Of a stretch of DNA of 64,000 bases, positions 1 to 64,000 are shown piece after piece. Position 1 is the stretch's first letter. Each line of letters opens with the position of its first letter. The stretch is from assembly GCF_902779965.1 (NCBI RefSeq), contig NZ_CACZDK010000023.1:1-64000 (forward strand), written 5' to 3'. A program made the translations under genes and the position numbers. The stretch comes from Fibrobacter succinogenes (lineage in GTDB: Bacteria > Fibrobacterota > Fibrobacteria > Fibrobacterales > Fibrobacteraceae). The notes beneath the pieces are model-generated. The model was not told the origin of the DNA, ran no database searches, and saw only the letters and a program-made list of their open reading frames with translations.

Positions 1-204
1 AACTTCAACCTCGCTCTCGACGTGCTGAACGGCAAGGGCCGCCCGGGCATCAAGTATGCCTGTGCCCTGAACGCCGGTGCCGCCCTCTACATCAGCAAGA
101 AGGCAGCCAGCATCAAGGAAGGCTTCGACAAGGCCATGAAGGCTATGGAAGACGGCTCCGTGCTGAAGAAGATCGAAGAAGTGAAGGTCGCGACGAATTC
201 GTAA
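1..204 (+). CDS. trpD: Anthranilate phosphoribosyltransferase, C-terminal end (partial)
   Basis: This is the last 67 codons of a gene that starts before the window; the frame is open from base 1. The sequence VLNGKGRPGIKY followed by an Ala-rich NAGAALYISK helix and an EGFDKAMKAMEDG segment matches the C-terminal helices of TrpD, which transfers phosphoribose from PRPP to anthranilate in tryptophan synthesis. The catalytic domain is outside the window, so the call rests on the C-terminal signature only. A strong hairpin follows at 263-302. Confidence 0.75.
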   Translation, partial: NFNLALDVLNGKGRPGIKYACALNAGAALYISKKAASIKEGFDKAMKAMEDGSVLKKIEEVKVATNS

Positions 205-262
205 TGAGATCGGTTGCGTTCGCTCCCTTTGGGGTATGAGCGCGGGCTACGCCCTTTGAGAA

Positions 263-302
263 AAACTAAAACCGCTCCGATTATTCGGAGCGGTTTTAGT
301 TT
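263..302. terminator. Bidirectional rho-independent terminator
   Basis: An 18-bp perfect inverted repeat with a TTAT loop, GC-rich in the centre and flanked by A/T runs on both sides. It sits between the convergent trpD (+) and nadK (-) genes and can serve both. Confidence 0.85.
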
Positions 303-317
303 AAATAAAGAGGCATT

Positions 318-1202
318 TTAAGCAGAGCGAGGTTTTCCCGTCCAGCCCAATTTTTCGCGAAGAGCTCCCACGAAACCCGTATGGCGCATGCGAATAAAAG
401 TCGTCACAAGCTTACTTTCAGACAACATTACATATTCGTCCGGTTTCATTTCGAGCGTTATGCGCCCATCAAAAACAAGGTCAATCGAGCAATTTACCGC
501 CGATGCCAAACGCAATTTTTTATCCGTCAACGAAAGCACAAGCGGGCGCACCGAAAGGCTGCTCGGCGCCACAGGCGTAAGCACCACCGCCGGAGTCGAA
601 GGGTGGATAATTGGACCGCCAGCCGCCAAATTGTAAGCGGTAGAACCTGTCGGTGTCGAAACGAGAATCGAATCCGCCCAGTATTCTGTCAGGCACGTAT
701 CATTATAAGCGACATTCACGTTCACCATGCGTTCGGGAGCACGCGCACGTACGTGGACTTCATTCAGCACCGTTTGCTTTGCTATGCACTTTTTTCCGTG
801 ATAAACAGCAGCTTCAATCATCATGCGTTCACGCGTCGAAAAATCACCTGCAATCAAGCTATCGAGCGTCTTGGTCAAGCCTTCCACGCGCGATTCCGCC
901 AAGAAACCGACACGGCCCGCATTCACGCCGAGAATCGGGATGTTGTGGCCAAGCGCCATATGCGCTGCCGTAAGCACCGTGCCGTCACCGCCAACAGCAA
1001 TCAGCAAATCGGTCTTCTGCAACGCAGATTCTTTCACAACACGAATTGGCTTTTTCACGAGTTCCTTCAAGGAATCGAGAGCGTAAAACTTTACCTGCGG
1101 ATGTTCGAGCGCCCAAGCAGAAATCTGCTTCAAGGCACAAGCCAAATCGGCACTTTTGTCCTTAAACCCGACAATCCCAATGTTGCTGAAAGACTTATTC
1201 AT
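318..1202 (-). CDS. nadK: NAD kinase
   Basis: ATP (or polyphosphate)-dependent phosphorylation of NAD to NADP in the cytoplasm. The 294-residue protein has the diagnostic GGDG motif at about residues 71-74, followed by ILGVNAGRVGFL, and an NE motif at 147-148 typical of the NAD-binding region. The frame is open further upstream, but the start at 1202 is preferred because GAGGG lies just upstream of ATG and the family N-terminus begins here. It is the last gene of a leftward group with tyrA and a degenerate aroA homologue, separated from the latter by about 45 bases. Confidence 0.93.
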   Translation of the reverse strand: MNKSFSNIGIVGFKDKSADLACALKQISAWALEHPQVKFYALDSLKELVKKPIRVVKESALQKTDLLIAVGGDGTVLTAAHMALGHNIPILGVNAGRVGFLAESRVEGLTKTLDSLIAGDFSTRERMMIEAAVYHGKKCIAKQTVLNEVHVRARAPERMVNVNVAYNDTCLTEYWADSILVSTPTGSTAYNLAAGGPIIHPSTPAVVLTPVAPSSLSVRPLVLSLTDKKLRLASAVNCSIDLVFDGRITLEMKPDEYVMLSESKLVTTFIRMRHTGFVGALREKLGWTGKPRSA

Positions 1203-1246
1203 TTTCACCCTCAAGTTTCGCGTTTCACCCATGCGTTAGCCAGATT

Positions 1247-2617
1247 TTATTCCTTTTTCTCGGCATTTTCGGCCACTAGCACGTTTTTCAATTTTTCATA
1301 AACGCCCGGGAACATCGCTTCTACTTTGTCAAAGTTTTCAACTACTTCATCGTTCTGAAGCGCAAGCGAAAGTACGCTCAAGGCAAGCCCCATCTGCGCC
1401 GATTCCCCACCGTCAAAATCGCTACCGTTCACAATCGTTTCCAAACCGCGAATGACAAGGCCATCATCGTAAACGCCGACTTCGGCACCGGTCTTGCGCA
1501 AGTTCACCGCCAACACTTCATTCTTCGGGCGCATTTCAACGCGAACTTCTTTAGGCACTCGCAAAATCGTCTCGCCTTCGGCGTAGCAAGCCGCCACAGC
1601 CAACAGCGGGTATTCTTCAAGTGCCGTTGCAATCACGTCTTCGCTAAAGCGGCGACCTTGCAATCGCTTTCCAGAAGCAAGCGGTTTGATTTCGACATCG
1701 CCAAAAACATCGCCATACTTTTCACGACGGCTCACCGTTTCCACATTGGCGCCCATGCGCTTGAGGCATGTGAGCGCACCTGCGCGGCTACTGTTCAAAT
1801 CAACATTCAAAAGCTTGATGACGTTGTCCTTGGGCATATTGCCAACCGTCGCCAAGACTGCAAAAGCAGTCGCTTCGGTCGTATCGCCCGGCACATAATA
1901 CTCACGCGCCGTAATCACCTTCGTTTCCGAAAGCTCCGTGAACTGAGTGCGTTCAATTTTCTTGCCTTGAGCAATCATCAAGCGGCGTTCAAATTCACTC
2001 AGCTGCTCCATGCCACGGCCTTCGTACTTTACCGCCGCGCCAAAGTAAATGAGCATTTTCGTCCACTGGTCATGCACCGTCGATTTTTCTTCGAAATTCA
2101 AATATTCATTGCGAATCAGCGCACGGAGCAAAAGCCTATTGCGCATCGCATACGAAACATTCCCGAGCGAATCTTTCTTGACATTCAGTTCATCGCGCAA
2201 AAAATTAAAGACAAACTTTGCAGGTTCATCTTTTTGCACCTTAATCTTGAAATACTTCTGGACAGTTTCCTTTGCGTTATTCACGCGGGCAATCCCTGCA
2301 TCGTCCACTTCGGCAGCAAACGTATAAAGTTGTTCATCGTCCTTGCTTGCAAGCGTCCATAGCATTACATTATCAGCTTCGTTAAACTTAATCGGGAGCA
2401 TCGTCGGCACAGGATACTGAAAGCCCTTGCCGTTAAGCACCAGTTGGTGTCCCTGCAATTCATAAGACAACCCAAATTCCTTAAGAGCCTCGGCGTAGCG
2501 TTCACTGCCACTCGCCCACGCGAAATCTTCTAGCACGGTACGACCATTCACAAGAAGCGCCATCACCAGTGTCAAATTCATCCGTTCTCGGTCGGGGTTC
2601 ATCAAGAATTCCATCAT
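1247..2617 (-). CDS. Degenerate EPSP synthase (AroA)-family protein, catalytic residues not conserved
   Basis: The 456-residue protein follows the EPSP synthase fold order: an N-terminal GRTVLEDF segment, a VPGDTTEATAF segment equivalent to the VxGDxSSAxxF strand-helix, EEYPLLAVAACYAEGET, and a C-terminal MFPGVYEKL segment equivalent to FPDYFEQL. The catalytic signatures are not there: the KSxSNR motif reads RERMNL, the NAGT loop is absent, the Asp of DxxP is Glu, KESDR/KETDR reads EMRPK, and the DHR motif is missing. The central region between about residues 100 and 200 is unlike AroA. It probably does not make EPSP. AAGGA precedes the ATG. It lies 18 bases after tyrA, so a role in aromatic synthesis, perhaps binding or regulatory, is inferred from context only. 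Confidence 0.65.
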   Translation of the reverse strand: MMEFLMNPDRERMNLTLVMALLVNGRTVLEDFAWASGSERYAEALKEFGLSYELQGHQLVLNGKGFQYPVPTMLPIKFNEADNVMLWTLASKDDEQLYTFAAEVDDAGIARVNNAKETVQKYFKIKVQKDEPAKFVFNFLRDELNVKKDSLGNVSYAMRNRLLLRALIRNEYLNFEEKSTVHDQWTKMLIYFGAAVKYEGRGMEQLSEFERRLMIAQGKKIERTQFTELSETKVITAREYYVPGDTTEATAFAVLATVGNMPKDNVIKLLNVDLNSSRAGALTCLKRMGANVETVSRREKYGDVFGDVEIKPLASGKRLQGRRFSEDVIATALEEYPLLAVAACYAEGETILRVPKEVRVEMRPKNEVLAVNLRKTGAEVGVYDDGLVIRGLETIVNGSDFDGGESAQMGLALSVLSLALQNDEVVENFDKVEAMFPGVYEKLKNVLVAENAEKKE

Positions 2618-2635
2618 CTATTCCTTAATTACAAA

Positions 2636-3853
2636 TTAACGTCTTTCTTTAACTTCGTATTCCAAGTATTGCAAAGTCTTTACTGCGCGCGCGGCCTCTT
2701 CTTCGGTCTTGAACGCAAGCAAAAGCGTGCCCGCCACATTCTCGCGAACCTTCATCAGTTCAATATCGCGAATGTTAATACCTTCTTCGGCAAGCGGCTG
2801 CATCACGCTCAACAGAGCGCCCGGCTTATCCTTGAGCTGGACCGTAATTTCGTAGAACGAGTTCGTGTTATTGCGCCCCGGCGCAAACAAGCTCGCACGG
2901 CCATCGTTACCCGCCTTGAAAATATCGGCAAGCGCCTGGGAATTATCCGCCGCCACGCTATCCTCGTCATTTTCAAAATTGCCAGAAGCCGGCTTACCGT
3001 CCTTCACAACGTTAAGGCGCTTCATCGCCATGATCGTCTTGGTCAGCCCGTCACGCACTTCACAAAGAGCACGAGTCGTCTCGTCGCGATTAGTCACGGC
3101 AATATCGTGCCACATTCCCCAGCCCGAAGCGGCAATACGCGTCATATCGCGGAAAGCGCGGCCCGCAAAATGCTGGTAATTGTGCGCAAGCAAACGCTCC
3201 GGCAAGTTGCCTGCCAGCGTCGAACTCAGCATTTGCGGCATGTGACTCACCCACGCCATCGTGCGGTCGTGATGTTCCGGCGGGAACACCACCGGATTTG
3301 CGCCCACAAAATGAACCAGCTCTAACAGCGGCGCATAAACAGATTCAGGCGTTCCATTTGGCGGGCAAACAAACCAATACGCATTTTCAAAAATAGCAGG
3401 ATCGTTGTACTCGCAAGTACGTTTTTCGGAACCCGCCATCGGGTGACTACCGACAAAACGGAACGGAGCCGGCAAGCGCATCCCCGCCTTGCAAATTTCA
3501 ACCTTCGTCGAGCCGATATCGCTCACCAAAATTTCACGATTCTCAGAGCCATTAGTGCCAGCCCACGAAACACGCCCCAGCGCATCAATCATCTTTAGGA
3601 TGTGGATAATCGGAGCGCAAAGCAAAATCAGGTCGCTATCCTTCGCCCACTTTTCAGTTTCATCATACTCGAAAAATTCATCAGCAAGTTCAAGCTCACG
3701 AGCGCGCTTAAGCGTTGCAGGCGAACTCACCGCGCGGATAATCGTCGGGAGTTTAGCCTGCTTGATTGCAGCGGCAACGGAACTTGCGAGCAGGCCAAAG
3801 CCCACCATAGTAATGCGGCGAAAAGAAAGTCGCCCACTAAAACCATCAGCCAT
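2636..3853 (-). CDS. tyrA: Prephenate dehydrogenase with C-terminal ACT domain
   Basis: Oxidises prephenate to 4-hydroxyphenylpyruvate in tyrosine synthesis. The 405-residue protein starts with a dinucleotide-binding VGFGLLASS loop (residues 17-25) and carries SDIGSTK, the GSHPMAGSE motif and HHDRTMAWVSHMPQ, all characteristic of TyrA. Residues from about 325 form an ACT domain (YEITVQLKDKPGALL...GINIRDIEL), which in this family mediates feedback by aromatic amino acids. Its start overlaps the chorismate mutase stop by one base (TAATG), giving translational coupling. An unusual linker of about 50 residues lies between the catalytic and ACT parts. Confidence 0.93.
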   Translation of the reverse strand: MADGFSGRLSFRRITMVGFGLLASSVAAAIKQAKLPTIIRAVSSPATLKRARELELADEFFEYDETEKWAKDSDLILLCAPIIHILKMIDALGRVSWAGTNGSENREILVSDIGSTKVEICKAGMRLPAPFRFVGSHPMAGSEKRTCEYNDPAIFENAYWFVCPPNGTPESVYAPLLELVHFVGANPVVFPPEHHDRTMAWVSHMPQMLSSTLAGNLPERLLAHNYQHFAGRAFRDMTRIAASGWGMWHDIAVTNRDETTRALCEVRDGLTKTIMAMKRLNVVKDGKPASGNFENDEDSVAADNSQALADIFKAGNDGRASLFAPGRNNTNSFYEITVQLKDKPGALLSVMQPLAEEGINIRDIELMKVRENVAGTLLLAFKTEEEAARAVKTLQYLEYEVKERR

Positions 3854-4116
3854 TATTCTTCCACCTTGCGAGTTTCTTCCATGATGACACGGAAAATGTT
3901 CCTGAATGATTCTTCGGAGAGCGGGCCACCAGCCTTTCGAGCCTTTTCGGCAACCCCGTTCAGCACTGCCGTTTCACGACTTTCGTCAAACACCGGCAAG
4001 CCCTTCTGCTTCTTGATTTTTCCAATCTCAGCAGCATATGTCGCCCTCTTGTTGAGGAGTGTCATCAGTTCATCGTTCAGTTCATCAATGCGAATGCGCC
4101 ATTCATTAATATCCAT
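3853..4116 (-). CDS. aroQ: Chorismate mutase, AroQ type (monofunctional)
   Basis: An 87-residue all-helical protein with the AroQ pattern: R9-I-D-E-L near the start, an LLNKR segment, GKIKKQK, then D-E-S-R-E near residues 44-48. It converts chorismate to prephenate, the substrate of the adjacent TyrA. The size equals the free-standing AroQ domain, so it is not a truncated P-protein. It is the first gene of the leftward aroQ-tyrA-aroA-like-nadK group. Confidence 0.9.
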   Translation of the reverse strand: MDINEWRIRIDELNDELMTLLNKRATYAAEIGKIKKQKGLPVFDESRETAVLNGVAEKARKAGGPLSEESFRNIFRVIMEETRKVEE

Positions 4117-4271
4117 GTACGTGAATGTAGAAAAAATGCACTTTCATAAATTTACGGAGCCCTTTAAATTTGGCCGGATTTGCGTTTAGCACGTTTTACA
4201 GCCTATCGCCAACATTTTTTCTGCATATTTTTTTATTTTGTGCAAAATCACTATAATTTTTTCGGATGTTT

Positions 4272-4568
4272 ATGAAACAGATTGCATTATTTTTAGCTGC
4301 TATAGCCACATCTTTAACATTTGAAGCTTGCGCCAGCTCCGATCCGCGAGGTTACCAGCCTATAGAAATCGGCAACACGGCAAATGAAACGCAAATGGTA
4401 CGCGACGGTCGTGATACACAGACTTACATGAATACAAAAATGCCCACGCCCTCCAATGCAGAAAGCACCTATATGGGAGAAATGCCCGAGGCCAAGGTTC
4501 ATTACGAAGAAAAAGAAGACATCAAAGTCAACGACAAATTGGACTACGAAAAAATCAAACAGAATTAG
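4272..4568 (+). CDS. Small putative lipoprotein, unknown function
   Basis: About 98 residues. The N-terminus MKQIALFLAAIATSLTFEAC is a lysine plus hydrophobic segment ending in a Cys with a poor lipobox (FEAC), so lipidation is likely but not certain. The mature part is short, hydrophilic and acidic, with no recognisable domain. The ATG six bases upstream (4266) is an alternative start; neither has a clear ribosome binding site. It stands alone between divergent aroQ and the purC leader. Confidence 0.55.
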   Translation: MKQIALFLAAIATSLTFEACASSDPRGYQPIEIGNTANETQMVRDGRDTQTYMNTKMPTPSNAESTYMGEMPEAKVHYEEKEDIKVNDKLDYEKIKQN

Positions 4569-4599
4569 CATCGATCCTTCGACTGAAACTTAATGGTTT

Positions 4600-4750
4600 C
4601 CCTCCCAAACGCCATTCAAGAAATGATGGTTCCTCGCATTCGCGAGGATGACGAGTCGTAATGCGAGGATGACACTCACCGCCCACTGCACAAAACTTTT
4701 AAACAGCCCACTGTTTACAGCCTACTGCCTACTGTCTACTTCCTACTTTT
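4600..4750. repeat. Spacer with two dispersed repeat types
   Basis: Spacer between the small lipoprotein and purC. It contains GCGAGGATGAC units (about 4635-4675), and then the reverse-complement form of the AGTAGGAAGTAGACAGTAGGCAG repeat (about 4695-4747) that recurs in many spacers of this window. No gene is visible. Confidence 0.5.
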
Positions 4751-4767
4751 CTATATTTGCTTGCACT

Positions 4768-5652
4768 ATGAGCTTAAAATTTGATACTCCCATTACCGAA
4801 GTTCCGCTGTTCCACCAGGGCAAAGTACGTGACATGTACGACCTCGGTGACAGCTTCCTGATGGTCGCCAGCGACCGTCTTTCCGCTTTTGACGTGGTGC
4901 TTCCCACCCCGATTCCTGGTAAGGGCAAAATCCTCAACCAGCTTTCGCTGTTCTGGTTCCAGCACCTCGGTATGAAGAACCACCTCATCACCGCCGACGT
5001 AAACGAATACCCGGCAGTTTTGAAGAAGCACGCCGACTACCTCCGCGGCCGTTCCATGATCGTGAAGAAGGCTCACCGCCATTCCGTCGAATGCATCGTT
5101 CGCGGTTACATCGTCGGTTCTGGTTGGAAGGACTACCAGAAGACCGGTAAGATCTGCGGCCATGTTCTCCCCGAAGGCCTGCAGCTCTGCCAGAAGCTCG
5201 AAAAGCCGCTCTACACGCCGAGCACCAAGCCCGACGTTGGCCACGACGAAAACATCAGCTTCGAACAGACTTTCGACATCGTTGGCGAAAAGGTTGCAAC
5301 GATTCTCCGCGACATGTCCCTCGACATCTACACGAAGGCCCGCGACTACGCAGCAAGCAAGGGCATCATCCTTGCCGACACCAAGTTCGAATTCGGTGAA
5401 ATTGATGGCGAAACCATCCTCATCGATGAAGTGCTGACTCCGGACTCCAGCCGTTACTGGCCGGCAGACAAGTACCAGGTGGGCAAGAACCAGGAAAGTT
5501 TCGACAAGCAGTACGTTCGCGACTGGCTGGAAACTCTCGACTGGGGCAAGACCTATCCGGGTCCGGAAATTCCGGCAGACGTCGTGAAGAACACGCTCGC
5601 GAAGTACGAAGAAATCTTCGTGCGCCTCACCGGCAAGCAACCGGAACTGTAA
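4768..5652 (+). CDS. purC: Phosphoribosylaminoimidazole-succinocarboxamide synthase (SAICAR synthetase)
   Basis: Ligates aspartate to CAIR with ATP in purine synthesis. The 294-residue protein has the N-terminal QGKVRDMYDLGD phosphate-binding segment, SDRLSAFDVVLP, ECIVRGYIVGSGWKDYQ, and the DEVLTPDSSRYW motif that defines the family. Length and insertions resemble the longer, yeast ADE1-like type rather than the short E. coli type. The frame is open for 40 codons upstream, but that part lies in repeat sequence; ATG at 4768 matches the family N-terminus. A terminator follows at once. Confidence 0.95.
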   Translation: MSLKFDTPITEVPLFHQGKVRDMYDLGDSFLMVASDRLSAFDVVLPTPIPGKGKILNQLSLFWFQHLGMKNHLITADVNEYPAVLKKHADYLRGRSMIVKKAHRHSVECIVRGYIVGSGWKDYQKTGKICGHVLPEGLQLCQKLEKPLYTPSTKPDVGHDENISFEQTFDIVGEKVATILRDMSLDIYTKARDYAASKGIILADTKFEFGEIDGETILIDEVLTPDSSRYWPADKYQVGKNQESFDKQYVRDWLETLDWGKTYPGPEIPADVVKNTLAKYEEIFVRLTGKQPEL

Positions 5653-5669
5653 TAGACACGTCTATTTGC

Positions 5670-5704
5670 AAAACGCGCAGACCTTCGGGCCTGCGTTTTT
5701 TCTT
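5670..5704 (+). terminator. Rho-independent terminator after purC
   Basis: CGCAG/CTGCG stem closed by a CCTTCGGG tetraloop-like centre, followed by a T-rich tract. It begins about 18 bases after the purC stop, between convergent purC and the phosphatase gene. Confidence 0.8.
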
Positions 5705-5712
5705 TTGGAATA

Positions 5713-6522
5713 CTACTCCAGGTAGTATTTTCGAAGCATATCAATTTCATCCTGCGATACGCCTATTTTTTGCCGGATAAAATTCAATAGCGAACCATAT
5801 TTCTCGTTGATGAGCTTTACCGGAGTTTCCATATACTCGCGCTTGACGCTCACCAAGAAATGCAGCACGTCCAATTGCGCATCCGTCATTCCGGATTCGC
5901 GGCCTTTCGCAGTCATCACTTCGAGCTGTTTGCGGTACGAGTTTTCAGATTCCGTGTAATCGTCTAAAATAGCGTTATCGTCGGCGCCAAGCGCAGCGAG
6001 CATCAACACCGATCCAAAGCCGGCACGGTCCTTGCCCGAAGTGCAATGCCACAGAATTGGCGCACCCTTTTGCGCAAGAACAATCTTAAAGAACTCGCCA
6101 AACTGGCGATGCGCATAGTCGCCTTCAGCAAAGTAACTATAAAGTACATCCTTTAACTTAGTGGCCCACGGGTAGCCCGCAACTTTAAAAAGGAGCTCCA
6201 TCATCCCCTCTCCTTTCGCGGGCGTAATCTGTTCCTTTTTCAGCGCACTATTGCGCAGCAATTCGTCTAAAACAGGAATCGAGACCATCGACATTCCATC
6301 GAGAAGTTTGTCTTGTTTGCGCATATATTCAAAGTCTGAGCGCAAGTCTATAACCAAACGAATACCAAACTCGTCGCGCAAACGATGCAAATCGTTTTCG
6401 GTCGCTAGCGACAAATTTCCACTGCGGAAAAGCATGTTTTCTTTGACATGGCGGCCGCCCGCGACGATTCCGCCGAGCTGTCGAGCATTATCAATGCATT
6501 CAAACTTTAGAACATTTGCCAT
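5713..6522 (-). CDS. Tyrosine protein phosphatase, Y_phosphatase3-like
   Basis: The 269-residue protein carries the Cys-x5-Arg signature HCTSGKDRAG, with nucleophile C160 and phosphate-binding R166. An N-terminal NARQLGGI...RSGNLS segment and VIDLRSDFEY are typical of the prokaryotic Y_phosphatase3 group, whose members act on phosphotyrosine and sometimes phosphoinositides. No signal peptide, so probably cytoplasmic. It is convergent with purC and alone in its transcript. Its substrate cannot be read from the sequence. Confidence 0.85.
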   Translation of the reverse strand: MANVLKFECIDNARQLGGIVAGGRHVKENMLFRSGNLSLATENDLHRLRDEFGIRLVIDLRSDFEYMRKQDKLLDGMSMVSIPVLDELLRNSALKKEQITPAKGEGMMELLFKVAGYPWATKLKDVLYSYFAEGDYAHRQFGEFFKIVLAQKGAPILWHCTSGKDRAGFGSVLMLAALGADDNAILDDYTESENSYRKQLEVMTAKGRESGMTDAQLDVLHFLVSVKREYMETPVKLINEKYGSLLNFIRQKIGVSQDEIDMLRKYYLE

Positions 6523-6586
6523 AAAAGTCCCCTTTACAAGTCTAATATAACGAAATCCATTACAATTTCAAAACATTTATACATAA

Positions 6587-6619
6587 AAACCCCGAAAGTC
6601 TTAAAAACTTTCGGGGTTT
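6587..6619 (-). terminator. Rho-independent terminator of the surface-protein operon
   Basis: 13-bp perfect stem (AAACCCCGAAAGT and its complement) with a 7-base loop; on the minus strand it ends in a T-run. It is 20 bases beyond the stop of the 45-codon gene. Confidence 0.85.
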
Positions 6620-6638
6620 ACACAGTCCTTACAATAGA

Positions 6639-6776
6639 CTAGCCGAGCTGGTCACTCCAAGGAGGAGGTTCAGAGCCGCTTCCTTGCATTAGGCAGACTT
6701 CATGACGCAATTCAACAATTTTCATCTCGGGAGATGTGTATTCTTTTTTCTGGTTTTGTTCTTTTTTCATATTCAT
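6639..6776 (-). CDS. 45-residue peptide, small surface-operon protein
   Basis: An ATG-to-TAG frame of 45 codons begins 28 bases after the stop of the beta-helix protein and ends 20 bases before a strong terminator. The peptide starts with MNMKKEQ and contains EYTSPEMKIVEL and GSGSEPPPW. This 'Y-x-x-P-x-x-x-x-V-x-L ... GSG' pattern recalls small, poorly understood peptides found beside surface-protein genes in Bacteroidetes (recalled resemblance, not searched). A second ATG two codons in is equally plausible. It has one Cys and no signal peptide. Confidence 0.55.
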   Translation of the reverse strand: MNMKKEQNQKKEYTSPEMKIVELRHEVCLMQGSGSEPPPWSDQLG

Positions 6777-6804
6777 TTGTATTCAATTGTTTAAGGTTTG
6801 GGGG

Positions 6805-8784
6805 TTAATGTAGTAAATTTTTTCCATAATAGGCACCACGTACCTTTCGAGCATCCTTGTTCATAGGACGTCCCTTGAGGTCGTACACGCGCTTTACGCT
6901 ATTCGCACGGAATTCTCCACTGCGGGTATTGAACTGGCCAATGACAGTCGTGTGTTCTTCGCCGTTCTTGTCTTTACCCACAATGACCACATTCATCTGT
7001 TCCGGAAGTTCATCCTTTATAGAAGCCACGTTGCGGTTCGCATAGTAGCCATTAGCGCGAACCGTGCTCGGCACATTGTGAATCAAGTAAGCACGCAGCG
7101 GACGGATACTGGCCCCAGCAGCGATTTTAACAAACTGACCTACAGACACGTCACCTTCAGAAGAAGCGGCAAAGCCATAGACTCGGCCCAAATCCGGACT
7201 GTCCTCGGTCCACTTCATGAAAGAATATGTTCCACGGAATTCCCAGCCATCCTTTTCGGTAACGGCATCGCGAGTCGTTTCCAAGACTACAGAGCCAAGA
7301 ATTTCAAGAGACTTGTCGCTCATCTTGATCATATACGGAGTGTAAGCTTGCAATTCTACTTCTTCCGAAGTTTTTTCCCATACAACCTGCATGGCCACGG
7401 CCTTCTTTTTATTTTCATCCAAGACAATGCCATCAAACGAAAGAACAGAATCAACACCAACTAAAAGGCTTGTCTTTATGTTGAACGGAAGCACTATGGT
7501 AGAATAGCCTTCGGTCGTAAAATCGCGTTCAAACTTCACTTCGTCAACTTCAATTCTATCCGTTATTATGAAATCATCTTCCCCGATGTAGTTTCCGTTG
7601 ATTTCAGCATGGATCTTACCCTCACCGTCTTGTGTAACGACGATATTCGGCTTGACCGGACGCAACGTTTTGCCAGCGATAGCGTTACGTTTGTCAATAG
7701 TCTCACCAGTATAACCATTACACTCAAAAATGAAACCTTCAAAGAAATTGCCTTCGCCATCGGTATAGAGAACGTCATTCGCAACTTTAACAAAGAAACC
7801 ACTTTTAGTCCCCAAATCATCAATATAAGTATAGCGGTTAGTCGTGACGGTAGCCCCAGCAAGTTCAACACCAGAAGACGAACATGTGGGTCGTGCAGCA
7901 ATGCCACTACCTTCACCATCGGCAAAGACCTCACCAGCATTTAAATATGCAACACCTTCAGTAAAAATACCATAACGGCTTTTGTCTTTGGCATGTACAG
8001 TAAGAGAGCCTCCATTTACATTAACATCATACCAAGAACCAATAGCATAACTTTTATCGAATCCTTCGGAAACTCCAGTCGCAGTCGCATCGACATCGCC
8101 TCCGTTAATTTCGATTCCTCTAGAACCAAAAATTCCTCTGAAACCAGCAGCGGTAACAGAACCGCCATTGATGATAACTTTCGCATCGGAAGCTCTAATA
8201 CCTGAAGAAACGCCTGCTGCATCGACTATACCACCGTTAACCGTGACTGAACCAGCCCAAATACCATACTCATATTCTTCAAATGAATGAGCCTTGACAG
8301 AGCCGCCATAAACGGTAAATGCATTAAATACAGATATAGCGGTGCTATTTTCCGCATAGACCTCGAACTTTCCCATATTTTCGCCAGTGCTCTGGGCATA
8401 GACGGCCAGATTCCTAAACGACATTTCGGAATTTTCATTCTTCGCAGTCAGCTTGGCGCCGTCTGCAAGAATCAGGTTGACATCCGGTCCCGTACACTGC
8501 CCGTTTTCAATTTGCTGCTTGAACGCCAAAAGATGCCCCTGGACTTCATCATACGTCACTTCGCCCTTGACCACAAACCAGCCGCCATTCTTGAACATCG
8601 GACCGTCCGGAGATTCGTCACCGGTAAGCTCGATGTAATCTGTAATAGTCTTCGTCTCGCCATTTTCGTCAATGTACTTGACAGGAGAAGGGGTAGGCAC
8701 GGCCCATGCGGTTGAAGAGATTAAAAACATCACGAGTAGGATTAAACCTATTCGCACCTTTTTAAATACATTTAAATTATTCAT
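6805..8784 (-). CDS. Secreted right-handed beta-helix surface protein with C-terminal sorting-like module
   Basis: About 659 residues, starting at the ATG preceded by AAGGA. Residues 1-28 form a signal peptide ending in STAWA. A region of roughly residues 90-330 repeats short units of the type VTVNGGxVxAxG, INGGSVTAAG and EINGGDVDATA, the spacing of a right-handed beta-helix such as the Cthe_2159-like carbohydrate-binding proteins. A second beta-rich domain follows. The last 30 residues (RVYDLKGRPMNK...GAYYGKNLLH) resemble C-terminal modules of exported Fibrobacter proteins and of type IX secretion cargo. It is probably a surface adhesin or polysaccharide-binding protein. The frame extends 48 codons upstream without a suitable start. 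Confidence 0.65.
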   Translation of the reverse strand: MNNLNVFKKVRIGLILLVMFLISSTAWAVPTPSPVKYIDENGETKTITDYIELTGDESPDGPMFKNGGWFVVKGEVTYDEVQGHLLAFKQQIENGQCTGPDVNLILADGAKLTAKNENSEMSFRNLAVYAQSTGENMGKFEVYAENSTAISVFNAFTVYGGSVKAHSFEEYEYGIWAGSVTVNGGIVDAAGVSSGIRASDAKVIINGGSVTAAGFRGIFGSRGIEINGGDVDATATGVSEGFDKSYAIGSWYDVNVNGGSLTVHAKDKSRYGIFTEGVAYLNAGEVFADGEGSGIAARPTCSSSGVELAGATVTTNRYTYIDDLGTKSGFFVKVANDVLYTDGEGNFFEGFIFECNGYTGETIDKRNAIAGKTLRPVKPNIVVTQDGEGKIHAEINGNYIGEDDFIITDRIEVDEVKFERDFTTEGYSTIVLPFNIKTSLLVGVDSVLSFDGIVLDENKKKAVAMQVVWEKTSEEVELQAYTPYMIKMSDKSLEILGSVVLETTRDAVTEKDGWEFRGTYSFMKWTEDSPDLGRVYGFAASSEGDVSVGQFVKIAAGASIRPLRAYLIHNVPSTVRANGYYANRNVASIKDELPEQMNVVIVGKDKNGEEHTTVIGQFNTRSGEFRANSVKRVYDLKGRPMNKDARKVRGAYYGKNLLH

Positions 8785-8991
8785 TTTTTGCATTCCTTCT
8801 TTATCGTTAAAAACAAATAAGCCCGACGGAATACCGACAGGACAATTTTTACAACGTTTATACAAAGAAGCACACAATAGTGTGAAAAACAACTGTATGG
8901 AAGTATAAAATGTTGCGTTTTTTAACATACAAACGCAAATTTAGACAAAAGTCTATAATACTCCCATAGCCCATTTGGGTTATAAGCATTA

Positions 8992-9678
8992 TTATTTTTT
9001 CACAATTCTAAGCAAGCCTTGCTTATTGTATTCAGGAGCATCTTTGGAGAACAGGCCCTTGAGTTCTTGACGAAGCACGTATTTTTCGTTGTCACCCCAG
9101 TCAATGATACTCCCCGACTTTGCCGGGATACCATCGCCAAAAAGGCTATCAGCCGCCATCAAGAGAGCTTCTTCCGGGTCTTCAATCGTATTCAAGATGC
9201 ACAAGTCGGGCAGCGTAAACACCGCTAGGCCAAGCGTATAAAGCGAGTCGCCCGAATCAAGGATGTTAATCCACGGGTCCATCGGATAATCGGAATCGCC
9301 AAACTGTTCTTCAAAAGCCTTTGCCGTCCAGGCCGTGCCAGACTGCTGCATGTAAACCCCGATGGCTCCGGCGGCAAACATCTTCGAAATAGCGGAGTTC
9401 ACCATTTCGACATCGTTTATGCTTTTTACATTCCCGAGCAAGAACAAAAGCGACTTGTGCGCAACAAAGGCCTTTTCTTCGTCTTCCGTCAAATCATTAC
9501 GTTCCTTGAAAATATCCAGAACATCTGGCGAAGCCGGCTGGCGTACAACGTTAAATTGGACGCTGCAACCGGGAATCATCACCGTTTTTGTATCGGCAGC
9601 GACCTTGACGTTTTCGGTAATGGAAAAAATTTCGTCAACAGCTACAGGAATCGGGAAAGCAAGAACAAACTGGTTCAT
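8992..9678 (-). CDS. Conserved hypothetical protein (possibly DUF4261-like)
   Basis: About 228 residues, no signal peptide or membrane segment. Features seen are a QFNVVRQPASPD segment, an AHKSLLFLLGN strand-turn, AAGAIGVYMQQSG and a C-terminal LLRIVKK. The layout is faintly like the DUF4261 family, but this is a weak recollection. The first in-frame start is a TTG; the ATG two codons later (9678) is preferred. It lies 12 bases downstream of the glycosyltransferase gene and may be part of the same leftward transcript. Confidence 0.5.
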   Translation of the reverse strand: MNQFVLAFPIPVAVDEIFSITENVKVAADTKTVMIPGCSVQFNVVRQPASPDVLDIFKERNDLTEDEEKAFVAHKSLLFLLGNVKSINDVEMVNSAISKMFAAGAIGVYMQQSGTAWTAKAFEEQFGDSDYPMDPWINILDSGDSLYTLGLAVFTLPDLCILNTIEDPEEALLMAADSLFGDGIPAKSGSIIDWGDNEKYVLRQELKGLFSKDAPEYNKQGLLRIVKK

Positions 9679-9690
9679 ATCCAACTCTAT

Positions 9691-10908
9691 TTAAAATTTT
9701 CGAACAACACTTTCAATCGCCATGTGGAGCAAGTTCGGGTTACTCCATTTTGGCATTTTAACGCAAGATTCAAAAGCCTTGGCAAGCGTTTCGGCAGAAA
9801 GCTCTTCCGCCTTGATTTCAACAGCATAGCCCTCTTTTGACAAATCATGCGCAAGGACAATCTGTTCAAACTGCCCCGGAGTTGGCACAAAGATACATTT
9901 TGCACCGAGTTCCGCCATATCCATCACAGTGCTGTAGCCGCCTCGACTGACCACATAATCGGCTCGTTGCACGACATCCGCAAATTCAGCCGTTGCCAAA
10001 TGCGTGTGGAACTCGATATTCTGTTCGGTCCACGTTTTATACCCTGCTGAAGGCTTCCCGAGAATCATCATGTGGCGACCTGGAATTTTTAAAAGCGCTT
10101 CGCGCAGTTGTAATTCGAATTGCGTACGCGCAGGTTCCACGCCCGACACAACAGCAACAACCTTGAACCTCGAAAAATCTCTCGACTTCGGCGAGGCCTC
10201 AGCGGCATTCCATTTTTCATTGACCGTTCGAGCCATAAATTCAGACACGCTCATCAAGTCCACATCGCGTTCCAGATCGACATCCTTTGGAATCGGCGGA
10301 TTTTTATCGCGCGCTACAAGCATCGCATTTTCCGAAAATCTTGAGAGCGGCCCAACGAAACGCATCGGCTTATTGCCCGGGGTTGCACCAGAATGCGAAA
10401 GCGAACCTGCATAACCCGGGAAAAATTCCAAGTCCGGCACCCAGACTTCATCGAACTTGCGCATCACATTTGAATGCCACATGACACCAAGGCGTTCAAA
10501 CGCCGAAAAGATTTTCGGGAACGCAATCCGGCGCTGGTGCGTCATGTAAATGCTATACGCTCTTTTCGAATAAAATGCAAAACGGTTATCCGAAAACAGC
10601 ACATCGAAACCATAACGTTCGACCATTTCTTCGGCAAAATGATGTTCGAAACGCATCACGGCATTCAAGTGCATACTGTTTTTGAGCAGCCAAAGCGCCA
10701 TGTTATAGCCATGCTTTGGATACACGATATTGTAGCTCGGAGCAAGACGTTGTCTGAGTTCCGGGAACACCTCACGGTAAAAACTTGCATTTGCCTTCAC
10801 GACGGCAAGTTCCACCTCGGCTCCTGCCCGCAAGAACTCGCGGATAATGGGCACACAACGCGTTGCGTGCCCAAGACCCCAATCTAGCGGAGCTACAAGG
10901 ACTTTCAA
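9691..10908 (-). CDS. Glycosyltransferase, MJ1255/MurG-like (GT-B fold)
   Basis: The 405-residue protein starts MKVLVAPLDWGLGHATR, the nucleotide-sugar transferase loop of the MJ1255 (TIGR00661-like) group; the GLGH motif is at residues 11-14. The C-terminal half has VSRGGYSTVMDMAELGAKC and FVPTPGQFEQ, the UDP-sugar-binding region of GT-B enzymes such as MurG. Donor and acceptor are unknown. The start codon is TTG and overlaps the stop of the upstream membrane protein by four bases (TTGA), showing that the two are co-translated and suggesting one glycan pathway. Confidence 0.75.
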   Translation of the reverse strand: MKVLVAPLDWGLGHATRCVPIIREFLRAGAEVELAVVKANASFYREVFPELRQRLAPSYNIVYPKHGYNMALWLLKNSMHLNAVMRFEHHFAEEMVERYGFDVLFSDNRFAFYSKRAYSIYMTHQRRIAFPKIFSAFERLGVMWHSNVMRKFDEVWVPDLEFFPGYAGSLSHSGATPGNKPMRFVGPLSRFSENAMLVARDKNPPIPKDVDLERDVDLMSVSEFMARTVNEKWNAAEASPKSRDFSRFKVVAVVSGVEPARTQFELQLREALLKIPGRHMMILGKPSAGYKTWTEQNIEFHTHLATAEFADVVQRADYVVSRGGYSTVMDMAELGAKCIFVPTPGQFEQIVLAHDLSKEGYAVEIKAEELSAETLAKAFESCVKMPKWSNPNLLHMAIESVVRKF

Positions 10909-13445
10909 TTTTCAGCCTCTAGCCAAGCGTGTGCCCAATCACCATGGTCGCAATCTTTATCATTGCCCATCAGCACACGCAAATTGAGTGTTTTTGCGCC
11001 CTTGATATTGAGTCTCAAGCGTTCCTTGTCTGTCGTATAAAGCTTCTTGGAATGGTAAATTTCTCGACCATCCGCTTCGACAGCAAAGTAAGCTCCATCA
11101 CCGCAGGCACTTTCATCATCAAGACCAACAACCGCATTGAACCAATCGTAGCTGCGCGAAAGCGTATATACCAAAGACGAATTGGCATGGCTACCAATGC
11201 CATAACGGAAAGGTTCACCATCAAGCATTAACTTGTGGCGGTCCACCGTAGCATCCATCTGCGGTTCGCCCCATTCCTGGGAAAAACGCTGCATTTTAAG
11301 CCTTGAGAGAAGAGCCACGTTTTCGCCTTCAATAAAGAAATCCCTGTATGTGACAAGCGTATCTTCGTCCGGCATGGAGCAGCTCAATACCACGCGGTTC
11401 ATACCTGTGCGAATCTTTGCAGAATCCAGAAGCAACGTATCGGCATTGCTCGAAACAAGCATTTCGCCCTGGTCCTTATCGTTCACCTTGTAATCGCAGG
11501 CAATCGATTCCGGGAAGCGCTTGTTCACAACAATCATGCCGTTCGATTCTTCGGTCACCAAGAAGTTCTGTGCGTAATGCGAGATGCCCTTCTTCGAAAG
11601 GATCTTGTAAATAGCAAGTCCGTAACCGAAATCGCGAGCGTTCATCAACACGCGTTCATTCTTGAAACCGTTGAGAATATCATCAATCTGGTCGGTCGTC
11701 TTGAAGCCCACCACACGACTTGCACGGTTGACTTTTCCATAGCCATCCTGACCGCGCACGAGATAAATATTCCCGCCCGATTTTTGCATCCATTCAACAA
11801 ACGTTTCGGTGCTCCAGCTCTTGAACGAACTTTCGCTAAACGAAGTATGTCCCGAGGCTAGCATCTGCCAAGGCCTTGCGTAAATGAACACAGAATTTTT
11901 CGGATACTTCGCCAGTTCCGTATTCAAGAAATCTTCTTCGGTGAGGAGTTTGTTCTTATAATAGAGCATGTTCGACTTGTAACTCGGAGCATGGTAAAGC
12001 ATGAGCCCCACCGACAACAAGCAAGCGACAGAAGCAACAATCTTTGCAGCAGCATCGTCCTTCATCTTCGTCGTGAAGACTAGCGCATCGTAAAGGCCTA
12101 GCGCCATCAAAAGCGCAAACATCGGGAGCGCCACAAGCACATAGCGCTGGTTGATATCAATCGTAAACGTACCGGACACGTTCAGGAGGATCACGAAAAT
12201 CTGCAAGCAGAACGTGATACCCAAGATGAACCCGCGAATATAACGGCGGGAATAGAACATGCGGAACAAGAGCCACACTGTAGCCAAAAGCAAAATCACG
12301 GTAAACGTCGTGTAGAACGGATTTTCCATGATACCGCCAAACGAAGAATCCGTTTTGAGGTTCATCATGACTTCGATGTTCGTCTTCAAGTTGAACCACA
12401 AATTTTCGAGCGAGTGAGCCGCATGCGTGCCGCCCTGGAAATCGTAACCGCGATACGCCGCCATCGTATTGATCGAAGGCCAGCTCACAAAAATCACAGA
12501 CGCGACAAATGCGGGCAAACGATAAGGCTTTTCAAGGAAATAGCGGTAATAGTAAAGCGCAAACGGGATAAACGCAAACACCGTTTCTTGGCGAGTCTGC
12601 GCAAAGAATCCAAGCAGCGGAACCGTCAAAAGGAAATGCTTCCACGTGACCTTGTTCGTCGGCACAAAAGCATACCATGCCATCAGAACCGCAAGCAACA
12701 GAATGTAAAGAACTTCGGTCGAAGCAGAGCGCGACTGCAACAGGTAAATCGGCATGCCACCCAGGAACGCCGTTGCCGCCAGTGCAAGCTTATCGCTCTT
12801 GAACCATTTGCTCAGCGCGAGGAAAAACGCAATCAAGCTCAGAATGTAGAACGGATAGTTCACCATCAAAGCCGTATCGCGGTTCGGCTCCATGAAGTTG
12901 AACACGAGCGAATAGACAAATCCAAGAGCCTTGCCCTTGAAGTTGTTCACCTCGGTCTTGCAATCCAGAACGCCATCCGTCCAGATGCCCTCGTTACAGA
13001 CACCGCCCGAATGTTGGAAATACATCTGGAGCCCCATGGACTCCCAGCTCGTCTCGTCGCTCAAGACGCGATGCGTATTACCGATGTTCCCAAAGATGAA
13101 CACCGAGAACATGATGAGCAAAAGCGCAAGCCCGCAAAAACATTTTCCGCTAGGCAGGAACCCTTTCACATGCTTTGCGACAAACGGAGCATTGACAACA
13201 ATACCCGCCACAAGCAAAAGGAACGTGAGGAGAATAGAGTAATACCCCCATTCGATGTCCCAATGCCGCGCATAAGACACGGATAAGTTATTGAATATAA
13301 AGAAAGCGGATACGAGTACGGCAACTGTAACCGCCAACATGACATTTTGAGGTTTATCCCATTGAAGGGTATTCTTCCATTCCGTAAAGGACTGACGCAA
13401 AGATTTCGGCTTCACACCATCCCTTCCTAACGATTCTTTTTTCAT
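10905..13445 (-). CDS. Polytopic membrane glycosyltransferase-like protein with C-terminal NPCBM-like domain
   Basis: An 846-residue protein. Residues 40-470 hold about ten to twelve hydrophobic helices with periplasmic-type loops, including SDETSWESMGLQMYFQHSGG near residue 130, an arrangement typical of lipid-linked-sugar (GT39/GT83-like) transferases. After about residue 480 the chain is soluble. The last 120 residues (GEPFRYGIGSHANSSLVYTL... ) match the NPCBM carbohydrate-binding fold (GIGxHAxSxxxY). The pair with the downstream cytosolic glycosyltransferase suggests glycan building on both sides of the inner membrane. Substrates are unknown. Confidence 0.65.
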   Translation of the reverse strand: MKKESLGRDGVKPKSLRQSFTEWKNTLQWDKPQNVMLAVTVAVLVSAFFIFNNLSVSYARHWDIEWGYYSILLTFLLLVAGIVVNAPFVAKHVKGFLPSGKCFCGLALLLIMFSVFIFGNIGNTHRVLSDETSWESMGLQMYFQHSGGVCNEGIWTDGVLDCKTEVNNFKGKALGFVYSLVFNFMEPNRDTALMVNYPFYILSLIAFFLALSKWFKSDKLALAATAFLGGMPIYLLQSRSASTEVLYILLLAVLMAWYAFVPTNKVTWKHFLLTVPLLGFFAQTRQETVFAFIPFALYYYRYFLEKPYRLPAFVASVIFVSWPSINTMAAYRGYDFQGGTHAAHSLENLWFNLKTNIEVMMNLKTDSSFGGIMENPFYTTFTVILLLATVWLLFRMFYSRRYIRGFILGITFCLQIFVILLNVSGTFTIDINQRYVLVALPMFALLMALGLYDALVFTTKMKDDAAAKIVASVACLLSVGLMLYHAPSYKSNMLYYKNKLLTEEDFLNTELAKYPKNSVFIYARPWQMLASGHTSFSESSFKSWSTETFVEWMQKSGGNIYLVRGQDGYGKVNRASRVVGFKTTDQIDDILNGFKNERVLMNARDFGYGLAIYKILSKKGISHYAQNFLVTEESNGMIVVNKRFPESIACDYKVNDKDQGEMLVSSNADTLLLDSAKIRTGMNRVVLSCSMPDEDTLVTYRDFFIEGENVALLSRLKMQRFSQEWGEPQMDATVDRHKLMLDGEPFRYGIGSHANSSLVYTLSRSYDWFNAVVGLDDESACGDGAYFAVEADGREIYHSKKLYTTDKERLRLNIKGAKTLNLRVLMGNDKDCDHGDWAHAWLEAEN

Positions 13446-13639
13446 AGTGAGTTAAATATAACATTATTTTTCGCACAAGATTCAATACAGTTTTTACAAG
13501 CAACTCGATTAAAAGCACACCATTTTTACGCGAACGTCCTATATCGTTCTATATAATACACCGTCCTCAAAATGTCTCCTTTTTTTCGCATTTTTCAATC
13601 AATTTTTCAAAAGAACCTCTTTAAACGCAGAAATAATCA

Positions 13640-13668
13640 AATCTATTTTGTATATATTATAGGGAGAA
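13640..13668 (+). promoter_or_regulatory. Putative promoter/leader shared with 17391-17439
   Basis: An A/T-rich stretch, ATCTATTTTGTA followed by TATTATAGGGAGAA, resembles the leader of the lipoprotein gene at 17447 (ATATATTTTGTG, then ATATTAGGGAGAA). It ends about 30 bases before the ATG at 13697, which has its own GGAAGGAG site. Confidence 0.35.
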
Positions 13669-13696
13669 TTTTGCGCCACCTTGGAAGGAGTTAAAA

Positions 13697-14320
13697 ATGT
13701 TTTACAAACATTGGAAGAAAATTGCACTTGCCTTAACCGGATTTTTTTGGAATAGCTGCGATAACTCGGTAACATCGGCGAACGCCAACGGAGTGAACCC
13801 ATCAAGTTCCTCTATCGGTGACAATCAGTCTAGTTCTTCCGAAGTGACTCCATCCTCTAGCAACGATGCGTTAGGAAATATGGTCCCGCTATACGGAATA
13901 CTTTTATCCAGCGTAGTCCAATCTTCAAGTTCAAATGCAGAATCGAGCAGCAGTTTCGTGCAACCGGTGCCCGCATACGGCGTTGTAGCAGTTCCCTGTT
14001 ACGAAGACGGTAAGGGCGTCAAAATGAGTGCCGGAGTCACAGAAACAAAACTCGTTTGCGATGACGGCGTATTTTGCAATGAACGTGAAGCAATAAAGAA
14101 AGGCGAAAATGATCCATGCCGCATTAACGACGATGGCGACCTCAAGGGTGCCGTAGCCTGCCCCGATTACGGCGTTGTTTATGTCACCGAAAAAACATAC
14201 GACTGCGATGGCGTCACCTATAACGAAGCCGAATTCCGCGAACGCTACGAGAAAGCTAAAATCGTAAAAATCGACAAGAAAATCGAAGACCGCTTGAATT
14301 CCGAGAAAAATGAAGACTAA
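13697..14320 (+). CDS. rSAM-associated lipoprotein, Ser-rich linker, Y-G modules (copy 1)
   Basis: 207 residues. The N-terminus MFYKHWKK, hydrophobic core and FFWNSC (C21) make a lipoprotein signal with Trp at -3. Residues 30-90 are poly-Ser linker interrupted by PLYGIL. The rest holds PAYGVVAVPC, a CDDGVFCNE element, PDYGVVYV and finally YDCDGVTYNEAEFRERY. These Y-G and Cys/Asp modules recur in the neighbouring lipoproteins that flank two radical SAM enzymes. The strong ribosome site GGAAGGAG precedes ATG. I infer a surface-anchored substrate of the radical SAM enzymes; no enzymatic motif is visible. Confidence 0.7.
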   Translation: MFYKHWKKIALALTGFFWNSCDNSVTSANANGVNPSSSSIGDNQSSSSEVTPSSSNDALGNMVPLYGILLSSVVQSSSSNAESSSSFVQPVPAYGVVAVPCYEDGKGVKMSAGVTETKLVCDDGVFCNEREAIKKGENDPCRINDDGDLKGAVACPDYGVVYVTEKTYDCDGVTYNEAEFRERYEKAKIVKIDKKIEDRLNSEKNED

Positions 14321-14324
14321 AAAC

Positions 14325-14415
14325 GTCATCCTGGAGCGCAGCGATAGGATCCAGTTAAATTAAAACAAAGCTTTGGATTCTTCGACTTCGAACCTACGCT
14401 TCTTCGCTCAGAATG
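14325..14415. repeat. GTCATCCTG...GGATCC type dispersed repeat
   Basis: AACGTCATCCTGGAGCGCAG, then GATAGGATCCAG, then GGATTCTTCGACTTCG and CTCAGAATGAC. The two ends are imperfect inverted copies. Related stretches lie at 22989-23060, 29958-29985, 44572-44600, 46905-46945 and 59670-59705. Confidence 0.55.
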
Positions 14416-14470
14416 ACTCCAAACAAACACCTCAAAGCCGCATAACGGCGATCTCAGACATCACACCTCT

Positions 14471-14878
14471 ATGTTCTACAAATTTCTAAAATTCATTTTC
14501 CTTTCGACACTCACTCTTATTTGGGGCGGTTGCGAAAGCAAAGACCATGCCATAGCCGGGTATGGTTGCATCTCTACCCAATGCTATAACACTACTGCGA
14601 TAAACGACGCCGGCAAAGCATTCGACATCATTGAATGCGAAAACGGCGATAAATACCTAAGGCATCCGGGAATTTACGAAAGCCCTTTAGCGCCAAACGA
14701 TTTGCCCCCAGGTGTTGACGTTTTCGCCCCGCAAACAGACGAAAGAGGGTGCGGAGCTTCAAACTGCACTTACAGCAAACAAGATCTTTGCGTAGACGGA
14801 ATCGTTTTAGACGAACACGGAAATGAACAACCCGTCGGTGGATGCTACCCCACCATCGATTGCCCGGAAAAGAAATAA
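14471..14878 (+). CDS. rSAM-associated lipoprotein family member (copy 2, short)
   Basis: 135 residues. MFYKFLKF plus a hydrophobic stretch ends in LIWGGC (C21), the same tryptophan-containing lipobox as its neighbours. There is no Ser linker. The mature part begins AGYGCISTQC and has several Cys (C-N-C spacing in GCGASNC, DLCVDG, GGCYP, DCPEKK), so it is a diverged Cys-rich version of the family. Only one Y-G occurs and the 'YTxxEF' end is absent. No clear ribosome site. It follows a 150-base repeat-bearing spacer. Confidence 0.6.
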   Translation: MFYKFLKFIFLSTLTLIWGGCESKDHAIAGYGCISTQCYNTTAINDAGKAFDIIECENGDKYLRHPGIYESPLAPNDLPPGVDVFAPQTDERGCGASNCTYSKQDLCVDGIVLDEHGNEQPVGGCYPTIDCPEKK

Positions 14879-14924
14879 TCGCTAAAACTTTGGCAGCTGA
14901 ACTTAGAAATTTTAAGGAGAAAAA

Positions 14925-15782
14925 ATGAACATTCGCAAGCACTGGAAAAAGATTCTACTCACGACAACCGCCTTTTTCTGGGCAAGCTGCAACTATGAAG
15001 AAACGGCACAGCCCCTGTATGGTGTGTACTGCCCGCCAGAAGGCTGCGGCGACCGCGAACTCAGCAGTTCCAATATCACTCAGCTCTCATCAAGTTCAGA
15101 AGCGGTAAGCAGTTCATCCAAAACCAATACATCGTCCAGCAGCAACGAAGAATCCAGTTCCAGCGAAGTGACATGCACACCCGGGGATTCGGTCGTATCG
15201 TACTACCCGCCCTCCTATTCTGCGGACATTGCCAAGATGGGCGCCGAAGAACGTGCAAAACACGCCGGAGTTGAAAAAATTGACAGCATCCAACAAACAA
15301 TGCAAACAATTCCGCAATGTCTCGCCCAATTGCGCATGGAACTCGACATGTTTGTTGCACTATATGGCGCCCCGAATGTGTTCCCCAAAGACGAAGTTTG
15401 CAGTGACGGCACAACACGCCCAACACAAGAATACCTCGATTATCTAAAAATGAAAGAGGAATGGGAAAAGAACAAGCCCGCATTAGACGAAGAATGCCAA
15501 AAGATTTACGAAGACAAGCTGAAAGAAATCGAACAAAACGTTAAAAAGTGCCTTGCAACATCAAATCCCAACACAGACTTGACTATTTGCGATTTTGATG
15601 CCATGTGCCCCGAATATGGCGTAGATTCAAAATGCACTTATAAATACACTTGCAACGACGGTGTCACTTGCCACAGAACCGCAGGTGAAACCAATATGGA
15701 TTGCACCAACAAGCAAGGGGAAAAAGTCACCTACTCCAAAAACGAATTCGATAAAAAATATTACACGAAAAACGGTTATTAA
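14925..15782 (+). CDS. rSAM-associated lipoprotein family member with Ser-rich linker (copy 3)
   Basis: 285 residues. MNIRKHWKKILL and FFWASC (C22) form the family lipoprotein signal, then PLYGVYC, then a Ser-rich tether at about residues 46-82. Residues 100-220 are a helical, charged segment unique to this protein (coiled-coil-like, with EEWEKNK and EEC...YEDKLKEIEQ). The end returns to family modules: CPEYGVDSKC, YTCNDGVTCH, and KVTYSKNEFDKKYY. AAGGAG precedes ATG. Its stop overlaps the start of the next lipoprotein by one base (TAATG), so the two are coupled. Confidence 0.68.
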   Translation: MNIRKHWKKILLTTTAFFWASCNYEETAQPLYGVYCPPEGCGDRELSSSNITQLSSSSEAVSSSSKTNTSSSSNEESSSSEVTCTPGDSVVSYYPPSYSADIAKMGAEERAKHAGVEKIDSIQQTMQTIPQCLAQLRMELDMFVALYGAPNVFPKDEVCSDGTTRPTQEYLDYLKMKEEWEKNKPALDEECQKIYEDKLKEIEQNVKKCLATSNPNTDLTICDFDAMCPEYGVDSKCTYKYTCNDGVTCHRTAGETNMDCTNKQGEKVTYSKNEFDKKYYTKNGY

Positions 15783-16105
15783 TGTTCAACAAGCACTGGA
15801 AAAAATTCGCACTTGCAACAGCCGCTCTATTCTGGAGTGGTTGCAGCGATGATTCGTCAAGCAACAATCCATCAACGGGCAACGAACCCATAGCGTGTAC
15901 ACTTCAATCATATATTTACGACACCATCGAGTGCGGACATTCCACGACAACCAATAATAACTTCAATTGTGATGACGGATTTGAATGCCACCAAACTCCA
16001 GAATGCGATAGCAAGATCTACTGTTCAGATAAACAAGGCCAAAGCATCTCTTACACCACAGAAGAATTTGATATAAAATATTTTATACAGAAAAGAAATT
16101 TCTAA
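15782..16105 (+). CDS. rSAM-associated lipoprotein family member (copy 4, short)
   Basis: 107 residues. MFNKHWKKFAL and LFWSGC (C21) are the family signal and lipobox. The mature chain is about 86 residues: a short SDDSSSNN linker, IACTLQSYIYDTIEC, FNCDDGFECHQTPEC, then SISYTTEEFDIKYF, the family's 'CDDGxxC' and 'YTxxEF' modules. The Y-G motif of the other members is missing here. It overlaps the upstream gene by one base and is the last lipoprotein before the first radical SAM gene 78 bases downstream. Confidence 0.65.
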   Translation: MFNKHWKKFALATAALFWSGCSDDSSSNNPSTGNEPIACTLQSYIYDTIECGHSTTTNNNFNCDDGFECHQTPECDSKIYCSDKQGQSISYTTEEFDIKYFIQKRNF

Positions 16106-16183
16106 AAAAAACTTATAAATTTAATCATTAACCACAACACTTAAAATTTCGCCCCTACCTTTTACCTACCATCTAAAACCTAT

Positions 16184-17260
16184 ATGAAACTTTCTCTTAA
16201 GAAAAAACTCGCTCTCGAAGCTTATCGCCTTTACCGCCATAACGAAATCAAGGCTCACCCGCTCACTTACTTTTTCTGGGAATGCACGCTCCGCTGCAAT
16301 TTGCACTGCCTGCACTGCGGTAGCGACTGCGTCAAGGACGCCATTCCCGATATGCCCCGCGAAGATTTTATGGGAGTGCTCGACAAGCTTGCCCCGCATA
16401 TTGATCCGAAGCACTTTATCGTGGTGATTACCGGCGGCGAACCGCTCATGCGCCCCGACCTTGAAGAATGCGGCCAAGAAATCAAGAAACGCGGTTACCC
16501 CTGGGGCATGGTCACAAACGGACTTGCCATGACGCCAGAACGCTATACAAAACTTTTGAACGCAGGGCTCCGCTCGCTTACCGTGAGCCTTGACGGGCTC
16601 GAAGCGAACCACAACCATTTCCGTGGCGATCCGCATAGCTTTGAACGCGCGCTCCGTACCATCGACATGGCCGCCCACACCGAAGGCCTCACCTTCGATG
16701 TGATGACCTGCGTGAACCGCGAAAACTTGAAAGAACTCCCGAAAATCTTAGACTTGCTTTTGAAAATTGGCGTCAAACGCTGGCGCGTTGCAACGGTGTT
16801 CCCGAAGGGCCGTGCCAAAGACAATCCGCTGTTCCAGCTCACGAACCAGGAATTCCGCCAGGTGTTCGACTTCATCCGCGAAGTGAAAAAGCTGAATGTC
16901 ATCAGCGTGAACTACGGCTGCGAAGGCTTCCTCGGCAGTTACGAGAAAGACGCCCGCAACTACCCGTTCTTCTGCCGCGCCGGCGTAAACGTCTCTTCCG
17001 TGCTTTGCGATGGAAGCATCTCAGCATGCCCGAGCTTACGCGGCGACTACATCCAAGGCAATATCTATAAAGACGACCTGTGGGACGTGTGGCAAAACCG
17101 CTACCAAGTCATGCGCGACCGCAGTTGGGCTAAGCTTGGCGACTGCAAGACCTGTAAATACTGGCGCTACTGCGAAGGCTCCAGCCTCCATTTACGTGAT
17201 GAGAAGACAAAAGAACTTGCATACTGCCATGTGAAAAGACTAGAAGCTGCTGGAGCATAA
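16184..17260 (+). CDS. Radical SAM/SPASM peptide-modifying enzyme, rSAM/lipoprotein system type (copy A)
   Basis: 358 residues, cytoplasmic. The radical SAM cluster motif is C38-x3-C42-x2-C45, GGEP lies at 84-87 (SAM binding), and a Cys-rich SPASM-type C-terminus carries further iron-sulfur ligands (VLCDGSISAC, CKTCKYWRYC, AYC). The N-terminus (KKLALEAYRLYRHNE ... FFWECTLRC) matches what I recall of the TIGR04133-like enzymes that accompany a lipoprotein family in Bacteroidetes. Such SPASM enzymes modify ribosomally made peptides through a 5'-deoxyadenosyl radical. The surrounding lipoproteins are the obvious substrate candidates; the modification is unknown. No clear ribosome site, in contrast to the strong ones of most of the lipoproteins. 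Confidence 0.85.
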   Translation: MKLSLKKKLALEAYRLYRHNEIKAHPLTYFFWECTLRCNLHCLHCGSDCVKDAIPDMPREDFMGVLDKLAPHIDPKHFIVVITGGEPLMRPDLEECGQEIKKRGYPWGMVTNGLAMTPERYTKLLNAGLRSLTVSLDGLEANHNHFRGDPHSFERALRTIDMAAHTEGLTFDVMTCVNRENLKELPKILDLLLKIGVKRWRVATVFPKGRAKDNPLFQLTNQEFRQVFDFIREVKKLNVISVNYGCEGFLGSYEKDARNYPFFCRAGVNVSSVLCDGSISACPSLRGDYIQGNIYKDDLWDVWQNRYQVMRDRSWAKLGDCKTCKYWRYCEGSSLHLRDEKTKELAYCHVKRLEAAGA

Positions 17261-17264
17261 GGAG

Positions 17265-17292
17265 AATCCATCCCCAGAAAAAGATGGATTTT
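17265..17292 (+). terminator. Possible weak terminator after rSAM copy A
   Basis: AATCCATC and GATGGATT form an 8-bp stem with a 10-base loop and a short T-run, beginning 5 bases after the stop codon. Confidence 0.5.
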
Positions 17293-17390
17293 CGATAAAA
17301 TTCATCCAAGAAATCTAGATGTACAGCAAAACAACCCAACACAAACCTTAATAAAATTTTACACAAAAAATAATTACATCTAAAAGAATT

Positions 17391-17439
17391 GCAAATTCGC
17401 TTGTTTTTAAATATATTTTGTGTAACATATTAGGGAGAA
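17391..17439 (+). promoter_or_regulatory. Shared upstream element of lipoprotein gene 17447
   Basis: Positions 17391-17425 match 19371-19405, upstream of the lipoprotein at 19418, at about 27 of 35 bases, centred on a TTTAAATATA core. The match stops before the coding region, and it contains the likely promoter. The element ends with AGGGAG, the ribosome site. Confidence 0.45.
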
Positions 17440-17446
17440 ATACATA

Positions 17447-17917
17447 ATGATGTACAAACACTGGGAAAAAATCTTACTGGCCATGACTAGTTTCTTCTGG
17501 GGAGCTTGCAACGCCGCTTCGGACAACACAACAGCTACAAAAAAAATTGTATCCAAAGAGGTGTCAAAACTCGAAGCAAGCAAACTAAAGCCCGTTACAA
17601 AAGATACCTTGAGCATCATAAAAGATTCCACGAATCTTGCACGACCAGTTCCCATATATGGCATCAATCCTCCGCCAATTACTAAAGTTCCATGCGCACA
17701 GCAATCTGGCAACTTTATCGTAAAATGTCTTAACGATGTCATTTGCGTTGACGACAAGGTATATCCAGGTTGCACAAGCAAAAAGCCTACAGTCGTTGCA
17801 AAATACGGAACAATCGCAACAGCCCCCAAAAGATATACTTGCGATAACGGGAAAACCTACACCGAAGCCGAATTCACAAGGTTATTCACGGTTGTAGAGT
17901 TGCCTCCAAAGCAATAA
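17447..17917 (+). CDS. rSAM-associated lipoprotein family member (copy 5)
   Basis: 156 residues. MMYKHWEKILL and FFWGAC (C22) give the family signal. Instead of poly-Ser, the linker is rich in Lys/Glu/Ser/Thr. Modules follow in order: VPIYGINPPPITKVPC, FIVKCLNDVICVD, VAKYGTIATAPKRYTC, and DNGKTYTEAEFTRLF. The pattern is two Y-G-x(n)-C units and one terminal 'YTEAEF' unit, matching copies 1 and 6. It lies between the two radical SAM genes. Start at 17447 or the next codon; the AGGGAG site fits either. Confidence 0.68.
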   Translation: MMYKHWEKILLAMTSFFWGACNAASDNTTATKKIVSKEVSKLEASKLKPVTKDTLSIIKDSTNLARPVPIYGINPPPITKVPCAQQSGNFIVKCLNDVICVDDKVYPGCTSKKPTVVAKYGTIATAPKRYTCDNGKTYTEAEFTRLFTVVELPPKQ

Positions 17918-18010
17918 AAGAAAAATTTCTTTTATAATCATTTGAGTCAAATTATAGACTGCGACATAAGCAAATGTAGCAGCCTATACTTTTTTTTAAC
18001 CTTTATTATT

Positions 18011-19087
18011 ATGAAACTCGGTCTTAAGAAAAAACTTGCACTCGAAGCATTCCGTCTTTACCGTCACAACGAAGTCAAATCGCATCCGCTGACATATTTC
18101 TTTTGGGAATGTACGCTGCGCTGTAACTTACACTGCCTGCATTGCGGTAGCGACTGCGTCAAGGATGCCATCCCCGATATGCCCCGTGAAGACTTCATGG
18201 CAGTACTCGACAAGCTTGCCCCCCATATCGATCCAAACAACTTCACCGTCGTTATTACCGGTGGCGAACCGTTGATGCGAGCGGACCTCGAAGAATGCGG
18301 ACAAGAAATCAAAAAACGCGGATACGCCTGGGGCATGGTCACAAACGGGCTTGCTATGACTCCCGAACGCTACACCAAGCTTTTGAATGCAGGCCTCAAG
18401 ACATTGACCATAAGCCTTGATGGACTTGAAGAAAATCATAACCATTTCCGTGGGAACCCGCATAGTTTTGATCGCGCCATCCGCGCCATCAACATGGCCG
18501 CCCACACCGAAGATCTTACGTTCGACGTGATGACATGCGTAAACCGCAAAAACTTGAGCGAACTCCCTCGCATTTTGGATTTGCTCGTGAATCTCGGAGT
18601 CAAGCGCTGGCGTGTTTCAAACGTATTCCCAAAGGGACGCGCCAAGGACAACCCGCTATTCCAACTTACAAACGAAGAATTCCGACAGGTATTTGAGTTC
18701 ATCCGTGAAGCAAAAGCTATGAACGTCATCAATGTGAACTACGACTGCGAAGGCTTCCTTGGAGATTACGAGAAGGTTGTGCGCAATAGCCCGTTTTTCT
18801 GCTGGGCAGGCGTGAACATTTCATCAGTTCTTTGCGACGGGAGCATCTCGGCATGCCCGAGCCTGCGTGGCGACTACATCCAAGGGAACATCTACAAGGA
18901 TGATATCTGGGACGTTTGGCAGAACCGCTACCAAGTCATGCGTGACCGCAACTGGGCTAAAACCGGTGAATGCAAAACATGCAAATACTGGCGCTACTGC
19001 GAAGGCTCCAGCCTTCATTTACGTGATGAGAAAACAAAGGAACTTGCATACTGCCATGTAGCGAGACTAGAGGCCGCGGGAGCGTGA
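18011..19087 (+). CDS. Radical SAM/SPASM peptide-modifying enzyme, rSAM/lipoprotein system type (copy B)
   Basis: 358 residues, the same length as copy A, with about 45 amino-acid differences by eye and no gaps. All Fe-S ligands (C38, C42, C45, the SPASM Cys set), GGEP and the C-terminal ELAYCH...RLEAAGA are kept, so both copies should be active. Changes cluster in the middle third (residues 140-275), including C-R to C-W in FFCRAG/FFCWAG, which might reflect substrate preference. The frame is open 23 codons upstream, but MKLGLKKK aligns with the copy A start. It arises from tandem duplication. Confidence 0.85.
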   Translation: MKLGLKKKLALEAFRLYRHNEVKSHPLTYFFWECTLRCNLHCLHCGSDCVKDAIPDMPREDFMAVLDKLAPHIDPNNFTVVITGGEPLMRADLEECGQEIKKRGYAWGMVTNGLAMTPERYTKLLNAGLKTLTISLDGLEENHNHFRGNPHSFDRAIRAINMAAHTEDLTFDVMTCVNRKNLSELPRILDLLVNLGVKRWRVSNVFPKGRAKDNPLFQLTNEEFRQVFEFIREAKAMNVINVNYDCEGFLGDYEKVVRNSPFFCWAGVNISSVLCDGSISACPSLRGDYIQGNIYKDDIWDVWQNRYQVMRDRNWAKTGECKTCKYWRYCEGSSLHLRDEKTKELAYCHVARLEAAGA

Positions 19088-19176
19088 TGACAAATGCGTA
19101 AGGCGAGAGTCGCAACCATGCTTGCATGGATATGACCGAGCCTAGCATTTGGTACTTTCGCGAAGCGAAAGTACAG
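19088..19176. repeat. Spacer with palindromic hairpin repeat
   Basis: Contains CCATGCTTGCATGG (19116-19129) followed by ATATGACCGAGCCTAG, nearly identical to 44704-44735, and a second palindrome GTACTTTCGCGAAGCGAAAG at 19152-19171 (whole palindrome ends at 19174). It sits exactly between rSAM copy B and the remnant of a third copy. Confidence 0.6.
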
Positions 19177-19233
19177 AAGACTAAGGAACTTGCGTATTGT
19201 CACGTCAAACGTTTGGAGGCAGCCGGGGCATAA
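19177..19233 (+). pseudogene. 3' remnant of a third rSAM/SPASM gene
   Basis: Read in one frame, these bases encode KTKELAYCHVKRLEAAGA and a TAA stop, identical in protein sequence to the last 18 residues of copy A (VKR rather than the VAR of copy B). Codon choice differs from both (for example ACTAAGGAACTTGCG). No longer reading frame precedes it: the repeat at 19088-19176 replaces the rest. It shows a third paralogue existed and was lost, or was partly duplicated. Confidence 0.75.
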
Positions 19234-19272
19234 CGGTTCCTCCGAAAAGCGAAGCGTAAAAAACGCGAATTT

Positions 19273-19304
19273 AAGGCTTGGATGGTTCATTCCAAGCCTT
19301 TTTT
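19273..19304 (+). terminator. Rho-independent terminator of the rSAM locus
   Basis: AAGGCTTGGA and TCCAAGCCTT form a 10-bp stem with an 8-base loop followed by TTTT. It is placed 40 bases after the stop of the third-copy remnant, so it is probably that gene's original terminator. Confidence 0.75.
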
Positions 19305-19370
19305 CGTTAAAAATACAATTACAAAACATACGTTATAAAAAAAATTACGACAAACATATTGAAAATTTGC

Positions 19371-19409
19371 TCGTATTTAAATATACTTTATATACAATTT
19401 TTCAAGGAG
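19371..19409 (+). promoter_or_regulatory. Shared upstream element of lipoprotein gene 19418
   Basis: Counterpart of 17391-17425 with the same TTTAAATATA core, ending in AAGGAG before the ATG at 19418. Confidence 0.45.
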
Positions 19410-19417
19410 TAATAAAA

Positions 19418-19858
19418 ATGAAATATAAACACTGGCAAAAACTATTGCTAGCCTTGTCCAGTTTGTTCTGGAACAGCTGTAATTCATCTCCAGACGTAGC
19501 ATCGCCATCTTCGGGCGACATCTCTATGGATGTAAAAAACAATTCAACGGAAATTTCCGCTTTAGCAAAAGACGCTCAAGATCCTATCGTCAACGACTCT
19601 TCCGATATCGGTAACACGATTGCTTTGTATGGTGTTCCGTCCAAGGTTCTGTGCGTACAAAAAGAAGGGAACTATCTTGTAAAATGCCGTGACGGAGTCA
19701 CTTGCATCGATACAGACTTGCTTCCTGCCGTAAAATACGGAACACCAACCTACAAGAAAAAGAAATACAAATGCGATGACGGACACCAGTACACCGCATC
19801 CGAATTCAGAGCCATCTATGATTTGCTTATCATTTCCCAAGGGAAAAAAGCTGAATAA
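19418..19858 (+). CDS. rSAM-associated lipoprotein family member (copy 6)
   Basis: 146 residues starting at ATG 19418, which follows AAGGAG; a longer upstream frame is not used. MKYKHWQKLLL and LFWNSC (C21) are the family signal. The mature chain has a short Ser/Asp-rich linker, IALYGVPSKVLC, YLVKCRDGVTCIDTD, AVKYGTPTYKKKKYKC and DDGHQYTASEFRAIYD. Module order equals copy 5, so the two are close paralogues, as their shared upstream sequences also indicate. It is bounded by hairpins at 19273 and 19889, so it is probably its own transcription unit. Confidence 0.68.
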   Translation: MKYKHWQKLLLALSSLFWNSCNSSPDVASPSSGDISMDVKNNSTEISALAKDAQDPIVNDSSDIGNTIALYGVPSKVLCVQKEGNYLVKCRDGVTCIDTDLLPAVKYGTPTYKKKKYKCDDGHQYTASEFRAIYDLLIISQGKKAE

Positions 19859-19888
19859 AATCTCAACCTTTGTTTTCATCTCATACAA

Positions 19889-19915
19889 AAAAGCCCTACT
19901 ATTTGTAGGGCTTTT
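19889..19915 (+). terminator. Rho-independent terminator after lipoprotein copy 6
   Basis: AAAAGCCCTAC and GTAGGGCTTTT make an 11-bp perfect stem with a 5-base loop, ending in a T-run. Confidence 0.85.
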
Positions 19916-19956
19916 CCAGTTCAATAAATGTATATTAACATTTAAAGGAACTTTAT

Positions 19957-20904
19957 ATGAGCATTCGAAAAATTTCAAGAAAGCTTTTTATTTCTACAGC
20001 AGCATTCTTTTGGGCAAGCTGCGGAGGGGACAGCGAATATCCTCCAGTCGCTTCTAATCCCCCAAACGACCTTACATCGAGCACATCAAGTTTCCCAACA
20101 AGCAGTTCAGAAATTGAGGAAAGCAGCTCTAGTGACACTCCATCGAGTTCTTCTGAAGCCGTCCTAAGCAGCTCTAAAGAATCTTCATCGAGCATCGCCA
20201 ATACTGAACCAATTGGGCCATACAGACTTGCTAGAGATACAAGCGTGTCCTGTAAAGTCACTTCATGGAGTCCTAAAGAATATTATGAATATGCAAAGTA
20301 TAATCCAAGCATATTGATGGATGAATTAGAAAAGAATTACTTCAAAAATTTAACAGAACTCGAAGAAATAGAAGATCATCTTGAATTTAGCACTATCGGT
20401 CCAATCCCCTCTTATGGAAGTTATTTTCATACCAATGTGACAACACCCGAGTCATTTGCATGTTCAGATGGCACCCTATTCAAATACGACAGTTTTAGAT
20501 ATAAAGATTCATTGATTTTTTCAAACGAAGAATACATAGAAAAATATCCCCAAAGTGTAGCCTCGCCCCTTTGCAGAAAGACCGATTTTTTACGAGCAGA
20601 CTTTACTAATGAACTTGATAAAGATAAACGTTTTATTGGCCATTTAAACGACATATACAAATCAGACACCAAAACGGTTATTGACAGCGTAATAGAAGCC
20701 AATAAAGAAACTCTATCCGCGACACAAACAGATTGCATTAATGCCATAAAAATATATCCAAGTGAATTATACGAAGGTCCAATAGCTACCAAACAAATTT
20801 GTGATGGAGACACAATCGTAAATCCTCGTTATCAGGAAAAACGAGAAGAAAATAAAGAATCTACCTTAGATGAAATTAAAAATTGCCTAGATAAAACAGA
20901 ATAA
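19957..20904 (+). CDS. rSAM-associated lipoprotein family member with long Ser-rich linker (copy 7)
   Basis: 315 residues. MSIRKISRKLF and FFWASC (C22) retain the family lipoprotein signal though KHWKK is changed. Residues 38-85 are Ser-rich, made of SSSS blocks with acidic and Pro residues. The C-terminal 220 residues have no recognised fold but contain SYGSYF, FACSDGTLFKYDSF and ICDGDTIV, weak echoes of the family's Y-G and CxDG elements. Base composition is more A/T-rich than the flanks, hinting at fast divergence or transfer. AAAGGA precedes ATG. Confidence 0.6.
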   Translation: MSIRKISRKLFISTAAFFWASCGGDSEYPPVASNPPNDLTSSTSSFPTSSSEIEESSSSDTPSSSSEAVLSSSKESSSSIANTEPIGPYRLARDTSVSCKVTSWSPKEYYEYAKYNPSILMDELEKNYFKNLTELEEIEDHLEFSTIGPIPSYGSYFHTNVTTPESFACSDGTLFKYDSFRYKDSLIFSNEEYIEKYPQSVASPLCRKTDFLRADFTNELDKDKRFIGHLNDIYKSDTKTVIDSVIEANKETLSATQTDCINAIKIYPSELYEGPIATKQICDGDTIVNPRYQEKREENKESTLDEIKNCLDKTE

Positions 20905-20950
20905 CTTAACATTATCTCTGCATCATTATATTAAGACACAATAAAAAGAA

Positions 20951-20970
20951 CGGCACCCGAAAAGGTGCCG
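20951..20970 (-). terminator. Rho-independent terminator of lipoprotein gene 21005
   Basis: CGGCACC/GGTGCCG 7-bp stem with a 6-base loop; on the minus strand it is followed by TTCTTTTT. Confidence 0.8.
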
Positions 20971-21004
20971 TCCTCAATTTCAACAACGTCTTAACGAAGA
21001 GAGC

Positions 21005-21901
21005 TTACTTAGCTTCGAAGTAGTAAGTCTGGAGAGTCTTACCATCCTGAGAGAGCTGGATAATCTGCTTGCCCTTCGGAAGGTTGCCAGTAATCTTGTA
21101 GAGGTTTTCAGCAACATATTCGACCTTGAGATCGGTGCCCTTGTCCTTAACCGGGAACACGCCCTTCGTTTCGCCTTCACCAAAGCCCTTGCAGTCCTTG
21201 TGAGATGCGATCGGAGCGACAACAGCCGGATAAGTCTTAGCCGTGATTGCCGTAGACACAGAAGAAGAGTTGTGGTAGAACACTTCGAGCTTGCCTTCGA
21301 TGACACGCGGATCCGGGAGGTTCGTTACAGCAGCAACAGCGGCCGGAGCAGCCTTCTTAGCCTTCTTGCCCTTACCCTTCTTCTTCACGCCAATCTTTTC
21401 AGCAAGGCTTGCTTTTGCATCACCAGCCTGCTGCTGCGGCATCGTCAAGCGGTAACCAGCGATAGATTCGTTGCAGTTCGTAGAATAAACGACCCACTTG
21501 TTATCGATCTTGAGCGGGCCTTCCTTAGTACCCTGGTACAGACCCGGATCAACCTGGGCGCTGTAGATGTAAAGAATGAGAGAAGCGTTCGGATTCTGTT
21601 CCGTCGTTTCAATCTTCATACGGGTCTTCACATACTTAGAACGGCCTGCATAAACTCTATAGGCGCCAACCGGAACCTTGACGAACTTGAACTTACCCTT
21701 GCGGAGTTCCTGGTTGAATTCGTACTTTTTGGAAAGAGTGGTATAAATCGTGGAGTCCATACCGACAGTCGGCATTTCCAACGGCTTATTGGTGAAAGCA
21801 TCACGAACTTCACCTTCGATGGTACCTGTCTTACCGTTATCGCAAGCCGTCATAGCAAGAGCGATGATGGCAGCGGCACAAATGCTAAGTTTCTTTTTCA
21901 T
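21005..21901 (-). CDS. Lipoprotein with carboxypeptidase-regulatory-like N-terminal part
   Basis: 298 residues. The signal MKKKLSICAAAIIALAMTAC has a standard lipobox (C20). The early mature region (GTIEGEVRDAFTNKPLEMPTV ... KFKFVKVPVGAYRVYAG) reads like a carboxypeptidase-regulatory or Cna-B-like beta-sandwich, which in Gram-negative envelopes usually serves as a binding or structural module. A Lys/Ala-rich segment (GVKKKGKGKKAKKAAPAA) at about residues 180-195 separates it from a C-terminal domain of unknown type. AGAGGA precedes ATG and a terminator follows, so it is monocistronic. Confidence 0.6.
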   Translation of the reverse strand: MKKKLSICAAAIIALAMTACDNGKTGTIEGEVRDAFTNKPLEMPTVGMDSTIYTTLSKKYEFNQELRKGKFKFVKVPVGAYRVYAGRSKYVKTRMKIETTEQNPNASLILYIYSAQVDPGLYQGTKEGPLKIDNKWVVYSTNCNESIAGYRLTMPQQQAGDAKASLAEKIGVKKKGKGKKAKKAAPAAVAAVTNLPDPRVIEGKLEVFYHNSSSVSTAITAKTYPAVVAPIASHKDCKGFGEGETKGVFPVKDKGTDLKVEYVAENLYKITGNLPKGKQIIQLSQDGKTLQTYYFEAK

Positions 21902-21931
21902 TTTGCGTCCTCTAGGGTTAAAAAGAGAAAA

Positions 21932-21951
21932 GCCTCCCTAACAAGGGAGGC
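21932..21951 (-). terminator. Rho-independent terminator after the L31 gene
   Basis: GCCTCCCT/AGGGAGGC 8-bp stem with a 4-base loop; minus-strand downstream tract is TTTTCTCTTTTT. Confidence 0.85.
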
Positions 21952-21968
21952 CCCAAACTTTAAGAAGA

Positions 21969-22343
21969 TTAAGCTTCTTCTTCAGTCTTGACCGGTGCAG
22001 CCTTGCGAGTCTTACGCTTTGCAGAGGTGATGTTAGCACCGCCGCCATAGCGCTTGTTGAAGCTGTCGATACGGCCAGCCGTATCCACGCGATGCTGCTT
22101 GCCCGTCCAGAACGGATGGGTATCAGCCGTAATTTCCAAAGAAATTACGCTATATTCAACACCATCGATAGTCTTCTTTTCGGCGGAAGACTTCGTGGAG
22201 CGGGTGATGTATTCTTTACCCGTATTCGCATCGACGAATAATTGTTGAGAGCTAAAATTTAATTGTTTTTCGCGATTTTGGCAAGCGGAAGCCTCATTTT
22301 TAGTATTTTTATAGCATGAAATCTTTATTGTTGCTCTGTTCAT
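21969..22343 (-). CDS. rpmE2: Ribosomal protein L31 type B, N-terminus aberrant
   Basis: From [15 protein letters not shown] (codon for F at 22236-22238) onward the protein matches L31 type B, including SHPFxTGK-like [26 protein letters not shown] and a basic tail with acidic end. The usual first 13-14 residues (M-K-x-x-I-H-P-x-Y...) are missing. Upstream in frame no ATG, GTG or TTG occurs until ATG 22343, which would add 35 unrelated residues overlapping the start of the opposite gene. Either the N-terminus was rearranged, an unusual start is used, or the gene is decaying. The start given here is uncertain. Confidence 0.7.
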
Positions 22344-22909
22344 TGCTTTTGCTCGCATGCGAAAACGACCATCCGACCATTAAAATCATCGAGATTAACA
22401 AAAAAATGGTCCTCGAAGAATGGCCGGACAGCAATTATATTGCCTCGTTGGACTCCATTTTGAAACTCGAACCCATCAAGAAAGGCAAAGATTCGGCTGA
22501 TGTCAAGCTAAAAATGAACGCTTTCAAGGCGCCCACCTTCCAACTTCCGCCCTCGGTTACGGGTTCCAAGAACACCAAAAAGCCGAGCGCGAATAAGCAA
22601 GGCAAACCGGCTAAACCGGGTAAACCAAGCTCCGAAGTCGCCAAGCCAAGCAACAATGCCGAAAATTTCATCGGCAAATTCACAAATGCGCTCGCGGCAC
22701 TCCAGTCCGATCCGTCGAACAAGAGCCTTTACAAGGTCGTCACCGCAAACGAAGGCGAAGACCTGTTCAAGCTTTTACGCAGAACATACGGAGCAGGTAC
22801 GCAGAACCTCCCCCGCTTTTACGTGCTTTCTGCACTCCAGTCCGTGAATGCAGGCGTCATGCTGGAACACCTGAACGCAGGCGACAAAGTGCGAGTACCG
22901 CGACTTTAG
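22316..22909 (+). CDS. Lipoprotein with C-terminal LysM-like domain
   Basis: 197 residues. [15 protein letters not shown] is a short lipoprotein signal (LLAC lipobox, C15). A middle region rich in Lys, Pro, Ser and Asn (about residues 80-118) is a flexible linker. The end, [18 protein letters not shown]...RTYG...[11 protein letters not shown], has the LysM outline (Y-x-V-x-x-G-x-x-L ... Y-G ... L-x-x-G-x-x-x-x-V-P), suggesting peptidoglycan binding, so it may tie the outer membrane to the cell wall. It begins in the region opposite the odd 5' end of the L31 gene. Confidence 0.6.
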
Positions 22910-22911
22910 TT

Positions 22912-23090
22912 GGCAGTAGACGGAAGGAAGTAGGAAGTAGGAAGTAGACAGTAGGCAGTGGTTAGTGGTTAGTGATTAGTGATTAGAACGTCATCCTCGA
23001 AGAGGATTACAGTTCTGTTTGCGAAATATGTATGGTTCCTCGCGTAGCGAGGATGACTGCGTCCCTGTTTACTAACCACTGTTTACTAAT
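22912..23090. repeat. Mosaic of dispersed repeats
   Basis: Tandem AGTAGGAAGTAGACAGTAG and GTGGTTAGTGGTTAGTGATT units, then GTCATCCTCGAAGAGGATTA, then TAGCGAGGATGAC, then the reverse form CTGTTTACTAACCACTG. The two ends are inverted relative to each other. No gene seen. Confidence 0.55.
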
Positions 23091-23093
23091 CAC

Positions 23094-24488
23094 TTAGAAC
23101 AGTGTTTTCACGCCGAAACCGAGAACTCCATCCAGATAATCGCACCCGTTACGGAGCGCATAATAAATGCTAAAACTCCACGATTTACGGTACTGCGTAA
23201 AGCCAATACCATAATCATGCTCGCGCGCCCACCCGTGGAAAGGCTTCATCCGCCTGTACAATCCCGGCTGGTAAAAAAGTTCTATCGACAAATCGTAACC
23301 GTCTTGCCACAGGAAAGCCACCTGCGAAAATCCATACGCACGCGTCCGCATAAAACCATACATCATCCCCTTAAACGAGTTGATTCCTCCCAGCGCAAAC
23401 AAATCCTCACGCGCAAAAGAAACACCCGAAGGCAACAACGTCCCCGCCGCAGCCGAATATCGCACAATAAAATTCTTGTACAGCGGTATATAATGCGTGA
23501 ACGACGATTCCAAACGCAAATAGCGATCAAGCGAATCCGGGCGGTCCATCATCCACGCCAACGACACATCCAACGAAGTTCCACTGCGTGGCAACATGCG
23601 GCGGTCAAACGACACATACGATAGCTCAAACGACGAACTTTTCTCGTCATTGCCAATGCCCACGAACGCAGCTACATCGAAACTAAAGCCTATGTTCCGC
23701 GACACGCCCACTTCTAACCGCGAATTGCGCGACAGCGAATCGTCTTCAAAAAATCCGCGAACAACAACATCCCATGAAGTTCCAAAGATAAAGCGTTCGC
23801 GATACGAGCCTTCTATCCGGCGAGAATCTTTTTGCGAATAGCCATCCAATTGCAAATCGCGGCCGGTCCCCAAGATGTTGAACAGGGCGAGATTCACTTT
23901 ACCTTCCCAAACGTCCTCATCGCTCGAATACGTGAGATAACCTTCTGCCGCAGAAATCGGAATCGCCCGCATGGAATACGCCGGAATCACGCGATGACGC
24001 ACCGGGTCACGGAATAAGCGAACGCCCGCCGTCTGCTCGTAATAACCCAACCGCGAAAGTCGATTTTCCGAGCGTTCCAAATCAGTCAGCGAAACCGCGC
24101 CACCAATCTCAAGGCCTGTCAATTGCCTAAAGACATCAACATCTGTTGCGCCAGAATCCAAATTTTCTGGTCCAGCCCAAACCCACGCACTACCGCGTTC
24201 AAATTTACAACGCATCACGCCCGCGCTATCGACATTCACATTTAGCTTCGCCCCGAGAAAGCCATGATCTTCATAATAGCGCAAAAGCTTTTGCTTTGCC
24301 CCCTGCCAAGAATCGCAAGGCATCCCGACAACAGCACTCATCGAAAGTTCTTCAAATTCGCTGTGTTCGCCAGCCCATTCCACGCGCTCAATGCGGCAAG
24401 TCGAAGCAAAAGACACTCCAACGCCGAGCATCAGAATCAAAGCGACAAAAACGCAAAGCGACTTTATTTTTAACACTTCAGTCTTCAT
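23094..24488 (-). CDS. Omp85/BamA-TamA family outer-membrane protein
   Basis: 464 residues with a signal peptide ending in SFA. Residues 35-160 hold POTRA-like units (SWQGAKQKLLRYYEDHGFLGAKLNV and LERSENRLSRLGYYE). The remainder is an amphipathic beta-barrel with FALGGINSFKGM, the (L/F)GG-x-x-x-(L/F)RG-type signature of the Omp85 barrel, and ends in aromatic Phe as outer-membrane proteins do. It is shorter than BamA with fewer POTRA domains, so more like a specialised TamA-like translocase. Its start overlaps the stop of the 972-residue barrel protein by one base (TAATG), suggesting joint function. Confidence 0.75.
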   Translation of the reverse strand: MKTEVLKIKSLCVFVALILMLGVGVSFASTCRIERVEWAGEHSEFEELSMSAVVGMPCDSWQGAKQKLLRYYEDHGFLGAKLNVNVDSAGVMRCKFERGSAWVWAGPENLDSGATDVDVFRQLTGLEIGGAVSLTDLERSENRLSRLGYYEQTAGVRLFRDPVRHRVIPAYSMRAIPISAAEGYLTYSSDEDVWEGKVNLALFNILGTGRDLQLDGYSQKDSRRIEGSYRERFIFGTSWDVVVRGFFEDDSLSRNSRLEVGVSRNIGFSFDVAAFVGIGNDEKSSSFELSYVSFDRRMLPRSGTSLDVSLAWMMDRPDSLDRYLRLESSFTHYIPLYKNFIVRYSAAAGTLLPSGVSFAREDLFALGGINSFKGMMYGFMRTRAYGFSQVAFLWQDGYDLSIELFYQPGLYRRMKPFHGWAREHDYGIGFTQYRKSWSFSIYYALRNGCDYLDGVLGFGVKTLF

Positions 24489-27406
24489 TAAAAATACGCC
24501 TTTGCCTCGCTCGACAATTTTTGGAACACATTTTCTTCGGCATTACCGAAACGCAAAATATAACGGAGCGAAAGCGACAAGAAGCGGTTTACTTCAACCG
24601 AAACCCCGGTTTCGAGCCTGTAAGTAACGCCATCGCCAAAGCCAGACATCATCTGGTACGGAATGTCACCATCATGTTTATTCATTTGTATGGAAGCAAA
24701 CGAAATATGACCATCCACAAAGCCATCTTTTTCATAACCAACACGCAATTCTTCTTCCCAGAGATGCGCTCCAAACGAAGATTTCATATCATCTTCACCT
24801 GAGCCTTCTCTATAACGGATGCGCGGTTCAAAGCTAAATCCAACGGGCAATTTCCAAGTATAGCGCCCCGAGATTTCCCAAATATTCCAATCCAATTTTT
24901 GAAGAGCCGTTAAAGCTACTGATTCAAACGTATTTTCTATACCAATGTAATGGTCATCGTTAATTTTCATACCTGCTGAAAGTTTATGATCAAAAATATC
25001 TTGATAATACCCGATCGAAGACATTTTCTTTTCGTAAACGGCACTCGGATTGTACTGCGCCATCACGCCCGACGGATGTTCCCATGCAAGGCTTGCTTCC
25101 CACGAGACAGTTCCTGCCGTCACCGACTTTAGCCCCGCCGGAACAACAGGCGGAAAATAAATCTTTTTACCCGTCGTATCTTCGGCTTCAGAACGATACG
25201 ATGCACTTAGCGTTATATCGCGCAAAAGCCCCTGCGTAATTCCCAGCGACACCCCCGGATTCCACTCCAGCGTCGCTTCAAACGTTGCATTCGACGAAAG
25301 TACGGCCCCAATCGAATCATTGCGGCCCATGCCTTCATAGACAAAGTCACCATTATCAACGCCTTCGATAAACGAGCCCGTAAGGCTATCGTAACGCACG
25401 TCGCCTGTTCCCTTCGCCACAGCCTTGTAAATAGCGGTGTACGTCTGTTCCGAAGTCATTCCAAAGCGGTAAGCAACAGAGCCCTGCACACCCATATCGT
25501 CGTCGCCAAAGTTTGTATTCAAATCGCCGACCCACGAATCCGAAGCGCCCAAGGAATCCGTCACCGCATGCGAATACTGCAATAAATGCGATAAATTGAA
25601 TTTGCGGAAATTCGCTTCAGCCGATTGCGTCCAAGTTACGGAATTCACAGAATCGCGCCAATCATCGTCGCGGGAACGCCCCGCGCCTTTTGCCCCCGTC
25701 ATATTGTGTTTGCGCACGGTCAGCGTCCCAACAGATTCCTTAACATTCCACAAATCGTCATTTAACGTTGCGCCAACCGCGGTCTTTGCATACCCGCGCT
25801 CAGACTTATTCCCTAGCGAATCAACCACGGAATATCGCACATCGCCACTGCCAAAAGGTCTAATAAAGCCGCGCAAAAATTCCGACGAGAATGTTCCCTG
25901 ATAACGCTTTTGCTCAATCTCTTGCGTACTCGAAACATAAGCTGCCGTAAATTCACTTGTAGCGTTCAAGCTTCGATGCACCACAGACAATTGCGACCGC
26001 GATGAATTCCACTTTTCGTCATCACCTCGGCGGTACCCCCACCTTGCCGTTCCGAACCAATCCTTGCCTAGCCGGAACCGTAGCGCGAGTTCATCATGGC
26101 GCAAATCACCTTTCAAAAGGGCGCTATCCAAATCCCAATCATTCCTGAGCGCATAAGCGTCCCAACCTCTATCGCTCCCGCTAAATTCAGAAATGGCAAA
26201 ACCTTCTTGAACATAGTTGCCATAAACAGAGAGCGCCACGGGGAAAGCCTGTAAATTCTGCGAAGAGTCCGATGTCACAAACCACCTAAACGCACGGCCG
26301 CTAGGCCCGCCCACATGATTCGAAACCGTATTCGAGTCCATGCGATTAAGGCCTAGTTCCAAATCCGCATAAAAGCGGTGTTGCGCCTGCAAGCGGAGAC
26401 GCGTCCCCAAACGTTCCGACATTTTCGGGCGGTGCAATTCCTGGAGCGATGAACCAGCCGCTAAATTTTCACCACGGTCATTTTTCAAAAGCTCGTAATC
26501 GGCACTGTCAAGCGTGCTTTTACGCATGCGGTCCACATCATTTTCCAAATGGAATCCGGACACATCAAAAATTAAATTTTCCATCCGCAAACTACCGCGA
26601 ACGGCGTACATCGTATAAATATCATCATTTAAATAAGCATCGTATTCCACCGAAATAACATCATCGGTTCCCGGAATAATCCCATTCTTAAAATTCAAAA
26701 GACCACCGGCATAGTTCACTTCGTAATCGCGATTGCGGACAAGCTCAACACCATTCAACCAAACTTTTTCAGAATTCGGCACCACCGAAATGAATCCCGC
26801 CGATTCATCGAGATAATACCCTTCGCGCTGTCCTTGCACACCGCTAAACGAGCGAGAATAACGCGACACTTCATCCGTTCCCCAAGCACCACTAACCTCG
26901 CCATTTACAGACGAACCTCGATAACGCAAAGTCGCCATAGCCCCAAGCGAAGAACGGCTAAACGACGAAAGCCCCATGGAATTATCATCCCACGTAAAAT
27001 CGCCCAAATGAAGCATTGCAAACGGAGACTCGACCCTGAAATAAATTTGGTCCACTTCTTGCAGCGTTGCCGTTGTCTGATCGCCCGCCTTGCGGTCCAC
27101 ATCCGACAAAAGAGCGTCAATGTAAACGCTATCCGAAAGGCGACCTTGTATCGAAAGACGCAACTCCTGGTCCACTTGCGTGCCACCATCGCCCACCGTC
27201 ACTTGCATGGTCTTATAACCGTGCGTCTCGATTTCGGCATGCGAAGAATCCGACGCATCCGCTGTTGCGACAGTATTCGCCGTTTCCGGCGCATTTTCTA
27301 AAGCATTTTTTTCAAGAATCGAAGGATCCCAAACCGGGAGCGAATCCACATCCAACGCAAAGGCTAGACTGGCAAGCAGCAGGCCCAGACAAGGAATAGA
27401 CCGCAT
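24488..27406 (-). CDS. Large outer-membrane beta-barrel protein, unknown
   Basis: 972 residues with a signal peptide (LASLAFA). After a short acidic segment, the chain is almost entirely alternating beta-strand sequence with Gly/Asp turns. An early stretch, VWLNGVELVRNRDYEVNYAGG then LLNF and VISVEYDAY, is like the 'x-LNG-x-x-L-x-x-x-x-DY-x-V-x-Y-x-x-G' motif seen in SprA-type and other large surface barrels. The last strand ends AKAYF. Function unknown; the coupled Omp85 gene downstream may insert it or act with it. Confidence 0.6.
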   Translation of the reverse strand: MRSIPCLGLLLASLAFALDVDSLPVWDPSILEKNALENAPETANTVATADASDSSHAEIETHGYKTMQVTVGDGGTQVDQELRLSIQGRLSDSVYIDALLSDVDRKAGDQTTATLQEVDQIYFRVESPFAMLHLGDFTWDDNSMGLSSFSRSSLGAMATLRYRGSSVNGEVSGAWGTDEVSRYSRSFSGVQGQREGYYLDESAGFISVVPNSEKVWLNGVELVRNRDYEVNYAGGLLNFKNGIIPGTDDVISVEYDAYLNDDIYTMYAVRGSLRMENLIFDVSGFHLENDVDRMRKSTLDSADYELLKNDRGENLAAGSSLQELHRPKMSERLGTRLRLQAQHRFYADLELGLNRMDSNTVSNHVGGPSGRAFRWFVTSDSSQNLQAFPVALSVYGNYVQEGFAISEFSGSDRGWDAYALRNDWDLDSALLKGDLRHDELALRFRLGKDWFGTARWGYRRGDDEKWNSSRSQLSVVHRSLNATSEFTAAYVSSTQEIEQKRYQGTFSSEFLRGFIRPFGSGDVRYSVVDSLGNKSERGYAKTAVGATLNDDLWNVKESVGTLTVRKHNMTGAKGAGRSRDDDWRDSVNSVTWTQSAEANFRKFNLSHLLQYSHAVTDSLGASDSWVGDLNTNFGDDDMGVQGSVAYRFGMTSEQTYTAIYKAVAKGTGDVRYDSLTGSFIEGVDNGDFVYEGMGRNDSIGAVLSSNATFEATLEWNPGVSLGITQGLLRDITLSASYRSEAEDTTGKKIYFPPVVPAGLKSVTAGTVSWEASLAWEHPSGVMAQYNPSAVYEKKMSSIGYYQDIFDHKLSAGMKINDDHYIGIENTFESVALTALQKLDWNIWEISGRYTWKLPVGFSFEPRIRYREGSGEDDMKSSFGAHLWEEELRVGYEKDGFVDGHISFASIQMNKHDGDIPYQMMSGFGDGVTYRLETGVSVEVNRFLSLSLRYILRFGNAEENVFQKLSSEAKAYF

Positions 27407-27412
27407 ACAAGA

Positions 27413-27886
27413 CTACCGGGAAGGGGTCACAACACGGAACTGCCTACTGGCAAGCAACTTGCGGCCCGCCACTAAATCGACACTCCATTCGCCAAGCTCG
27501 ACCAAATCAGAGGCAAGCATTGAACTGCAAACATCCCCCGTAAGGTTACAAGGTTCCACGAAAATCGTATCAATTCCCAAAAACCAAATATGGAAAAGCG
27601 TGTCTTCTTGATAGCGAGCAGAATTTGTAATAGACGAAAACACATAAAGTCTCGTATTCTCTTCAAAAACGCTATCAGAACCAAAAGGCTCCCCGTTCAC
27701 GATATGCCTGCAAACAACGCTGTTCGCAGGCGAAAGTTCGATATCGGAATTATCCGTAAAACTGACTTCGTCATCGACAAAAATCGTGACGACACGGTGA
27801 ATAAAGAAACCTAAAAAAAAGGCTATTGCGATAACAGTAGTCTTTCTTAAGTTTCTCAGTGGCGGAAACCGACCAGCCACAGACAC
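27413..27886 (-). CDS. DUF2914-like membrane-anchored protein
   Basis: 157 residues. One transmembrane helix at about residues 16-33, then a periplasmic beta domain with the DUF2914 outline: VVCRHIVNGEPFGSD, TRLYVFSSI, DTLFHIWFLG and a final ELGEWSVDLV...LLASRQFRV. The start is a GTG (or a second GTG two codons later), with AGGGGG nearby. It is six bases upstream of the large barrel gene and three bases after the MglB-like gene, so part of one leftward unit mglA-mglB-DUF2914-barrel-Omp85. Confidence 0.6.
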   Translation of the reverse strand: MSVAGRFPPLRNLRKTTVIAIAFFLGFFIHRVVTIFVDDEVSFTDNSDIELSPANSVVCRHIVNGEPFGSDSVFEENTRLYVFSSITNSARYQEDTLFHIWFLGIDTIFVEPCNLTGDVCSSMLASDLVELGEWSVDLVAGRKLLASRQFRVVTPSR

Positions 27887-27889
27887 CCC

Positions 27890-28315
27890 CTAGCGGACAA
27901 GACTGCTCGTATTCTGCGTAAATGCAGGAACGGCGTCCTCCAATTTTTCGACTAGCAGGCGGTTAAAGTCTTCGATACGATTCGGGAGTTTTCCACCCTT
28001 AAAGACTTGAACGAGCAAAAGTGACTGATCTACAGGGGAAATATAAACAGAATGGTTCTCGCCCGCAAACGAAACGGACAGGAACTTTTCGCCACCAAGC
28101 ATAATACCAATTTGACGAGAGGAATCGAAGGCAGCGATACTCAAGACAGCAAGAGGAGTTGCGTCTAAATCGGAACCTAAAGAACCCACATCGGCAATGA
28201 TATTTCCATCACGATGGCAAAGAACAACATATTCGCACTTGACACTTGCCTGGTAGGCAGTCATCAAGCGACGCACTTTGTTAGCATCATCAGAATAAAT
28301 TGTATAATCGCTCAT
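27890..28315 (-). CDS. mglB: Roadblock/LC7 domain protein (MglB-like GTPase partner)
   Basis: 141 residues with the roadblock fold pattern: an N-terminal helix, CEYVVLCHRDGNIIADVGSL, a central helix and MLGGEKFLSVSFAGENHSVYISPV, then a helix-rich end. In Myxococcus and relatives MglB is the GTPase-activating partner of the small GTPase MglA, defining cell polarity for pili and gliding. The adjacent upstream gene is an MglA, so the pair is complete. It lacks a signal peptide and acts in the cytoplasm. Confidence 0.8.
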   Translation of the reverse strand: MSDYTIYSDDANKVRRLMTAYQASVKCEYVVLCHRDGNIIADVGSLGSDLDATPLAVLSIAAFDSSRQIGIMLGGEKFLSVSFAGENHSVYISPVDQSLLLVQVFKGGKLPNRIEDFNRLLVEKLEDAVPAFTQNTSSLVR

Positions 28316-28341
28316 ATTTTAAACCACAATCAAAAAAACTT

Positions 28342-29295
28342 TTACTTTTCTTTTGGCTTGTACGGACGCAAGACAATTTCATCATCATCATCCGACTGCG
28401 CCTGTTTTTCAACCGGGCGGCCAAACGTTGGCATTCTAGGAACAGCCGTTGCAACACGTGGGCGCGCAAACGGCGAGGACATAGCGCCCTTTTGGAATAA
28501 CCCCGAACCAGCACCGCCGGAGTTCGCAGCATTCGCCTGCGGTTTTGCGGCAAACGAAGGCATACGGAACGGCGAAGTCGGCTGCTGCGGAGGCGTAGCG
28601 GCAGCATCATTCTGCGAAGTAGCCGCTTCGGCACGTTCGGCCGAAGCATCACTGGCAGTCGGAGCTGCAGCGGTAGTCGCATTACCAGCGGCCTTGCGCA
28701 AGAATCCCTGTTTCACATTGAACTTTTCGATAACGAGCATTGCAATAGTCTTGAGCGTCGTGACGACACCCTTACCATTGTGAGCCGTCGCCGGAAAGAA
28801 CTGAATTTTCTTGTCCGGATTGAGCTGCTCGTTCATTTCATCCAATGTCAAAACATTTTCCATATCGCGCTTGTTGTACTGCAACACAAACGGGATATCA
28901 TCCAAGTTCATGCCGTAGTCCTGCAAGTTCTGGCGCAAGTTCTGGAGGCTTTCCAAATTTTCAGCCTGACGTGATCGCTGGGAGTCAGCGACAAAGACGA
29001 TTCCATCGACACCGCGAAGAACAAGCTTACGTGTACTGTTGTAATAAACCTGACCAGGAACAGTGTAAAGCTGGAAACGAGTCTTGAAGCCCTTGATGTC
29101 GCCCAAGTTCAATGGCAAAAAGTCAAAGAACAAGGTTCTATCACCTTCTGTTGCAAGCGAAACCATGTCGGTACGCTTGTCTTGAGGCATTTTCTGATGG
29201 ATCACCTGAAGATTTGTGGTTTTACCACTCAAACCAGGTCCATAGTAAACGACCTTACAACTAATCTCTCTTGTAGCAAAATTAATAGACGACAT
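28342..29295 (-). CDS. mglA: MglA-like small GTPase with Ala/Pro-rich C-terminal tail
   Basis: 317 residues. The first 200 are an MglA GTPase: P-loop G19-P-G-L-S-G-K-T-T27, a VPGQ switch at 79-82 (in place of DxxGQ, as in MglA), and NKRD at 141-144 for guanine recognition. In Myxococcus-type systems it switches pole to drive type IV pili or gliding. The extra 115-residue tail is rich in Ala, Pro, Thr and Gly, ends in a DDDD run and a basic PYKPKEK, and is absent from standard MglA (about 195 residues). Genes pilM-Q in this window could be its clients. Confidence 0.85.
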
Positions 29296-29473
29296 TATAA
29301 TTCCTTGAAACCCAATACTTAATCTAGTAAAAAAGTTTCGTAATCAAAAAAAAATTTTTTATTTTGGGCTTTTTTTAACTAAAATCACAAATTTTCGCCT
29401 AAAAATCAAGAAAAAAAAGTTTCAAGCTATCATTCTCTCATACTTTTTTCGCAAGTCGTAAATAACAAAACAG

Positions 29474-29497
29474 ACCGATATACTTATGTATATCGGT
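29474..29497 (-). terminator. Terminator after rpsT
   Basis: ACCGATATAC/GTATATCGGT perfect 10-bp stem with a TTAT loop, moderately T-rich on both sides. Confidence 0.65.
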
Positions 29498-29530
29498 TCT
29501 TTTCGTTTAAAATCTGTAAGAAGACTTTAA

Positions 29531-29791
29531 TTAAGCAAGGCCGTTGATGACCTTAGCAACCTTGGCCTTGTAGTTGGCAGCACGGTTGGCGCAGAAACCA
29601 GCGCGGTGAGAAACGGCAGCCTTGTCGAGCATGCTGAAGAGCTTCGGCATTTCTTCGAGGGCGGCAGCTTTCGTAGCAGCAGTGCGGATAACCTTGAGGC
29701 TAGCACGGATAGCGCTACGAGTGGAACGGTTCATTGCGTTGGCCTTTTCGGCCTGGAGCAAACGCTTTTTGCAAGACTTGTGTTGAGGCAC
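29531..29791 (-). CDS. rpsT: 30S ribosomal protein S20
   Basis: 86 residues: basic N-terminus MPQHKSCKKRLLQAEKAN, NRSTRSAIRASLKVIR, then KAAVSHRAGFCANRAANYKAKVAKVIN, the standard S20 order with long helices binding 16S rRNA. The last part usually reads GIIHKNxAARxKSRL; here it is HRAGFCANRAANYKAKV, still equivalent. The ATG is preceded by an upstream GGAG-like site. Monocistronic with a terminator. Confidence 0.9.
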   Translation of the reverse strand: MPQHKSCKKRLLQAEKANAMNRSTRSAIRASLKVIRTAATKAAALEEMPKLFSMLDKAAVSHRAGFCANRAANYKAKVAKVINGLA

Positions 29792-29884
29792 CTTAAAATC
29801 TCCGGGTGAAAACCTACTTAAAAAATGTTAGCACAAAGATAGTAAAAGTTTGAAAGTTGTCAAGGGGTGCGGCAAAGCCGCAGT

Positions 29885-30220
29885 TAATAGTGGTTAGTGG
29901 TTAGTGGCTGGTAAACAGTAGGCAGTAGGAAGTAGACGGTAGACAGTTGGCTGAATTGTCATCCTGAGTGTAACGAAGGATCCAGTGAAGGTATGGGGTA
30001 TGAGGTATGGGCTCGGCACTGCGTGCCTTTGGGGTATGAGGTTATTGTAATTAGAAATGCCCAAAGCGAAGCGACCTCATAGGAGCTTTAGCTCCGTGCC
30101 CATAGCCCCAAAGCGAAGCGTGCTCATCGTCCAAAGTGCAAAGCACGACCTCATACCCCTAATACCTATTACCTAACACCTTTTCTAAGTTCTAAGTTCT
30201 AAGCTCTAAGTTCTATATTT
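29885..30220. repeat. Gene-free spacer built from dispersed repeats
   Basis: Between rpsT and the aminotransferase. In order: GTGGTTAGTGGTTAGTGG and AGTAGGCAGTAGGAAGTAGA units, GTCATCCTGAGTGTAACGAA, GGTATGAGGTATGGGCTCGG, GCGAAGCGACCTCATAGGAG with GCTTTAGCTCC, and TTCTAAGTTCTAAGCTCTAA. All of these types recur elsewhere in the window. No reading frame is credible. Confidence 0.6.
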
Positions 30221-30226
30221 ACCCGC

Positions 30227-31381
30227 ATGATTCCGTTTATTGATATACGTGCACAACGAGAAGCTTACAAATCTGAATTTTTAAAGGCAGAACAAGACGT
30301 TTTGGACAGCGGGTGCTACATCGGTGGAACTGTGGTCCAAGCCCTCGAAGCGGAACTCGGTCAATATACCGGCGCAAAGCACGTTATTACCTGCGGAAGC
30401 GGAACGGACGCCATCACCATCGCCCTTTTGGCGCTCGGGCTTGAACCGGAAGACGAAGTCATCGTTCCCGACTTTACGTTTATCGCCCCCGCCGAATGCG
30501 TCATGAGACTCGGTGGCATCCCGAAATTTGCAGACATTGACGCCGAAACGCTCCAGATGAGCGCAGAGAGCGTTGAAGCATTAATCGGAGCAAAAACGCG
30601 CGGGATCATCGCGGTGAACCTGTTCGGCCAATGCCCAAACTACAGCAAGATTAAGGAAATCGCTAAAAAGCATGGGCTTTGGCTTGTCGAGGACTCTGCA
30701 CAAGCTTTCGGAGCCAAGCAAAACGGCACATCCGCCTGCACGTTCGGAGACATTTCCATCACGAGTTTTTACCCAGCAAAACCGCTCGGTTGCTACGGCG
30801 ACGGCGGCGCACTCTTCACGCACAACGATGAACTTGCGCAAAAAATCTGCCTAATTGCAAACCATGGGAGTCGCACACGCTACGTCCACGAAATCTGTGG
30901 CATGAACAGCAGACTCGATGCCATCCAAGCAGCAGTTCTACGCGTTAAGCTCCGCCATCTGGACGAAGAGCTAAAAATGCGCTGCGAAAACGCCCGCAAG
31001 TACGATGATTTTTTTGCAGAATACAATAATCGCACAAATTCGAGCAGTTTAAGCAAAGGAGCTGCCGCGAAAATCGTTCCGCAAAAAATCGAACACGGCA
31101 ACACGAGCACTTATGCGCAATACACCGTGCTAGCCGATAATCGCGAGGCGTTTTTGAAGCTGTTGGAGCAAGCACAAATTCCTTACTGCATCCACTACCC
31201 CGCTCCATTGCACGAACAGCCATGCTTTAAAAAGCTAGCCCAAACGCACGAGAGCAACAGCATATCACAAGATTGCGTCGCCAGCAACGCCATTGAAGCC
31301 TGCAAAAAAGTCGTGAGCCTCCCCATGTGCGCGTTTACGAATGTAGAAGAGATTATTGCGGGACTTAAGAGAGTAATGTAG
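30227..31381 (+). CDS. DegT/DnrJ/EryC1/StrS-family sugar aminotransferase
   Basis: 384 residues. PLP-dependent transfer of an amino group to a nucleotide-linked keto sugar. Signs are ITCGSGTDAITIALLALG (phosphate cup), VPDFTFIAPAE, VEDSAQAFGAK with D156 contacting the PLP ring, and SFYPAKPLGCYGDGGA with Schiff-base K185. The start MIPFIDIRAQ is the standard family beginning. Closest recalled relatives are WbpE/WlbC-type enzymes of amino-sugar synthesis for O-antigen. A short insertion of Ser/Ala-rich sequence precedes the C-terminal substrate region (about residue 270). Confidence 0.88.
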   Translation: MIPFIDIRAQREAYKSEFLKAEQDVLDSGCYIGGTVVQALEAELGQYTGAKHVITCGSGTDAITIALLALGLEPEDEVIVPDFTFIAPAECVMRLGGIPKFADIDAETLQMSAESVEALIGAKTRGIIAVNLFGQCPNYSKIKEIAKKHGLWLVEDSAQAFGAKQNGTSACTFGDISITSFYPAKPLGCYGDGGALFTHNDELAQKICLIANHGSRTRYVHEICGMNSRLDAIQAAVLRVKLRHLDEELKMRCENARKYDDFFAEYNNRTNSSSLSKGAAAKIVPQKIEHGNTSTYAQYTVLADNREAFLKLLEQAQIPYCIHYPAPLHEQPCFKKLAQTHESNSISQDCVASNAIEACKKVVSLPMCAFTNVEEIIAGLKRVM

Positions 31382-31562
31382 GTATGAGATATGGGCACGG
31401 GCCTACGGCCCTTTCAGGTATGAGGTATGAGCTCGGTCGCCGACGGCTCCCTTTGAGATTATTGTAATTAGAAACGCTCAAAGCCTTGCAAAGCAAGGCG
31501 ACCTCACAGCCCAAAGCGAAGCGACCCCAAAGGGGCTTTAGCCCCGACCTCATAGCCCAAAA
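31382..31562. repeat. Dispersed GCGAAGCGACC/CTTTAGCCCC repeat spacer
   Basis: GGTATGAGATATGGGCACGG...CGGCTCCCTTTGAG, then GCGAAGCGACCCCAAAGGGG followed by CTTTAGCCCCGACC. Same repeat family as 30060-30160, 34833-34880, 47090-47150 and 59885-59930. Confidence 0.55.
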
Positions 31563-31564
31563 CC

Positions 31565-32410
31565 CTACAGCACAAATTTTTCAATAACTTCGGCAATGCC
31601 CGAATGGTTGTTGTCGCGTTCCGTTACGTAATTTGCAACCGCTTTTGCCGCCTCGCTCGCATTCGCCATTGCAACGCCAACACCAGCAGCCTCAATCATC
31701 GGGCAATCGTTTTCTTCATCGCCCACGGCAATCGTATTTTCAATCGGCTCGTGATAGAAGTCAGCCATGTAGCGCACGGCAGCACCTTTATTCGAAAGCA
31801 TGTGCGAGAACTCCAGCATTTCGGGCTTGCTGAACACATCGAACAGCTTGCCCGCCGTGACCGTTCGCATGTCGGCACGGAAATCCACAAGACTCGAATG
31901 TTCAAACGGCGTAATCACATTCACCTTGATTGGCGGCTTGACCACCACATTGATGGGGCCATCATTGCAATTAACCCCACCATAATAATTGCGGATATCA
32001 TCTACAACAACATAATCCATTTGCATCAGGCGGCAATACGTCTTGAGCTGTTCGGTCTCGTATTCCGAGACGACCAAATCACCAGCGTAAGTGTGCGCAT
32101 GCATACCACGCTTGTGCGCTTCGTCCATGATATACTTGACTTGCTCGACCGAGATGCGACGCGTCAAAATAGACTCGCCCGAACCGCAATCGTAAATTAG
32201 TCCACCATTAAAACTCACCAGAAAATATCCAGGCTTCAAAAATCCATACCTTTCGGCAATCCGCTTAACACTGGTAAGCGGGCGTCCTGTTGTCATCACG
32301 AACTTGTGCCCCGCGGCAATCATCGTATGGATTGCAGTCATGTCGGCATCGCTAATATTCTTTGCATCATCAAGAAGCGTGCCATCTAAATCAGTAAAAA
32401 GAAGTTTCAT
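31565..32410 (-). CDS. Cof-type HAD-superfamily phosphatase
   Basis: 281 residues. HAD motif I is DLDGT (D7, D9), motif II MTTGRP, motif III SNKGAAVRY with its Lys, and motif IV GDEENDCPMIEAAG. The large type IIB cap between motifs II and III identifies the Cof/YidA group, which hydrolyses sugar phosphates or flavin-related phosphates. The specific substrate is unknown. Monocistronic and divergent from nrnA. Confidence 0.85.
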   Translation of the reverse strand: MKLLFTDLDGTLLDDAKNISDADMTAIHTMIAAGHKFVMTTGRPLTSVKRIAERYGFLKPGYFLVSFNGGLIYDCGSGESILTRRISVEQVKYIMDEAHKRGMHAHTYAGDLVVSEYETEQLKTYCRLMQMDYVVVDDIRNYYGGVNCNDGPINVVVKPPIKVNVITPFEHSSLVDFRADMRTVTAGKLFDVFSKPEMLEFSHMLSNKGAAVRYMADFYHEPIENTIAVGDEENDCPMIEAAGVGVAMANASEAAKAVANYVTERDNNHSGIAEVIEKFVL

Positions 32411-32527
32411 GAGGCAAATTTAGTTATTAGCTGGTAGTTGTTTGACGAATATAAGCGCCATCACTGAATTAAAGTGCAATAGCAATTAACTATTGACCAG
32501 CAACGAAATCTTACTATATTCATACGT

Positions 32528-33484
32528 ATGATAATCGATGATTTACTTACAGACGTGAAAAGCGTTGCCATATTCGGGCATGTACGTCCCGACGGAGACT
32601 GTTTAGGCTCCACCCTTGGACTTTACAATTACGTCAAGGAAAACTACCCGGCAATTCGAGTCAACCTGTTCTTGGAACGGTTCCCCGAGAACTACAAAAT
32701 TCTCGCCAACTCCAACAACACCAACGAAATATATGACGAGGAATGCGGCACTTTCGATTTGGCGTTCCTTATAGACACGCCTTCTTTTGAACGCATCGGC
32801 GCCAACGGCGAACCCTGCATCAAGACAGCCCGCAAAACTTGCAACATCGACCACCACATCAGTAACCCGATGAATCTCTGTTCCGAGAACTACGTCGATG
32901 CCAAGGCCAGCTCCGCATGCGAAGTGCTGTACTACATGCTCGATCTAGAAAAGATCAGCAAAGACACAGCCGAATGCCTTTATTTAGGAATCGTACACGA
33001 CACTGGCGCGTTCAAGTTCAGCAGCACCGGGCAAAGGACGATGGACGCCATCGGTAATTTACTCGAAAAAGGTATCGACTTCACGAGAATCATCAACGAA
33101 ACATATTATACAAGAACATACATCCAAACTCTTGTTACAGGATACGTGATGATGACAAGCAAACTTGCGCTCGATGGGAAAGTTGTTTACAGCTACCTCA
33201 CTCCTGCAGACATGGACCGCTACTCCGTAACACCGGTCGAATTGAGCAACGTCATCGATACATTACGCGAAGTAAGCGGCACAGAAGTCGCTATATTCCT
33301 GTATCCTGTAAACGGAGAAAACAAAATAAGCTTGCGTAGCAATTATATAGTCGATGTTAACGCTATCGCCAAGAATTTTGGTGGAGGCGGTCACGTGCGC
33401 GCTGCAGGCGGAAGCTCCAAAGATAGCCCAGAAGAAACCATTACAAAGCTCTTGAAACTTATTCAAGAACAACTACAAAATTAA
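32528..33484 (+). CDS. nrnA: DHH-family phosphoesterase (NrnA-like: oligoribonuclease / pAp phosphatase)
   Basis: 318 residues. Metal-binding motifs of the DHH family: GHVRPDGDCLGS (residues 17-28), a FLIDTP motif, NIDHHISN, and a DTGAFKFSS motif; the DHHA1 domain ends NFGGGGHVRAAGG. NrnA removes 5' mononucleotides from tiny RNA fragments and dephosphorylates pAp. The order and spacing agree with bacterial NrnA of about 310-320 residues. The first codon ATG 32528 is the only reasonable start. Followed closely by a terminator. Confidence 0.88.
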   Translation: MIIDDLLTDVKSVAIFGHVRPDGDCLGSTLGLYNYVKENYPAIRVNLFLERFPENYKILANSNNTNEIYDEECGTFDLAFLIDTPSFERIGANGEPCIKTARKTCNIDHHISNPMNLCSENYVDAKASSACEVLYYMLDLEKISKDTAECLYLGIVHDTGAFKFSSTGQRTMDAIGNLLEKGIDFTRIINETYYTRTYIQTLVTGYVMMTSKLALDGKVVYSYLTPADMDRYSVTPVELSNVIDTLREVSGTEVAIFLYPVNGENKISLRSNYIVDVNAIAKNFGGGGHVRAAGGSSKDSPEETITKLLKLIQEQLQN

Positions 33485-33511
33485 AAGTTATTTTATCAAA
33501 AATTACAAAAG

Positions 33512-33538
33512 GTCAGCCTAAACAGGCTGGCTTTTTTA
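33512..33538. terminator. Terminator between nrnA and lysE-type gene
   Basis: GTCAGCCT/AGGCTGGC stem with AAAC loop and a run of six T on the plus strand; separates convergent genes. Confidence 0.85.
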
Positions 33539-34156
33539 GATGACAAACAACGCAATTGCCAAAAGCACAAACACGCAGCCGCTGAACCAGTTGAGGTTGC
33601 GGTTTGCCTTGGGAGAAGTCAAAAGGTACTTTTTGACCGTTCCTGCCAAAAGAGCAATACTTCCGAAAACAATCATCGTCGCCACGATAAATTCGGCACC
33701 AAAGATGGCCATTTGCAGACTCGGATGGATTGGGCGATCCAAACGCACCGCAGGCGGAATAAGCGAAAGAATAAAGAGAATCACCTTCGGGTTCGTCATG
33801 TTCATGATGACCCCACGGAAGTAAAGCTTGCGAGCAGACGGAATGTTGTTGGATTCTGTCGCATCGCCCTCGATCTCCACGGTTCCGACTTTCACGCCAA
33901 AACTCTTGTACGCGAGGTACAACAAATACGCAGCACCAAGGCACTGGATCACGAAAAAAGCAGTCGGGCTTGCGGCAATCAGCGCCGAAACGCCAGCCAC
34001 CAAAAGGCAAATTTGCAAAGCAATTCCAGTACAAAGCCCTAAAATAATGCAAAAACCAAGGCGCGCCCCATACGTAGCGCTTTGCGCAAGCACAAATAAA
34101 TTATCAGGTCCCGGAGCGATACCGATTACAAGAGCAGCGATAAAGAATTCAAGCAT
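33536..34156 (-). CDS. LysE/RhtB-family amino-acid exporter
   Basis: 206 residues with six hydrophobic helices. The N-terminus LVIGIAPGPDNLFVLAQSATYGARLGF is the family signature (G-x-x-PGPD/N). MNMTNPKVILFILSLIPPAV is the second conserved loop (NPKxxLFF). Family members export amino acids or homoserine-type compounds by proton antiport across the inner membrane. Substrate unknown. It starts 43 bases from a repeat-containing spacer and ends at the shared terminator. Confidence 0.85.
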   Translation of the reverse strand: MLEFFIAALVIGIAPGPDNLFVLAQSATYGARLGFCIILGLCTGIALQICLLVAGVSALIAASPTAFFVIQCLGAAYLLYLAYKSFGVKVGTVEIEGDATESNNIPSARKLYFRGVIMNMTNPKVILFILSLIPPAVRLDRPIHPSLQMAIFGAEFIVATMIVFGSIALLAGTVKKYLLTSPKANRNLNWFSGCVFVLLAIALFVI

Positions 34157-34279
34157 ATTAGTAGTTAATAGTTATTTCGCCCTTCGGGCTAGTTACTAGA
34201 ATTTAGTTAATAGAGACAACAATATAAAAATTTCTAGTAACTAGTAACTTGAAACTTGGAACTGCACCGAAGGTGCAAA

Positions 34280-34660
34280 TCACAACTTGCTCAAGAACTC
34301 GTCCACATCCATTTCGTTGAGGTCTTTTTGCAGGCTATCCAGGACATCGTCTGTAATACGAGTGTGATTTTGCTCACGTTCTTCAGCACGATTGTTCGAA
34401 ACTTCCACGAGTTTCCTGAGGGTGTTCGCCACCTCGCCCACCGTACCATCCTGACGCATCACGACATCAAGGACTTTCGAAAGCCTCTGGCGTAACTTCG
34501 TAAATTCCTCGCGGTCAAGCTCCGAAACCTCCCCATGATAGCACATCAAGGGAGTCTGGCACCGAGCACATGGGAACACCATCATGTTCGAGAAGTCTCC
34601 GTCTATTTGGACCTTAAATTTCGTTCCGCAATGCGGGCATTCGATATCCATTTCACTCAT
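34280..34660 (-). CDS. Zinc-ribbon protein of unknown function
   Basis: 126 residues starting at MSEMDIECPHCG; the frame opens 14 codons earlier but lacks a start matching a ribosome site. The N-terminal 40 residues hold a zinc ribbon (C-P-H-C ... C-A-R-C, with extra CYH). The rest is hydrophilic and helical with acidic C-terminus. Similar MJ0042-type finger proteins are common in delta-proteobacteria and Fibrobacter, often near motility or regulation genes. No function can be assigned. Confidence 0.6.
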   Translation of the reverse strand: MSEMDIECPHCGTKFKVQIDGDFSNMMVFPCARCQTPLMCYHGEVSELDREEFTKLRQRLSKVLDVVMRQDGTVGEVANTLRKLVEVSNNRAEEREQNHTRITDDVLDSLQKDLNEMDVDEFLSKL

Positions 34661-34886
34661 ATTCCAAAATCTAGAATTTTTTACAATTCCTAGCCAACAC
34701 AACTACAATATTTTATTTTTACGCAGTCCATCTCGTTTTGTGAACCCGTTATACATTTTTTCTATATAAAAACCAAATAACATTTTTCGCCTAATAAGAA
34801 AGCTGAACTTTTCAGATTGCAAACCCAACATCAAAGCGAAGCGACCCCAAAGGGCGAAGCCCGAGCTCATACCACAAACCTAAAAT

Positions 34887-36035
34887 ATGCTCTGCCACTG
34901 GCTATATCAAACAACAAACATTGATCTTTTCGACGGCCGTTTGTTCCGTGCGGGTGCCGCCGCCATGCTTTCCATCATCTTGGTGCTATTCTTTATGCCC
35001 AAGTACATCCGTTTTTTGCAGAGATTGGACGCCACCAGCGACTTTGACAAAGACGGCAAGACAAAATCACCACCTATCATGGGCGGTCTCCTTCTCGTTA
35101 TCGTTGTTGAAGTAGTTTCATTGCTCGTATGCCAAATGAACGGCTACACCATCTCGACACTCGTCATTCTAGCGCTGTTCAGCGCCGTGGGCGCTACCGA
35201 CGACATGGCCAAAGTCCGCGCCAAGCGCCTTATCAACCAAGGAAAGCTCAAAGCCGCCGAATACATGGACAAGGCCGACGGCATTTCCAGCACCCTTCGA
35301 CTGATCCTCTACTTTTTATTCAGTTTTGTCGTTGCCGTTTTCTGCTACAAGTTCATCCCCGAACTCAAGGGCGACCTCACCATTCCGTTCTGCCCGATCG
35401 ATGTGTTCCAAATCCACCTCCCCAACTGGATTTTCGTGGCATTCATGACATTCGTTATCGCAGCATCTGCAAATGGAACGAACTTCACGGACGGTCTCGA
35501 CAGTCTTGTTTCTGTGCCGATTCTTACCAGCATGTTCTTCGTTGGACTTGTAGCCTACGTGAGCGGAAACTTTATCTTTAGCCAGTACCTGAGCGTACCG
35601 TACCTCCCCGGCTGCGACGAACTTTTCCCGCTGGCGACCTCCATTGCAGGCGCGCTGCTCGCTTATCTGTGGTTCAACAGCCCTCCGGCCGAAATTTACA
35701 TGGGTGACGCCGGCTCCGTCGGCTTTGGCGCTACTATCGGCATTATGTTCATTCTCGTGCAAGCAGGGCTTTTCCTCCCCATCGTTTGCATCATCATCAT
35801 CGCCGAAGCATGCTCCGTGCTCATGCAAATTACTTGGTTCAAAATCACGAAAAAGACGACCGGCACCGGCAAGCGCATTTTCCTTTGCGCCCCGCTCCAC
35901 CACCATTACCAAAAGAAATGGGATGGACGCTTCCCGAGCAAGCCGCTCATGAACTCCAAAATCGTGTGGCGCATGCACTTGGTGAGCATCTTCGCCCTCA
36001 TCTTCAGCATGGTCGTGTTCTTTGGAATTAGGTAG
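34887..36035 (+). CDS. mraY: Phospho-N-acetylmuramoyl-pentapeptide transferase (MraY)
   Basis: 382 residues with about ten transmembrane helices. It transfers phospho-MurNAc-pentapeptide to undecaprenyl phosphate, giving lipid I. Motifs: KSPPIMGGLLLV, GATDDMAKV (Asp pair), NGTNFTDGLDSL, GDAGSVGFGA and the APLHHHYQKKW signature with HHH for catalysis. The gene stands outside any mur cluster here, with a UDP-sugar pyrophosphorylase downstream. Some segments deviate from the classic enzyme (long loop after the first Asp pair), so an alternative WecA-like role is possible but less likely. Confidence 0.85.
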   Translation: MLCHWLYQTTNIDLFDGRLFRAGAAAMLSIILVLFFMPKYIRFLQRLDATSDFDKDGKTKSPPIMGGLLLVIVVEVVSLLVCQMNGYTISTLVILALFSAVGATDDMAKVRAKRLINQGKLKAAEYMDKADGISSTLRLILYFLFSFVVAVFCYKFIPELKGDLTIPFCPIDVFQIHLPNWIFVAFMTFVIAASANGTNFTDGLDSLVSVPILTSMFFVGLVAYVSGNFIFSQYLSVPYLPGCDELFPLATSIAGALLAYLWFNSPPAEIYMGDAGSVGFGATIGIMFILVQAGLFLPIVCIIIIAEACSVLMQITWFKITKKTTGTGKRIFLCAPLHHHYQKKWDGRFPSKPLMNSKIVWRMHLVSIFALIFSMVVFFGIR

Positions 36036-36135
36036 TAGGAAGTAGACTGTGACTTAAGTGCTCGTCGAGCTTCGCTGCAGTTACTAATTATCAGTTAATA
36101 GTTACTTGAAAGTCCTGCAAAGCGGGGCTTTTTTA
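36033..36135. repeat. Short AGTAGGAAGTAGACTGTG repeat and spacer
   Basis: AGTAGGAAGTAGACTGTG unit at about 36033-36051, then TTACTAATTATCAGTTAATAG. The hairpin-like AGTCCTGCAAAGCGGGGCTTTTTT at about 36110-36133 may be the mraY terminator. Confidence 0.5.
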
Positions 36136-36243
36136 CTTTGGGAACAATTCGATTTTTTAATCCTTCGTACTGCCTTCGTCGTATGCGGATTCAAAAAAAT
36201 AATCCATCATAACAAGTCCGAGCAACATTCTATATTTCATCGC

Positions 36244-37581
36244 ATGAATATCATCGAAACTTTGAACGCCGCAGGCCAGCAGGAATTGGCCCAACATTTG
36301 GAAACTTTGACGGGCGAAGCCCGCGCAAATTTGGAACGCGATATTTTAAGCCAGGATTGGCAAGAACTCAAGGCTTTGCATGCCGAAAAATCAGCCGCAA
36401 ATTTGAGTGACAACGTTTCTGCGGACCTCACCCCGATGCCGTGGAAACTCGCTACCGACGACCTCCGTTACGATTTTTGGAAAGAGACCGGCGAGATTCT
36501 TTTAAGCAAGGGTAAAGTTGCCGCATTCCTCGTTGCAGGTGGTCAAGGTTCGCGCCTCGGTTTCGATGGTCCCAAAGGCATGTTCGACATCGGCCTTCCG
36601 AGCCACAAGAGTTTGTTCCAGTTGCAGGCGGAACGTTTGCGCAACTTGGGCGCCCGTGTGGGCCACGCCATTCCGTGGTGCATCATGACGAGCCCGCTCA
36701 ATCACGAAGCGACCGTCAACTTTTTTGCAGAAAACAACTTCTTTGGTTTAAACCGCGAAGACATCCGATTCTTCCAGCAGGGAACGATTTGCGCCCTCAC
36801 CGCTGACGGCAAGGCAGTCCGCGACGGCGAAGATCATTTGGCTCTCGTGCCCGATGGAAACGGCGGTTGCTTCCGCGCACTCGCCCAAAGCGGCACGCTC
36901 GCCTGGCTTGTAGAACGCGGCGTACAATACGTGTTCCTCTATAGCGTCGATAACGCTCTTTGCCGCATTTGCGACCCGGCATTCATTGGCGCCCTCGCCG
37001 AAAAAGGCACGATTCTCAGCGCCTCGAAGGTCGTGCACAAAGCAGGCCCGAACGAAAAAGTCGGCATTTTCGCCTTCCAGAACAAAAAGCCGGGCGTTGT
37101 CGAATACAGCGACCTTCCGGAAAACTTCCGTGACATGACGAACGCCGATGGCAGCCTCACGTTCGACGGTGGCAACATCGCGATTCACTTGTTCAAAATT
37201 AGCGGACTTCGCAAGTTGCAGACAAGCAAGCTCCCGTGGCACACCGCACGCAAAACCGTTTGCGGCATCGAAAAGTGCTTCAAGTTCGAACAATTCCTCT
37301 TTGACGCATTCCCGCAGTTGGGTTCCATGCTCCCGTTCGGCGTTGTGCGCGAAGAAGAATTCAGCCCGGTCAAGAATGCCGAAGGCAATGATTCTCCGAA
37401 GACCGCACGCACCATGATTGGCAAGCTCCACCGCGAATGGCTCCGCAAGGCACACGTGAAGATTGACGAGAAGAAGTTGTACGAAATCTCGCCGACAATC
37501 AGCTACGCTGGCGAAGGCCTCAAGCAGAGCGTTTTTGACCGCGAACTCGGCAGAAACATTCTGGAATTTGAAGAGGATTAG
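36244..37581 (+). CDS. UDPGP-family UDP-sugar pyrophosphorylase (AGX-like, UDP-GlcNAc/UDP-GalNAc type)
   Basis: 445 residues from MNIIETLNAAGQQ; an upstream extension of the frame runs through a repeat and is unlikely. The nucleotide-binding motif is LVAGGQGSRLGFDGPKG (near residue 97), with the uridine-binding GGNGGC-like DGNGGCFRAL, an IHLF segment and an FKFEQFLFDAF segment, all typical of eukaryote-type AGX/UAP enzymes. It forms UDP-sugar plus pyrophosphate from UTP and a sugar 1-phosphate. UDP-GlcNAc seems most likely because the enzyme shares the FKFEQFLFDAF motif of UAP1, which is uncommon in bacteria. Confidence 0.85.
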   Translation: MNIIETLNAAGQQELAQHLETLTGEARANLERDILSQDWQELKALHAEKSAANLSDNVSADLTPMPWKLATDDLRYDFWKETGEILLSKGKVAAFLVAGGQGSRLGFDGPKGMFDIGLPSHKSLFQLQAERLRNLGARVGHAIPWCIMTSPLNHEATVNFFAENNFFGLNREDIRFFQQGTICALTADGKAVRDGEDHLALVPDGNGGCFRALAQSGTLAWLVERGVQYVFLYSVDNALCRICDPAFIGALAEKGTILSASKVVHKAGPNEKVGIFAFQNKKPGVVEYSDLPENFRDMTNADGSLTFDGGNIAIHLFKISGLRKLQTSKLPWHTARKTVCGIEKCFKFEQFLFDAFPQLGSMLPFGVVREEEFSPVKNAEGNDSPKTARTMIGKLHREWLRKAHVKIDEKKLYEISPTISYAGEGLKQSVFDRELGRNILEFEED

Positions 37582-37589
37582 CGCCTTCG

Positions 37590-37640
37590 GCGCAGTAGAC
37601 TGTAGGAAGTAGGCGGTAGGAAGTAGGATTTGTCATGCCC
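37590..37640. repeat. AGTAGACTGTAGGAAGTAGG repeat
   Basis: GCAGTAGACTGTAGGAAGTAGGCGGTAGGAAGTAGG, a copy of the dispersed AGTAGGAAGTAG family, immediately upstream of the acyltransferase gene. Confidence 0.55.
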
Positions 37641-37672
37641 GCCACTGTGCGGGCATCTCCTTTTTATAGCGA

Positions 37673-38650
37673 ATGCACAGAGCAAAAGTCATAACGTACA
37701 AATTCCTAATCAACATTCTGCTGCGTTTGCCGGATGCGTTTTACGCTGTTCTTTTCGCTGTTGTATTCCCGATTTACAAGGCGCTCCACAAGGAGCGTGC
37801 GTATGGGCGTGTGGAAAAGCACTTGGCCGCAGCAAAGGAATACGAGGCAAGAGAAAACAACGGCACCAACAAGATGCCGCGCGATATAAAAAGCCCGCAC
37901 CCAAAAGCGCTTGCGACAATAAATGCGCGCGACACATTCCGTGGCATCTTTTGGAACGCACTAGAATCGTACCGCGGACTCGCCCGTTTCAAAAACGTTG
38001 AAAAACGAATCGAGTACGAAAACGAACACATCATCCGCAACGCCATCGCAGATTGCGCCAATCAAAACGCCCCCATTGCCGGCATTAGCATTCATCAAGG
38101 TGCCTTCGAACTTTTGCACCGCGCACTCTGCCGTTACAGCGAACACGTCCACCTCATCACCGACTCCGTCGGCGACATCGCCTTCCGCGAAGTCCTCAAG
38201 AATCTCCGCAGCGACAAGCACCTCACCGAATACCACCCCGATGAAACAGGTCGCCTCATCCGGGAACTATTCCGCACCAAAGGCATTCTCGCGATGGTCA
38301 TCGATCAAGGCAAGCACACCAAAGGGAACACGGTATCGCTATTCGGCCGCCCTAGCACGCTCTACTTACGCCTTCCGCAAAAAATAAACGAAATGGGCGC
38401 AGGAATCGTCACATTCCGCACGTGGAGCGAAAAGAAACGCATCGTCATCCGTTTCGAAAGCTATTACCCACCTAAATTCGATATACAACATGGCCGCGAG
38501 ACGTCCGCCAGATTATACGATCAAAGCGTAAAAAATGCCACGCCATCAGAAAGCGCGCTCGTCACCGCCATCGCGCACGAAGTCGAAACATGGATAGCCG
38601 AACACCCCGAACAGTGGAGCTGGAATTACCACGGAAATTTTATAAGATAA
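37673..38650 (+). CDS. Lipid A biosynthesis acyltransferase (LpxL/HtrB-like)
   Basis: 325 residues with one N-terminal hydrophobic helix. The HX4E catalytic motif is H141-QGAF-E146. Further family elements are the VIDQG segment around residue 208, LFGRPSTLYLRLP (the GR contact loop), and the C-terminal PEQWSWNYHGNF. It adds a secondary fatty acid to lipid A or a related lipid on the cytoplasmic face of the inner membrane. The central segment from residue 55 to 100 has an unusual charged insertion. Confidence 0.8.
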   Translation: MHRAKVITYKFLINILLRLPDAFYAVLFAVVFPIYKALHKERAYGRVEKHLAAAKEYEARENNGTNKMPRDIKSPHPKALATINARDTFRGIFWNALESYRGLARFKNVEKRIEYENEHIIRNAIADCANQNAPIAGISIHQGAFELLHRALCRYSEHVHLITDSVGDIAFREVLKNLRSDKHLTEYHPDETGRLIRELFRTKGILAMVIDQGKHTKGNTVSLFGRPSTLYLRLPQKINEMGAGIVTFRTWSEKKRIVIRFESYYPPKFDIQHGRETSARLYDQSVKNATPSESALVTAIAHEVETWIAEHPEQWSWNYHGNFIR

Positions 38651-38699
38651 AAGTCTTTATCTTTATTTAAACGTAAATAGCACTTTATGCGGGCGGGGC

Positions 38700-38820
38700 C
38701 CCAGCTCGGAAAAATCTAAAACCCATCCTGGCGCAAGCGCCAACCATACGGCTCGACCATGACCATACAAGTATGGTCGCGGCACTCGCCTTTAAAGGTT
38801 ATGGCCGACGCTTTTATTCT
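38700..38820. repeat. Palindromic hairpin repeat region
   Basis: The spacer between the acyltransferase and Smr genes holds CCATCCTGGCGCAAGCGCC and the perfect 18-base palindrome GACCATACAAGTATGGTC (38761-38778), then CGCGGCACTCGCC. It has the layout of the repeats at 19116 and 44645/44704. No gene seen. Confidence 0.5.
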
Positions 38821-38935
38821 CTATACGATTCTTTTCTTTTTTCTAATTTAACAGATTTTCTCACTTTTACCGTTTATGAAATTCAACATATTTGAGGTTG
38901 CTTTTTTTATATTTCACTAAAAAGCAGGAATAACA

Positions 38936-39391
38936 ATGCCTTTAAATGCAGATGAAGAATTTCAATTAGAGTGGATCAAGAACCACCCCATGCAAGACAA
39001 AGATGAACTTGCCGAAATCCAGGCGGAAGCCGAAGCCGAGGCGAGACCCCAGCGTGCCACCCGTGGCAAGAAAATGCGCCGCAACCCCGCCGCTTGGGAA
39101 CTCCCGAACCCCGAAGATGAAATCGACCTTCACGGATTCACCTCCGAAGAAGCCGCTGAAGCCGTTGAGCGCCGCATCGACGATTTGCTCATCGCAGGTC
39201 TCAGCGTTTTGCGCGTCATTCATGGCGGTGGCAACCCGGAATACGGAAACGTCAAGCGCATCATCGACCGCAAAGTCCGTTCTGAATGGAAAAATAGAGT
39301 CGTATTTTACAAAGTTGAACCCGACAACGCCGGCTCTAGCATTATGAAAATCGGCAAACCGCACCCGCAACCCGCAAAAAAGAAAAAATAA
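38936..39391 (+). CDS. Smr-domain protein
   Basis: 151 residues. A charged N-terminal helix (residues 20-50, Glu/Ala-rich then basic RATRGKKMRRNPAAW) precedes the Smr domain: EIDLHGFTSEEAAEAVERRI (DLHG motif) and LRVIHGGGN (HGxGxG-type loop), then GNVKRIIDRKVR. Smr domains are nucleases or nucleic-acid-binding folds; the MutS2-linked form suppresses recombination, and small stand-alone forms act in ribosome rescue. Nothing here indicates which. Basic tail PAKKKK. Confidence 0.85.
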   Translation: MPLNADEEFQLEWIKNHPMQDKDELAEIQAEAEAEARPQRATRGKKMRRNPAAWELPNPEDEIDLHGFTSEEAAEAVERRIDDLLIAGLSVLRVIHGGGNPEYGNVKRIIDRKVRSEWKNRVVFYKVEPDNAGSSIMKIGKPHPQPAKKKK

Positions 39392-39492
39392 TCGAAAAAT
39401 TTTCACTTTTTTTGCCCTGACCCCTTTAAAAGTCAATCGAAATTAACTATAATTGTGCGCGTCAACGACGAACCGTCAAGACAAAAACAAAA

Positions 39493-39566
39493 CGGAATAT
39501 AGCTCAGCCTGGTAGAGCGCTTGCTTCGGGAGCAAGAGGTCGTGAGTTCGAATCTCGCTATTCCGA
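39493..39566 (+). tRNA. tRNA-Pro (anticodon CGG)
   Basis: A full cloverleaf: acceptor CGGAATA/TATTCCG, D-stem GCTC/GAGC, anticodon stem CTTGC/GCAAG with loop TTCGGGA giving anticodon CGG (Pro), T-loop TTCGAAT flanked by GTGAG/CTCGC, discriminator A. No encoded CCA. It is followed by a terminator and by two partial copies of its 3' end. Confidence 0.95.
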
Positions 39567-39577
39567 TAAAACAAAAG

Positions 39578-39600
39578 GACACCCATGAGGGTGTCTTTTT
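39578..39600 (+). terminator. Terminator of tRNA-Pro
   Basis: GACACCC/GGGTGTC stem with ATGA loop and a five-base T-run, 12 bases after the tRNA. Confidence 0.85.
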
Positions 39601-40060
39601 GTTTTATACTGATATTCCGAGAGATGAGAACTCACGAAGTGAGTTCGACTAAATCGCCCCGAGAGCGAAGCGAATATCGCGTGATTTAGAGATTACGCCG
39701 CATGGCGTAACCCGGAGGGCAAAAGCCGAAACGAAGTGAGGATTTTGTCTTATCTCGCTATTCCGATAAAAAAGGAACCACCCATCAGGGTGGTTTCTTT
39801 TTATATCCGAATATCACCGAGATGAAGAACTCACGAAGTGAGTTCGAGTAGCAGCGAGGCGAGCGTCGCGACAGACCGCTAGCGGGATGGCATGAACAAG
39901 CCGATGCAGCGGACGCCGTAGGCGTCACTAAATCGCCCCGAGAGCGAAGCGAATATCGCGTGATTTAGAGATTACGCCGCTAGGCGTAACCCGAAGGGTA
40001 AAATCCGAAACGCAAGTGAGGATTTTATCTTATCTCGCAAAAGTCGGAATTTTTCTGTAA
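39601..40060. repeat. Tandem structured repeat carrying copies of the tRNA-Pro 3' end
   Basis: Two 110-base near-identical units (39649-39758 and 39928-40038) start CTAAATCGCC and end TATCTCGC. The tRNA 3' end ATCTCGCTATTCCGATAAA (39552-39570) recurs exactly at 39752-39770, 200 bases on, and is followed by a second terminator hairpin (39776-39783/39788-39795) whose stem AACCACCC/GGGTGGTT differs but pairs. Inside each unit are palindromes (CTAAATC/GATTTAG, TTACGCC/GGCGTAA, ACTCAC/GTGAGT). The unit ending at 40038 lacks the tRNA end. Confidence 0.8.
39776..39800 (+). terminator. Duplicated terminator with altered stem
   Basis: AACCACCC/GGGTGGTT stem with ATCA loop and T-rich tail. It follows the second copy of the tRNA-Pro 3' end. 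Confidence 0.75.
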
Positions 40061-40380
40061 TCAGGCTGTTGTTGCATAGATTACGCACCTTCCACCAGCC
40101 TTTTTATAGCCACAGCGTTCAACAATCTTATCGCAAAAGTATTTTGAACTATTAAGTATTTATTAATAACTGAGTTTACTGCCATCATCAGCGTCAGCCA
40201 AACTGCAAATGGAAACAGGAGTTATCTTTCGGGACTTTGACATAAAATCACCTCAAACTTTTTTGATTTTGAAGAACCGTCCACAGAAGATGTTGCACGT
40301 CCATAGTTTTAAATATAACCTAGAGCATTCTCTTTTTCAATCGTCCTTGCCTAGTGAGAAGTTTTTGCTTCTTTCGACTC
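40060..40380. other. Gene-free stretch
   Basis: About 320 bases between the repeat unit and the radical SAM gene stop. I see no credible reading frame, RNA or repeat of the types listed. A short AGAAGTTTTTGCTTCT hairpin near 40360 may help terminate the leftward radical SAM gene. Confidence 0.5.
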
Positions 40381-41451
40381 TTACTGTCCAAATCGTTTTT
40401 CAGGATTCGGGCAGTGATCCTCGTGACTGTCAGGCCAAACCCACACTTCGTCTGCAAACGGGCAAGACCCGCACAGGCCGCCAACGGGGCACAAGCCCGC
40501 GGAACGGTCAAAGAAAAGGCTCCCTTCACAATGTACATTAGTCGACTTCAGTCGAGACCGCAGCAAAGCTACATCGTCTTCAGTAAGTTCATACTCTTTT
40601 CGAAATTCAGGTGGAACACATTTCAACAACACCACTTTATTCCACTTGATTCTATCAATTCCAATCGCAGTTGCCCATTCCACCAACGCAGGCACCTCTT
40701 GCAAATTCTTTTTATGCAGCGTCACTTGCAACGAGACCGTCGCGATTCTTGATTTTGCAGTCCCAGCGCTTCTCGATTCTGCGACTCTCGATTTCGAAGT
40801 TTCCGCGCATTCCACATCAGCAGTCCCCGCGCAACCAACATTCGCGCAGCTAGCTACACCCGCGCTGTAAGCATTCCCGCGCAACTTGTCTCGCAACCGA
40901 ACCAACTTTTCAACGTTCGCTTTCCAGCCATCAAACTGTTCCGACGCCAAATAGCTCACCTTAATATCGCTACAAGCACACAACAACTTCGCCAAACATT
41001 CTTCACGCCCCCACTTTCCAGAGAACGTTCCGTTCGTCGTGATATTTAGCGGTAGCCCAAGCGCACCGCACAACTCTATCAGTTCGTCAAAATGCGAATA
41101 AAGTAGCGGTTCCCCCATTGTCGAAGGAATCACTTCTCGCAACAAGCGTTTACCCGAAACATCTCGCTCCGCGGCATACTTTTCAATCGCCGTCCGCGCA
41201 ACTTCAAAAGGCATTTCGCCCATGCCAAGCGCGCGGCGTTCCTTATTGCAATTACGTTCCTTATTACAATCAGAAAAACGTTCCCCGTTACTATTCGCTA
41301 AGCGCGCATTTTCACTATCCAACACACAATCCCGATTATCATCTCTAGCATTTGAAGCATCACAATGAAGTAAAGCCCGCTGGTTCAAAAAACACAGCGG
41401 ACAACGCAAATTGCAGACGTCAGGATTTGTGAGTAAAGTAACGCGTCGCAT
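40381..41451 (-). CDS. Radical SAM protein with low-complexity insertions
   Basis: 356 residues. Cluster motif C13-x3-C17-x2-C20 near the N-terminus (VCNLRCPLC), then a GEPLLYSHFDEL segment (the GEP loop), a TTNGTF strand and a Cys-rich end (LCPVGGLCGSCPF, HEDHCPNP) like a twitch/SPASM fragment. Two inserts are unlike the family: residues 31-75, rich in Asn/Arg/Asp/Glu, and about 195-240, with repeated Ala/Cys/Ser/Arg segments. They may be expanded low-complexity loops. It differs clearly from the 358-residue enzymes at 16184 and 18011, and its substrate is unknown. Confidence 0.7.
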   Translation of the reverse strand: MRRVTLLTNPDVCNLRCPLCFLNQRALLHCDASNARDDNRDCVLDSENARLANSNGERFSDCNKERNCNKERRALGMGEMPFEVARTAIEKYAAERDVSGKRLLREVIPSTMGEPLLYSHFDELIELCGALGLPLNITTNGTFSGKWGREECLAKLLCACSDIKVSYLASEQFDGWKANVEKLVRLRDKLRGNAYSAGVASCANVGCAGTADVECAETSKSRVAESRSAGTAKSRIATVSLQVTLHKKNLQEVPALVEWATAIGIDRIKWNKVVLLKCVPPEFRKEYELTEDDVALLRSRLKSTNVHCEGSLFFDRSAGLCPVGGLCGSCPFADEVWVWPDSHEDHCPNPEKRFGQ

Positions 41452-41454
41452 TTT

Positions 41455-41580
41455 TTAGTAGGCGGTAAACTGTAGACGGTAGGAAGTGTCATCATCGTCC
41501 AAGCGAAGCACAGGATGACAGACCCAAAGTCTACTATTCTTTCGTCTCTCGTCTGTAGGACCGCAGGTCCGTTCTTTCGT
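41455..41580. repeat. AGTAGGCGGTAAACTG repeat and spacer
   Basis: AGTAGGCGGTAAACTGTAGACGG then GTAGGAAGTGTCATCATCG, a fusion of the AGTAGGAAGTAG and GTCATC repeat types, then GACCGCAGGTCCG. No gene seen. Confidence 0.5.
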
Positions 41581-42447
41581 CTATTCTCTATGTTCTCTCA
41601 GGTACTTAATCGCAGCGAGGCCTGCGATAGCGCCCTCGCCCACAGCGACAGCCACTTGGAGCGTACCACCCGTGCAGTCACCCGCAGCAAAAAGCCCAGG
41701 AACGGTCGTCTGGAAATCCTTATCAAGCACGAGCTTTCCAGCATCGAACGCAGCGCCAGCTTTCAAAGCCAAATCCGTTGCATTCGCGCTACCCATGGCC
41801 ACAAACAGTCCATCAAAATTTTCTTCAAGGCCGTCATCAAAACGCACGCCTTCAAACTTGCCCGCGCCCTTAAGCCCCACAACTTTGCGGTTCTCGATTT
41901 TCACATTTTCTGGGAACTTTGCCGTGAGTTCAGCGCCATTCGTCAATAACGTAACACTATTGACTACAGACAAAAGTTCAGTCGCTTCGTGCAAAGCGTA
42001 TTCGCCCGAACCAAGCACAGCCACATCCTTTTTACGATAAAAGAACGCATCGCAAACAGCGCAATAGCTCACGCCGTGGCCTTCCATTTCTGCCATTCCC
42101 GGAATCGGAGTTTTTTTACGGGCAGCGCCAGTCGCCATCACGCAGACTTTTCCACGATACGATCCATTCAAGCCTGTAGCCGCAAATCCAAAGCCATCAA
42201 ACATGAGGTCCGTCACCTCATCATCTACAATTTGGGCACCAAGCGCAAGCGCCTGCTTTTTGCCCACTTCGGCAAGTTCTTCACCCGTAAGAGGTTTCTC
42301 TAGACCAAAATAATTTTCGATTTTATGAGCTTTGGCAAGTGCTCCCACGCCTTTTCCAACTAGCTGAACTTCAAGCCCAGCACGAAGACCATAAAGAGCA
42401 GCCGAGATTCCAGCCGGTCCATAACCCAAAATCAATATATCTGCCAT
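41581..42447 (-). CDS. Thioredoxin-reductase-like FAD/NAD(P) oxidoreductase
   Basis: About 288 residues. FAD-binding DILILGYGPAGISAALYG, then a redox pair CAVC in VSYCAVCDAFFYRKK (the usual CATC of TrxB), NADPH loop VLGSGEYALHEATEL, and GLFAAGDCTGG near the end. It resembles TrxB of about 310 residues, though the NADPH motif G-x-G-x-x-A reads GSGEYA, so ferredoxin-type or flavin-reductase variants are possible. The GGAGGG site fits ATG 42447; the ORF start four codons earlier is a GTG overlapping the ribosome site. Confidence 0.85.
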   Translation of the reverse strand: MADILILGYGPAGISAALYGLRAGLEVQLVGKGVGALAKAHKIENYFGLEKPLTGEELAEVGKKQALALGAQIVDDEVTDLMFDGFGFAATGLNGSYRGKVCVMATGAARKKTPIPGMAEMEGHGVSYCAVCDAFFYRKKDVAVLGSGEYALHEATELLSVVNSVTLLTNGAELTAKFPENVKIENRKVVGLKGAGKFEGVRFDDGLEENFDGLFVAMGSANATDLALKAGAAFDAGKLVLDKDFQTTVPGLFAAGDCTGGTLQVAVAVGEGAIAGLAAIKYLREHRE

Positions 42448-42523
42448 GTGACCCTCCACAATTAAGATACGAATTTATTTATTTTAAAATATATAACTGA
42501 TTTAGAAATTTTTGGAACTGAGA

Positions 42524-43642
42524 ATGATGTTGCAACGCTACCCTACGCGTGATTTATTTGTTGAAGCCGGATATGGTCCCAATTTCGCGGACCAGCTTAT
42601 TCAGAATGCCTATAGCAAGCTATTTGAGGGCGACCCGATAGACGAGCGAATCTATTTTGAAGCATCCGACGACATGGCATACATCATCGACATTGGGCAC
42701 GACGACATCCGTTCAGAAGGCATGAGCTATGGCATGTTCATTGCCGCACTGACAGACCACGAAGTCACGTTCGACAAACTTTGGAACTTTTCCAAAAGAT
42801 TCGTCCGCAACAATGAAGGTCCACACAAAGGATATTTTTCATGGCAAGTCAACACCACGGACTTTTCCATGATGGATCCTGGTGCAGCACCGGATAGCGA
42901 AGAATATTTCGCCACAGCACTCCTTATTGCAGCAAAGCGATTCAACCGCGAAGACCTCCGTCGCGAGGCTATCGAGCTCATCAACGACATTAAATACAAA
43001 CCGGTAAACGAACTCGTCGGACCGATTATAGACCCCGAACGGAAAATCATCAAATTCTCCCCCGTTCTCGGAAACGACTTTACCGACCCGAGCTACCACA
43101 CCATGGCGTTCTACCGCATATTTGCCGAAGCCACGGGCGATGAATCCTGGTTTGAAGTCGCAAACGCAAGTATTGAATTTTTGCAAAAAGCCGCCCATCC
43201 CACAACAGGACTTTGCCCTGATTACTCTGAATACGACGGCACCCCCAAAGCCATGCCCTGGTTCCCCGAAAGCAACAACTTTAGCGGTGATGCCTGGCGC
43301 GTAGCGCTCAATTTAAGCCTCGACTATTCAATCTTCCGCGGGCACGAGAGCGAAAAAGAAATCTGCGAACGTATTTTGCATTTTTTCCAGAACAGCACAC
43401 CTTACCTTTCCGATTACTCCGTCGATGGCGGTCCGTACCCGCACCAAGGCAGAAACGCGACACCGGGGTTAATTGCGATGAACGCTGCTGCTGCACAAGT
43501 ACTACCGATTGACGATCCACGCATTACGCCGTTCGTAAGACGACTGGCGGCGCTCTCTGTACCTTACCGTTTTTGGCGCTATTACGATGGGATGTTATAC
43601 ATGATTGGGCTACTCGCTACGGCGGGAAAAATCACACTATAA
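42524..43642 (+). CDS. Glycoside hydrolase family 8 enzyme, reducing-end xylose-releasing exo-oligoxylanase (Rex)-like
   Basis: About 372 residues, no signal peptide, so cytoplasmic. The motif DDIRSEGMSYGMF holds the GH8 proton donor Glu, and YHTMAFYRIFAE, FSGDAWRVALN and YEVN-like aromatic segments fit the (alpha/alpha)6 barrel. GH8 Rex-type enzymes release xylose from the reducing end of xylo-oligosaccharides, which fits a plant-fibre degrader that imports oligosaccharides. Start at ATG 42524 or the next ATG 42527. The next gene begins 10 bases after its stop. Confidence 0.85.
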   Translation: MMLQRYPTRDLFVEAGYGPNFADQLIQNAYSKLFEGDPIDERIYFEASDDMAYIIDIGHDDIRSEGMSYGMFIAALTDHEVTFDKLWNFSKRFVRNNEGPHKGYFSWQVNTTDFSMMDPGAAPDSEEYFATALLIAAKRFNREDLRREAIELINDIKYKPVNELVGPIIDPERKIIKFSPVLGNDFTDPSYHTMAFYRIFAEATGDESWFEVANASIEFLQKAAHPTTGLCPDYSEYDGTPKAMPWFPESNNFSGDAWRVALNLSLDYSIFRGHESEKEICERILHFFQNSTPYLSDYSVDGGPYPHQGRNATPGLIAMNAAAAQVLPIDDPRITPFVRRLAALSVPYRFWRYYDGMLYMIGLLATAGKITL

Positions 43643-43651
43643 GGAGTACGC

Positions 43652-44566
43652 ATGAAACTACCATTTATTCTATTCATCGCGGCTGGTTCATTAGCCTTGA
43701 CCGCATGTGACGATGTTCGTGTTGAAAAATACCCGAACGGGAACGTCCGCTTCGAAGCCACCTATGTCAACGACAAGAAGGAAGGCCTCGAAAAAGAATT
43801 CTATGATGACGGAACTCTCAAGCGCGAATCGAACTACGTGAACGACCGCCGCGAAGGTGTCACCAAGGAATACTACAAGGACGGCACACTCCAGACAGAA
43901 CTTCCGTACGCCAACGGTTACATCGAAGGGACCGTTATCCGCTACCACAAGAATGGCAAGGTGGCCACCAAGGCTGAATACAAGCAAAATAAGCAAATTG
44001 CATTCGGCGAGACATTCAATGAAGACGGAACGCCAGCAACAAGCGGTAGCTACAAGGATCCGCGCGATGGAAACTCCTATGAATGGATTGTCATTGGAGA
44101 CCAGCTCTGGACCGCAGAAAACATGAACTTCGCCACTCCGTCCGGTGCAATTTGTGCGCAATGCAATCACTGGGGCCGCCTCTATGATTTCCAGAACGCG
44201 CAAAAAGCATGCCTCGAAGGTTTCCACATGCCAAGCAAGGCCGAATGGCAAAAGCTCTTGAAAGTTGCAGGCAAAAAGCCAGGCGTTGTACTCAAGGCTG
44301 GTTACGGCTGGGATCCCATCAAGCCGGAATCTCCAATCTTTGGCAATGGCAAGGATGAACTCGGATTCGGCGCCAAAGCTGGCGGCGCCCATTTTGCCAA
44401 GAGCGATGTCGCCATCAAGGATCGCAAGTTTGACGAAGCGGGCAAGAAAGCTTACTTCTGGACAAGCGAAGGCGAAGTCCTCGTATTCTTCCACGACAAG
44501 GATTTCGCCAAGTTCGAAAAGTTCGACCCGAACTTCGGCGCTAGTCTCCGCTGCTTGAAAGACTAA
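43652..44566 (+). CDS. Lipoprotein with MORN-like repeats and Fibrobacter major paralogous (FISUMP) domain
   Basis: 304 residues. Signal peptide MKLPFILFIAAGSLALTAC (C19, good lipobox). Residues 25-120 carry four to five MORN-variant repeats of the type YPNGNVRFEATYVNDKKEG. Residues 137-304 are the Fibrobacter succinogenes major paralogous domain: DGNSYEWIVIGDQLWTAENMN, GRLYDFQNAQKAC, GFHMPSKAEWQKLL and a final ASLRCL. This domain expands to tens of copies in Fibrobacter and marks the genus. AAGGAG precedes the ATG. Its close placement after the GH8 gene suggests one transcript. Confidence 0.85.
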   Translation: MKLPFILFIAAGSLALTACDDVRVEKYPNGNVRFEATYVNDKKEGLEKEFYDDGTLKRESNYVNDRREGVTKEYYKDGTLQTELPYANGYIEGTVIRYHKNGKVATKAEYKQNKQIAFGETFNEDGTPATSGSYKDPRDGNSYEWIVIGDQLWTAENMNFATPSGAICAQCNHWGRLYDFQNAQKACLEGFHMPSKAEWQKLLKVAGKKPGVVLKAGYGWDPIKPESPIFGNGKDELGFGAKAGGAHFAKSDVAIKDRKFDEAGKKAYFWTSEGEVLVFFHDKDFAKFEKFDPNFGASLRCLKD

Positions 44567-44569
44567 TTA

Positions 44570-44770
44570 ATCAAAACGTCATCCTGACGCTGAAAGCGGA
44601 AGACAACCTCAAAAGGCGAGTATGCCCCAAGGCGAACGCCGCAGTTGTGCTTGCACAAATATGGCTGAGCCGTTTAGCAAGACGCGAAGCGTCAATGTTG
44701 CAGCCATGCTTGCATGGATATAACCGAGCCTAAGAGGTTGGGGCTTGCCCCATCCAGTCAAATTTTATAC
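44570..44770. repeat. Tandem hairpin repeats in gene-free spacer
   Basis: GTCATCCTGACGCTG at 44573, then two palindromes: TTGTGCTTGCACAA (44645-44658) followed by ATATGGCTGAGCC and CCATGCTTGCATGG (44704-44717) followed by ATATAACCGAGCCTAAG. The stems differ but pair, so the structure is conserved. The region ends with GGGGCTTGCCCC. No gene seen. Confidence 0.6.
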
Positions 44771-44774
44771 AGCA

Positions 44775-44808
44775 AAACTCCCCGGCATAACCGAGGAGTT
44801 TTTTCTTT
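44775..44808. terminator. Terminator between FISUMP gene and alcohol dehydrogenase
   Basis: AAACTCC-CCGG and CCG-A-GGAGTTT imperfect stem with a CATAA loop and run of T on the plus strand; it can also act on the leftward gene ending at 44822. Confidence 0.75.
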
Positions 44809-44821
44809 TCAATTTTTCCGT

Positions 44822-46000
44822 CTAATCTAGCGTGGCATGCGCAGCAATCGTATAAATAGCAGTCACGTCCTTTGCCTTGAGCGGAACAAAGCCCCAACCG
44901 TCGCCCGGGTTCAGTTTTTCGACCAACTTCGGGATGTCTTCTTCCTTGGCGCCTAGCTCTGCAAAGTTAATCGGCATGCCGATGGAATGCAAGAATCGAC
45001 GGAATGCCTTAATGCCTTCGAGCGCAGTCGCTTTCGGATTTTCAAAGTTCATTTGGCAACCAAAAACGCGTGTTGCCATCTGCGCAAAACGCATCACGTT
45101 ATGGTCAACCACGTACTCCATCCACGCAGGCATAATAACTGCTAGCCCCGCGCCATGGGCGCAGTCATAAAGTCCCGAGAGCTCATGTTCAATCGCGTGG
45201 CTATTCCAGTCCTGACTGCGCCCACAGCCCACAAGGCCATTGTGGGCTACCGTACCCGCCCACATGATGTTCGCACGAGCCTCGTAATTGGCGGGTTCGG
45301 CCATGGCGCGCGGGCCTTCCTTAAGCATCGTAATGAGCAAAGCTTCGCAAAGGCGGTCGGTCGTTTCGACTTCGAGCGTATTCGTGAAGTAGCGTTCAAA
45401 AACATGAGCCATAATGTCCGTAATACCGCAAGCCGTCTGGTAAGCAGGCAACGTGCACTGTAACGCCGGATTCTGCACCGCAAATCTCGGACGAATCACA
45501 TCAGCGCCAATATCGCGCTTAAGCATTCCGTCTTCTTTTGTCACAACAGAATCACCACTCCCTTCAGAACCCGCTGCAGAAATCGTCTGCACCACGCCAA
45601 TCGGGAGCGCCTTTGTGACCGGCAACTTTTTCGCATAGAAATCCCAAAAATCGCCATCGTAAAGAGCACCTACAGCAATTCCCTTAGAACTATCAATGAC
45701 GGAGCCTCCACCCACAGCAAGGATGAAATCAACACCGTTCGCACGCACCATCTCGATGCCCTTGTAAATCAAGGTATCACGCGGATTCGGCTTCACGCCG
45801 CCAAGTTCCACAAATGAAACGCCCGCAGCATTGAGCGACGCCTTCACGCGGTCAATCAGCCCAGAACGCACTGCAGAACCGCTACCGTAATGGATTAGCA
45901 CCTTGGTGCCGCCATACTTTTTTACGAGTTCTCCGCATTCATTTTCGCGGTCTTTACCAAATACAAATTCCGTGGGGCTATAGAAATTAAAGTTATCCAT
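44822..46000 (-). CDS. Iron-type alcohol dehydrogenase (YqhD/BdhA-like)
   Basis: 392 residues. It begins MDNFNFYSPTEFVFGKD and shows the NAD(P)-loop ILAVGGGSVIDSSKGIAVG and metal ligands in ITDIMAHVFERYF, AIEHELSGLYDCAHGAG. This places it in the butanol dehydrogenase/YqhD subfamily, which reduces short-chain aldehydes. The preceding GATGG site and AAAGG fit the ATG at 46000. It would serve fermentative reduction, or detoxification of aldehydes from plant fibre; the true substrate is not readable. Confidence 0.88.
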   Translation of the reverse strand: MDNFNFYSPTEFVFGKDRENECGELVKKYGGTKVLIHYGSGSAVRSGLIDRVKASLNAAGVSFVELGGVKPNPRDTLIYKGIEMVRANGVDFILAVGGGSVIDSSKGIAVGALYDGDFWDFYAKKLPVTKALPIGVVQTISAAGSEGSGDSVVTKEDGMLKRDIGADVIRPRFAVQNPALQCTLPAYQTACGITDIMAHVFERYFTNTLEVETTDRLCEALLITMLKEGPRAMAEPANYEARANIMWAGTVAHNGLVGCGRSQDWNSHAIEHELSGLYDCAHGAGLAVIMPAWMEYVVDHNVMRFAQMATRVFGCQMNFENPKATALEGIKAFRRFLHSIGMPINFAELGAKEEDIPKLVEKLNPGDGWGFVPLKAKDVTAIYTIAAHATLD

Positions 46001-46086
46001 ATTCCATCCTTTTTTATCAAGCCGAAGATGCCCGCCATTGCGGGCATGACAACGTACTGCATAAAATTATGTTTTTATAAAATACA

Positions 46087-46115
46087 AGAAAATCCCACCC
46101 AACGGCAGGATTTTC
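46087..46115 (-). terminator. Possible terminator after gene 46149
   Basis: AAAATCC and GGATTTT with a 12-base centre, T-rich downstream on either strand. Confidence 0.4.
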
Positions 46116-46148
46116 AGCATTTTTTTTGTTCACTGGAGAAAACGGCTA

Positions 46149-46853
46149 CTAAAATTTTAACGAAACGCCTACGTGCGGAACAATATTGATGCCAGAAATC
46201 CAGTAGTAGACTGTAAAATGGTCTTTATAATAGCGTTCATCTGTTTCCTTTTCATAAAAAGAACGGTAATACATACCTCGTCCCAACATATTTGTCGTCA
46301 AGTCAACACCGGCCGTTACGCCAAGACGTTCCGTAATACGGAAATCGACAAAAGCATCCGCTCCCAAAAACAAATCAAAAACAGGAATACTCCTTACGAG
46401 ATATTCTTCGAGTTCTATATCATAAGCATCAAAATTCTTGTCATTGTAATAGAGATATTTCATATCAACGCCGACAACACCATGAAACGCAAACGTCATT
46501 TTATTTAAAACAAAAGAATATCCCCATCCACATTTTGCATTAAAATCAAATCCATTAAAAACATTGCCCTCGTATTCCTTAACATAACCCGCAGTCACTC
46601 CCACCAGCGAAGAAAAACCTTTTGAACTGATAAGATAACGAGTCCAATTTAACTGGAGCCCCCAAAAGTTCCAATCGTTTTCAACGGTTTCTCCTCCATG
46701 CATCCAATTTTGAACATTCCAAGTTTCATGTTCAATCGGAATCACAAAATTAAACGTATGAATAACGGAATTCTTTTTTCCATTATCTTGTGCAAACGAT
46801 GTTAAAGCCAAGAGAAACATTGCGACTAGCACAATTTTTATCGACTTAAACAT
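46149..46853 (-). CDS. Outer-membrane beta-barrel-like protein, unknown
   Basis: 234 residues. Signal peptide MFKSIKIVLVAMFLLALTSFA, then an Asp/Lys-rich start and alternating beta-strand sequence with aromatic belts (WNFWGLQLNWTRYLIS, YVKEYEGNVF, HVGVSLKF), ending in Phe as exported barrels do. Similar size to small outer-membrane beta-barrels of 8-10 strands. No homologue recognised. Monocistronic, leftward. Confidence 0.55.
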   Translation of the reverse strand: MFKSIKIVLVAMFLLALTSFAQDNGKKNSVIHTFNFVIPIEHETWNVQNWMHGGETVENDWNFWGLQLNWTRYLISSKGFSSLVGVTAGYVKEYEGNVFNGFDFNAKCGWGYSFVLNKMTFAFHGVVGVDMKYLYYNDKNFDAYDIELEEYLVRSIPVFDLFLGADAFVDFRITERLGVTAGVDLTTNMLGRGMYYRSFYEKETDERYYKDHFTVYYWISGINIVPHVGVSLKF

Positions 46854-46899
46854 TCCAACCTCTAATAAAAAATTTTACGATAAAATATAATTTAATATT

Positions 46900-47150
46900 A
46901 AATGTTACTGGATTCTTCGAAATCAAAGATTTCTCAGAATGACGTGCAAGGGAATCAAGCGAGAAGCCACTTGTGGATTCTCATTTGATTTCCGCAGCAG
47001 TCAAGCCTCAAAGAGGAATGACGAATAAAAAACGCCTCGGCAAAGCCAAAGCGTTCTTGAAATAATGGAGATTCCGGCTCAGAGGCCGGAATGACAAAAA
47101 GGCTCAGAGCGAAGCGACCTCAAAGGGGCTTGCCCCGAGCTCACACCTAA
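46900..47150. repeat. Spacer of dispersed repeats
   Basis: CTGGATTCTTCGAAATCAAA followed by AGAATGACGTGC, TCTCATTTGATTTC, then GGAATGACGAATAAAAAACG, and finally GCGAAGCGACCTCAAAGGGG CTTGCCCCGAGC. Two repeat families in succession; no gene visible in this 300-base gap. Confidence 0.5.
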
Positions 47151-47155
47151 CAACC

Positions 47156-48373
47156 TTAGGTCGTATATTCTGCGTTGATCTTCACGTAGCCATAGCTCAA
47201 GTCGCAAGTGTATGCGCTTGCAGAAGCCTGGCCGATATTCAACACGAGCGTTACTTTGTATTCACGCTGACGGACCACGGCATGCAGTGCAGCCGTCTGC
47301 TTTTCATCCAGCTGTACCGGACGGCCACCTTCAAGAACTTTGACTTCACCGAAGTAGAGGTCCGTGTGTTCGGCAACCATGTTGCAGCCGCTAGAACCAG
47401 CGCTGCTGAGGATTCGGCCCCAGTTCGGATCTTCACCGAACATAGCGCACTTGGCGAGGTTAGACGTACCGATGAAGCGGGCCATGCGGAGAGCTTCTTC
47501 GTGGCTTTCAGCCTTTTCAATGCGGAGTTCGATAAGCTTTGTTGCACCTTCACCATCGCGCACGATATCCTTGGCGAGGCTCTGCATCACGAGCGTCAAA
47601 GCAGCGCGGAATTCGCCCTGTTCGCTGAGGGAGAGGTCCTCGTACTTGATGCCGCTCATGCCGTTAGCAAGCATGATGCAAGTGTCGTTCGTGCTGGTGT
47701 CGCCATCGACCGTAATAGCGTTGAAGGAGTCTGCAATGTTGGCGCGGAATTCAGCAAAGAAGTCAATCGGCAAAGCAAGGTCAGTTGTGATGAAGGCAAG
47801 CATCGTTGCCATGTTCGGGTGGATCATGCCAGAACCCTTGCAAGCACCACCGATCGTCACCACACCCTTTTCAGTCTTGATTTCCACAGCGTGGCTCTTG
47901 AGAGCAAGGTCCGTTGTGAGGATTGCTTTTCCAAATTCTTCGGAAGCATCCGCATGGAGCTTTTCCACAAGCTTCGGGATACCAGCTTCAATCTTGTCCA
48001 TCGGCATGAGGTGACCAATAACACCCGTGCTGCAAACAAGCACGCTCTTCGGCGTGAGCTTGAGAGCTTCTTCGGTAAGCACAGCCATGCGTTCAGCATC
48101 GGCATAGCCCTTTTCGCCCGTGCAAGCGTTGGCGTTACCGCTGTTCACGATCACGGCCGAAGCAAAGTGGGCATGTTCGAGGGCAGCTTTGTCATAAAGG
48201 ACCGGAGCGGCCTTCACCTTATTGGTGGTAAAAACGGCGAAGCAGCGGGCAGCCTTTTCGCTCTTGAGAAGAGCCATATCGGCATTGCCGCTGGCCTTGA
48301 TTCCAGCGCAAATTCCAGATGCGGTAAAGCCCTTGGGGGAGCAAACGCCGCCTTTTTCCAACACAGTGTACAT
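47156..48373 (-). CDS. argJ: Bifunctional ornithine acetyltransferase / N-acetylglutamate synthase
   Basis: 405 residues. It transfers acetyl from N-acetylornithine to glutamate (and uses acetyl-CoA in the bifunctional form) in arginine synthesis. Signature KGSGMIHPNMATMLAF holds the autocatalytic cleavage Thr (in the NMATML segment); earlier GFTASGICAGIKASG and VIVNSGNANACTG are typical. The start at 48373 is preceded by AGGAG; the reading frame extends 15 codons further upstream but lacks a site. Divergent from greA with a 74-base gap. Confidence 0.93.
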   Translation of the reverse strand: MYTVLEKGGVCSPKGFTASGICAGIKASGNADMALLKSEKAARCFAVFTTNKVKAAPVLYDKAALEHAHFASAVIVNSGNANACTGEKGYADAERMAVLTEEALKLTPKSVLVCSTGVIGHLMPMDKIEAGIPKLVEKLHADASEEFGKAILTTDLALKSHAVEIKTEKGVVTIGGACKGSGMIHPNMATMLAFITTDLALPIDFFAEFRANIADSFNAITVDGDTSTNDTCIMLANGMSGIKYEDLSLSEQGEFRAALTLVMQSLAKDIVRDGEGATKLIELRIEKAESHEEALRMARFIGTSNLAKCAMFGEDPNWGRILSSAGSSGCNMVAEHTDLYFGEVKVLEGGRPVQLDEKQTAALHAVVRQREYKVTLVLNIGQASASAYTCDLSYGYVKINAEYTT

Positions 48374-48447
48374 AGTATCTCCTAAAAAGAAGCTTTCTTT
48401 GCGATTCTGGGCTCGCAAAGCCCGTTAAAATTTTTACCTTGTAGAGC

Positions 48448-48915
48448 ATGGAAAAGATCATGTTTACACAAGAGGCTTACGACAAGCTCGTTAAGGACCT
48501 TGAAAATTTAAAAAATGTTGAACGTCCCCGCGTACTTCAAGAATTAGTTGATGCCCGTGCACAAGGCGATTTGAGTGAAAACGCAGAATATCATGCCGCT
48601 AAGGAGCGCCTCGCCGCTATCGATAACATCGAAATGCCGAAGCTCCAGGACCAGCTCGCCCGCGCCCAGGTGATTGCTTTTGATACGAATTCCGACACTA
48701 TCAAGTTCGGTGCGACCGTTACCGCCAAGAACTTGAAGACCAAGCGCGATATCGTCTATCAGCTCGTTTCCCCGGAAGAAGCCGATGCCCTCAACGGCAA
48801 AATCAGCTTCAAGAGCCCGATTGGCGCAGCACTCATGGGCAAAAAGCGCGGCGATGTCGTTGAAGTTGTGACCCCGAAGGGCAAGAACCAGTTCGAAATC
48901 ATCGATTTCAAGTAA
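48448..48915 (+). CDS. greA: Transcription elongation factor GreA
   Basis: 155 residues. N-terminal coiled coil starting MEKIMFTQEAYDKL, the acidic tip GDLSENAEYHAAKER that reaches the RNA polymerase active site, and a C-terminal FKBP-like domain (VTAKNLKT...SPIGAALMGKKRGDVVEV). It cleaves backtracked RNA. The holA start is three bases after its stop, so the two are one transcript. Confidence 0.93.
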   Translation: MEKIMFTQEAYDKLVKDLENLKNVERPRVLQELVDARAQGDLSENAEYHAAKERLAAIDNIEMPKLQDQLARAQVIAFDTNSDTIKFGATVTAKNLKTKRDIVYQLVSPEEADALNGKISFKSPIGAALMGKKRGDVVEVVTPKGKNQFEIIDFK

Positions 48916-48918
48916 CCC

Positions 48919-49887
48919 ATGTTCGTAACGCTCATCGGCAAAGACCAGTTCAGCAAGGACAAGCGAATCGAAAAGTTCCTGTCCGAAACTCTTGGCGACC
49001 GGATTTCTGATCCGATGGCCAAGCAGGTGCTATACGCCACAGACACAAACATCGCCTCCATCTCCGATGTCATCATCGAAGCATGCGATTCCGTGTCGAT
49101 GTTCTCGCCAGAACAAGTCATCGTCGTACGCAAAGCCGAAGCCATGAAAACCGACGATTGCAAGGCAATCGCCAAATGGATTCCTCATGCAGCAAGCGGC
49201 AAAGTGCTCTTTGACTTCGAAACGCTCCTCGCCAGTAGCGAACTCTACAAGGCGCTATCGAAAGTCTGCAAAGTCGAAAAGTACGACGTGCCGAAGCAAT
49301 ACGAAATGGCCGACTGGATTTCTGCCGTTGTCCCGACGCATTTTAACAAGGCGATTGAGCCTGCTGCATCGCAGTACCTCGCCGAAGCGCTCGGCAACGA
49401 CACCAAGCTCGTGTGCGAAGAAGTCGATAAGATTCTCCTTTACGCACCGGACTGTAAAAAAATCACCCTCGACCTCGTGAAAACGATGGTCGTCTCCCAG
49501 CGCGACATCCCTACCTACGAAATCGAAGGGTTCTTCGGGATGCAAGACGCGAAAGCCTACGTCCAGAAGCTCAACGAACTTTTGAACAGCGGCGTGGATG
49601 CCATTCGCATTTCCAACACGCTCTACAGCTACGCGCTCTCGCTCTTGAACTATGCATCGCTTACAGCCAAGGGCGTTTCTCCCGAAGAGGCTGCCAAGAA
49701 AATCGGCAAGAACTACTACATGTTCGTCAAGAAAGGTCAAGCTGCCGAGTGCTGCCGTCGTTGGCGCAAGCCGCTCCTGATCCGCGTACTCCGCCGCCTC
49801 GCCGACCTCAATTACGAAATGAAAAGCGGCAAGTGCCCCACCCGCATGAGCCAAGAACTCGCACTCGCCGCGCTTGTGGTGCGATAG
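48919..49887 (+). CDS. holA: DNA polymerase III, delta subunit (HolA)
   Basis: 322 residues. The clamp-loader delta subunit opens the beta sliding clamp. The order fits the family: an N-terminal VTLIGKDQFSKDKRIEKF, a SVSMFSPEQVIVVRKAE segment around residue 60, PEWI-like YEMADWISAVVP, a EVDKILLYAPD stretch with conserved helix, and QRDIPTYEIEGFFG near residue 195. The C-terminus is AALVVR. Weakly conserved across bacteria, so the family call relies on arrangement. A terminator follows. Confidence 0.88.
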   Translation: MFVTLIGKDQFSKDKRIEKFLSETLGDRISDPMAKQVLYATDTNIASISDVIIEACDSVSMFSPEQVIVVRKAEAMKTDDCKAIAKWIPHAASGKVLFDFETLLASSELYKALSKVCKVEKYDVPKQYEMADWISAVVPTHFNKAIEPAASQYLAEALGNDTKLVCEEVDKILLYAPDCKKITLDLVKTMVVSQRDIPTYEIEGFFGMQDAKAYVQKLNELLNSGVDAIRISNTLYSYALSLLNYASLTAKGVSPEEAAKKIGKNYYMFVKKGQAAECCRRWRKPLLIRVLRRLADLNYEMKSGKCPTRMSQELALAALVVR

Positions 49888-49971
49888 CCAAGCATTTTTT
49901 CAGATTTACATCACTGGATACTTCACGGTTTTTCGCCGTTCAGTGCAACACCTTGATTTTAAATGACAAAA

Positions 49972-49995
49972 CCCCGAGTTCACCTCGGGGCTTTT
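49972..49995 (+). terminator. Terminator after holA
   Basis: CCCCGAG/CTCGGGG 7-bp stem with a 5-base loop, then CTTTTCTTG. Confidence 0.85.
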
Positions 49996-50063
49996 CTTGT
50001 TAAAAGAAGTGCCCGACCAAGTCGGGCATAACAAGTACGCCTCAAGAGGCATACCGATCCTAA

Positions 50064-51536
50064 TTACTGATTCCAGCTATCGTCGTGAGATTCTTCAGGA
50101 AGCGGAGCTTCCGGAGTTTCACCTGTTGCAACCGGAGCTTCTTCAGCCTGTTCGACCGGCTTGAGTTCCGGAGCAGCTACGCTAGAAGTCGTTTCGGACT
50201 TTTCAGAAATTTCAACATTGCCAATGTAATTGCGAATGATTCTCGGAGTCACAAAGATGACGAGATCCTTCTTCGTGATGGCCTTGCGGCTATACTTGAA
50301 GAGGTTTCCGAGAAGCGGAATGTCCTTGAGGAACGGGATGCCGCTTTCGCTTTCCGTATTTTCGTTACGGGTAAGGCCACCGATTACGACCGTTTCACCA
50401 TCAGCCACAACCACCTTGGTCTTTGCTTCCTGGGTCGAAATCACGACTTCGCCCTTTTCGTCATAGCCATAGGAGTTGTTTTCCGGATGGAGGTCGAGCA
50501 AGATGCGGTTGTCGCCAGAAACGTGCGGCGTCACCGTGAGCTTGATACCCGTTTCCACCATCTTGGTCGAAGATTCGCCGTTATCGTCAATCACGCGGAT
50601 AGAAACCTTGTCACCCATGAACACCTGAGCTTCGGTGTTATCGAGCGTAGAAACCTGCGGGCTGGCGAGCACTTCCGTAGAAGCATCACCCATCAAGTTC
50701 GAAATTGCAATTTGGAGATTGTTATCCAAGAGGCTTGCCGTAATAGCGGTACTGGCGTTACCCACAGCCGGAGAAGTTCCCTTTCCGTTCGGGAAAGACT
50801 GAATGGCACCGCTGATTCGGCTAGATCCAGCCGTTGCGCCACCAGAAGCCACTGCCGTACCCGGCGTAAGTGCAGCAGAACCCATCGTAGCAGTCCAGTC
50901 CACACCGAGTTCGCGAGCAAGTTCGCTGTTCACGACCACGAGCTTTGCGGTAATCATGATCTGGAGCGTTTCGACGTCAAGTTCGGTCAAAGCGTTGCCC
51001 ATCTGCTCGATTTTGCTTTCCGTATCGTAAACGATGATGGAGTTCGTGCGTTCCACGACAGAAATCTTGCCGCGGTTGGACTTCATGTTTTCAAGCACCT
51101 TGACAAGTTCATCAGCCTTGGCGTGATGCACCTGGAAGTTCTTACGAACGAGCGGAGCAGTCATTTCGGCCTGATTTTCTTCGTCAGCAAGCTTTTTCTG
51201 CTTAGCCTGGTAGGTACTCTGGCGCTGGATTGAAATGTACTTGTCCTGAATAACCCACGTGAGGTCATTCATGTTACAAATAATGTCCAAGGTTTCTTGC
51301 CATGTTTTCTTGGTCACGCGCAAGCTGATTTTACCTTTGACATCGGGGGCTATCAAAATGTCCACGCCAGCAATCACCGACACAGAGCGGAAAATAGCTT
51401 CGTAGTCCATGTTGACGAAGTTGAAGTCATATAATTTCTTATTCGGAGCAACCGAGCCCTCAGCGGGAGCCGCCCAAGCGGTAGCAAAACTTGCCACCAT
51501 GATAAGAATCGTCAGAATTTTAGTCAGCTTTTTCAC
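50064..51536 (-). CDS. pilQ: Type IV pilus secretin PilQ
   Basis: 490 residues with a signal peptide (ATAWA). N-terminal secretin N-domains (LYDFNFVNMDYEAIFRSVSVIAGVDILIAPDVKGKISL; RTNSIIVYDTESKIEQM) are followed by the secretin beta-barrel: VLASPQVSTLDNTEAQVFMGD, GETVVIGGLTRNE, GIPFLKDIPLLGNLF and FVTPRII. It forms the outer-membrane pore for the pilus. Its acidic Glu/Pro-rich tail is not part of the core. Its start overlaps the preceding pilP-like gene by four bases (ATGA). Last gene of the pil operon. Confidence 0.92.
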   Translation of the reverse strand: MKKLTKILTILIMVASFATAWAAPAEGSVAPNKKLYDFNFVNMDYEAIFRSVSVIAGVDILIAPDVKGKISLRVTKKTWQETLDIICNMNDLTWVIQDKYISIQRQSTYQAKQKKLADEENQAEMTAPLVRKNFQVHHAKADELVKVLENMKSNRGKISVVERTNSIIVYDTESKIEQMGNALTELDVETLQIMITAKLVVVNSELARELGVDWTATMGSAALTPGTAVASGGATAGSSRISGAIQSFPNGKGTSPAVGNASTAITASLLDNNLQIAISNLMGDASTEVLASPQVSTLDNTEAQVFMGDKVSIRVIDDNGESSTKMVETGIKLTVTPHVSGDNRILLDLHPENNSYGYDEKGEVVISTQEAKTKVVVADGETVVIGGLTRNENTESESGIPFLKDIPLLGNLFKYSRKAITKKDLVIFVTPRIIRNYIGNVEISEKSETTSSVAAPELKPVEQAEEAPVATGETPEAPLPEESHDDSWNQ

Positions 51537-53305
51537 TTTTGACCCCCAAATTTATCGGGAAGACCCATAGAGTAGCGACGGCTCACCCCGAATTCCTGAA
51601 TCAAGAAGAGCACATCAGTTTGTGTAATTTTAAGAACCTTTCCGTTCATGATCTTATCGCCTTCCTTAAGCGTATAAGACACACCCGGATTCTTGGTTTC
51701 GACGAGAATAGCCACCGGCTCCTCGGCTTCCCAAATAATACCCACCAATTCAACCTGGTCGATATTGATACCTTCTTCAACCAAGCCCTTGATTTCAACA
51801 AACGGATCACGACGACCGAAGGAACTGTAAGTCACACGATCTTCGTAAAGAACATCAAGAGCACTTCCAACAGGTTTCATCCCCTGCGTAAGCGTTTCAC
51901 CGCGTTCCTGGTCCACCTTTTTGAGGCGTTCCATCTGCACGGCAGAAAGCTCATCTGTAAAGCTTACGGCACGACGGTTCACATAACCAATCCTGTTGCC
52001 AATTTGCACCTTGCGATAGAGACCTGTCAAATCCATATTCACGAGGCGGTCACCAAAGACAACACGCTGCATGACTTGAGACTTTTCGCTCGGAGCTGCA
52101 AAGAATTCCGTTTCGTCAGCAACGACAATCAATTCGCGCAATACCGGGCGCAAATGGAATGTCTGGGTGCTAGCCACAACCTTCTTGCTATCCTTTTCGT
52201 AAGACTTCACAAATTCCGAGAATTCCGGAACAGCATCCGGAGACTTCATCCAGTCACGAACATAGATACCGTTCGGACGAGCGCTCCAGAACACAAAGCC
52301 ATCGCGACGGACCGCATTTTCAGCAGTCTGCAAAATCAAGGCGCCTTCCTGCACCAAAATAGCGGGCTTTGCCCCAGCCGAAAGCTGGATGTTGAGACCA
52401 TCCATATCCCAGTAAACAGACTTGACGAGAGATCCTGCACCAACCTTGAACACAGGAGAACGTTCCGGTCCTTTAATAGCAACTTTTATAATAAAGGTGC
52501 TATTCGGCATAGAAATCTTATCGATGCTCAACCTAGTATTAGCAACCAAGCGGAACTGTTCCATGCCAGAACCGATAATCACCGTCATTTCCTTAAGACC
52601 TTCGAGCAGGGCAGAAACTCCAGTCGGAGCCGCGGCCTGGGCGATATTGTCGCGAGTAGCCTTTTCAGCGGCTTTGCGTTCGAGCAGGGCTTGCTTTTCG
52701 GCAGCCTTGCGTTCAGCAGCCAAGCGCTTTTCTTCTTCGCGAGCAGCCTTACGGTCAAGAGCGGCTTGCTTTTCAGCGGCCTTGCGATCTAGAAGAGCCT
52801 GTTTTTCGGCGGCCTTGCGTTCGGCAGCCATGCGCTTTTCCTCGTCACGAGCGGCCTTTTCTGCAGCTTTCTTGTTGTTTGCATAAAGCTTCGAAAGCGT
52901 CCAGGACTTGCCTTCCTTTGATGCAAACTTCAATAAGAAGCTCGACTTGTCCAAGCCAATCGCATTCTTGTCCGTATTGACGGATGCCCCCACCGGCATA
53001 CGAATCATCAAGAAATTCATACCACGATAGGGTTCCTTAGTAACACTCATGGCACGAATAAACGGTGACGAAACGTCAATGTTGTAGCTACCCACACCAA
53101 GGGCAAAATCCGTTTCGGAAAAACCGACCGTCAACATTTTCGAAGCGTTTTCATACTTCTGGAAGAATGTCGGCAAATTCTTGTCAGAGGCAAACTGGAA
53201 TTCCAGCTGACAAGTCTTCGCGCAATTAAAGCGGACATCCTTAATAAGCGCAGCCTGCAGAGCTACGGCACTCGATAATAGCATAAGAAGGAACTTGCAT
53301 TTCAT
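51533..53305 (-). CDS. pilP: PilP-like pilus protein fused to AMIN-like, coiled-coil and SH3-like parts
   Basis: 590 residues from MKCKFLLMLLSS; signal peptide cut near LQA. Residues 20-145 form an AMIN-like beta domain (IKDVRFNCAKTCQLEFQF), as in PilQ of other bacteria. Residues about 147-225 are repeated (R/K)KAAEKQAxLxRKAAEK helices, a coiled coil. An SH3-like part around 400-460 (VVADETEFFAAPSEKSQVMQ, RVVFGDRLVNMD...YVNRRAVSF) follows, and the C-terminus is PilP (FGRRDPFVEIKG ... VELVGIIWE ... VSYTLKEGDKI). Its TAATG start overlaps the pilO stop by one base. Confidence 0.75.
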   Translation of the reverse strand: MKCKFLLMLLSSAVALQAALIKDVRFNCAKTCQLEFQFASDKNLPTFFQKYENASKMLTVGFSETDFALGVGSYNIDVSSPFIRAMSVTKEPYRGMNFLMIRMPVGASVNTDKNAIGLDKSSFLLKFASKEGKSWTLSKLYANNKKAAEKAARDEEKRMAAERKAAEKQALLDRKAAEKQAALDRKAAREEEKRLAAERKAAEKQALLERKAAEKATRDNIAQAAAPTGVSALLEGLKEMTVIIGSGMEQFRLVANTRLSIDKISMPNSTFIIKVAIKGPERSPVFKVGAGSLVKSVYWDMDGLNIQLSAGAKPAILVQEGALILQTAENAVRRDGFVFWSARPNGIYVRDWMKSPDAVPEFSEFVKSYEKDSKKVVASTQTFHLRPVLRELIVVADETEFFAAPSEKSQVMQRVVFGDRLVNMDLTGLYRKVQIGNRIGYVNRRAVSFTDELSAVQMERLKKVDQERGETLTQGMKPVGSALDVLYEDRVTYSSFGRRDPFVEIKGLVEEGINIDQVELVGIIWEAEEPVAILVETKNPGVSYTLKEGDKIMNGKVLKITQTDVLFLIQEFGVSRRYSMGLPDKFGGQK

Positions 53306-53910
53306 TATTTGCCAACCTTCTTGGATGTATAAGTGGTCAAGTTGAAGTTCACCGACATGGTAATCGGAGTCCAACCGTGAGATTCAGCCTTCTGCACTTC
53401 GGCAGCAATGCCAGAGTAGCGGGAAAGCTTCAAGTTCGAAATTGCAGTCGGATAGTTGAAGTTTGCAATTTCAGCAAACAAATATCCGAGCATGTGGTAA
53501 CCGGAATTGACCGCAATGGAATAGCGGTTTTCAACATAGTGTTCTCTTTCAGAACGACCTTCCGGATTAAACTTCTGGATCTGCACACCAGAGCTACGCA
53601 ACACAGAATAAAGGTCCTGCAAACGCAGCGGAACTTTTTCTTCTTCTGGGAACATTTCCTTCAATTTCTGGAAATCCTTTTCGGCCTGAGCCAATTGCAT
53701 TTCGAGTTCAGCCACACGATGCTTTTTGGACTCAATCTTAGCAAGTTCGCTCTTAGCGGACTTCAACTGGCCATCAAGATTTTCATATTCAATTTGGAAC
53801 GGATCCCACACATACGCATACACTGAATATCCCATAAGCAGGATGGCAACAATCATCGCAATGCAGTATACGTTCTTTTTGTCTTTAAAATCAATATTAA
53901 GGTTGCCCAT
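53305..53910 (-). CDS. pilO: Type IV pilus inner-membrane protein PilO
   Basis: 201 residues. One membrane helix (residues 14-34), a long coiled coil (YENLDGQLKSAKSELAKIESKKHRVAELEMQLAQAEKDF), and a ferredoxin-like periplasmic domain with MFPEEEKVPLRLQDLY and GYHMLGYLFAEIANF. PilO pairs with PilN to connect the secretin to the inner membrane platform. Start at 53910 after GGAGGG; the frame begins six codons earlier. The start is one base from the pilN stop. Confidence 0.85.
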   Translation of the reverse strand: MGNLNIDFKDKKNVYCIAMIVAILLMGYSVYAYVWDPFQIEYENLDGQLKSAKSELAKIESKKHRVAELEMQLAQAEKDFQKLKEMFPEEEKVPLRLQDLYSVLRSSGVQIQKFNPEGRSEREHYVENRYSIAVNSGYHMLGYLFAEIANFNYPTAISNLKLSRYSGIAAEVQKAESHGWTPITMSVNFNLTTYTSKKVGK

Positions 53911-53911
53911 A

Positions 53912-54523
53912 TCAACCCTCCTCTCCAAGATCGCGTTTGAGTTCGACCTTGAGTGTAAAGCTGTAGGCCTCGTCGCCGTCTACCTTGGTTGTCGAGATGG
54001 AAACAAGCGAGACTTTCTCTACGCTGATCTGCTTTTCTAGCTTGACCATATATTCCGCAACTTCGGAAAAGTCAAACGTCGTGCCCCTCATTTCGAGGTT
54101 AAATTCGCCCACCTGCGACAAGCTCAAAAGCCACATGTTCGGGGGCAACACAGAAGAAATGTTCTCGAACAGCACTACCCAGCGTTTTTTGCTGATCTGG
54201 ATAGACTTGAGCGCATTGATCTTTGTATTGATAATGGACTGGTGCTTTTCGAGTTCGCTAATCTTCTTGAGCAACGGGCGTTCACGTTCAACCGAGGCTC
54301 GCACGGACTGGAGTTCAGATTCAGTACTTGCAATTTCCTGCAATGTGTAAGCATAAACGAACACAGATGCAAAAATAGCAAGAATAAAAAAGATTGTAGG
54401 CCACACGATACGACGGTCGGTAAGCCACGTCAAGTCCTTTTGCTTTTTGCGATTGTCGCCCGGCAAAAGGTTGATCGTAATTGCAAGAGCCTTATTGGCA
54501 CTTTTAATTTTTTTCTTAGCCAT
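53912..54523 (-). CDS. pilN: Type IV pilus assembly protein PilN
   Basis: 203 residues. Cytoplasmic N-terminus (ITINLLPGDNRKKQ, the motif that binds PilM), one membrane helix (about 39-60), a coiled coil, and a ferredoxin-like end with FENISSVLPPNMWLLSLSQ and GTTFDFSEVAEYM. The TAATG overlap with pilM shows coupled translation. Function as the PilM partner in the pilus alignment complex. Confidence 0.88.
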   Translation of the reverse strand: MAKKKIKSANKALAITINLLPGDNRKKQKDLTWLTDRRIVWPTIFFILAIFASVFVYAYTLQEIASTESELQSVRASVERERPLLKKISELEKHQSIINTKINALKSIQISKKRWVVLFENISSVLPPNMWLLSLSQVGEFNLEMRGTTFDFSEVAEYMVKLEKQISVEKVSLVSISTTKVDGDEAYSFTLKVELKRDLGEEG

Positions 54524-55671
54524 TAGAACTTCCTCATTGCAAGTCCCAAAGCCGGGGCGTAAATGTTAGACAAGGCAACCGACATACCTTCCTTATCGAC
54601 CACGCTAGAATCACATTCTACAGAACGGAAGGGGTTAACGGTTCCCGTTTCGATTCCGGTCTTTTCGGCAATGTATTCCAAGAGACCCGGAACAGTAGCA
54701 CCGCCGCCGCCAATCAAGATTCTTTCGAGCGGGCGAGAATCTTCGGCAGAAGAATGGTAACGGATACCAAATGTAATTTGCGACATCAATTCGTCAAATG
54801 CAACATTCATTGCATCTTCTAGAACAGAGATTGCTACGTTATCAACAACCTTCAAGTCATTTTTCTCGAAAATTTCATGGCATTTCTCGGCAGAAATGTC
54901 AAGGTTCGAAGATAGTTTGTTGACAATAACATTCAACGCACCACCATTCATGGATCGAACAGAATGGAAAGTACCGTCTTGGATAAAGCCCACACTCATC
55001 TTGTTATCGCCGATATTGAAGATAGCCGTCGTCTTCTTGCGGTCTTCTTCAGAAGCGGTCATAACAAATGAATTCATCAAGCCAAAAATATCGACATCCA
55101 AGGCCGAAAGTTTAACGCCCTTGCGTGTAAAGAATTGAACCCAAGAATCAAGCATGGCGCTCTTTGCAGCAACCACGTTCACCTTGACTTCTTCCCCTTC
55201 ACGAGAAACAACTTCGTAGTCCAGAACGTTGTCCTGGTCGTCGAAAGGCGGACGGGACTGCGCAGTCTGGACGATAACAGCGTCTTCGTTACTGTTTTTC
55301 GGAACCTTGATCGAGAGGCGGTCCACAAGCACGCCACCTTCACCGGCACCGCAGTTCACCGAAGCCACAACATCCACATTTTCATCAATCGAATGGCGAA
55401 GCATCAACTTGGAGAACGCTTCGCCCAACTTGTCGAAGCCGTCCTTCTCTTTCTTCCCTCCGTTATCCGCCGCCAAATCGTCGGACTCACGTCTTTGAAT
55501 TATACCATTGATGATGGAGCCTGCCGGAACAGGTTCCAAGTCCACTTCGCGCACGATTCTTTTACCGTTAGCATCATGGTAGACCTTAACGTACTTGATG
55601 CTGTAGTGGCCAACATCTATGCCAACAGTTTCGCGCTCTCCACGAATTCTAGCAATCAACCCTAAAGCCAA
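54523..55671 (-). CDS. pilM: Type IV pilus ATPase-like scaffold PilM
   Basis: 382 residues, actin/FtsA-like fold. It starts MALGLIARIRGERETVGIDVGHYSIK with the phosphate-1 loop GIDVGHYSIKYVKV, has AIFNIGDNKMSVGFIQDG and ILIGGGGATVPGLLEYIAE at the ATP site, and interacts with the N-terminal tail of PilN. The start codon is TTG with GGAG six bases before. A 90-base gap, with no terminator seen, separates it from the PilZ gene upstream. Confidence 0.9.
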   Translation of the reverse strand: MALGLIARIRGERETVGIDVGHYSIKYVKVYHDANGKRIVREVDLEPVPAGSIINGIIQRRESDDLAADNGGKKEKDGFDKLGEAFSKLMLRHSIDENVDVVASVNCGAGEGGVLVDRLSIKVPKNSNEDAVIVQTAQSRPPFDDQDNVLDYEVVSREGEEVKVNVVAAKSAMLDSWVQFFTRKGVKLSALDVDIFGLMNSFVMTASEEDRKKTTAIFNIGDNKMSVGFIQDGTFHSVRSMNGGALNVIVNKLSSNLDISAEKCHEIFEKNDLKVVDNVAISVLEDAMNVAFDELMSQITFGIRYHSSAEDSRPLERILIGGGGATVPGLLEYIAEKTGIETGTVNPFRSVECDSSVVDKEGMSVALSNIYAPALGLAMRKF

Positions 55672-55761
55672 AATAAACTCCGATAGGAAACAATACTATG
55701 TAAATTTTACTTTCATAAACAGCGAATGTCAAGAGAAAAATGAACTCTAAATCATATAAAT

Positions 55762-56793
55762 CTAAGTTAGAACGTCATTTGGAGCCTTTTTCTTCATTTT
55801 TGATTTGCGATTTACCTCAAAAATGTACTGTAAGACTCGTTCCTGAGTCCAAGCATACGATCCAGTAAACACTGCCGAAATAGAGTTATATAGTGGAAAA
55901 TCGGGATTTCGGTGACCAAGATTGTTCAAAACCCTAACATCCACATTCTGTTCACCAAAAGTCGGAAGTTCAAACGTGATCGAAAACCGCTGGTCCGGCT
56001 TACAGTCCTCGGCAAGTCCGAGCAAAATACCGCCAGCCGACAAGTCATAGAGCACGCCCGAATGTTTTTCACCATTGGAGAACGTAGCCACAACCGGAAA
56101 ATCGACAACTTCACGAAGCCACTTACGCAGCTGTTCCTTGTCGAGCTTGTCACTGTGGTTTAAGACCAAGATATCTGAAGAGACGGCCTGCACTGGTAGC
56201 CTGATCGAATAAACGGCGTCATTCGCGCGAGTCCAGCGGATAAGGACATGCGTTCCCAACAGCGATTTTGCAAGCCCTGGATTGCAGTCCATCTTTATAC
56301 TCCAAATTTTTTCCGAACGAGCATAAATTTTTGCGCGTTTAAAGACCTGCCCGCCTTCGACTTCCAAATCCACACGATCGTCCACATTGAACTGCCTTGT
56401 CGAGCAAACCATCGTCAGTGGATTGGAACCCGTAAAATCCATTTTGCGCCTTAATCCTGCAATCGCATCAAGCGTTTCATCGCGGACAGAGAACACATTA
56501 CGGATGCGGTAAAACTCCGAGACCGCGGCTTCAAAAAGTCCAGAAGAATTCAGCACGGCGTCCTTGTTCTCGAACTTGGACGAACGCACCAGCTTTTCCA
56601 AAGTACGCACTTCTTTGGGCGTAAACTGGAACGCCTTGATCTTCTCGTCGAACGAATCTGTACCAAACATCACTTCATTTTCGCGACGATTGTACATGAG
56701 CTGAATTTCAATCAGCACAAGCGCTACAAACGGAAGAACCGGAAGTATATAGAATTGGAAAATTTTCCAAACTTCATGAAGAACGCTACCCAT
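55762..56793 (-). CDS. PilZ-domain membrane protein (cyclic-di-GMP receptor candidate)
   Basis: 343 residues. One N-terminal membrane helix (residues 13-32), then a cytoplasmic helical region with a flagellar-brake-like (YcgR N-type) beta part, and a C-terminal PilZ domain with FSNGEKHSGVLYDLSAGGILLGL, the D/N-x-S-x-x-G motif, plus Arg near WLREVV. PilZ domains bind cyclic-di-GMP, so it may control pili encoded immediately downstream. It lies 13 bases after the dihydroorotase-like gene, so it shares the pyrimidine transcript. Function is inferred. Confidence 0.7.
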   Translation of the reverse strand: MGSVLHEVWKIFQFYILPVLPFVALVLIEIQLMYNRRENEVMFGTDSFDEKIKAFQFTPKEVRTLEKLVRSSKFENKDAVLNSSGLFEAAVSEFYRIRNVFSVRDETLDAIAGLRRKMDFTGSNPLTMVCSTRQFNVDDRVDLEVEGGQVFKRAKIYARSEKIWSIKMDCNPGLAKSLLGTHVLIRWTRANDAVYSIRLPVQAVSSDILVLNHSDKLDKEQLRKWLREVVDFPVVATFSNGEKHSGVLYDLSAGGILLGLAEDCKPDQRFSITFELPTFGEQNVDVRVLNNLGHRNPDFPLYNSISAVFTGSYAWTQERVLQYIFEVNRKSKMKKKAPNDVLT

Positions 56794-56806
56794 CGATCCT
56801 CACTTA

Positions 56807-58066
56807 TTACAATTCCGTCCAGACACCATTGATGAAGGTGGCGAGTATGGACGACGGGAGTTCCTTGCCCACAAGCGGAGAATTGCAAACGTGACCGGCA
56901 AAATCACTTTCGACGACCATGTGCGGTCTATCCGGCGCAAACACGACAACGTTGTTTGCAGCAGGTTCAGAACAGGCCAAACGAGCTGGTGCAGTCGAAA
57001 GAAGTTCGATAGCGCGAGCCTCGCCCACCTTAGCCACAAGTTTATTCCAAATTGCAGGGAGTGCAACTTCCAAGGAAAGAGCGCCCGGCACAGAATCTTC
57101 GAAGTTCACGACGGTATCTTGACGGAGCACCGGCGTATGGTTCATGCTAATGGCATTAACGGTTCCATCAACAACGCCCTGCCACAAAGCATCGCGGTCA
57201 GCAGCCGAACGGATCGGCGGCAAGATGTGGTAAGCAGAATCCAGCGTTTCAAGGCAAGAATCATCCAACAGCAAGTGGTAAAGCCCAACGTCGCATGTAA
57301 CATCAATGCCGTTCTTGCGGGCATTGCGAACAAGTTCCAATGTTTCGCCGCAGGTCACTTGTTTGAAGTGTACCGGCACCTGCAAGAATCGCGCAGCCTC
57401 AAGCACCGTGTATGCAGCAATCGTTTCTGCAATACGAGGAATGCCCTTCATGCCAAGCATGTCGGAATAAGCGCCTTCGTGAACACAACCGCTGTGGCGG
57501 AGCGTCTTGTCCATCGGCTGGAAGAAAAAACGCTTGCCCGTCATCTTGCCGTATTCCATCGCCAAGCGGAGGAACCTTGAATGCGGAATCACGCCATTGC
57601 CATCGCCAAAACCAGCGACACCAGCTTCGGCAAGTTCAACCATTTCAGCCAAACTATCTGTACCAAAGCCCTTGCTATAAGCACCAAGGAACTTTATATC
57701 GAAAGCGCTTTCGCCGCGTTCTTCGGACTTGAAGCGGTTTACCATGGCAGTAAACTTGTCTGCATCGTCAATCGGGTTTGCGGCACTTTCATAAAGGCCA
57801 CCGTAAAAACCGCCCTTGCGCATTGCATCAAAGCCATCGACAAACGTATAAACGTCATCGCGAAGCGGTTCCATAAAATCAAGGCCAAGCCCAAAGAGGG
57901 CAGGCATTACAAGAGCGCCGTTACAGTCAAATTCACTCGTTTCGGCATTTTCGCAAACATTCAGGCGAACTTCGTTCTGAAGTTCAAAAGACTTGCCATT
58001 CCAGAACTTTGCATTTTTCAGAACGACATTCACAAGACGACCCTTACAAGGTTTACGCATTTTCAT
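56807..58066 (-). CDS. Non-catalytic dihydroorotase homologue (PyrC-like, PyrC')
   Basis: 419 residues from ATG 58066 (GGAGGT seven bases before); it overlaps the pyrB end by 14 bases. It resembles dihydroorotase throughout (GALVMPALFGLGLDFMEPLRDD, VTCDVGLYHLLLDDSCL), but the zinc ligands are lost: the usual HxH is GLGLDF (59-64), the second His site reads YHL, and the catalytic Asp of STDHAPH is Asn in ISMNHTPV. In class A aspartate transcarbamoylases such inactive copies form a complex with PyrB, as in Pseudomonas. So a scaffold role for PyrB is likely, and an active PyrC should exist elsewhere. Confidence 0.8.
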   Translation of the reverse strand: MKMRKPCKGRLVNVVLKNAKFWNGKSFELQNEVRLNVCENAETSEFDCNGALVMPALFGLGLDFMEPLRDDVYTFVDGFDAMRKGGFYGGLYESAANPIDDADKFTAMVNRFKSEERGESAFDIKFLGAYSKGFGTDSLAEMVELAEAGVAGFGDGNGVIPHSRFLRLAMEYGKMTGKRFFFQPMDKTLRHSGCVHEGAYSDMLGMKGIPRIAETIAAYTVLEAARFLQVPVHFKQVTCGETLELVRNARKNGIDVTCDVGLYHLLLDDSCLETLDSAYHILPPIRSAADRDALWQGVVDGTVNAISMNHTPVLRQDTVVNFEDSVPGALSLEVALPAIWNKLVAKVGEARAIELLSTAPARLACSEPAANNVVVFAPDRPHMVVESDFAGHVCNSPLVGKELPSSILATFINGVWTEL

Positions 58067-58994
58067 TGTTGCGACCTCCAGCCAAAAGGAAGAGAACGGC
58101 CATACGGACGGCGACACCGTTGGTCACCTGATCAAGAATTACAGAATGTTCGCCATCGGCGATATCGGAATCGAGTTCCACGCCGCGGTTGATTGGACCC
58201 GGATGCATGATGATGACCTTGTCCTTAGCGCATTCGAGGAGTTCTTCCGTGATGCCGAACGTGTTACGATATTCGCGCATGCTGGGGAGAAGGGCATCGT
58301 CCATGCGTTCTTTCTGCAAACGGAGAGCGATGATGGCATCGGCGTTAGCGACAGCCTTCTTCACATCCGGTTCCCACGTCACATGATTCATGAGGTCCGT
58401 ATTGCGCGGAACAAGCGTCGAAGGTCCGCAGAGCGTCACATGAGCGCCCATCGTGGACATGCCCCAGAGGTTACTGCGGGCCACGCGGCTATGGCGGATA
58501 TCGCCAATGATTGTCACGTTCTTGCCTTCGAGCGTCCCAAGCTTTTCTTCAATCGTCAGCATGTCGAGAAGAGCCTGCGTCGGGTGTTCGTGCGCACCGT
58601 CGCCAGCGTTCACAATAATCGCGTTGCTATTGTCTGCAAGGAACTTCGGCACGCCCGTTCCCTTGTGGCGCACAACGACAATGTCAATCTTCATCGCTTC
58701 GATATTGCGGAGCGTATCCACAAGCGTTTCGCCCTTCTTGACACTGGAGTTGGAGCTTGCGAAGTTCACCGTATCGGCAGAAAGGCGCTTTTCGGCAAGT
58801 TCAAAGCTAGTGCGCGTGCGGGTACTGTTCTCGAAGAACAAGTTCACGACCGTCATGCCCCGGAGGCTCGGAACTTTCTTGACCGGGCGTTCGAGAATTT
58901 CGCGGAACTGTTTCGCATGGTCCAGAATCAATCGGATATCATGCTTGGACACTCCACGGAGTCCAAACAGGTGTTTAATTTCCAAAGCGCTCAC
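58053..58994 (-). CDS. pyrB: Aspartate carbamoyltransferase catalytic subunit
   Basis: 313 residues. It condenses carbamoyl phosphate and aspartate. Carbamoyl-phosphate binding STRTRTSFE is preceded by FFEN, and HPTQALLDMLT with GDIRHSRVARS follow. The start is GTG, preceded by GGAGG six bases earlier, and lies one base after the pyrR stop. The C-terminal aspartate-binding domain is complete. No regulatory PyrI is present; instead the inactive PyrC follows, matching class A. Confidence 0.93.
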   Translation of the reverse strand: MSALEIKHLFGLRGVSKHDIRLILDHAKQFREILERPVKKVPSLRGMTVVNLFFENSTRTRTSFELAEKRLSADTVNFASSNSSVKKGETLVDTLRNIEAMKIDIVVVRHKGTGVPKFLADNSNAIIVNAGDGAHEHPTQALLDMLTIEEKLGTLEGKNVTIIGDIRHSRVARSNLWGMSTMGAHVTLCGPSTLVPRNTDLMNHVTWEPDVKKAVANADAIIALRLQKERMDDALLPSMREYRNTFGITEELLECAKDKVIIMHPGPINRGVELDSDIADGEHSVILDQVTNGVAVRMAVLFLLAGGRNNENA

Positions 58995-58995
58995 G

Positions 58996-59553
58996 CTATG
59001 CCTCCACTTCTACGAGATAAACGGAATTTTCTTTGTCAATCGGGTCGATTGCCACGCGGACTTCCTGATTCTTTGCAGTTTCGACCGTAAGGCCTACGCA
59101 ATCAGGCGCAATCGGGAGTTCGCGATGTCCACGGTCCACCAGCACGCAAAGGCGGATAGCTGCCGGACGGCCAAGGTCCAAAATCGAACGCATGGCGGCA
59201 AGAGCCGAGCGCCCCGTGTAAAGCACGTCATCCACAAGAATGACCGTCTTGTTTTCGACCGAGGCGGGCATTTCGGTAAAGCGCATTTCGGTCGCCACTT
59301 TTTGGCGGTAGTGGAAGTCGTCACGATAATACGTGGCATCGAGGCTGCCCATTTCGATGGGCTTTCCAAACTTTTGGGAGAGGCGTTCCGTTAGCTTTTT
59401 TGCCAGCGGAATACCGCGACTAGCCATGCCGAGGACAATCATGTTATCGGCAGACGGATGCATTTTCGCTATTTTTGCAGCCATTTCGTCGAGCGCAAAT
59501 TCCATCGTCTGCGCCGAAAGAAGCTCGCTTACTTTTTTGCAATTATCATTCAT
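58996..59553 (-). CDS. pyrR: Bifunctional pyrimidine regulator / uracil phosphoribosyltransferase PyrR
   Basis: 185 residues. The PRPP motif VILVDDVLYTGRSALAAM and LDATYYRDDF are diagnostic. PyrR binds pyr mRNA in some bacteria to attenuate transcription and also has weak uracil phosphoribosyltransferase activity. An mRNA-binding attenuator is expected upstream, but the 5' spacer (59554-59949) shows only repeats, so regulation here cannot be confirmed. First gene of pyrR-pyrB-pyrC'-PilZ. Confidence 0.92.
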   Translation of the reverse strand: MNDNCKKVSELLSAQTMEFALDEMAAKIAKMHPSADNMIVLGMASRGIPLAKKLTERLSQKFGKPIEMGSLDATYYRDDFHYRQKVATEMRFTEMPASVENKTVILVDDVLYTGRSALAAMRSILDLGRPAAIRLCVLVDRGHRELPIAPDCVGLTVETAKNQEVRVAIDPIDKENSVYLVEVEA

Positions 59554-59940
59554 ATTAATAGTAGGAAGTAGACAGTAGGAAGTAGTCAGTTGTTAATGGT
59601 TAATAAAGACAGTAGTAAGTAGTCAGTGATTAGGTTTCAGTTCGTAGAATATAGAGCCTAGAACTTAAATGAGTCATCCTCGACCTTAAGGGAGGGGATC
59701 CATACTGTTCTAGAAGGACTACATTCATTTTCATTCCTCAGTCATAACATAAGTATCAGATGACAATGAGAATGTAGTTTTTTTAGGGGCTATTTGATGC
59801 AACAAGTTGTAAAACACCCGCTATATTTGTATATATAGGCAAAACATTGCGTTACGTAGAGAAGCCGCAAAAATATTTTTGCCCGTAGCTCAAAGCGTAG
59901 CGACCTCACAGGGGCAAAGCCCCGACATTAAACCTTTCAA
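59554..59940. repeat. Gene-free spacer with dispersed repeats
   Basis: Between divergent pyrR and the cyclophilin gene. It contains AGTAGGAAGTAGACAGTAGG units and GTTGTTAATGG, then AGTCATCCTCGACC and GGATCC, and later TAGCGACCTCACAGGGGCAA AGCCCC. All types recur in the window. No attenuator-like stem-loop is evident near pyrR. Confidence 0.5.
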
Positions 59941-59949
59941 GGAGTCCAA

Positions 59950-60498
59950 ATGGCATTTAATCAGTTAGACAAACCGCAGGCAGGCGAAACTATCGCCATC
60001 ATGAAGACCAATCTCGGCACGATGAAGCTTCGTCTTTTCGAAGAAATCGTCGGCGAATGCGCAACGAACTTCATTGAACTTGCCAAGCAGGGCAAGTACG
60101 ACGGCGCTCCGTTCCACCGCATTATCAAGGACTTCATGATCCAGGGTGGCGACTTCACTCGCAAAAACGGTACCGGCGGACACGCAGCACAGGGCCCGGG
60201 TTCCACCATCGGCGACAAGTACGACAGCCGCCTCACCCACGTCCGTGGCGCACTCAGCTGGGCAAAGACAGCTATGCCGCACAGCATCGGCAGCCAGTTC
60301 TTCATCGTTCATGGCAACAACGTGCACTTCCTCGACCACGACCAATGCGGCCCGGGCCCGGCTGACGGTTACTCCGTGTTCGGCCAGCTCTACGAAGGCT
60401 TCGAAGTCCTCGATGAAATCGCCGGCGTGCAGACCGACCGCATGGACCGCCCGTATGAAGACGTGATTATCGAAAGCGTCACAATTGAAAAGGCGTAG
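59950..60498 (+). CDS. Peptidyl-prolyl cis-trans isomerase (cyclophilin type)
   Basis: 182 residues. Catalyses proline isomerisation during folding. Signature FHRIIKDFMIQGGDF with the active-site Arg, GSQFFIVHGN, and VFGQLYEGFEVLDEIA are all present, in the order of the cyclophilin fold. No signal peptide, so cytoplasmic. CAAGGAG precedes the ATG. Monocistronic. Confidence 0.92.
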   Translation: MAFNQLDKPQAGETIAIMKTNLGTMKLRLFEEIVGECATNFIELAKQGKYDGAPFHRIIKDFMIQGGDFTRKNGTGGHAAQGPGSTIGDKYDSRLTHVRGALSWAKTAMPHSIGSQFFIVHGNNVHFLDHDQCGPGPADGYSVFGQLYEGFEVLDEIAGVQTDRMDRPYEDVIIESVTIEKA

Positions 60499-60499
60499 T

Positions 60500-60700
60500 G
60501 AGTGGTTAGTGGTTAGTGGTTGGTGGTTAGGTTTTAAATTAAAAATGAATAATTAAGAATTAAAAAACGAATTATATTTTTAATCTTTCATTTTTAACTT
60601 TTCATTTTATAATCCTGTTTACTAGCCACTGTTTACTAACCACTTTAGAAAAAAAAATGATTTTTTTTCTAATTAGCTCTTGACACGTGCATCTATTCAT
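60500..60700. repeat. GTGGTTAGTGGTTAGTGG spacer upstream of tRNA-Ala
   Basis: Tandem GTGGTTAG units at 60502-60530, with the reverse form CTGTTTACTAGCCACTG at about 60616-60632 and again ACTAACCACTTT. The spacer is A/T-rich with no gene. Confidence 0.5.
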
Positions 60701-60721
60701 TCTATATTTGTGCGCGTCCTC

Positions 60722-60794
60722 GGGGTTATAGCTCAGTTGGTAGAGCGCCTGCATGGCATGCAGGAGGTCAGGAGTTCGACTCTCCTTAGCTCCA
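60722..60794 (+). tRNA. tRNA-Ala (anticodon GGC)
   Basis: A complete cloverleaf: acceptor GGGGTTA/TAGCTCC with wobble pairs, D-stem GCTC/GAGC, anticodon stem CCTGC/GCAGG with loop ATGGCAT giving GGC, and T-loop TTCGACT between AGGAG/CTCCT. Discriminator A. CCA is not encoded. A terminator follows. Confidence 0.95.
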
Positions 60795-60801
60795 CTAGAA
60801 A

Positions 60802-60830
60802 AGACTCGCTACAAAGCGGGTCTTTTTCTT
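60802..60830 (+). terminator. Terminator of tRNA-Ala
   Basis: AGACTCGCT/AGCGGGTCT stem (one G-T wobble) with ACAA loop followed by TTTTTC, eight bases after the tRNA. Confidence 0.85.
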
Positions 60831-60956
60831 TTTCTCGCTTATAAAACCATAACCGACCATAGCAAAAGCATAGCACACCATTTGGATAAAAAATCCATCC
60901 AATAAAAAATTTTCACCGTTACTACAAAATAATATTTTTGTATTTTATTTAACATT

Positions 60957-62969
60957 ATGGCCAGGCTCACAAAAATCACATCCGTTTTGCTTTCCACCGC
61001 AAGCGTTCTATGCTTTGCCGGTACCAATTCAAACATCGTCTGCGATGCAAAAAAAATGGACGCATTCGCTTACGAAGACTGCATCGCCGAACAAAGAGGC
61101 GCCAAGCTCGATAAGACGGACTTTTCCGAAAGGACAGCCCCTCCAGCCGAACTCATTTCAGAAAATTACGTTGAGCCACTCTCGTACGACCCGTTCCAGC
61201 GAGACGCCTATTTAACATCTTCGTTCGGTGAAAACCGTGGCACGCGCTACCACGCCGGCATCGACTACTCCACGCAAATGGAAGAAGGCTGGGCAATTTT
61301 CGCCCCCGAAAACGGATTCATCAAAGAAATCAGAGTATCGCCATTCGGTTACGGGAAAGTGATGTTCTTCGAAGGTGAAAGCGGAAAGACCTGGGTGTTC
61401 GCTCATCAAAGCAGTTTTACCCCGGATGTCGAAAACCTCGTGCGCCAAAAACAATACGCCACCAAAAGCAACGATGTTTCCATCAAGCCCAACACCAGAT
61501 TCCGCAAAGGCGATACGCTTACATTTTCGGGAAGCACAGGCATCGGCAACCCGCACCTACATCTCGAAGTGCGATTGAATAAAGACGATATCACATCACC
61601 TTGTCAACTGGGAGTCAAGTGCCTCGATACGATTGCACCGCAAATTTTTGGAGTTGCCGTATGGCAAGGCAATGAACTCGCCCTCACGACTGACGAAGCC
61701 CTCCGCAGCGGCTGCGTCGAAACGCCTGTCAAGAACGAATTTAACTTGTCCATGGCTATCAAAATTGCAGACTACAGCCGCGAGCCCAAAGAAAATCCAA
61801 TGGCCATCCGCAGACTGGAATTGTGGCGCTACGACGACAAGATTTATAGCAAAATCGTGGATACTCTCAGCTACAAAAAAATGCTCGACATTCGCAACGA
61901 ACTCCTTTGGGCTGAAGAAGCAGATACCGCAGGCGACTGGCACTACATCGATGCAAAGCTTGGCCCTATATCCACCTACAGACTAGAAGTCGAAGACTTT
62001 AGCGGGCACGTCATCAGGCGCGAATTCAACTTCCATCAATCCTGCAAGAATAACGGCAAGTTCGTCCTTACCAAGAACCAGAACACGCCACTTTACACGT
62101 TCTTGAGCAAGAGCATGCTGGACATTTTCCGTTGTGAATCCGGATATCAATTTGCCGCATTGAACAAAGACGAACAAATTATCCATAAAGATCTTTGCAA
62201 AATTTTTGACCATAGTAAACTCCTCCCGATTGGAAAAATTGTCGAAAGATTCCCCGAAACTAGATACATTCGATACACCGCAGATGCAGCCTCGACTGGC
62301 ACAGGGCATGGAGCAAACGAGCTTATCGCCGTTTATCCTTACGGGAAATACAAGACCAGCATCAACTGGTACACGAAAGTCGGCAATGCGAAAATTTCAC
62401 AAAAGATTTCGGGCATTCCAGTCGTAGGTGACACATCGCAACGAGTGCTCGCCGTAACGCGCAACCAAACCGACAGCTTGGACTTTTTTGAATTCCATCC
62501 GAAGGGATTACAGTTCTACGGCAAGTGGAATGTCTGCATCGAAAACGAAAATAATCAAGCACCGCTCTACTGGCTCGGCGAAACAACCCGCAGATGGTTC
62601 TACTTCGAAAAGCAAAGTGGTTCCAAGAATCGTTGCGTTACAACAAACGAACTTAGAGATCTCGCCAACATTTCTGACGAAAACGGCATTTCAATCGGAT
62701 TCCCCTATTGGGCCGAAACGCTCGTCGGTGGCACGTACCAGGCAGCGCTCAAAATTCCTCTTTATTCTAGATACGCAGGCATTCCTGACGGAAACGCAAT
62801 AACCGTCAAGACCAGCAACAAGTGGATTGCAGCAGAATACGATTCCGAACCACGTGAAATCATCATTCTTGGAGAAGATCTGCCCGAAGCGGGAGCTTCC
62901 ATTACAATTCAGGTTACCGACGAACAAAAACGGAAAACGACAAAAGAATTTGACATCCCTGGAATTTAA
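60957..62969 (+). CDS. M23-family peptidase (LytM-type) with long C-terminal region
   Basis: 670 residues. Signal peptide ends around CFA. Residues 90-205 hold the LytM zinc site: H99-x3-D103 (in RYHAGIDYS), H150, and H200-x-H202 (in PHLHLEV). Such enzymes cut peptidoglycan peptide cross-links. The remaining 450 residues are unusual: beta-rich and without a known fold by eye, with no SH3 or LysM motif, so they may bind wall polymers or partners. An envelope or division role is inferred. The ATG has no strong ribosome site. Confidence 0.8.
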   Translation: MARLTKITSVLLSTASVLCFAGTNSNIVCDAKKMDAFAYEDCIAEQRGAKLDKTDFSERTAPPAELISENYVEPLSYDPFQRDAYLTSSFGENRGTRYHAGIDYSTQMEEGWAIFAPENGFIKEIRVSPFGYGKVMFFEGESGKTWVFAHQSSFTPDVENLVRQKQYATKSNDVSIKPNTRFRKGDTLTFSGSTGIGNPHLHLEVRLNKDDITSPCQLGVKCLDTIAPQIFGVAVWQGNELALTTDEALRSGCVETPVKNEFNLSMAIKIADYSREPKENPMAIRRLELWRYDDKIYSKIVDTLSYKKMLDIRNELLWAEEADTAGDWHYIDAKLGPISTYRLEVEDFSGHVIRREFNFHQSCKNNGKFVLTKNQNTPLYTFLSKSMLDIFRCESGYQFAALNKDEQIIHKDLCKIFDHSKLLPIGKIVERFPETRYIRYTADAASTGTGHGANELIAVYPYGKYKTSINWYTKVGNAKISQKISGIPVVGDTSQRVLAVTRNQTDSLDFFEFHPKGLQFYGKWNVCIENENNQAPLYWLGETTRRWFYFEKQSGSKNRCVTTNELRDLANISDENGISIGFPYWAETLVGGTYQAALKIPLYSRYAGIPDGNAITVKTSNKWIAAEYDSEPREIIILGEDLPEAGASITIQVTDEQKRKTTKEFDIPGI

Positions 62970-63027
62970 TGGTTTTATTGAACGCAATTTTGTAAATTCA
63001 ATACAAACTTATTTCCAAGGAGACTTC

Positions 63028-63402
63028 ATGCATTTTCTAAAATTAAAGCCGATTGCGGTAACCATCGCAGCAATGGGATTTGTCGCCTGTGGCGACAGTA
63101 CTGACGCAAAAATCGAGAGTTGCGAAGTAACATCTCAAAAACCGCTCACACTCGAAACAGTCCAGCAAGGAGTTTCGGTTAAAATCATAATCGATTTAAA
63201 AGATGGCAAATTGCTCCAAACGTTTATCGCTGGTCAAGACTTTTCTGAACAAAGTTGCAGAGAGTTTAACGAAGACGACGATTACGAAAACGTTTACTGC
63301 ATGGGCAACAAGCTCGTCACCACTAGCAAACAATCCTATTCTGAAACCGATTTCAACAGGCTTGAGCAACAGTACATCAACGAGTGCAACGACGCAAATT
63401 AG
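63028..63402 (+). CDS. Small lipoprotein, unknown
   Basis: 124 residues starting at ATG 63028 after AAGGAG; the longer upstream frame overlaps the peptidase. MHFLKLKPIAVTIAAMGFVAC is a lipoprotein signal (VAC lipobox, C21). Short hydrophilic mature part with five further Cys: KIESCEV, QSCREF, VYCMG, NECND. The end YSETDFNRLEQQY resembles the 'YTxxEF' end of the lipoproteins near 14000-20000 but without Y-G motifs, so kinship is doubtful. Confidence 0.6.
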   Translation: MHFLKLKPIAVTIAAMGFVACGDSTDAKIESCEVTSQKPLTLETVQQGVSVKIIIDLKDGKLLQTFIAGQDFSEQSCREFNEDDDYENVYCMGNKLVTTSKQSYSETDFNRLEQQYINECNDAN

Positions 63403-63417
63403 CGAACACTTTATAAT

Positions 63418-64000
63418 TTATAATTCGCTATAGTGGACTAGCTTTCGCCTGTTGTTCAGCGCCACGCGTATTGTATCGCGAACAACATCTCGCAGTCGAG
63501 GAAAATCCACCGGATGGACAGCAATACGCGGGGTGCCAAACGGAAATTTCAATATTCCCTCTGCATAAACAAAAGCCGCTTTTTCTGTGGCCTTGGGTAT
63601 ACCCGCAAAACTTGCTACAGGCGACGCATAACGCACACCGTCAACAGTAGTCAACGAGAAGCGATCTTCGTACAACATTTTTTCTGCACGGACTTGCCCC
63701 GGCAAGAACTTGTTGCTAAACCAAGTCGGTGGAACAAACGCAACAGGAGCTTCAGCATTTCCGTTTTCATCGGCAAAAAGTTTTTTCCACGCACCAAGAG
63801 CTGCCTGCAAAAGGCGGCTCGATTCATATTCGCAAAGCCCAGCAAATTCTGCTTCGCCCGAAGTCAGGTTCATGCCAATGAGCCCCGCATAGCTACGCCC
63901 CTGGCTGAATTCGGCTTTATGCTTAAAGCCATGCAGCGCAAGCTCAAAGCCATCGGACTTTAATTTTTGGAGAACGCTGCGAAATTCCGCGATAGCTTCG
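63418..64000 (-). CDS. DUF2334-like polysaccharide-deacetylase-family protein (partial)
   Basis: The frame is open to the right edge of the window. Read leftward it includes GFELALHGFKHKAEF, EFAGLCEYESSRLLQAALGAWKKLF and FVPPTWFSNKFLPGQ, which matches DUF2334 (a NodB-like deacetylase family) with its H-G-x-x-H-type motif, truncated at the N-terminus by the window. The ATG at 63873 falls inside the domain and is not the start. Likely acts on cell-surface polysaccharide; substrate unknown. Confidence 0.7.
   Translation of the reverse strand, partial: EAIAEFRSVLQKLKSDGFELALHGFKHKAEFSQGRSYAGLIGMNLTSGEAEFAGLCEYESSRLLQAALGAWKKLFADENGNAEAPVAFVPPTWFSNKFLPGQVRAEKMLYEDRFSLTTVDGVRYASPVASFAGIPKATEKAAFVYAEGILKFPFGTPRIAVHPVDFPRLRDVVRDTIRVALNNRRKLVHYSEL

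Follow-up and report, generated by a model that had tools for sequence, protein, structure and literature searches.

A cluster of nine genes in the 64,000-nucleotide stretch of Fibrobacter succinogenes DNA analysed here (the window) encodes two radical SAM/SPASM enzymes among seven lipoproteins. On the basis of sequence comparison, the enzymes probably (a probability of about 0.6) splice X-Tyr-Gly (XYG) sites and so introduce α-keto-β-amino residues into lipoproteins encoded across the genome, before these are exported. The window lipoproteins share a distinctive leader as well as XYG, and the sharing of these tags by neighbouring and distant lipoproteins suggests an enzyme that cuts a tyrosine piece out of the backbone. 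An earlier note on this DNA left the chemistry open, which now appears too pessimistic because the enzyme clade, the motif and the site contexts point to tyramine excision of the PlpX type.

A locus of two radical SAM/SPASM enzymes and seven lipoproteins

The nine genes lie on the + strand at 13697-20904, separated by gaps of -1 to 330 bp, in the order four lipoproteins, enzyme 1, one lipoprotein, enzyme 2 and two lipoproteins, which bears out the arrangement described in the earlier note. Promoter and terminator scans of the locus gave matches at chance level and no more. The features are as follows.

13697..14320, + strand, lipoprotein A, 207 aa
14471..14878, + strand, lipoprotein B, 135 aa
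14925..15782, + strand, lipoprotein C, 285 aa
15363..15368, + strand, Tyr-Gly codon pair in lipoprotein C, example of a proposed splice site
15782..16105, + strand, lipoprotein D, 107 aa
16184..17260, + strand, radical SAM/SPASM enzyme 1, TIGR04133, proposed XYG splicease
17447..17917, + strand, lipoprotein E, 156 aa
18011..19087, + strand, radical SAM/SPASM enzyme 2, TIGR04133, duplicate of enzyme 1
19418..19858, + strand, lipoprotein F, 146 aa
19628..19633, + strand, Tyr-Gly codon pair in lipoprotein F, example of a proposed splice site
19957..20904, + strand, lipoprotein G, 315 aa

The two enzymes are 358 aa each and 87% identical to each other. As had been read from the ORFs starting at 16184 and 18011, both are intact, with CNLHCLHC at residue 38, GGEP at residue 84 and a SPASM domain matching Pfam PF13186. 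A possible earlier TTG start for enzyme 2 lies at 17942; the ATG at 18011 agrees with enzyme 1. Their suspected membership of TIGR04133 (rSAM_w_lipo) was confirmed by scores of 620.6 bits for enzyme 1 and 606.7 bits for enzyme 2, each over model positions 1-350 of 350; the curated cut-off for the complete model is 425 bits. The AlphaFold2 model of the enzyme was half confident (mean pLDDT 59), its Foldseek matches (SuiB, SkfB, BlsE and PqqE) reflect the general radical SAM/SPASM fold only, and in sequence comparison with solved structures no PlpX relative stood out.

To our knowledge, TIGR04133/TIGR04134 is a named pair with chemistry so far undefined, and we found no mention of TIGR04133 in the literature searched. 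As described in NCBIfam for Bacteroidota and Spirochaetota, an exported YG-motif lipoprotein adjoins the enzyme; the window enzymes are full members of their family, and six of their seven neighbours qualify as such lipoproteins. The window differs in having seven lipoproteins and two enzymes rather than one pair, in the presence of more leader-bearing lipoproteins elsewhere in the genome, and in the lipoproteins themselves, which have their own leader, Ser-rich linkers and Cys-x-DG modules. None of the seven matched TIGR04134 (lipo_with_rSAM; curated cut-off 39.8 bits) at E<=1, and the best score in the same genome was 22.6 bits, on a different contig; the pairing with TIGR04134 that had been proposed is therefore unsupported. 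None of the seven scored above cut-off against Pfam.

Relationship of the enzymes to PlpX

PlpX (IPR026482), working with its partner PlpY, excises tyramine at Xaa-Tyr-Gly and the backbone is rejoined as an alpha-ketoamide (PMC11002830; PMC10533398). Tyramine excision is proven only in enzymes related to TIGR04133, such as a cyanobacterial one. From the family name, we take IPR026482 to be equivalent to TIGR04103. In a phylogenetic tree with an outside group of AhbD, NirJ2, NirJ, MftC, TIGR04053 and TIGR04347, one clade with 100/97 support contained TIGR04133, a diverged relative from the window's own genome, TIGR04103, the TIGR03913/DUF1843 enzymes and two TIGR04103-like enzymes; PlpX stands in this tree through TIGR04103, its presumed family, and the tree is not an independent test because three relatives were regrouped after a first result and PqqE was dropped. 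An earlier, more poorly sampled tree, with PqqE, without AhbD and NirJ2, and rooted on the long PqqE branch, joined the splicease and TIGR04133 groups weakly (88/59) and rejected a first clade definition that left out the three relatives.

The motif G[FY][LY]GxYE precedes the SPASM cysteines in nearly all TIGR04133 enzymes (GFLGSYE at residue 248 of enzyme 1) and also in TIGR04103 and TIGR03913. Two relatives have GYYS[MN]KD instead, and the motif was not seen in MftC, NirJ, PqqE, TIGR04053, TIGR04347, AhbD or NirJ2. The site contexts are also similar: a Nostoc TIGR04103 enzyme (853 bits) is flanked by a Nif11 precursor ending SIALYGLPPELF and by a 71-aa ORF located where PlpY would be expected, and IALYGVP, within TIALYGVPSK of lipoprotein F, is near-identical to IALYGLP of that precursor. 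Counting against splicing, TIGR04133 enzymes share only about 30% overall identity with TIGR04103 proteins, and in HMM scores TIGR04103 is hardly closer than TIGR04053 and AhbD. Unlike TIGR04103, TIGR04133 lacks a C-terminal tail of ~60 aa and the fourth Cys of CX2CX5CX3C, and unlike PlpX-family enzymes it has an N-terminal extension of ~28 residues; the TIGR04133 enzymes here also have an extra Cys246 just before GFLGxYE. By inspection, no PlpY counterpart is found among the nine operon genes. The window lipoproteins lack a Nif11/NHLP-type leader, and the candidate substrates are lipoproteins rather than small RiPP precursors. Splicing has been demonstrated for PlpXY and is proposed for the window enzymes.

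YG-bearing polypeptides adjoin the enzymes in almost all branches of the clade. A small YG-bearing ORF was detected at 70 of 80 cyanobacterial TIGR04103 loci, using a loose pattern that admits some chance ORFs. Outside the genus, TIGR04134-type lipoproteins adjoin TIGR04133 in Parabacteroides and Phocaeicola (CEYG[TS]P) and in Treponema (SCYGMP), the neighbour at one locus (L072) contains repeated AAKYGVITPPKDS, and other TIGR04133 neighbours have no lipobox and one to three YG, one of them (L087) with a weak T9SS sorting tail (22.5 bits; cut-off 23). A clear YG neighbour was not seen at a few loci (L073, L082 and L083). The diverged relative encoded in the window's own genome (contig C26) adjoins a zinc-ribbon protein containing ILYGPPIKI, a TIGR04103-like enzyme (contig C1) adjoins a 386-aa protein whose repeats (for example LMKYGYPCGVSDLP) contain 19 YG, and another neighbour within the clade is a short ORF with VMYG. 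The TIGR03913/DUF1843 GDL-motif system shares the clade, and some DUF1843 peptides have [Q/R]PYG near the N-terminus (for example QPYGAGI); it differs in its very short substrates without a signal peptide, some of which have Tyr-Ala in place of Tyr-Gly, a point against splicing.

The leader and the Tyr-Gly motif

The signal peptide of the lipoproteins is unusual, KHWKK...FFWxSC, with KHWKK close to the N-terminus and Trp occupying position -3 of the lipobox. The lipobox Cys is at residue 21 or 22 in all seven window lipoproteins, and the lipobox is [FL]FWxxC in six and IWGGC in one; Trp occupies -3 in 93 of 98 non-redundant relatives. A search with a leader profile recovered all seven. Two modules are also shared: xYGxP, followed in about half of cases by a Cys-x-DG element, and a C-terminal YxCxDGxxYxxxEF. 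The common signal peptide and modules noticed in the earlier note are borne out.

Of 151 genomes sampled from the phylum, 78 encode TIGR04133, and most genomes of the genus have one or two strong copies. Profile A1 (36 rows) detected the leader in every one of the 62 genomes of the sampled genus that encode the enzyme and gave no match in the 17 listed genomes without the enzyme from other genera of the family. At E<=1 the leader profile matched 16 places in the window's genome, of which seven lie in the window and the others on different contigs, in agreement with the substrate side having expanded as the note proposed. The enzyme is missing from five genomes of the genus, two of which still encode leader- and YG-bearing lipoproteins: G145, which is 71% complete, and G077, which is 99% complete and in which the leader scores are weak and YG is kept. 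G077 is either a true exception or an assembly gap. Lipoprotein genes without accompanying enzymes, an observation that the note named as refuting its reading, are therefore present, if infrequently. The note's suggestion of lipoprotein modification as the likely role of the enzymes is supported, and the 62 of 62 count speaks in favour of splicing.

Tyr-Gly is the most enriched dipeptide in Trp-lipobox lipoproteins (434 observed vs 101 expected), whereas lipoproteins without the Trp lipobox have little excess (161 vs 143 expected). Kinship of sequences inflates these statistics, but the 98 non-redundant lipoproteins still contain 246 Tyr-Gly compared with a shuffled mean of 51.8 (sd 6.9; z = 28), and in them Gly-Tyr is depleted. 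The seven window lipoproteins contain 12 Tyr-Gly vs 3.4 expected, a number reached by 1 of 5000 shuffles. The usual context is [PA]-[L,K,E,D,A]-Y-G-[V,I,C,P,A]-P. Within families of relatives, YG columns are mostly 80-100% identical, compared with 42-76% for other Tyr; lipoprotein A in its first YG and lipoprotein C in its third depart from this pattern. YG is present in all 21 leader-bearing lipoproteins encoded away from the enzymes, at most four of which (L226 and L227) may come from enzyme clusters broken at contig ends, vs 88 of 179 other lipoproteins (p=1.6e-6), and it persists in proteins that otherwise differ considerably (e.g., L216).

Proposed splicing and alternative explanations

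We propose that the two TIGR04133 enzymes would act as cytoplasmic XYG spliceases on lipoprotein precursors with the KHWKK...FFWxSC leader, before Sec export. At each X-Tyr-Gly, a tyramine equivalent (C8H9NO, -135.0757 Da) would be excised, as by PlpXY, and the backbone rejoined. The leader would form part of enzyme recognition, and the enzymes would act in trans on the genome-wide leader-bearing set, beyond the neighbouring genes. Spliced lipoproteins would then be exported, lipidated and displayed on the cell envelope, each bearing one or several electrophilic ketoamides, which may be protease-resistant, protease-inhibiting or covalently reactive at the surface. The absence of YG from lipoprotein D and the absence of the enzyme from G077 count against this reading. 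A broader version, in which a leader-plus-XYG tag on unrelated domains directs general, PlpY-independent backbone splicing of surface lipoproteins, in trans and pre-export, to give a many-ketoamide envelope, is tentative and falls a little short of an even chance. If splicing is correct, tyramine excision would extend from small RiPPs to envelope lipoprotein families of gut-type bacteria, the enzymes could provide compact single-protein spliceases for protein labelling, and mass spectrometry could give the TIGR04133/TIGR04134 pair its chemistry. A 2022 survey cited in PMC10533398 predicted 939 splicease systems; it may already include the TIGR04133 family, in which case the proposal would be less new.

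The differences from the PlpX family in PlpY, the tail, the N-terminal extension and the cysteines leave room for other Tyr-directed chemistry, and it is conceivable, if rather unlikely, that the YG tyrosines are altered by a crosslink, a thioether to a nearby Cys, decarboxylation or oxidation, with no backbone splicing. SPASM enzymes are chemically diverse, the SPASM cysteines of TIGR04133 are unlike those of TIGR04103, with Cys246 added and PlpY absent, and a Cys-x-DG-like element up to 60 aa after 132 of the 246 YG sites could permit Tyr-Cys chemistry. However, a Tyr-Cys crosslink needs neither a strict Gly after Tyr nor PlpX-like contexts, YG sites without a later Cys are common, and the grouping with TIGR04103 has strong support. 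The conservation of the leader, as strong as that of YG when judged by the Trp at -3, raises another explanation, in which modification by the enzymes falls on the leader or some other region of the lipoprotein and YG serves, for example, sorting or binding; it would also accommodate the five of 98 Trp-lipobox lipoproteins that have no YG. We regard it as improbable: outside the genus, TIGR04133 partners have quite other leaders or folds, yet most have YG, and the diverged relatives adjoin cytosolic-looking YG proteins with no such leader. The lipoproteins could also be mere neighbours, left unmodified by enzymes whose substrate, like that of AhbD and NirJ, is a small molecule, and the heme-pathway radical SAM enzymes, close behind in HMM score, together with the lack of a known product, agree with this. 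It is very improbable, given that leader, YG and enzyme travel together across genomes, that the heme-type enzymes fall outside the clade, and that YG-bearing partners adjoin TIGR04133 in other phyla.

Sites in the individual window lipoproteins

Under the splicing proposal, the candidate sites are distributed over six of the seven window lipoproteins. Lipoprotein A, with leader MFYKHWKKIALALTGFFWNSC (leader E=3.6e-13) and a C-terminal YDCDGVTYNEAEF module, has three (VPLYGIL, VPAYGVV and CPDYGVV), with YG columns 64-100% conserved among relatives. Lipoprotein B, whose leader ends in LIWGGC, has IAGYGCI, with YG 93-100% conserved in 15 relatives vs 63% for other Tyr. Lipoprotein C, with leader MNIRKHWKKILLTTTAFFWASC, has QPLYGVY, VALYGAP and CPEYGVD; among 21 relatives the middle YG is 100% conserved and the third only 33%. 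Both sites of lipoprotein E (VPIYGIN and VAKYGTI) are 100% conserved in six relatives, and both of lipoprotein F (IALYGVP and AVKYGTP) in five; the AlphaFold2 model of lipoprotein F was poor (mean pLDDT 50). Lipoprotein D has the same leader as lipoprotein C and no YG in this genome, and is the only exception in the window. Proteins similar to it elsewhere have CPEYG near the corresponding place. Lipoprotein G has a single site, IPSYGSY. Its layout resembles that of ~345-aa lipoproteins that these genomes encode at a distance from the enzyme.

YG Motifs and Related Enzymes Outside the Cluster

Loci, with the proteins they encode:
L095:7693-10385 (C1:143692-146384), YG-repeat protein and radical SAM enzyme, own genome
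L216:1690-4366, three tandem lipoproteins with leader and YG, own genome, contig C4
L088:4007-5873, diverged TIGR04133-like enzyme and zinc-ribbon protein, own genome, contig C26
L120:3595-3984 and L074:8507-8911, lipoproteins with YG immediately C-terminal to the lipobox Cys
L122:3156-3572, DUF1843 peptides adjoining a clade member

The genome containing the window encodes on contig C1 a second, unnamed YG/radical SAM system, in which a TIGR04103-like radical SAM enzyme bearing a C-terminal extension adjoins a protein of 386 aa whose repeats (MKYGYPCGVSDLPL) contain 19 Tyr-Gly and which has no NCBIfam match. The L216 lipoproteins differ from those of the window in a C-terminal part that, judged by eye only, resembles a TonB C-terminal type domain. 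The L088 enzyme scores 276 bits, below the TIGR04133 cut-off, and its gene overlaps that of the 259-aa zinc-ribbon protein, which carries ILYGPPIKI; such pairs also occur at L089-L093, in several genomes of the genus.

In Treponema and one member of the phylum (L120, L074), YG lies right behind the lipobox Cys (SCYGMP, ACYGTP), which would place the lipidated cysteine itself at position X. Tyr-Ala replaces Tyr-Gly in two of the three DUF1843 peptides at L122, a substitution suggesting that motif use is relaxed. Genome G077 of the genus (99% complete) lacks TIGR04133 yet encodes leader-bearing YG lipoproteins (L248, L252), representing either an exception or an assembly gap.
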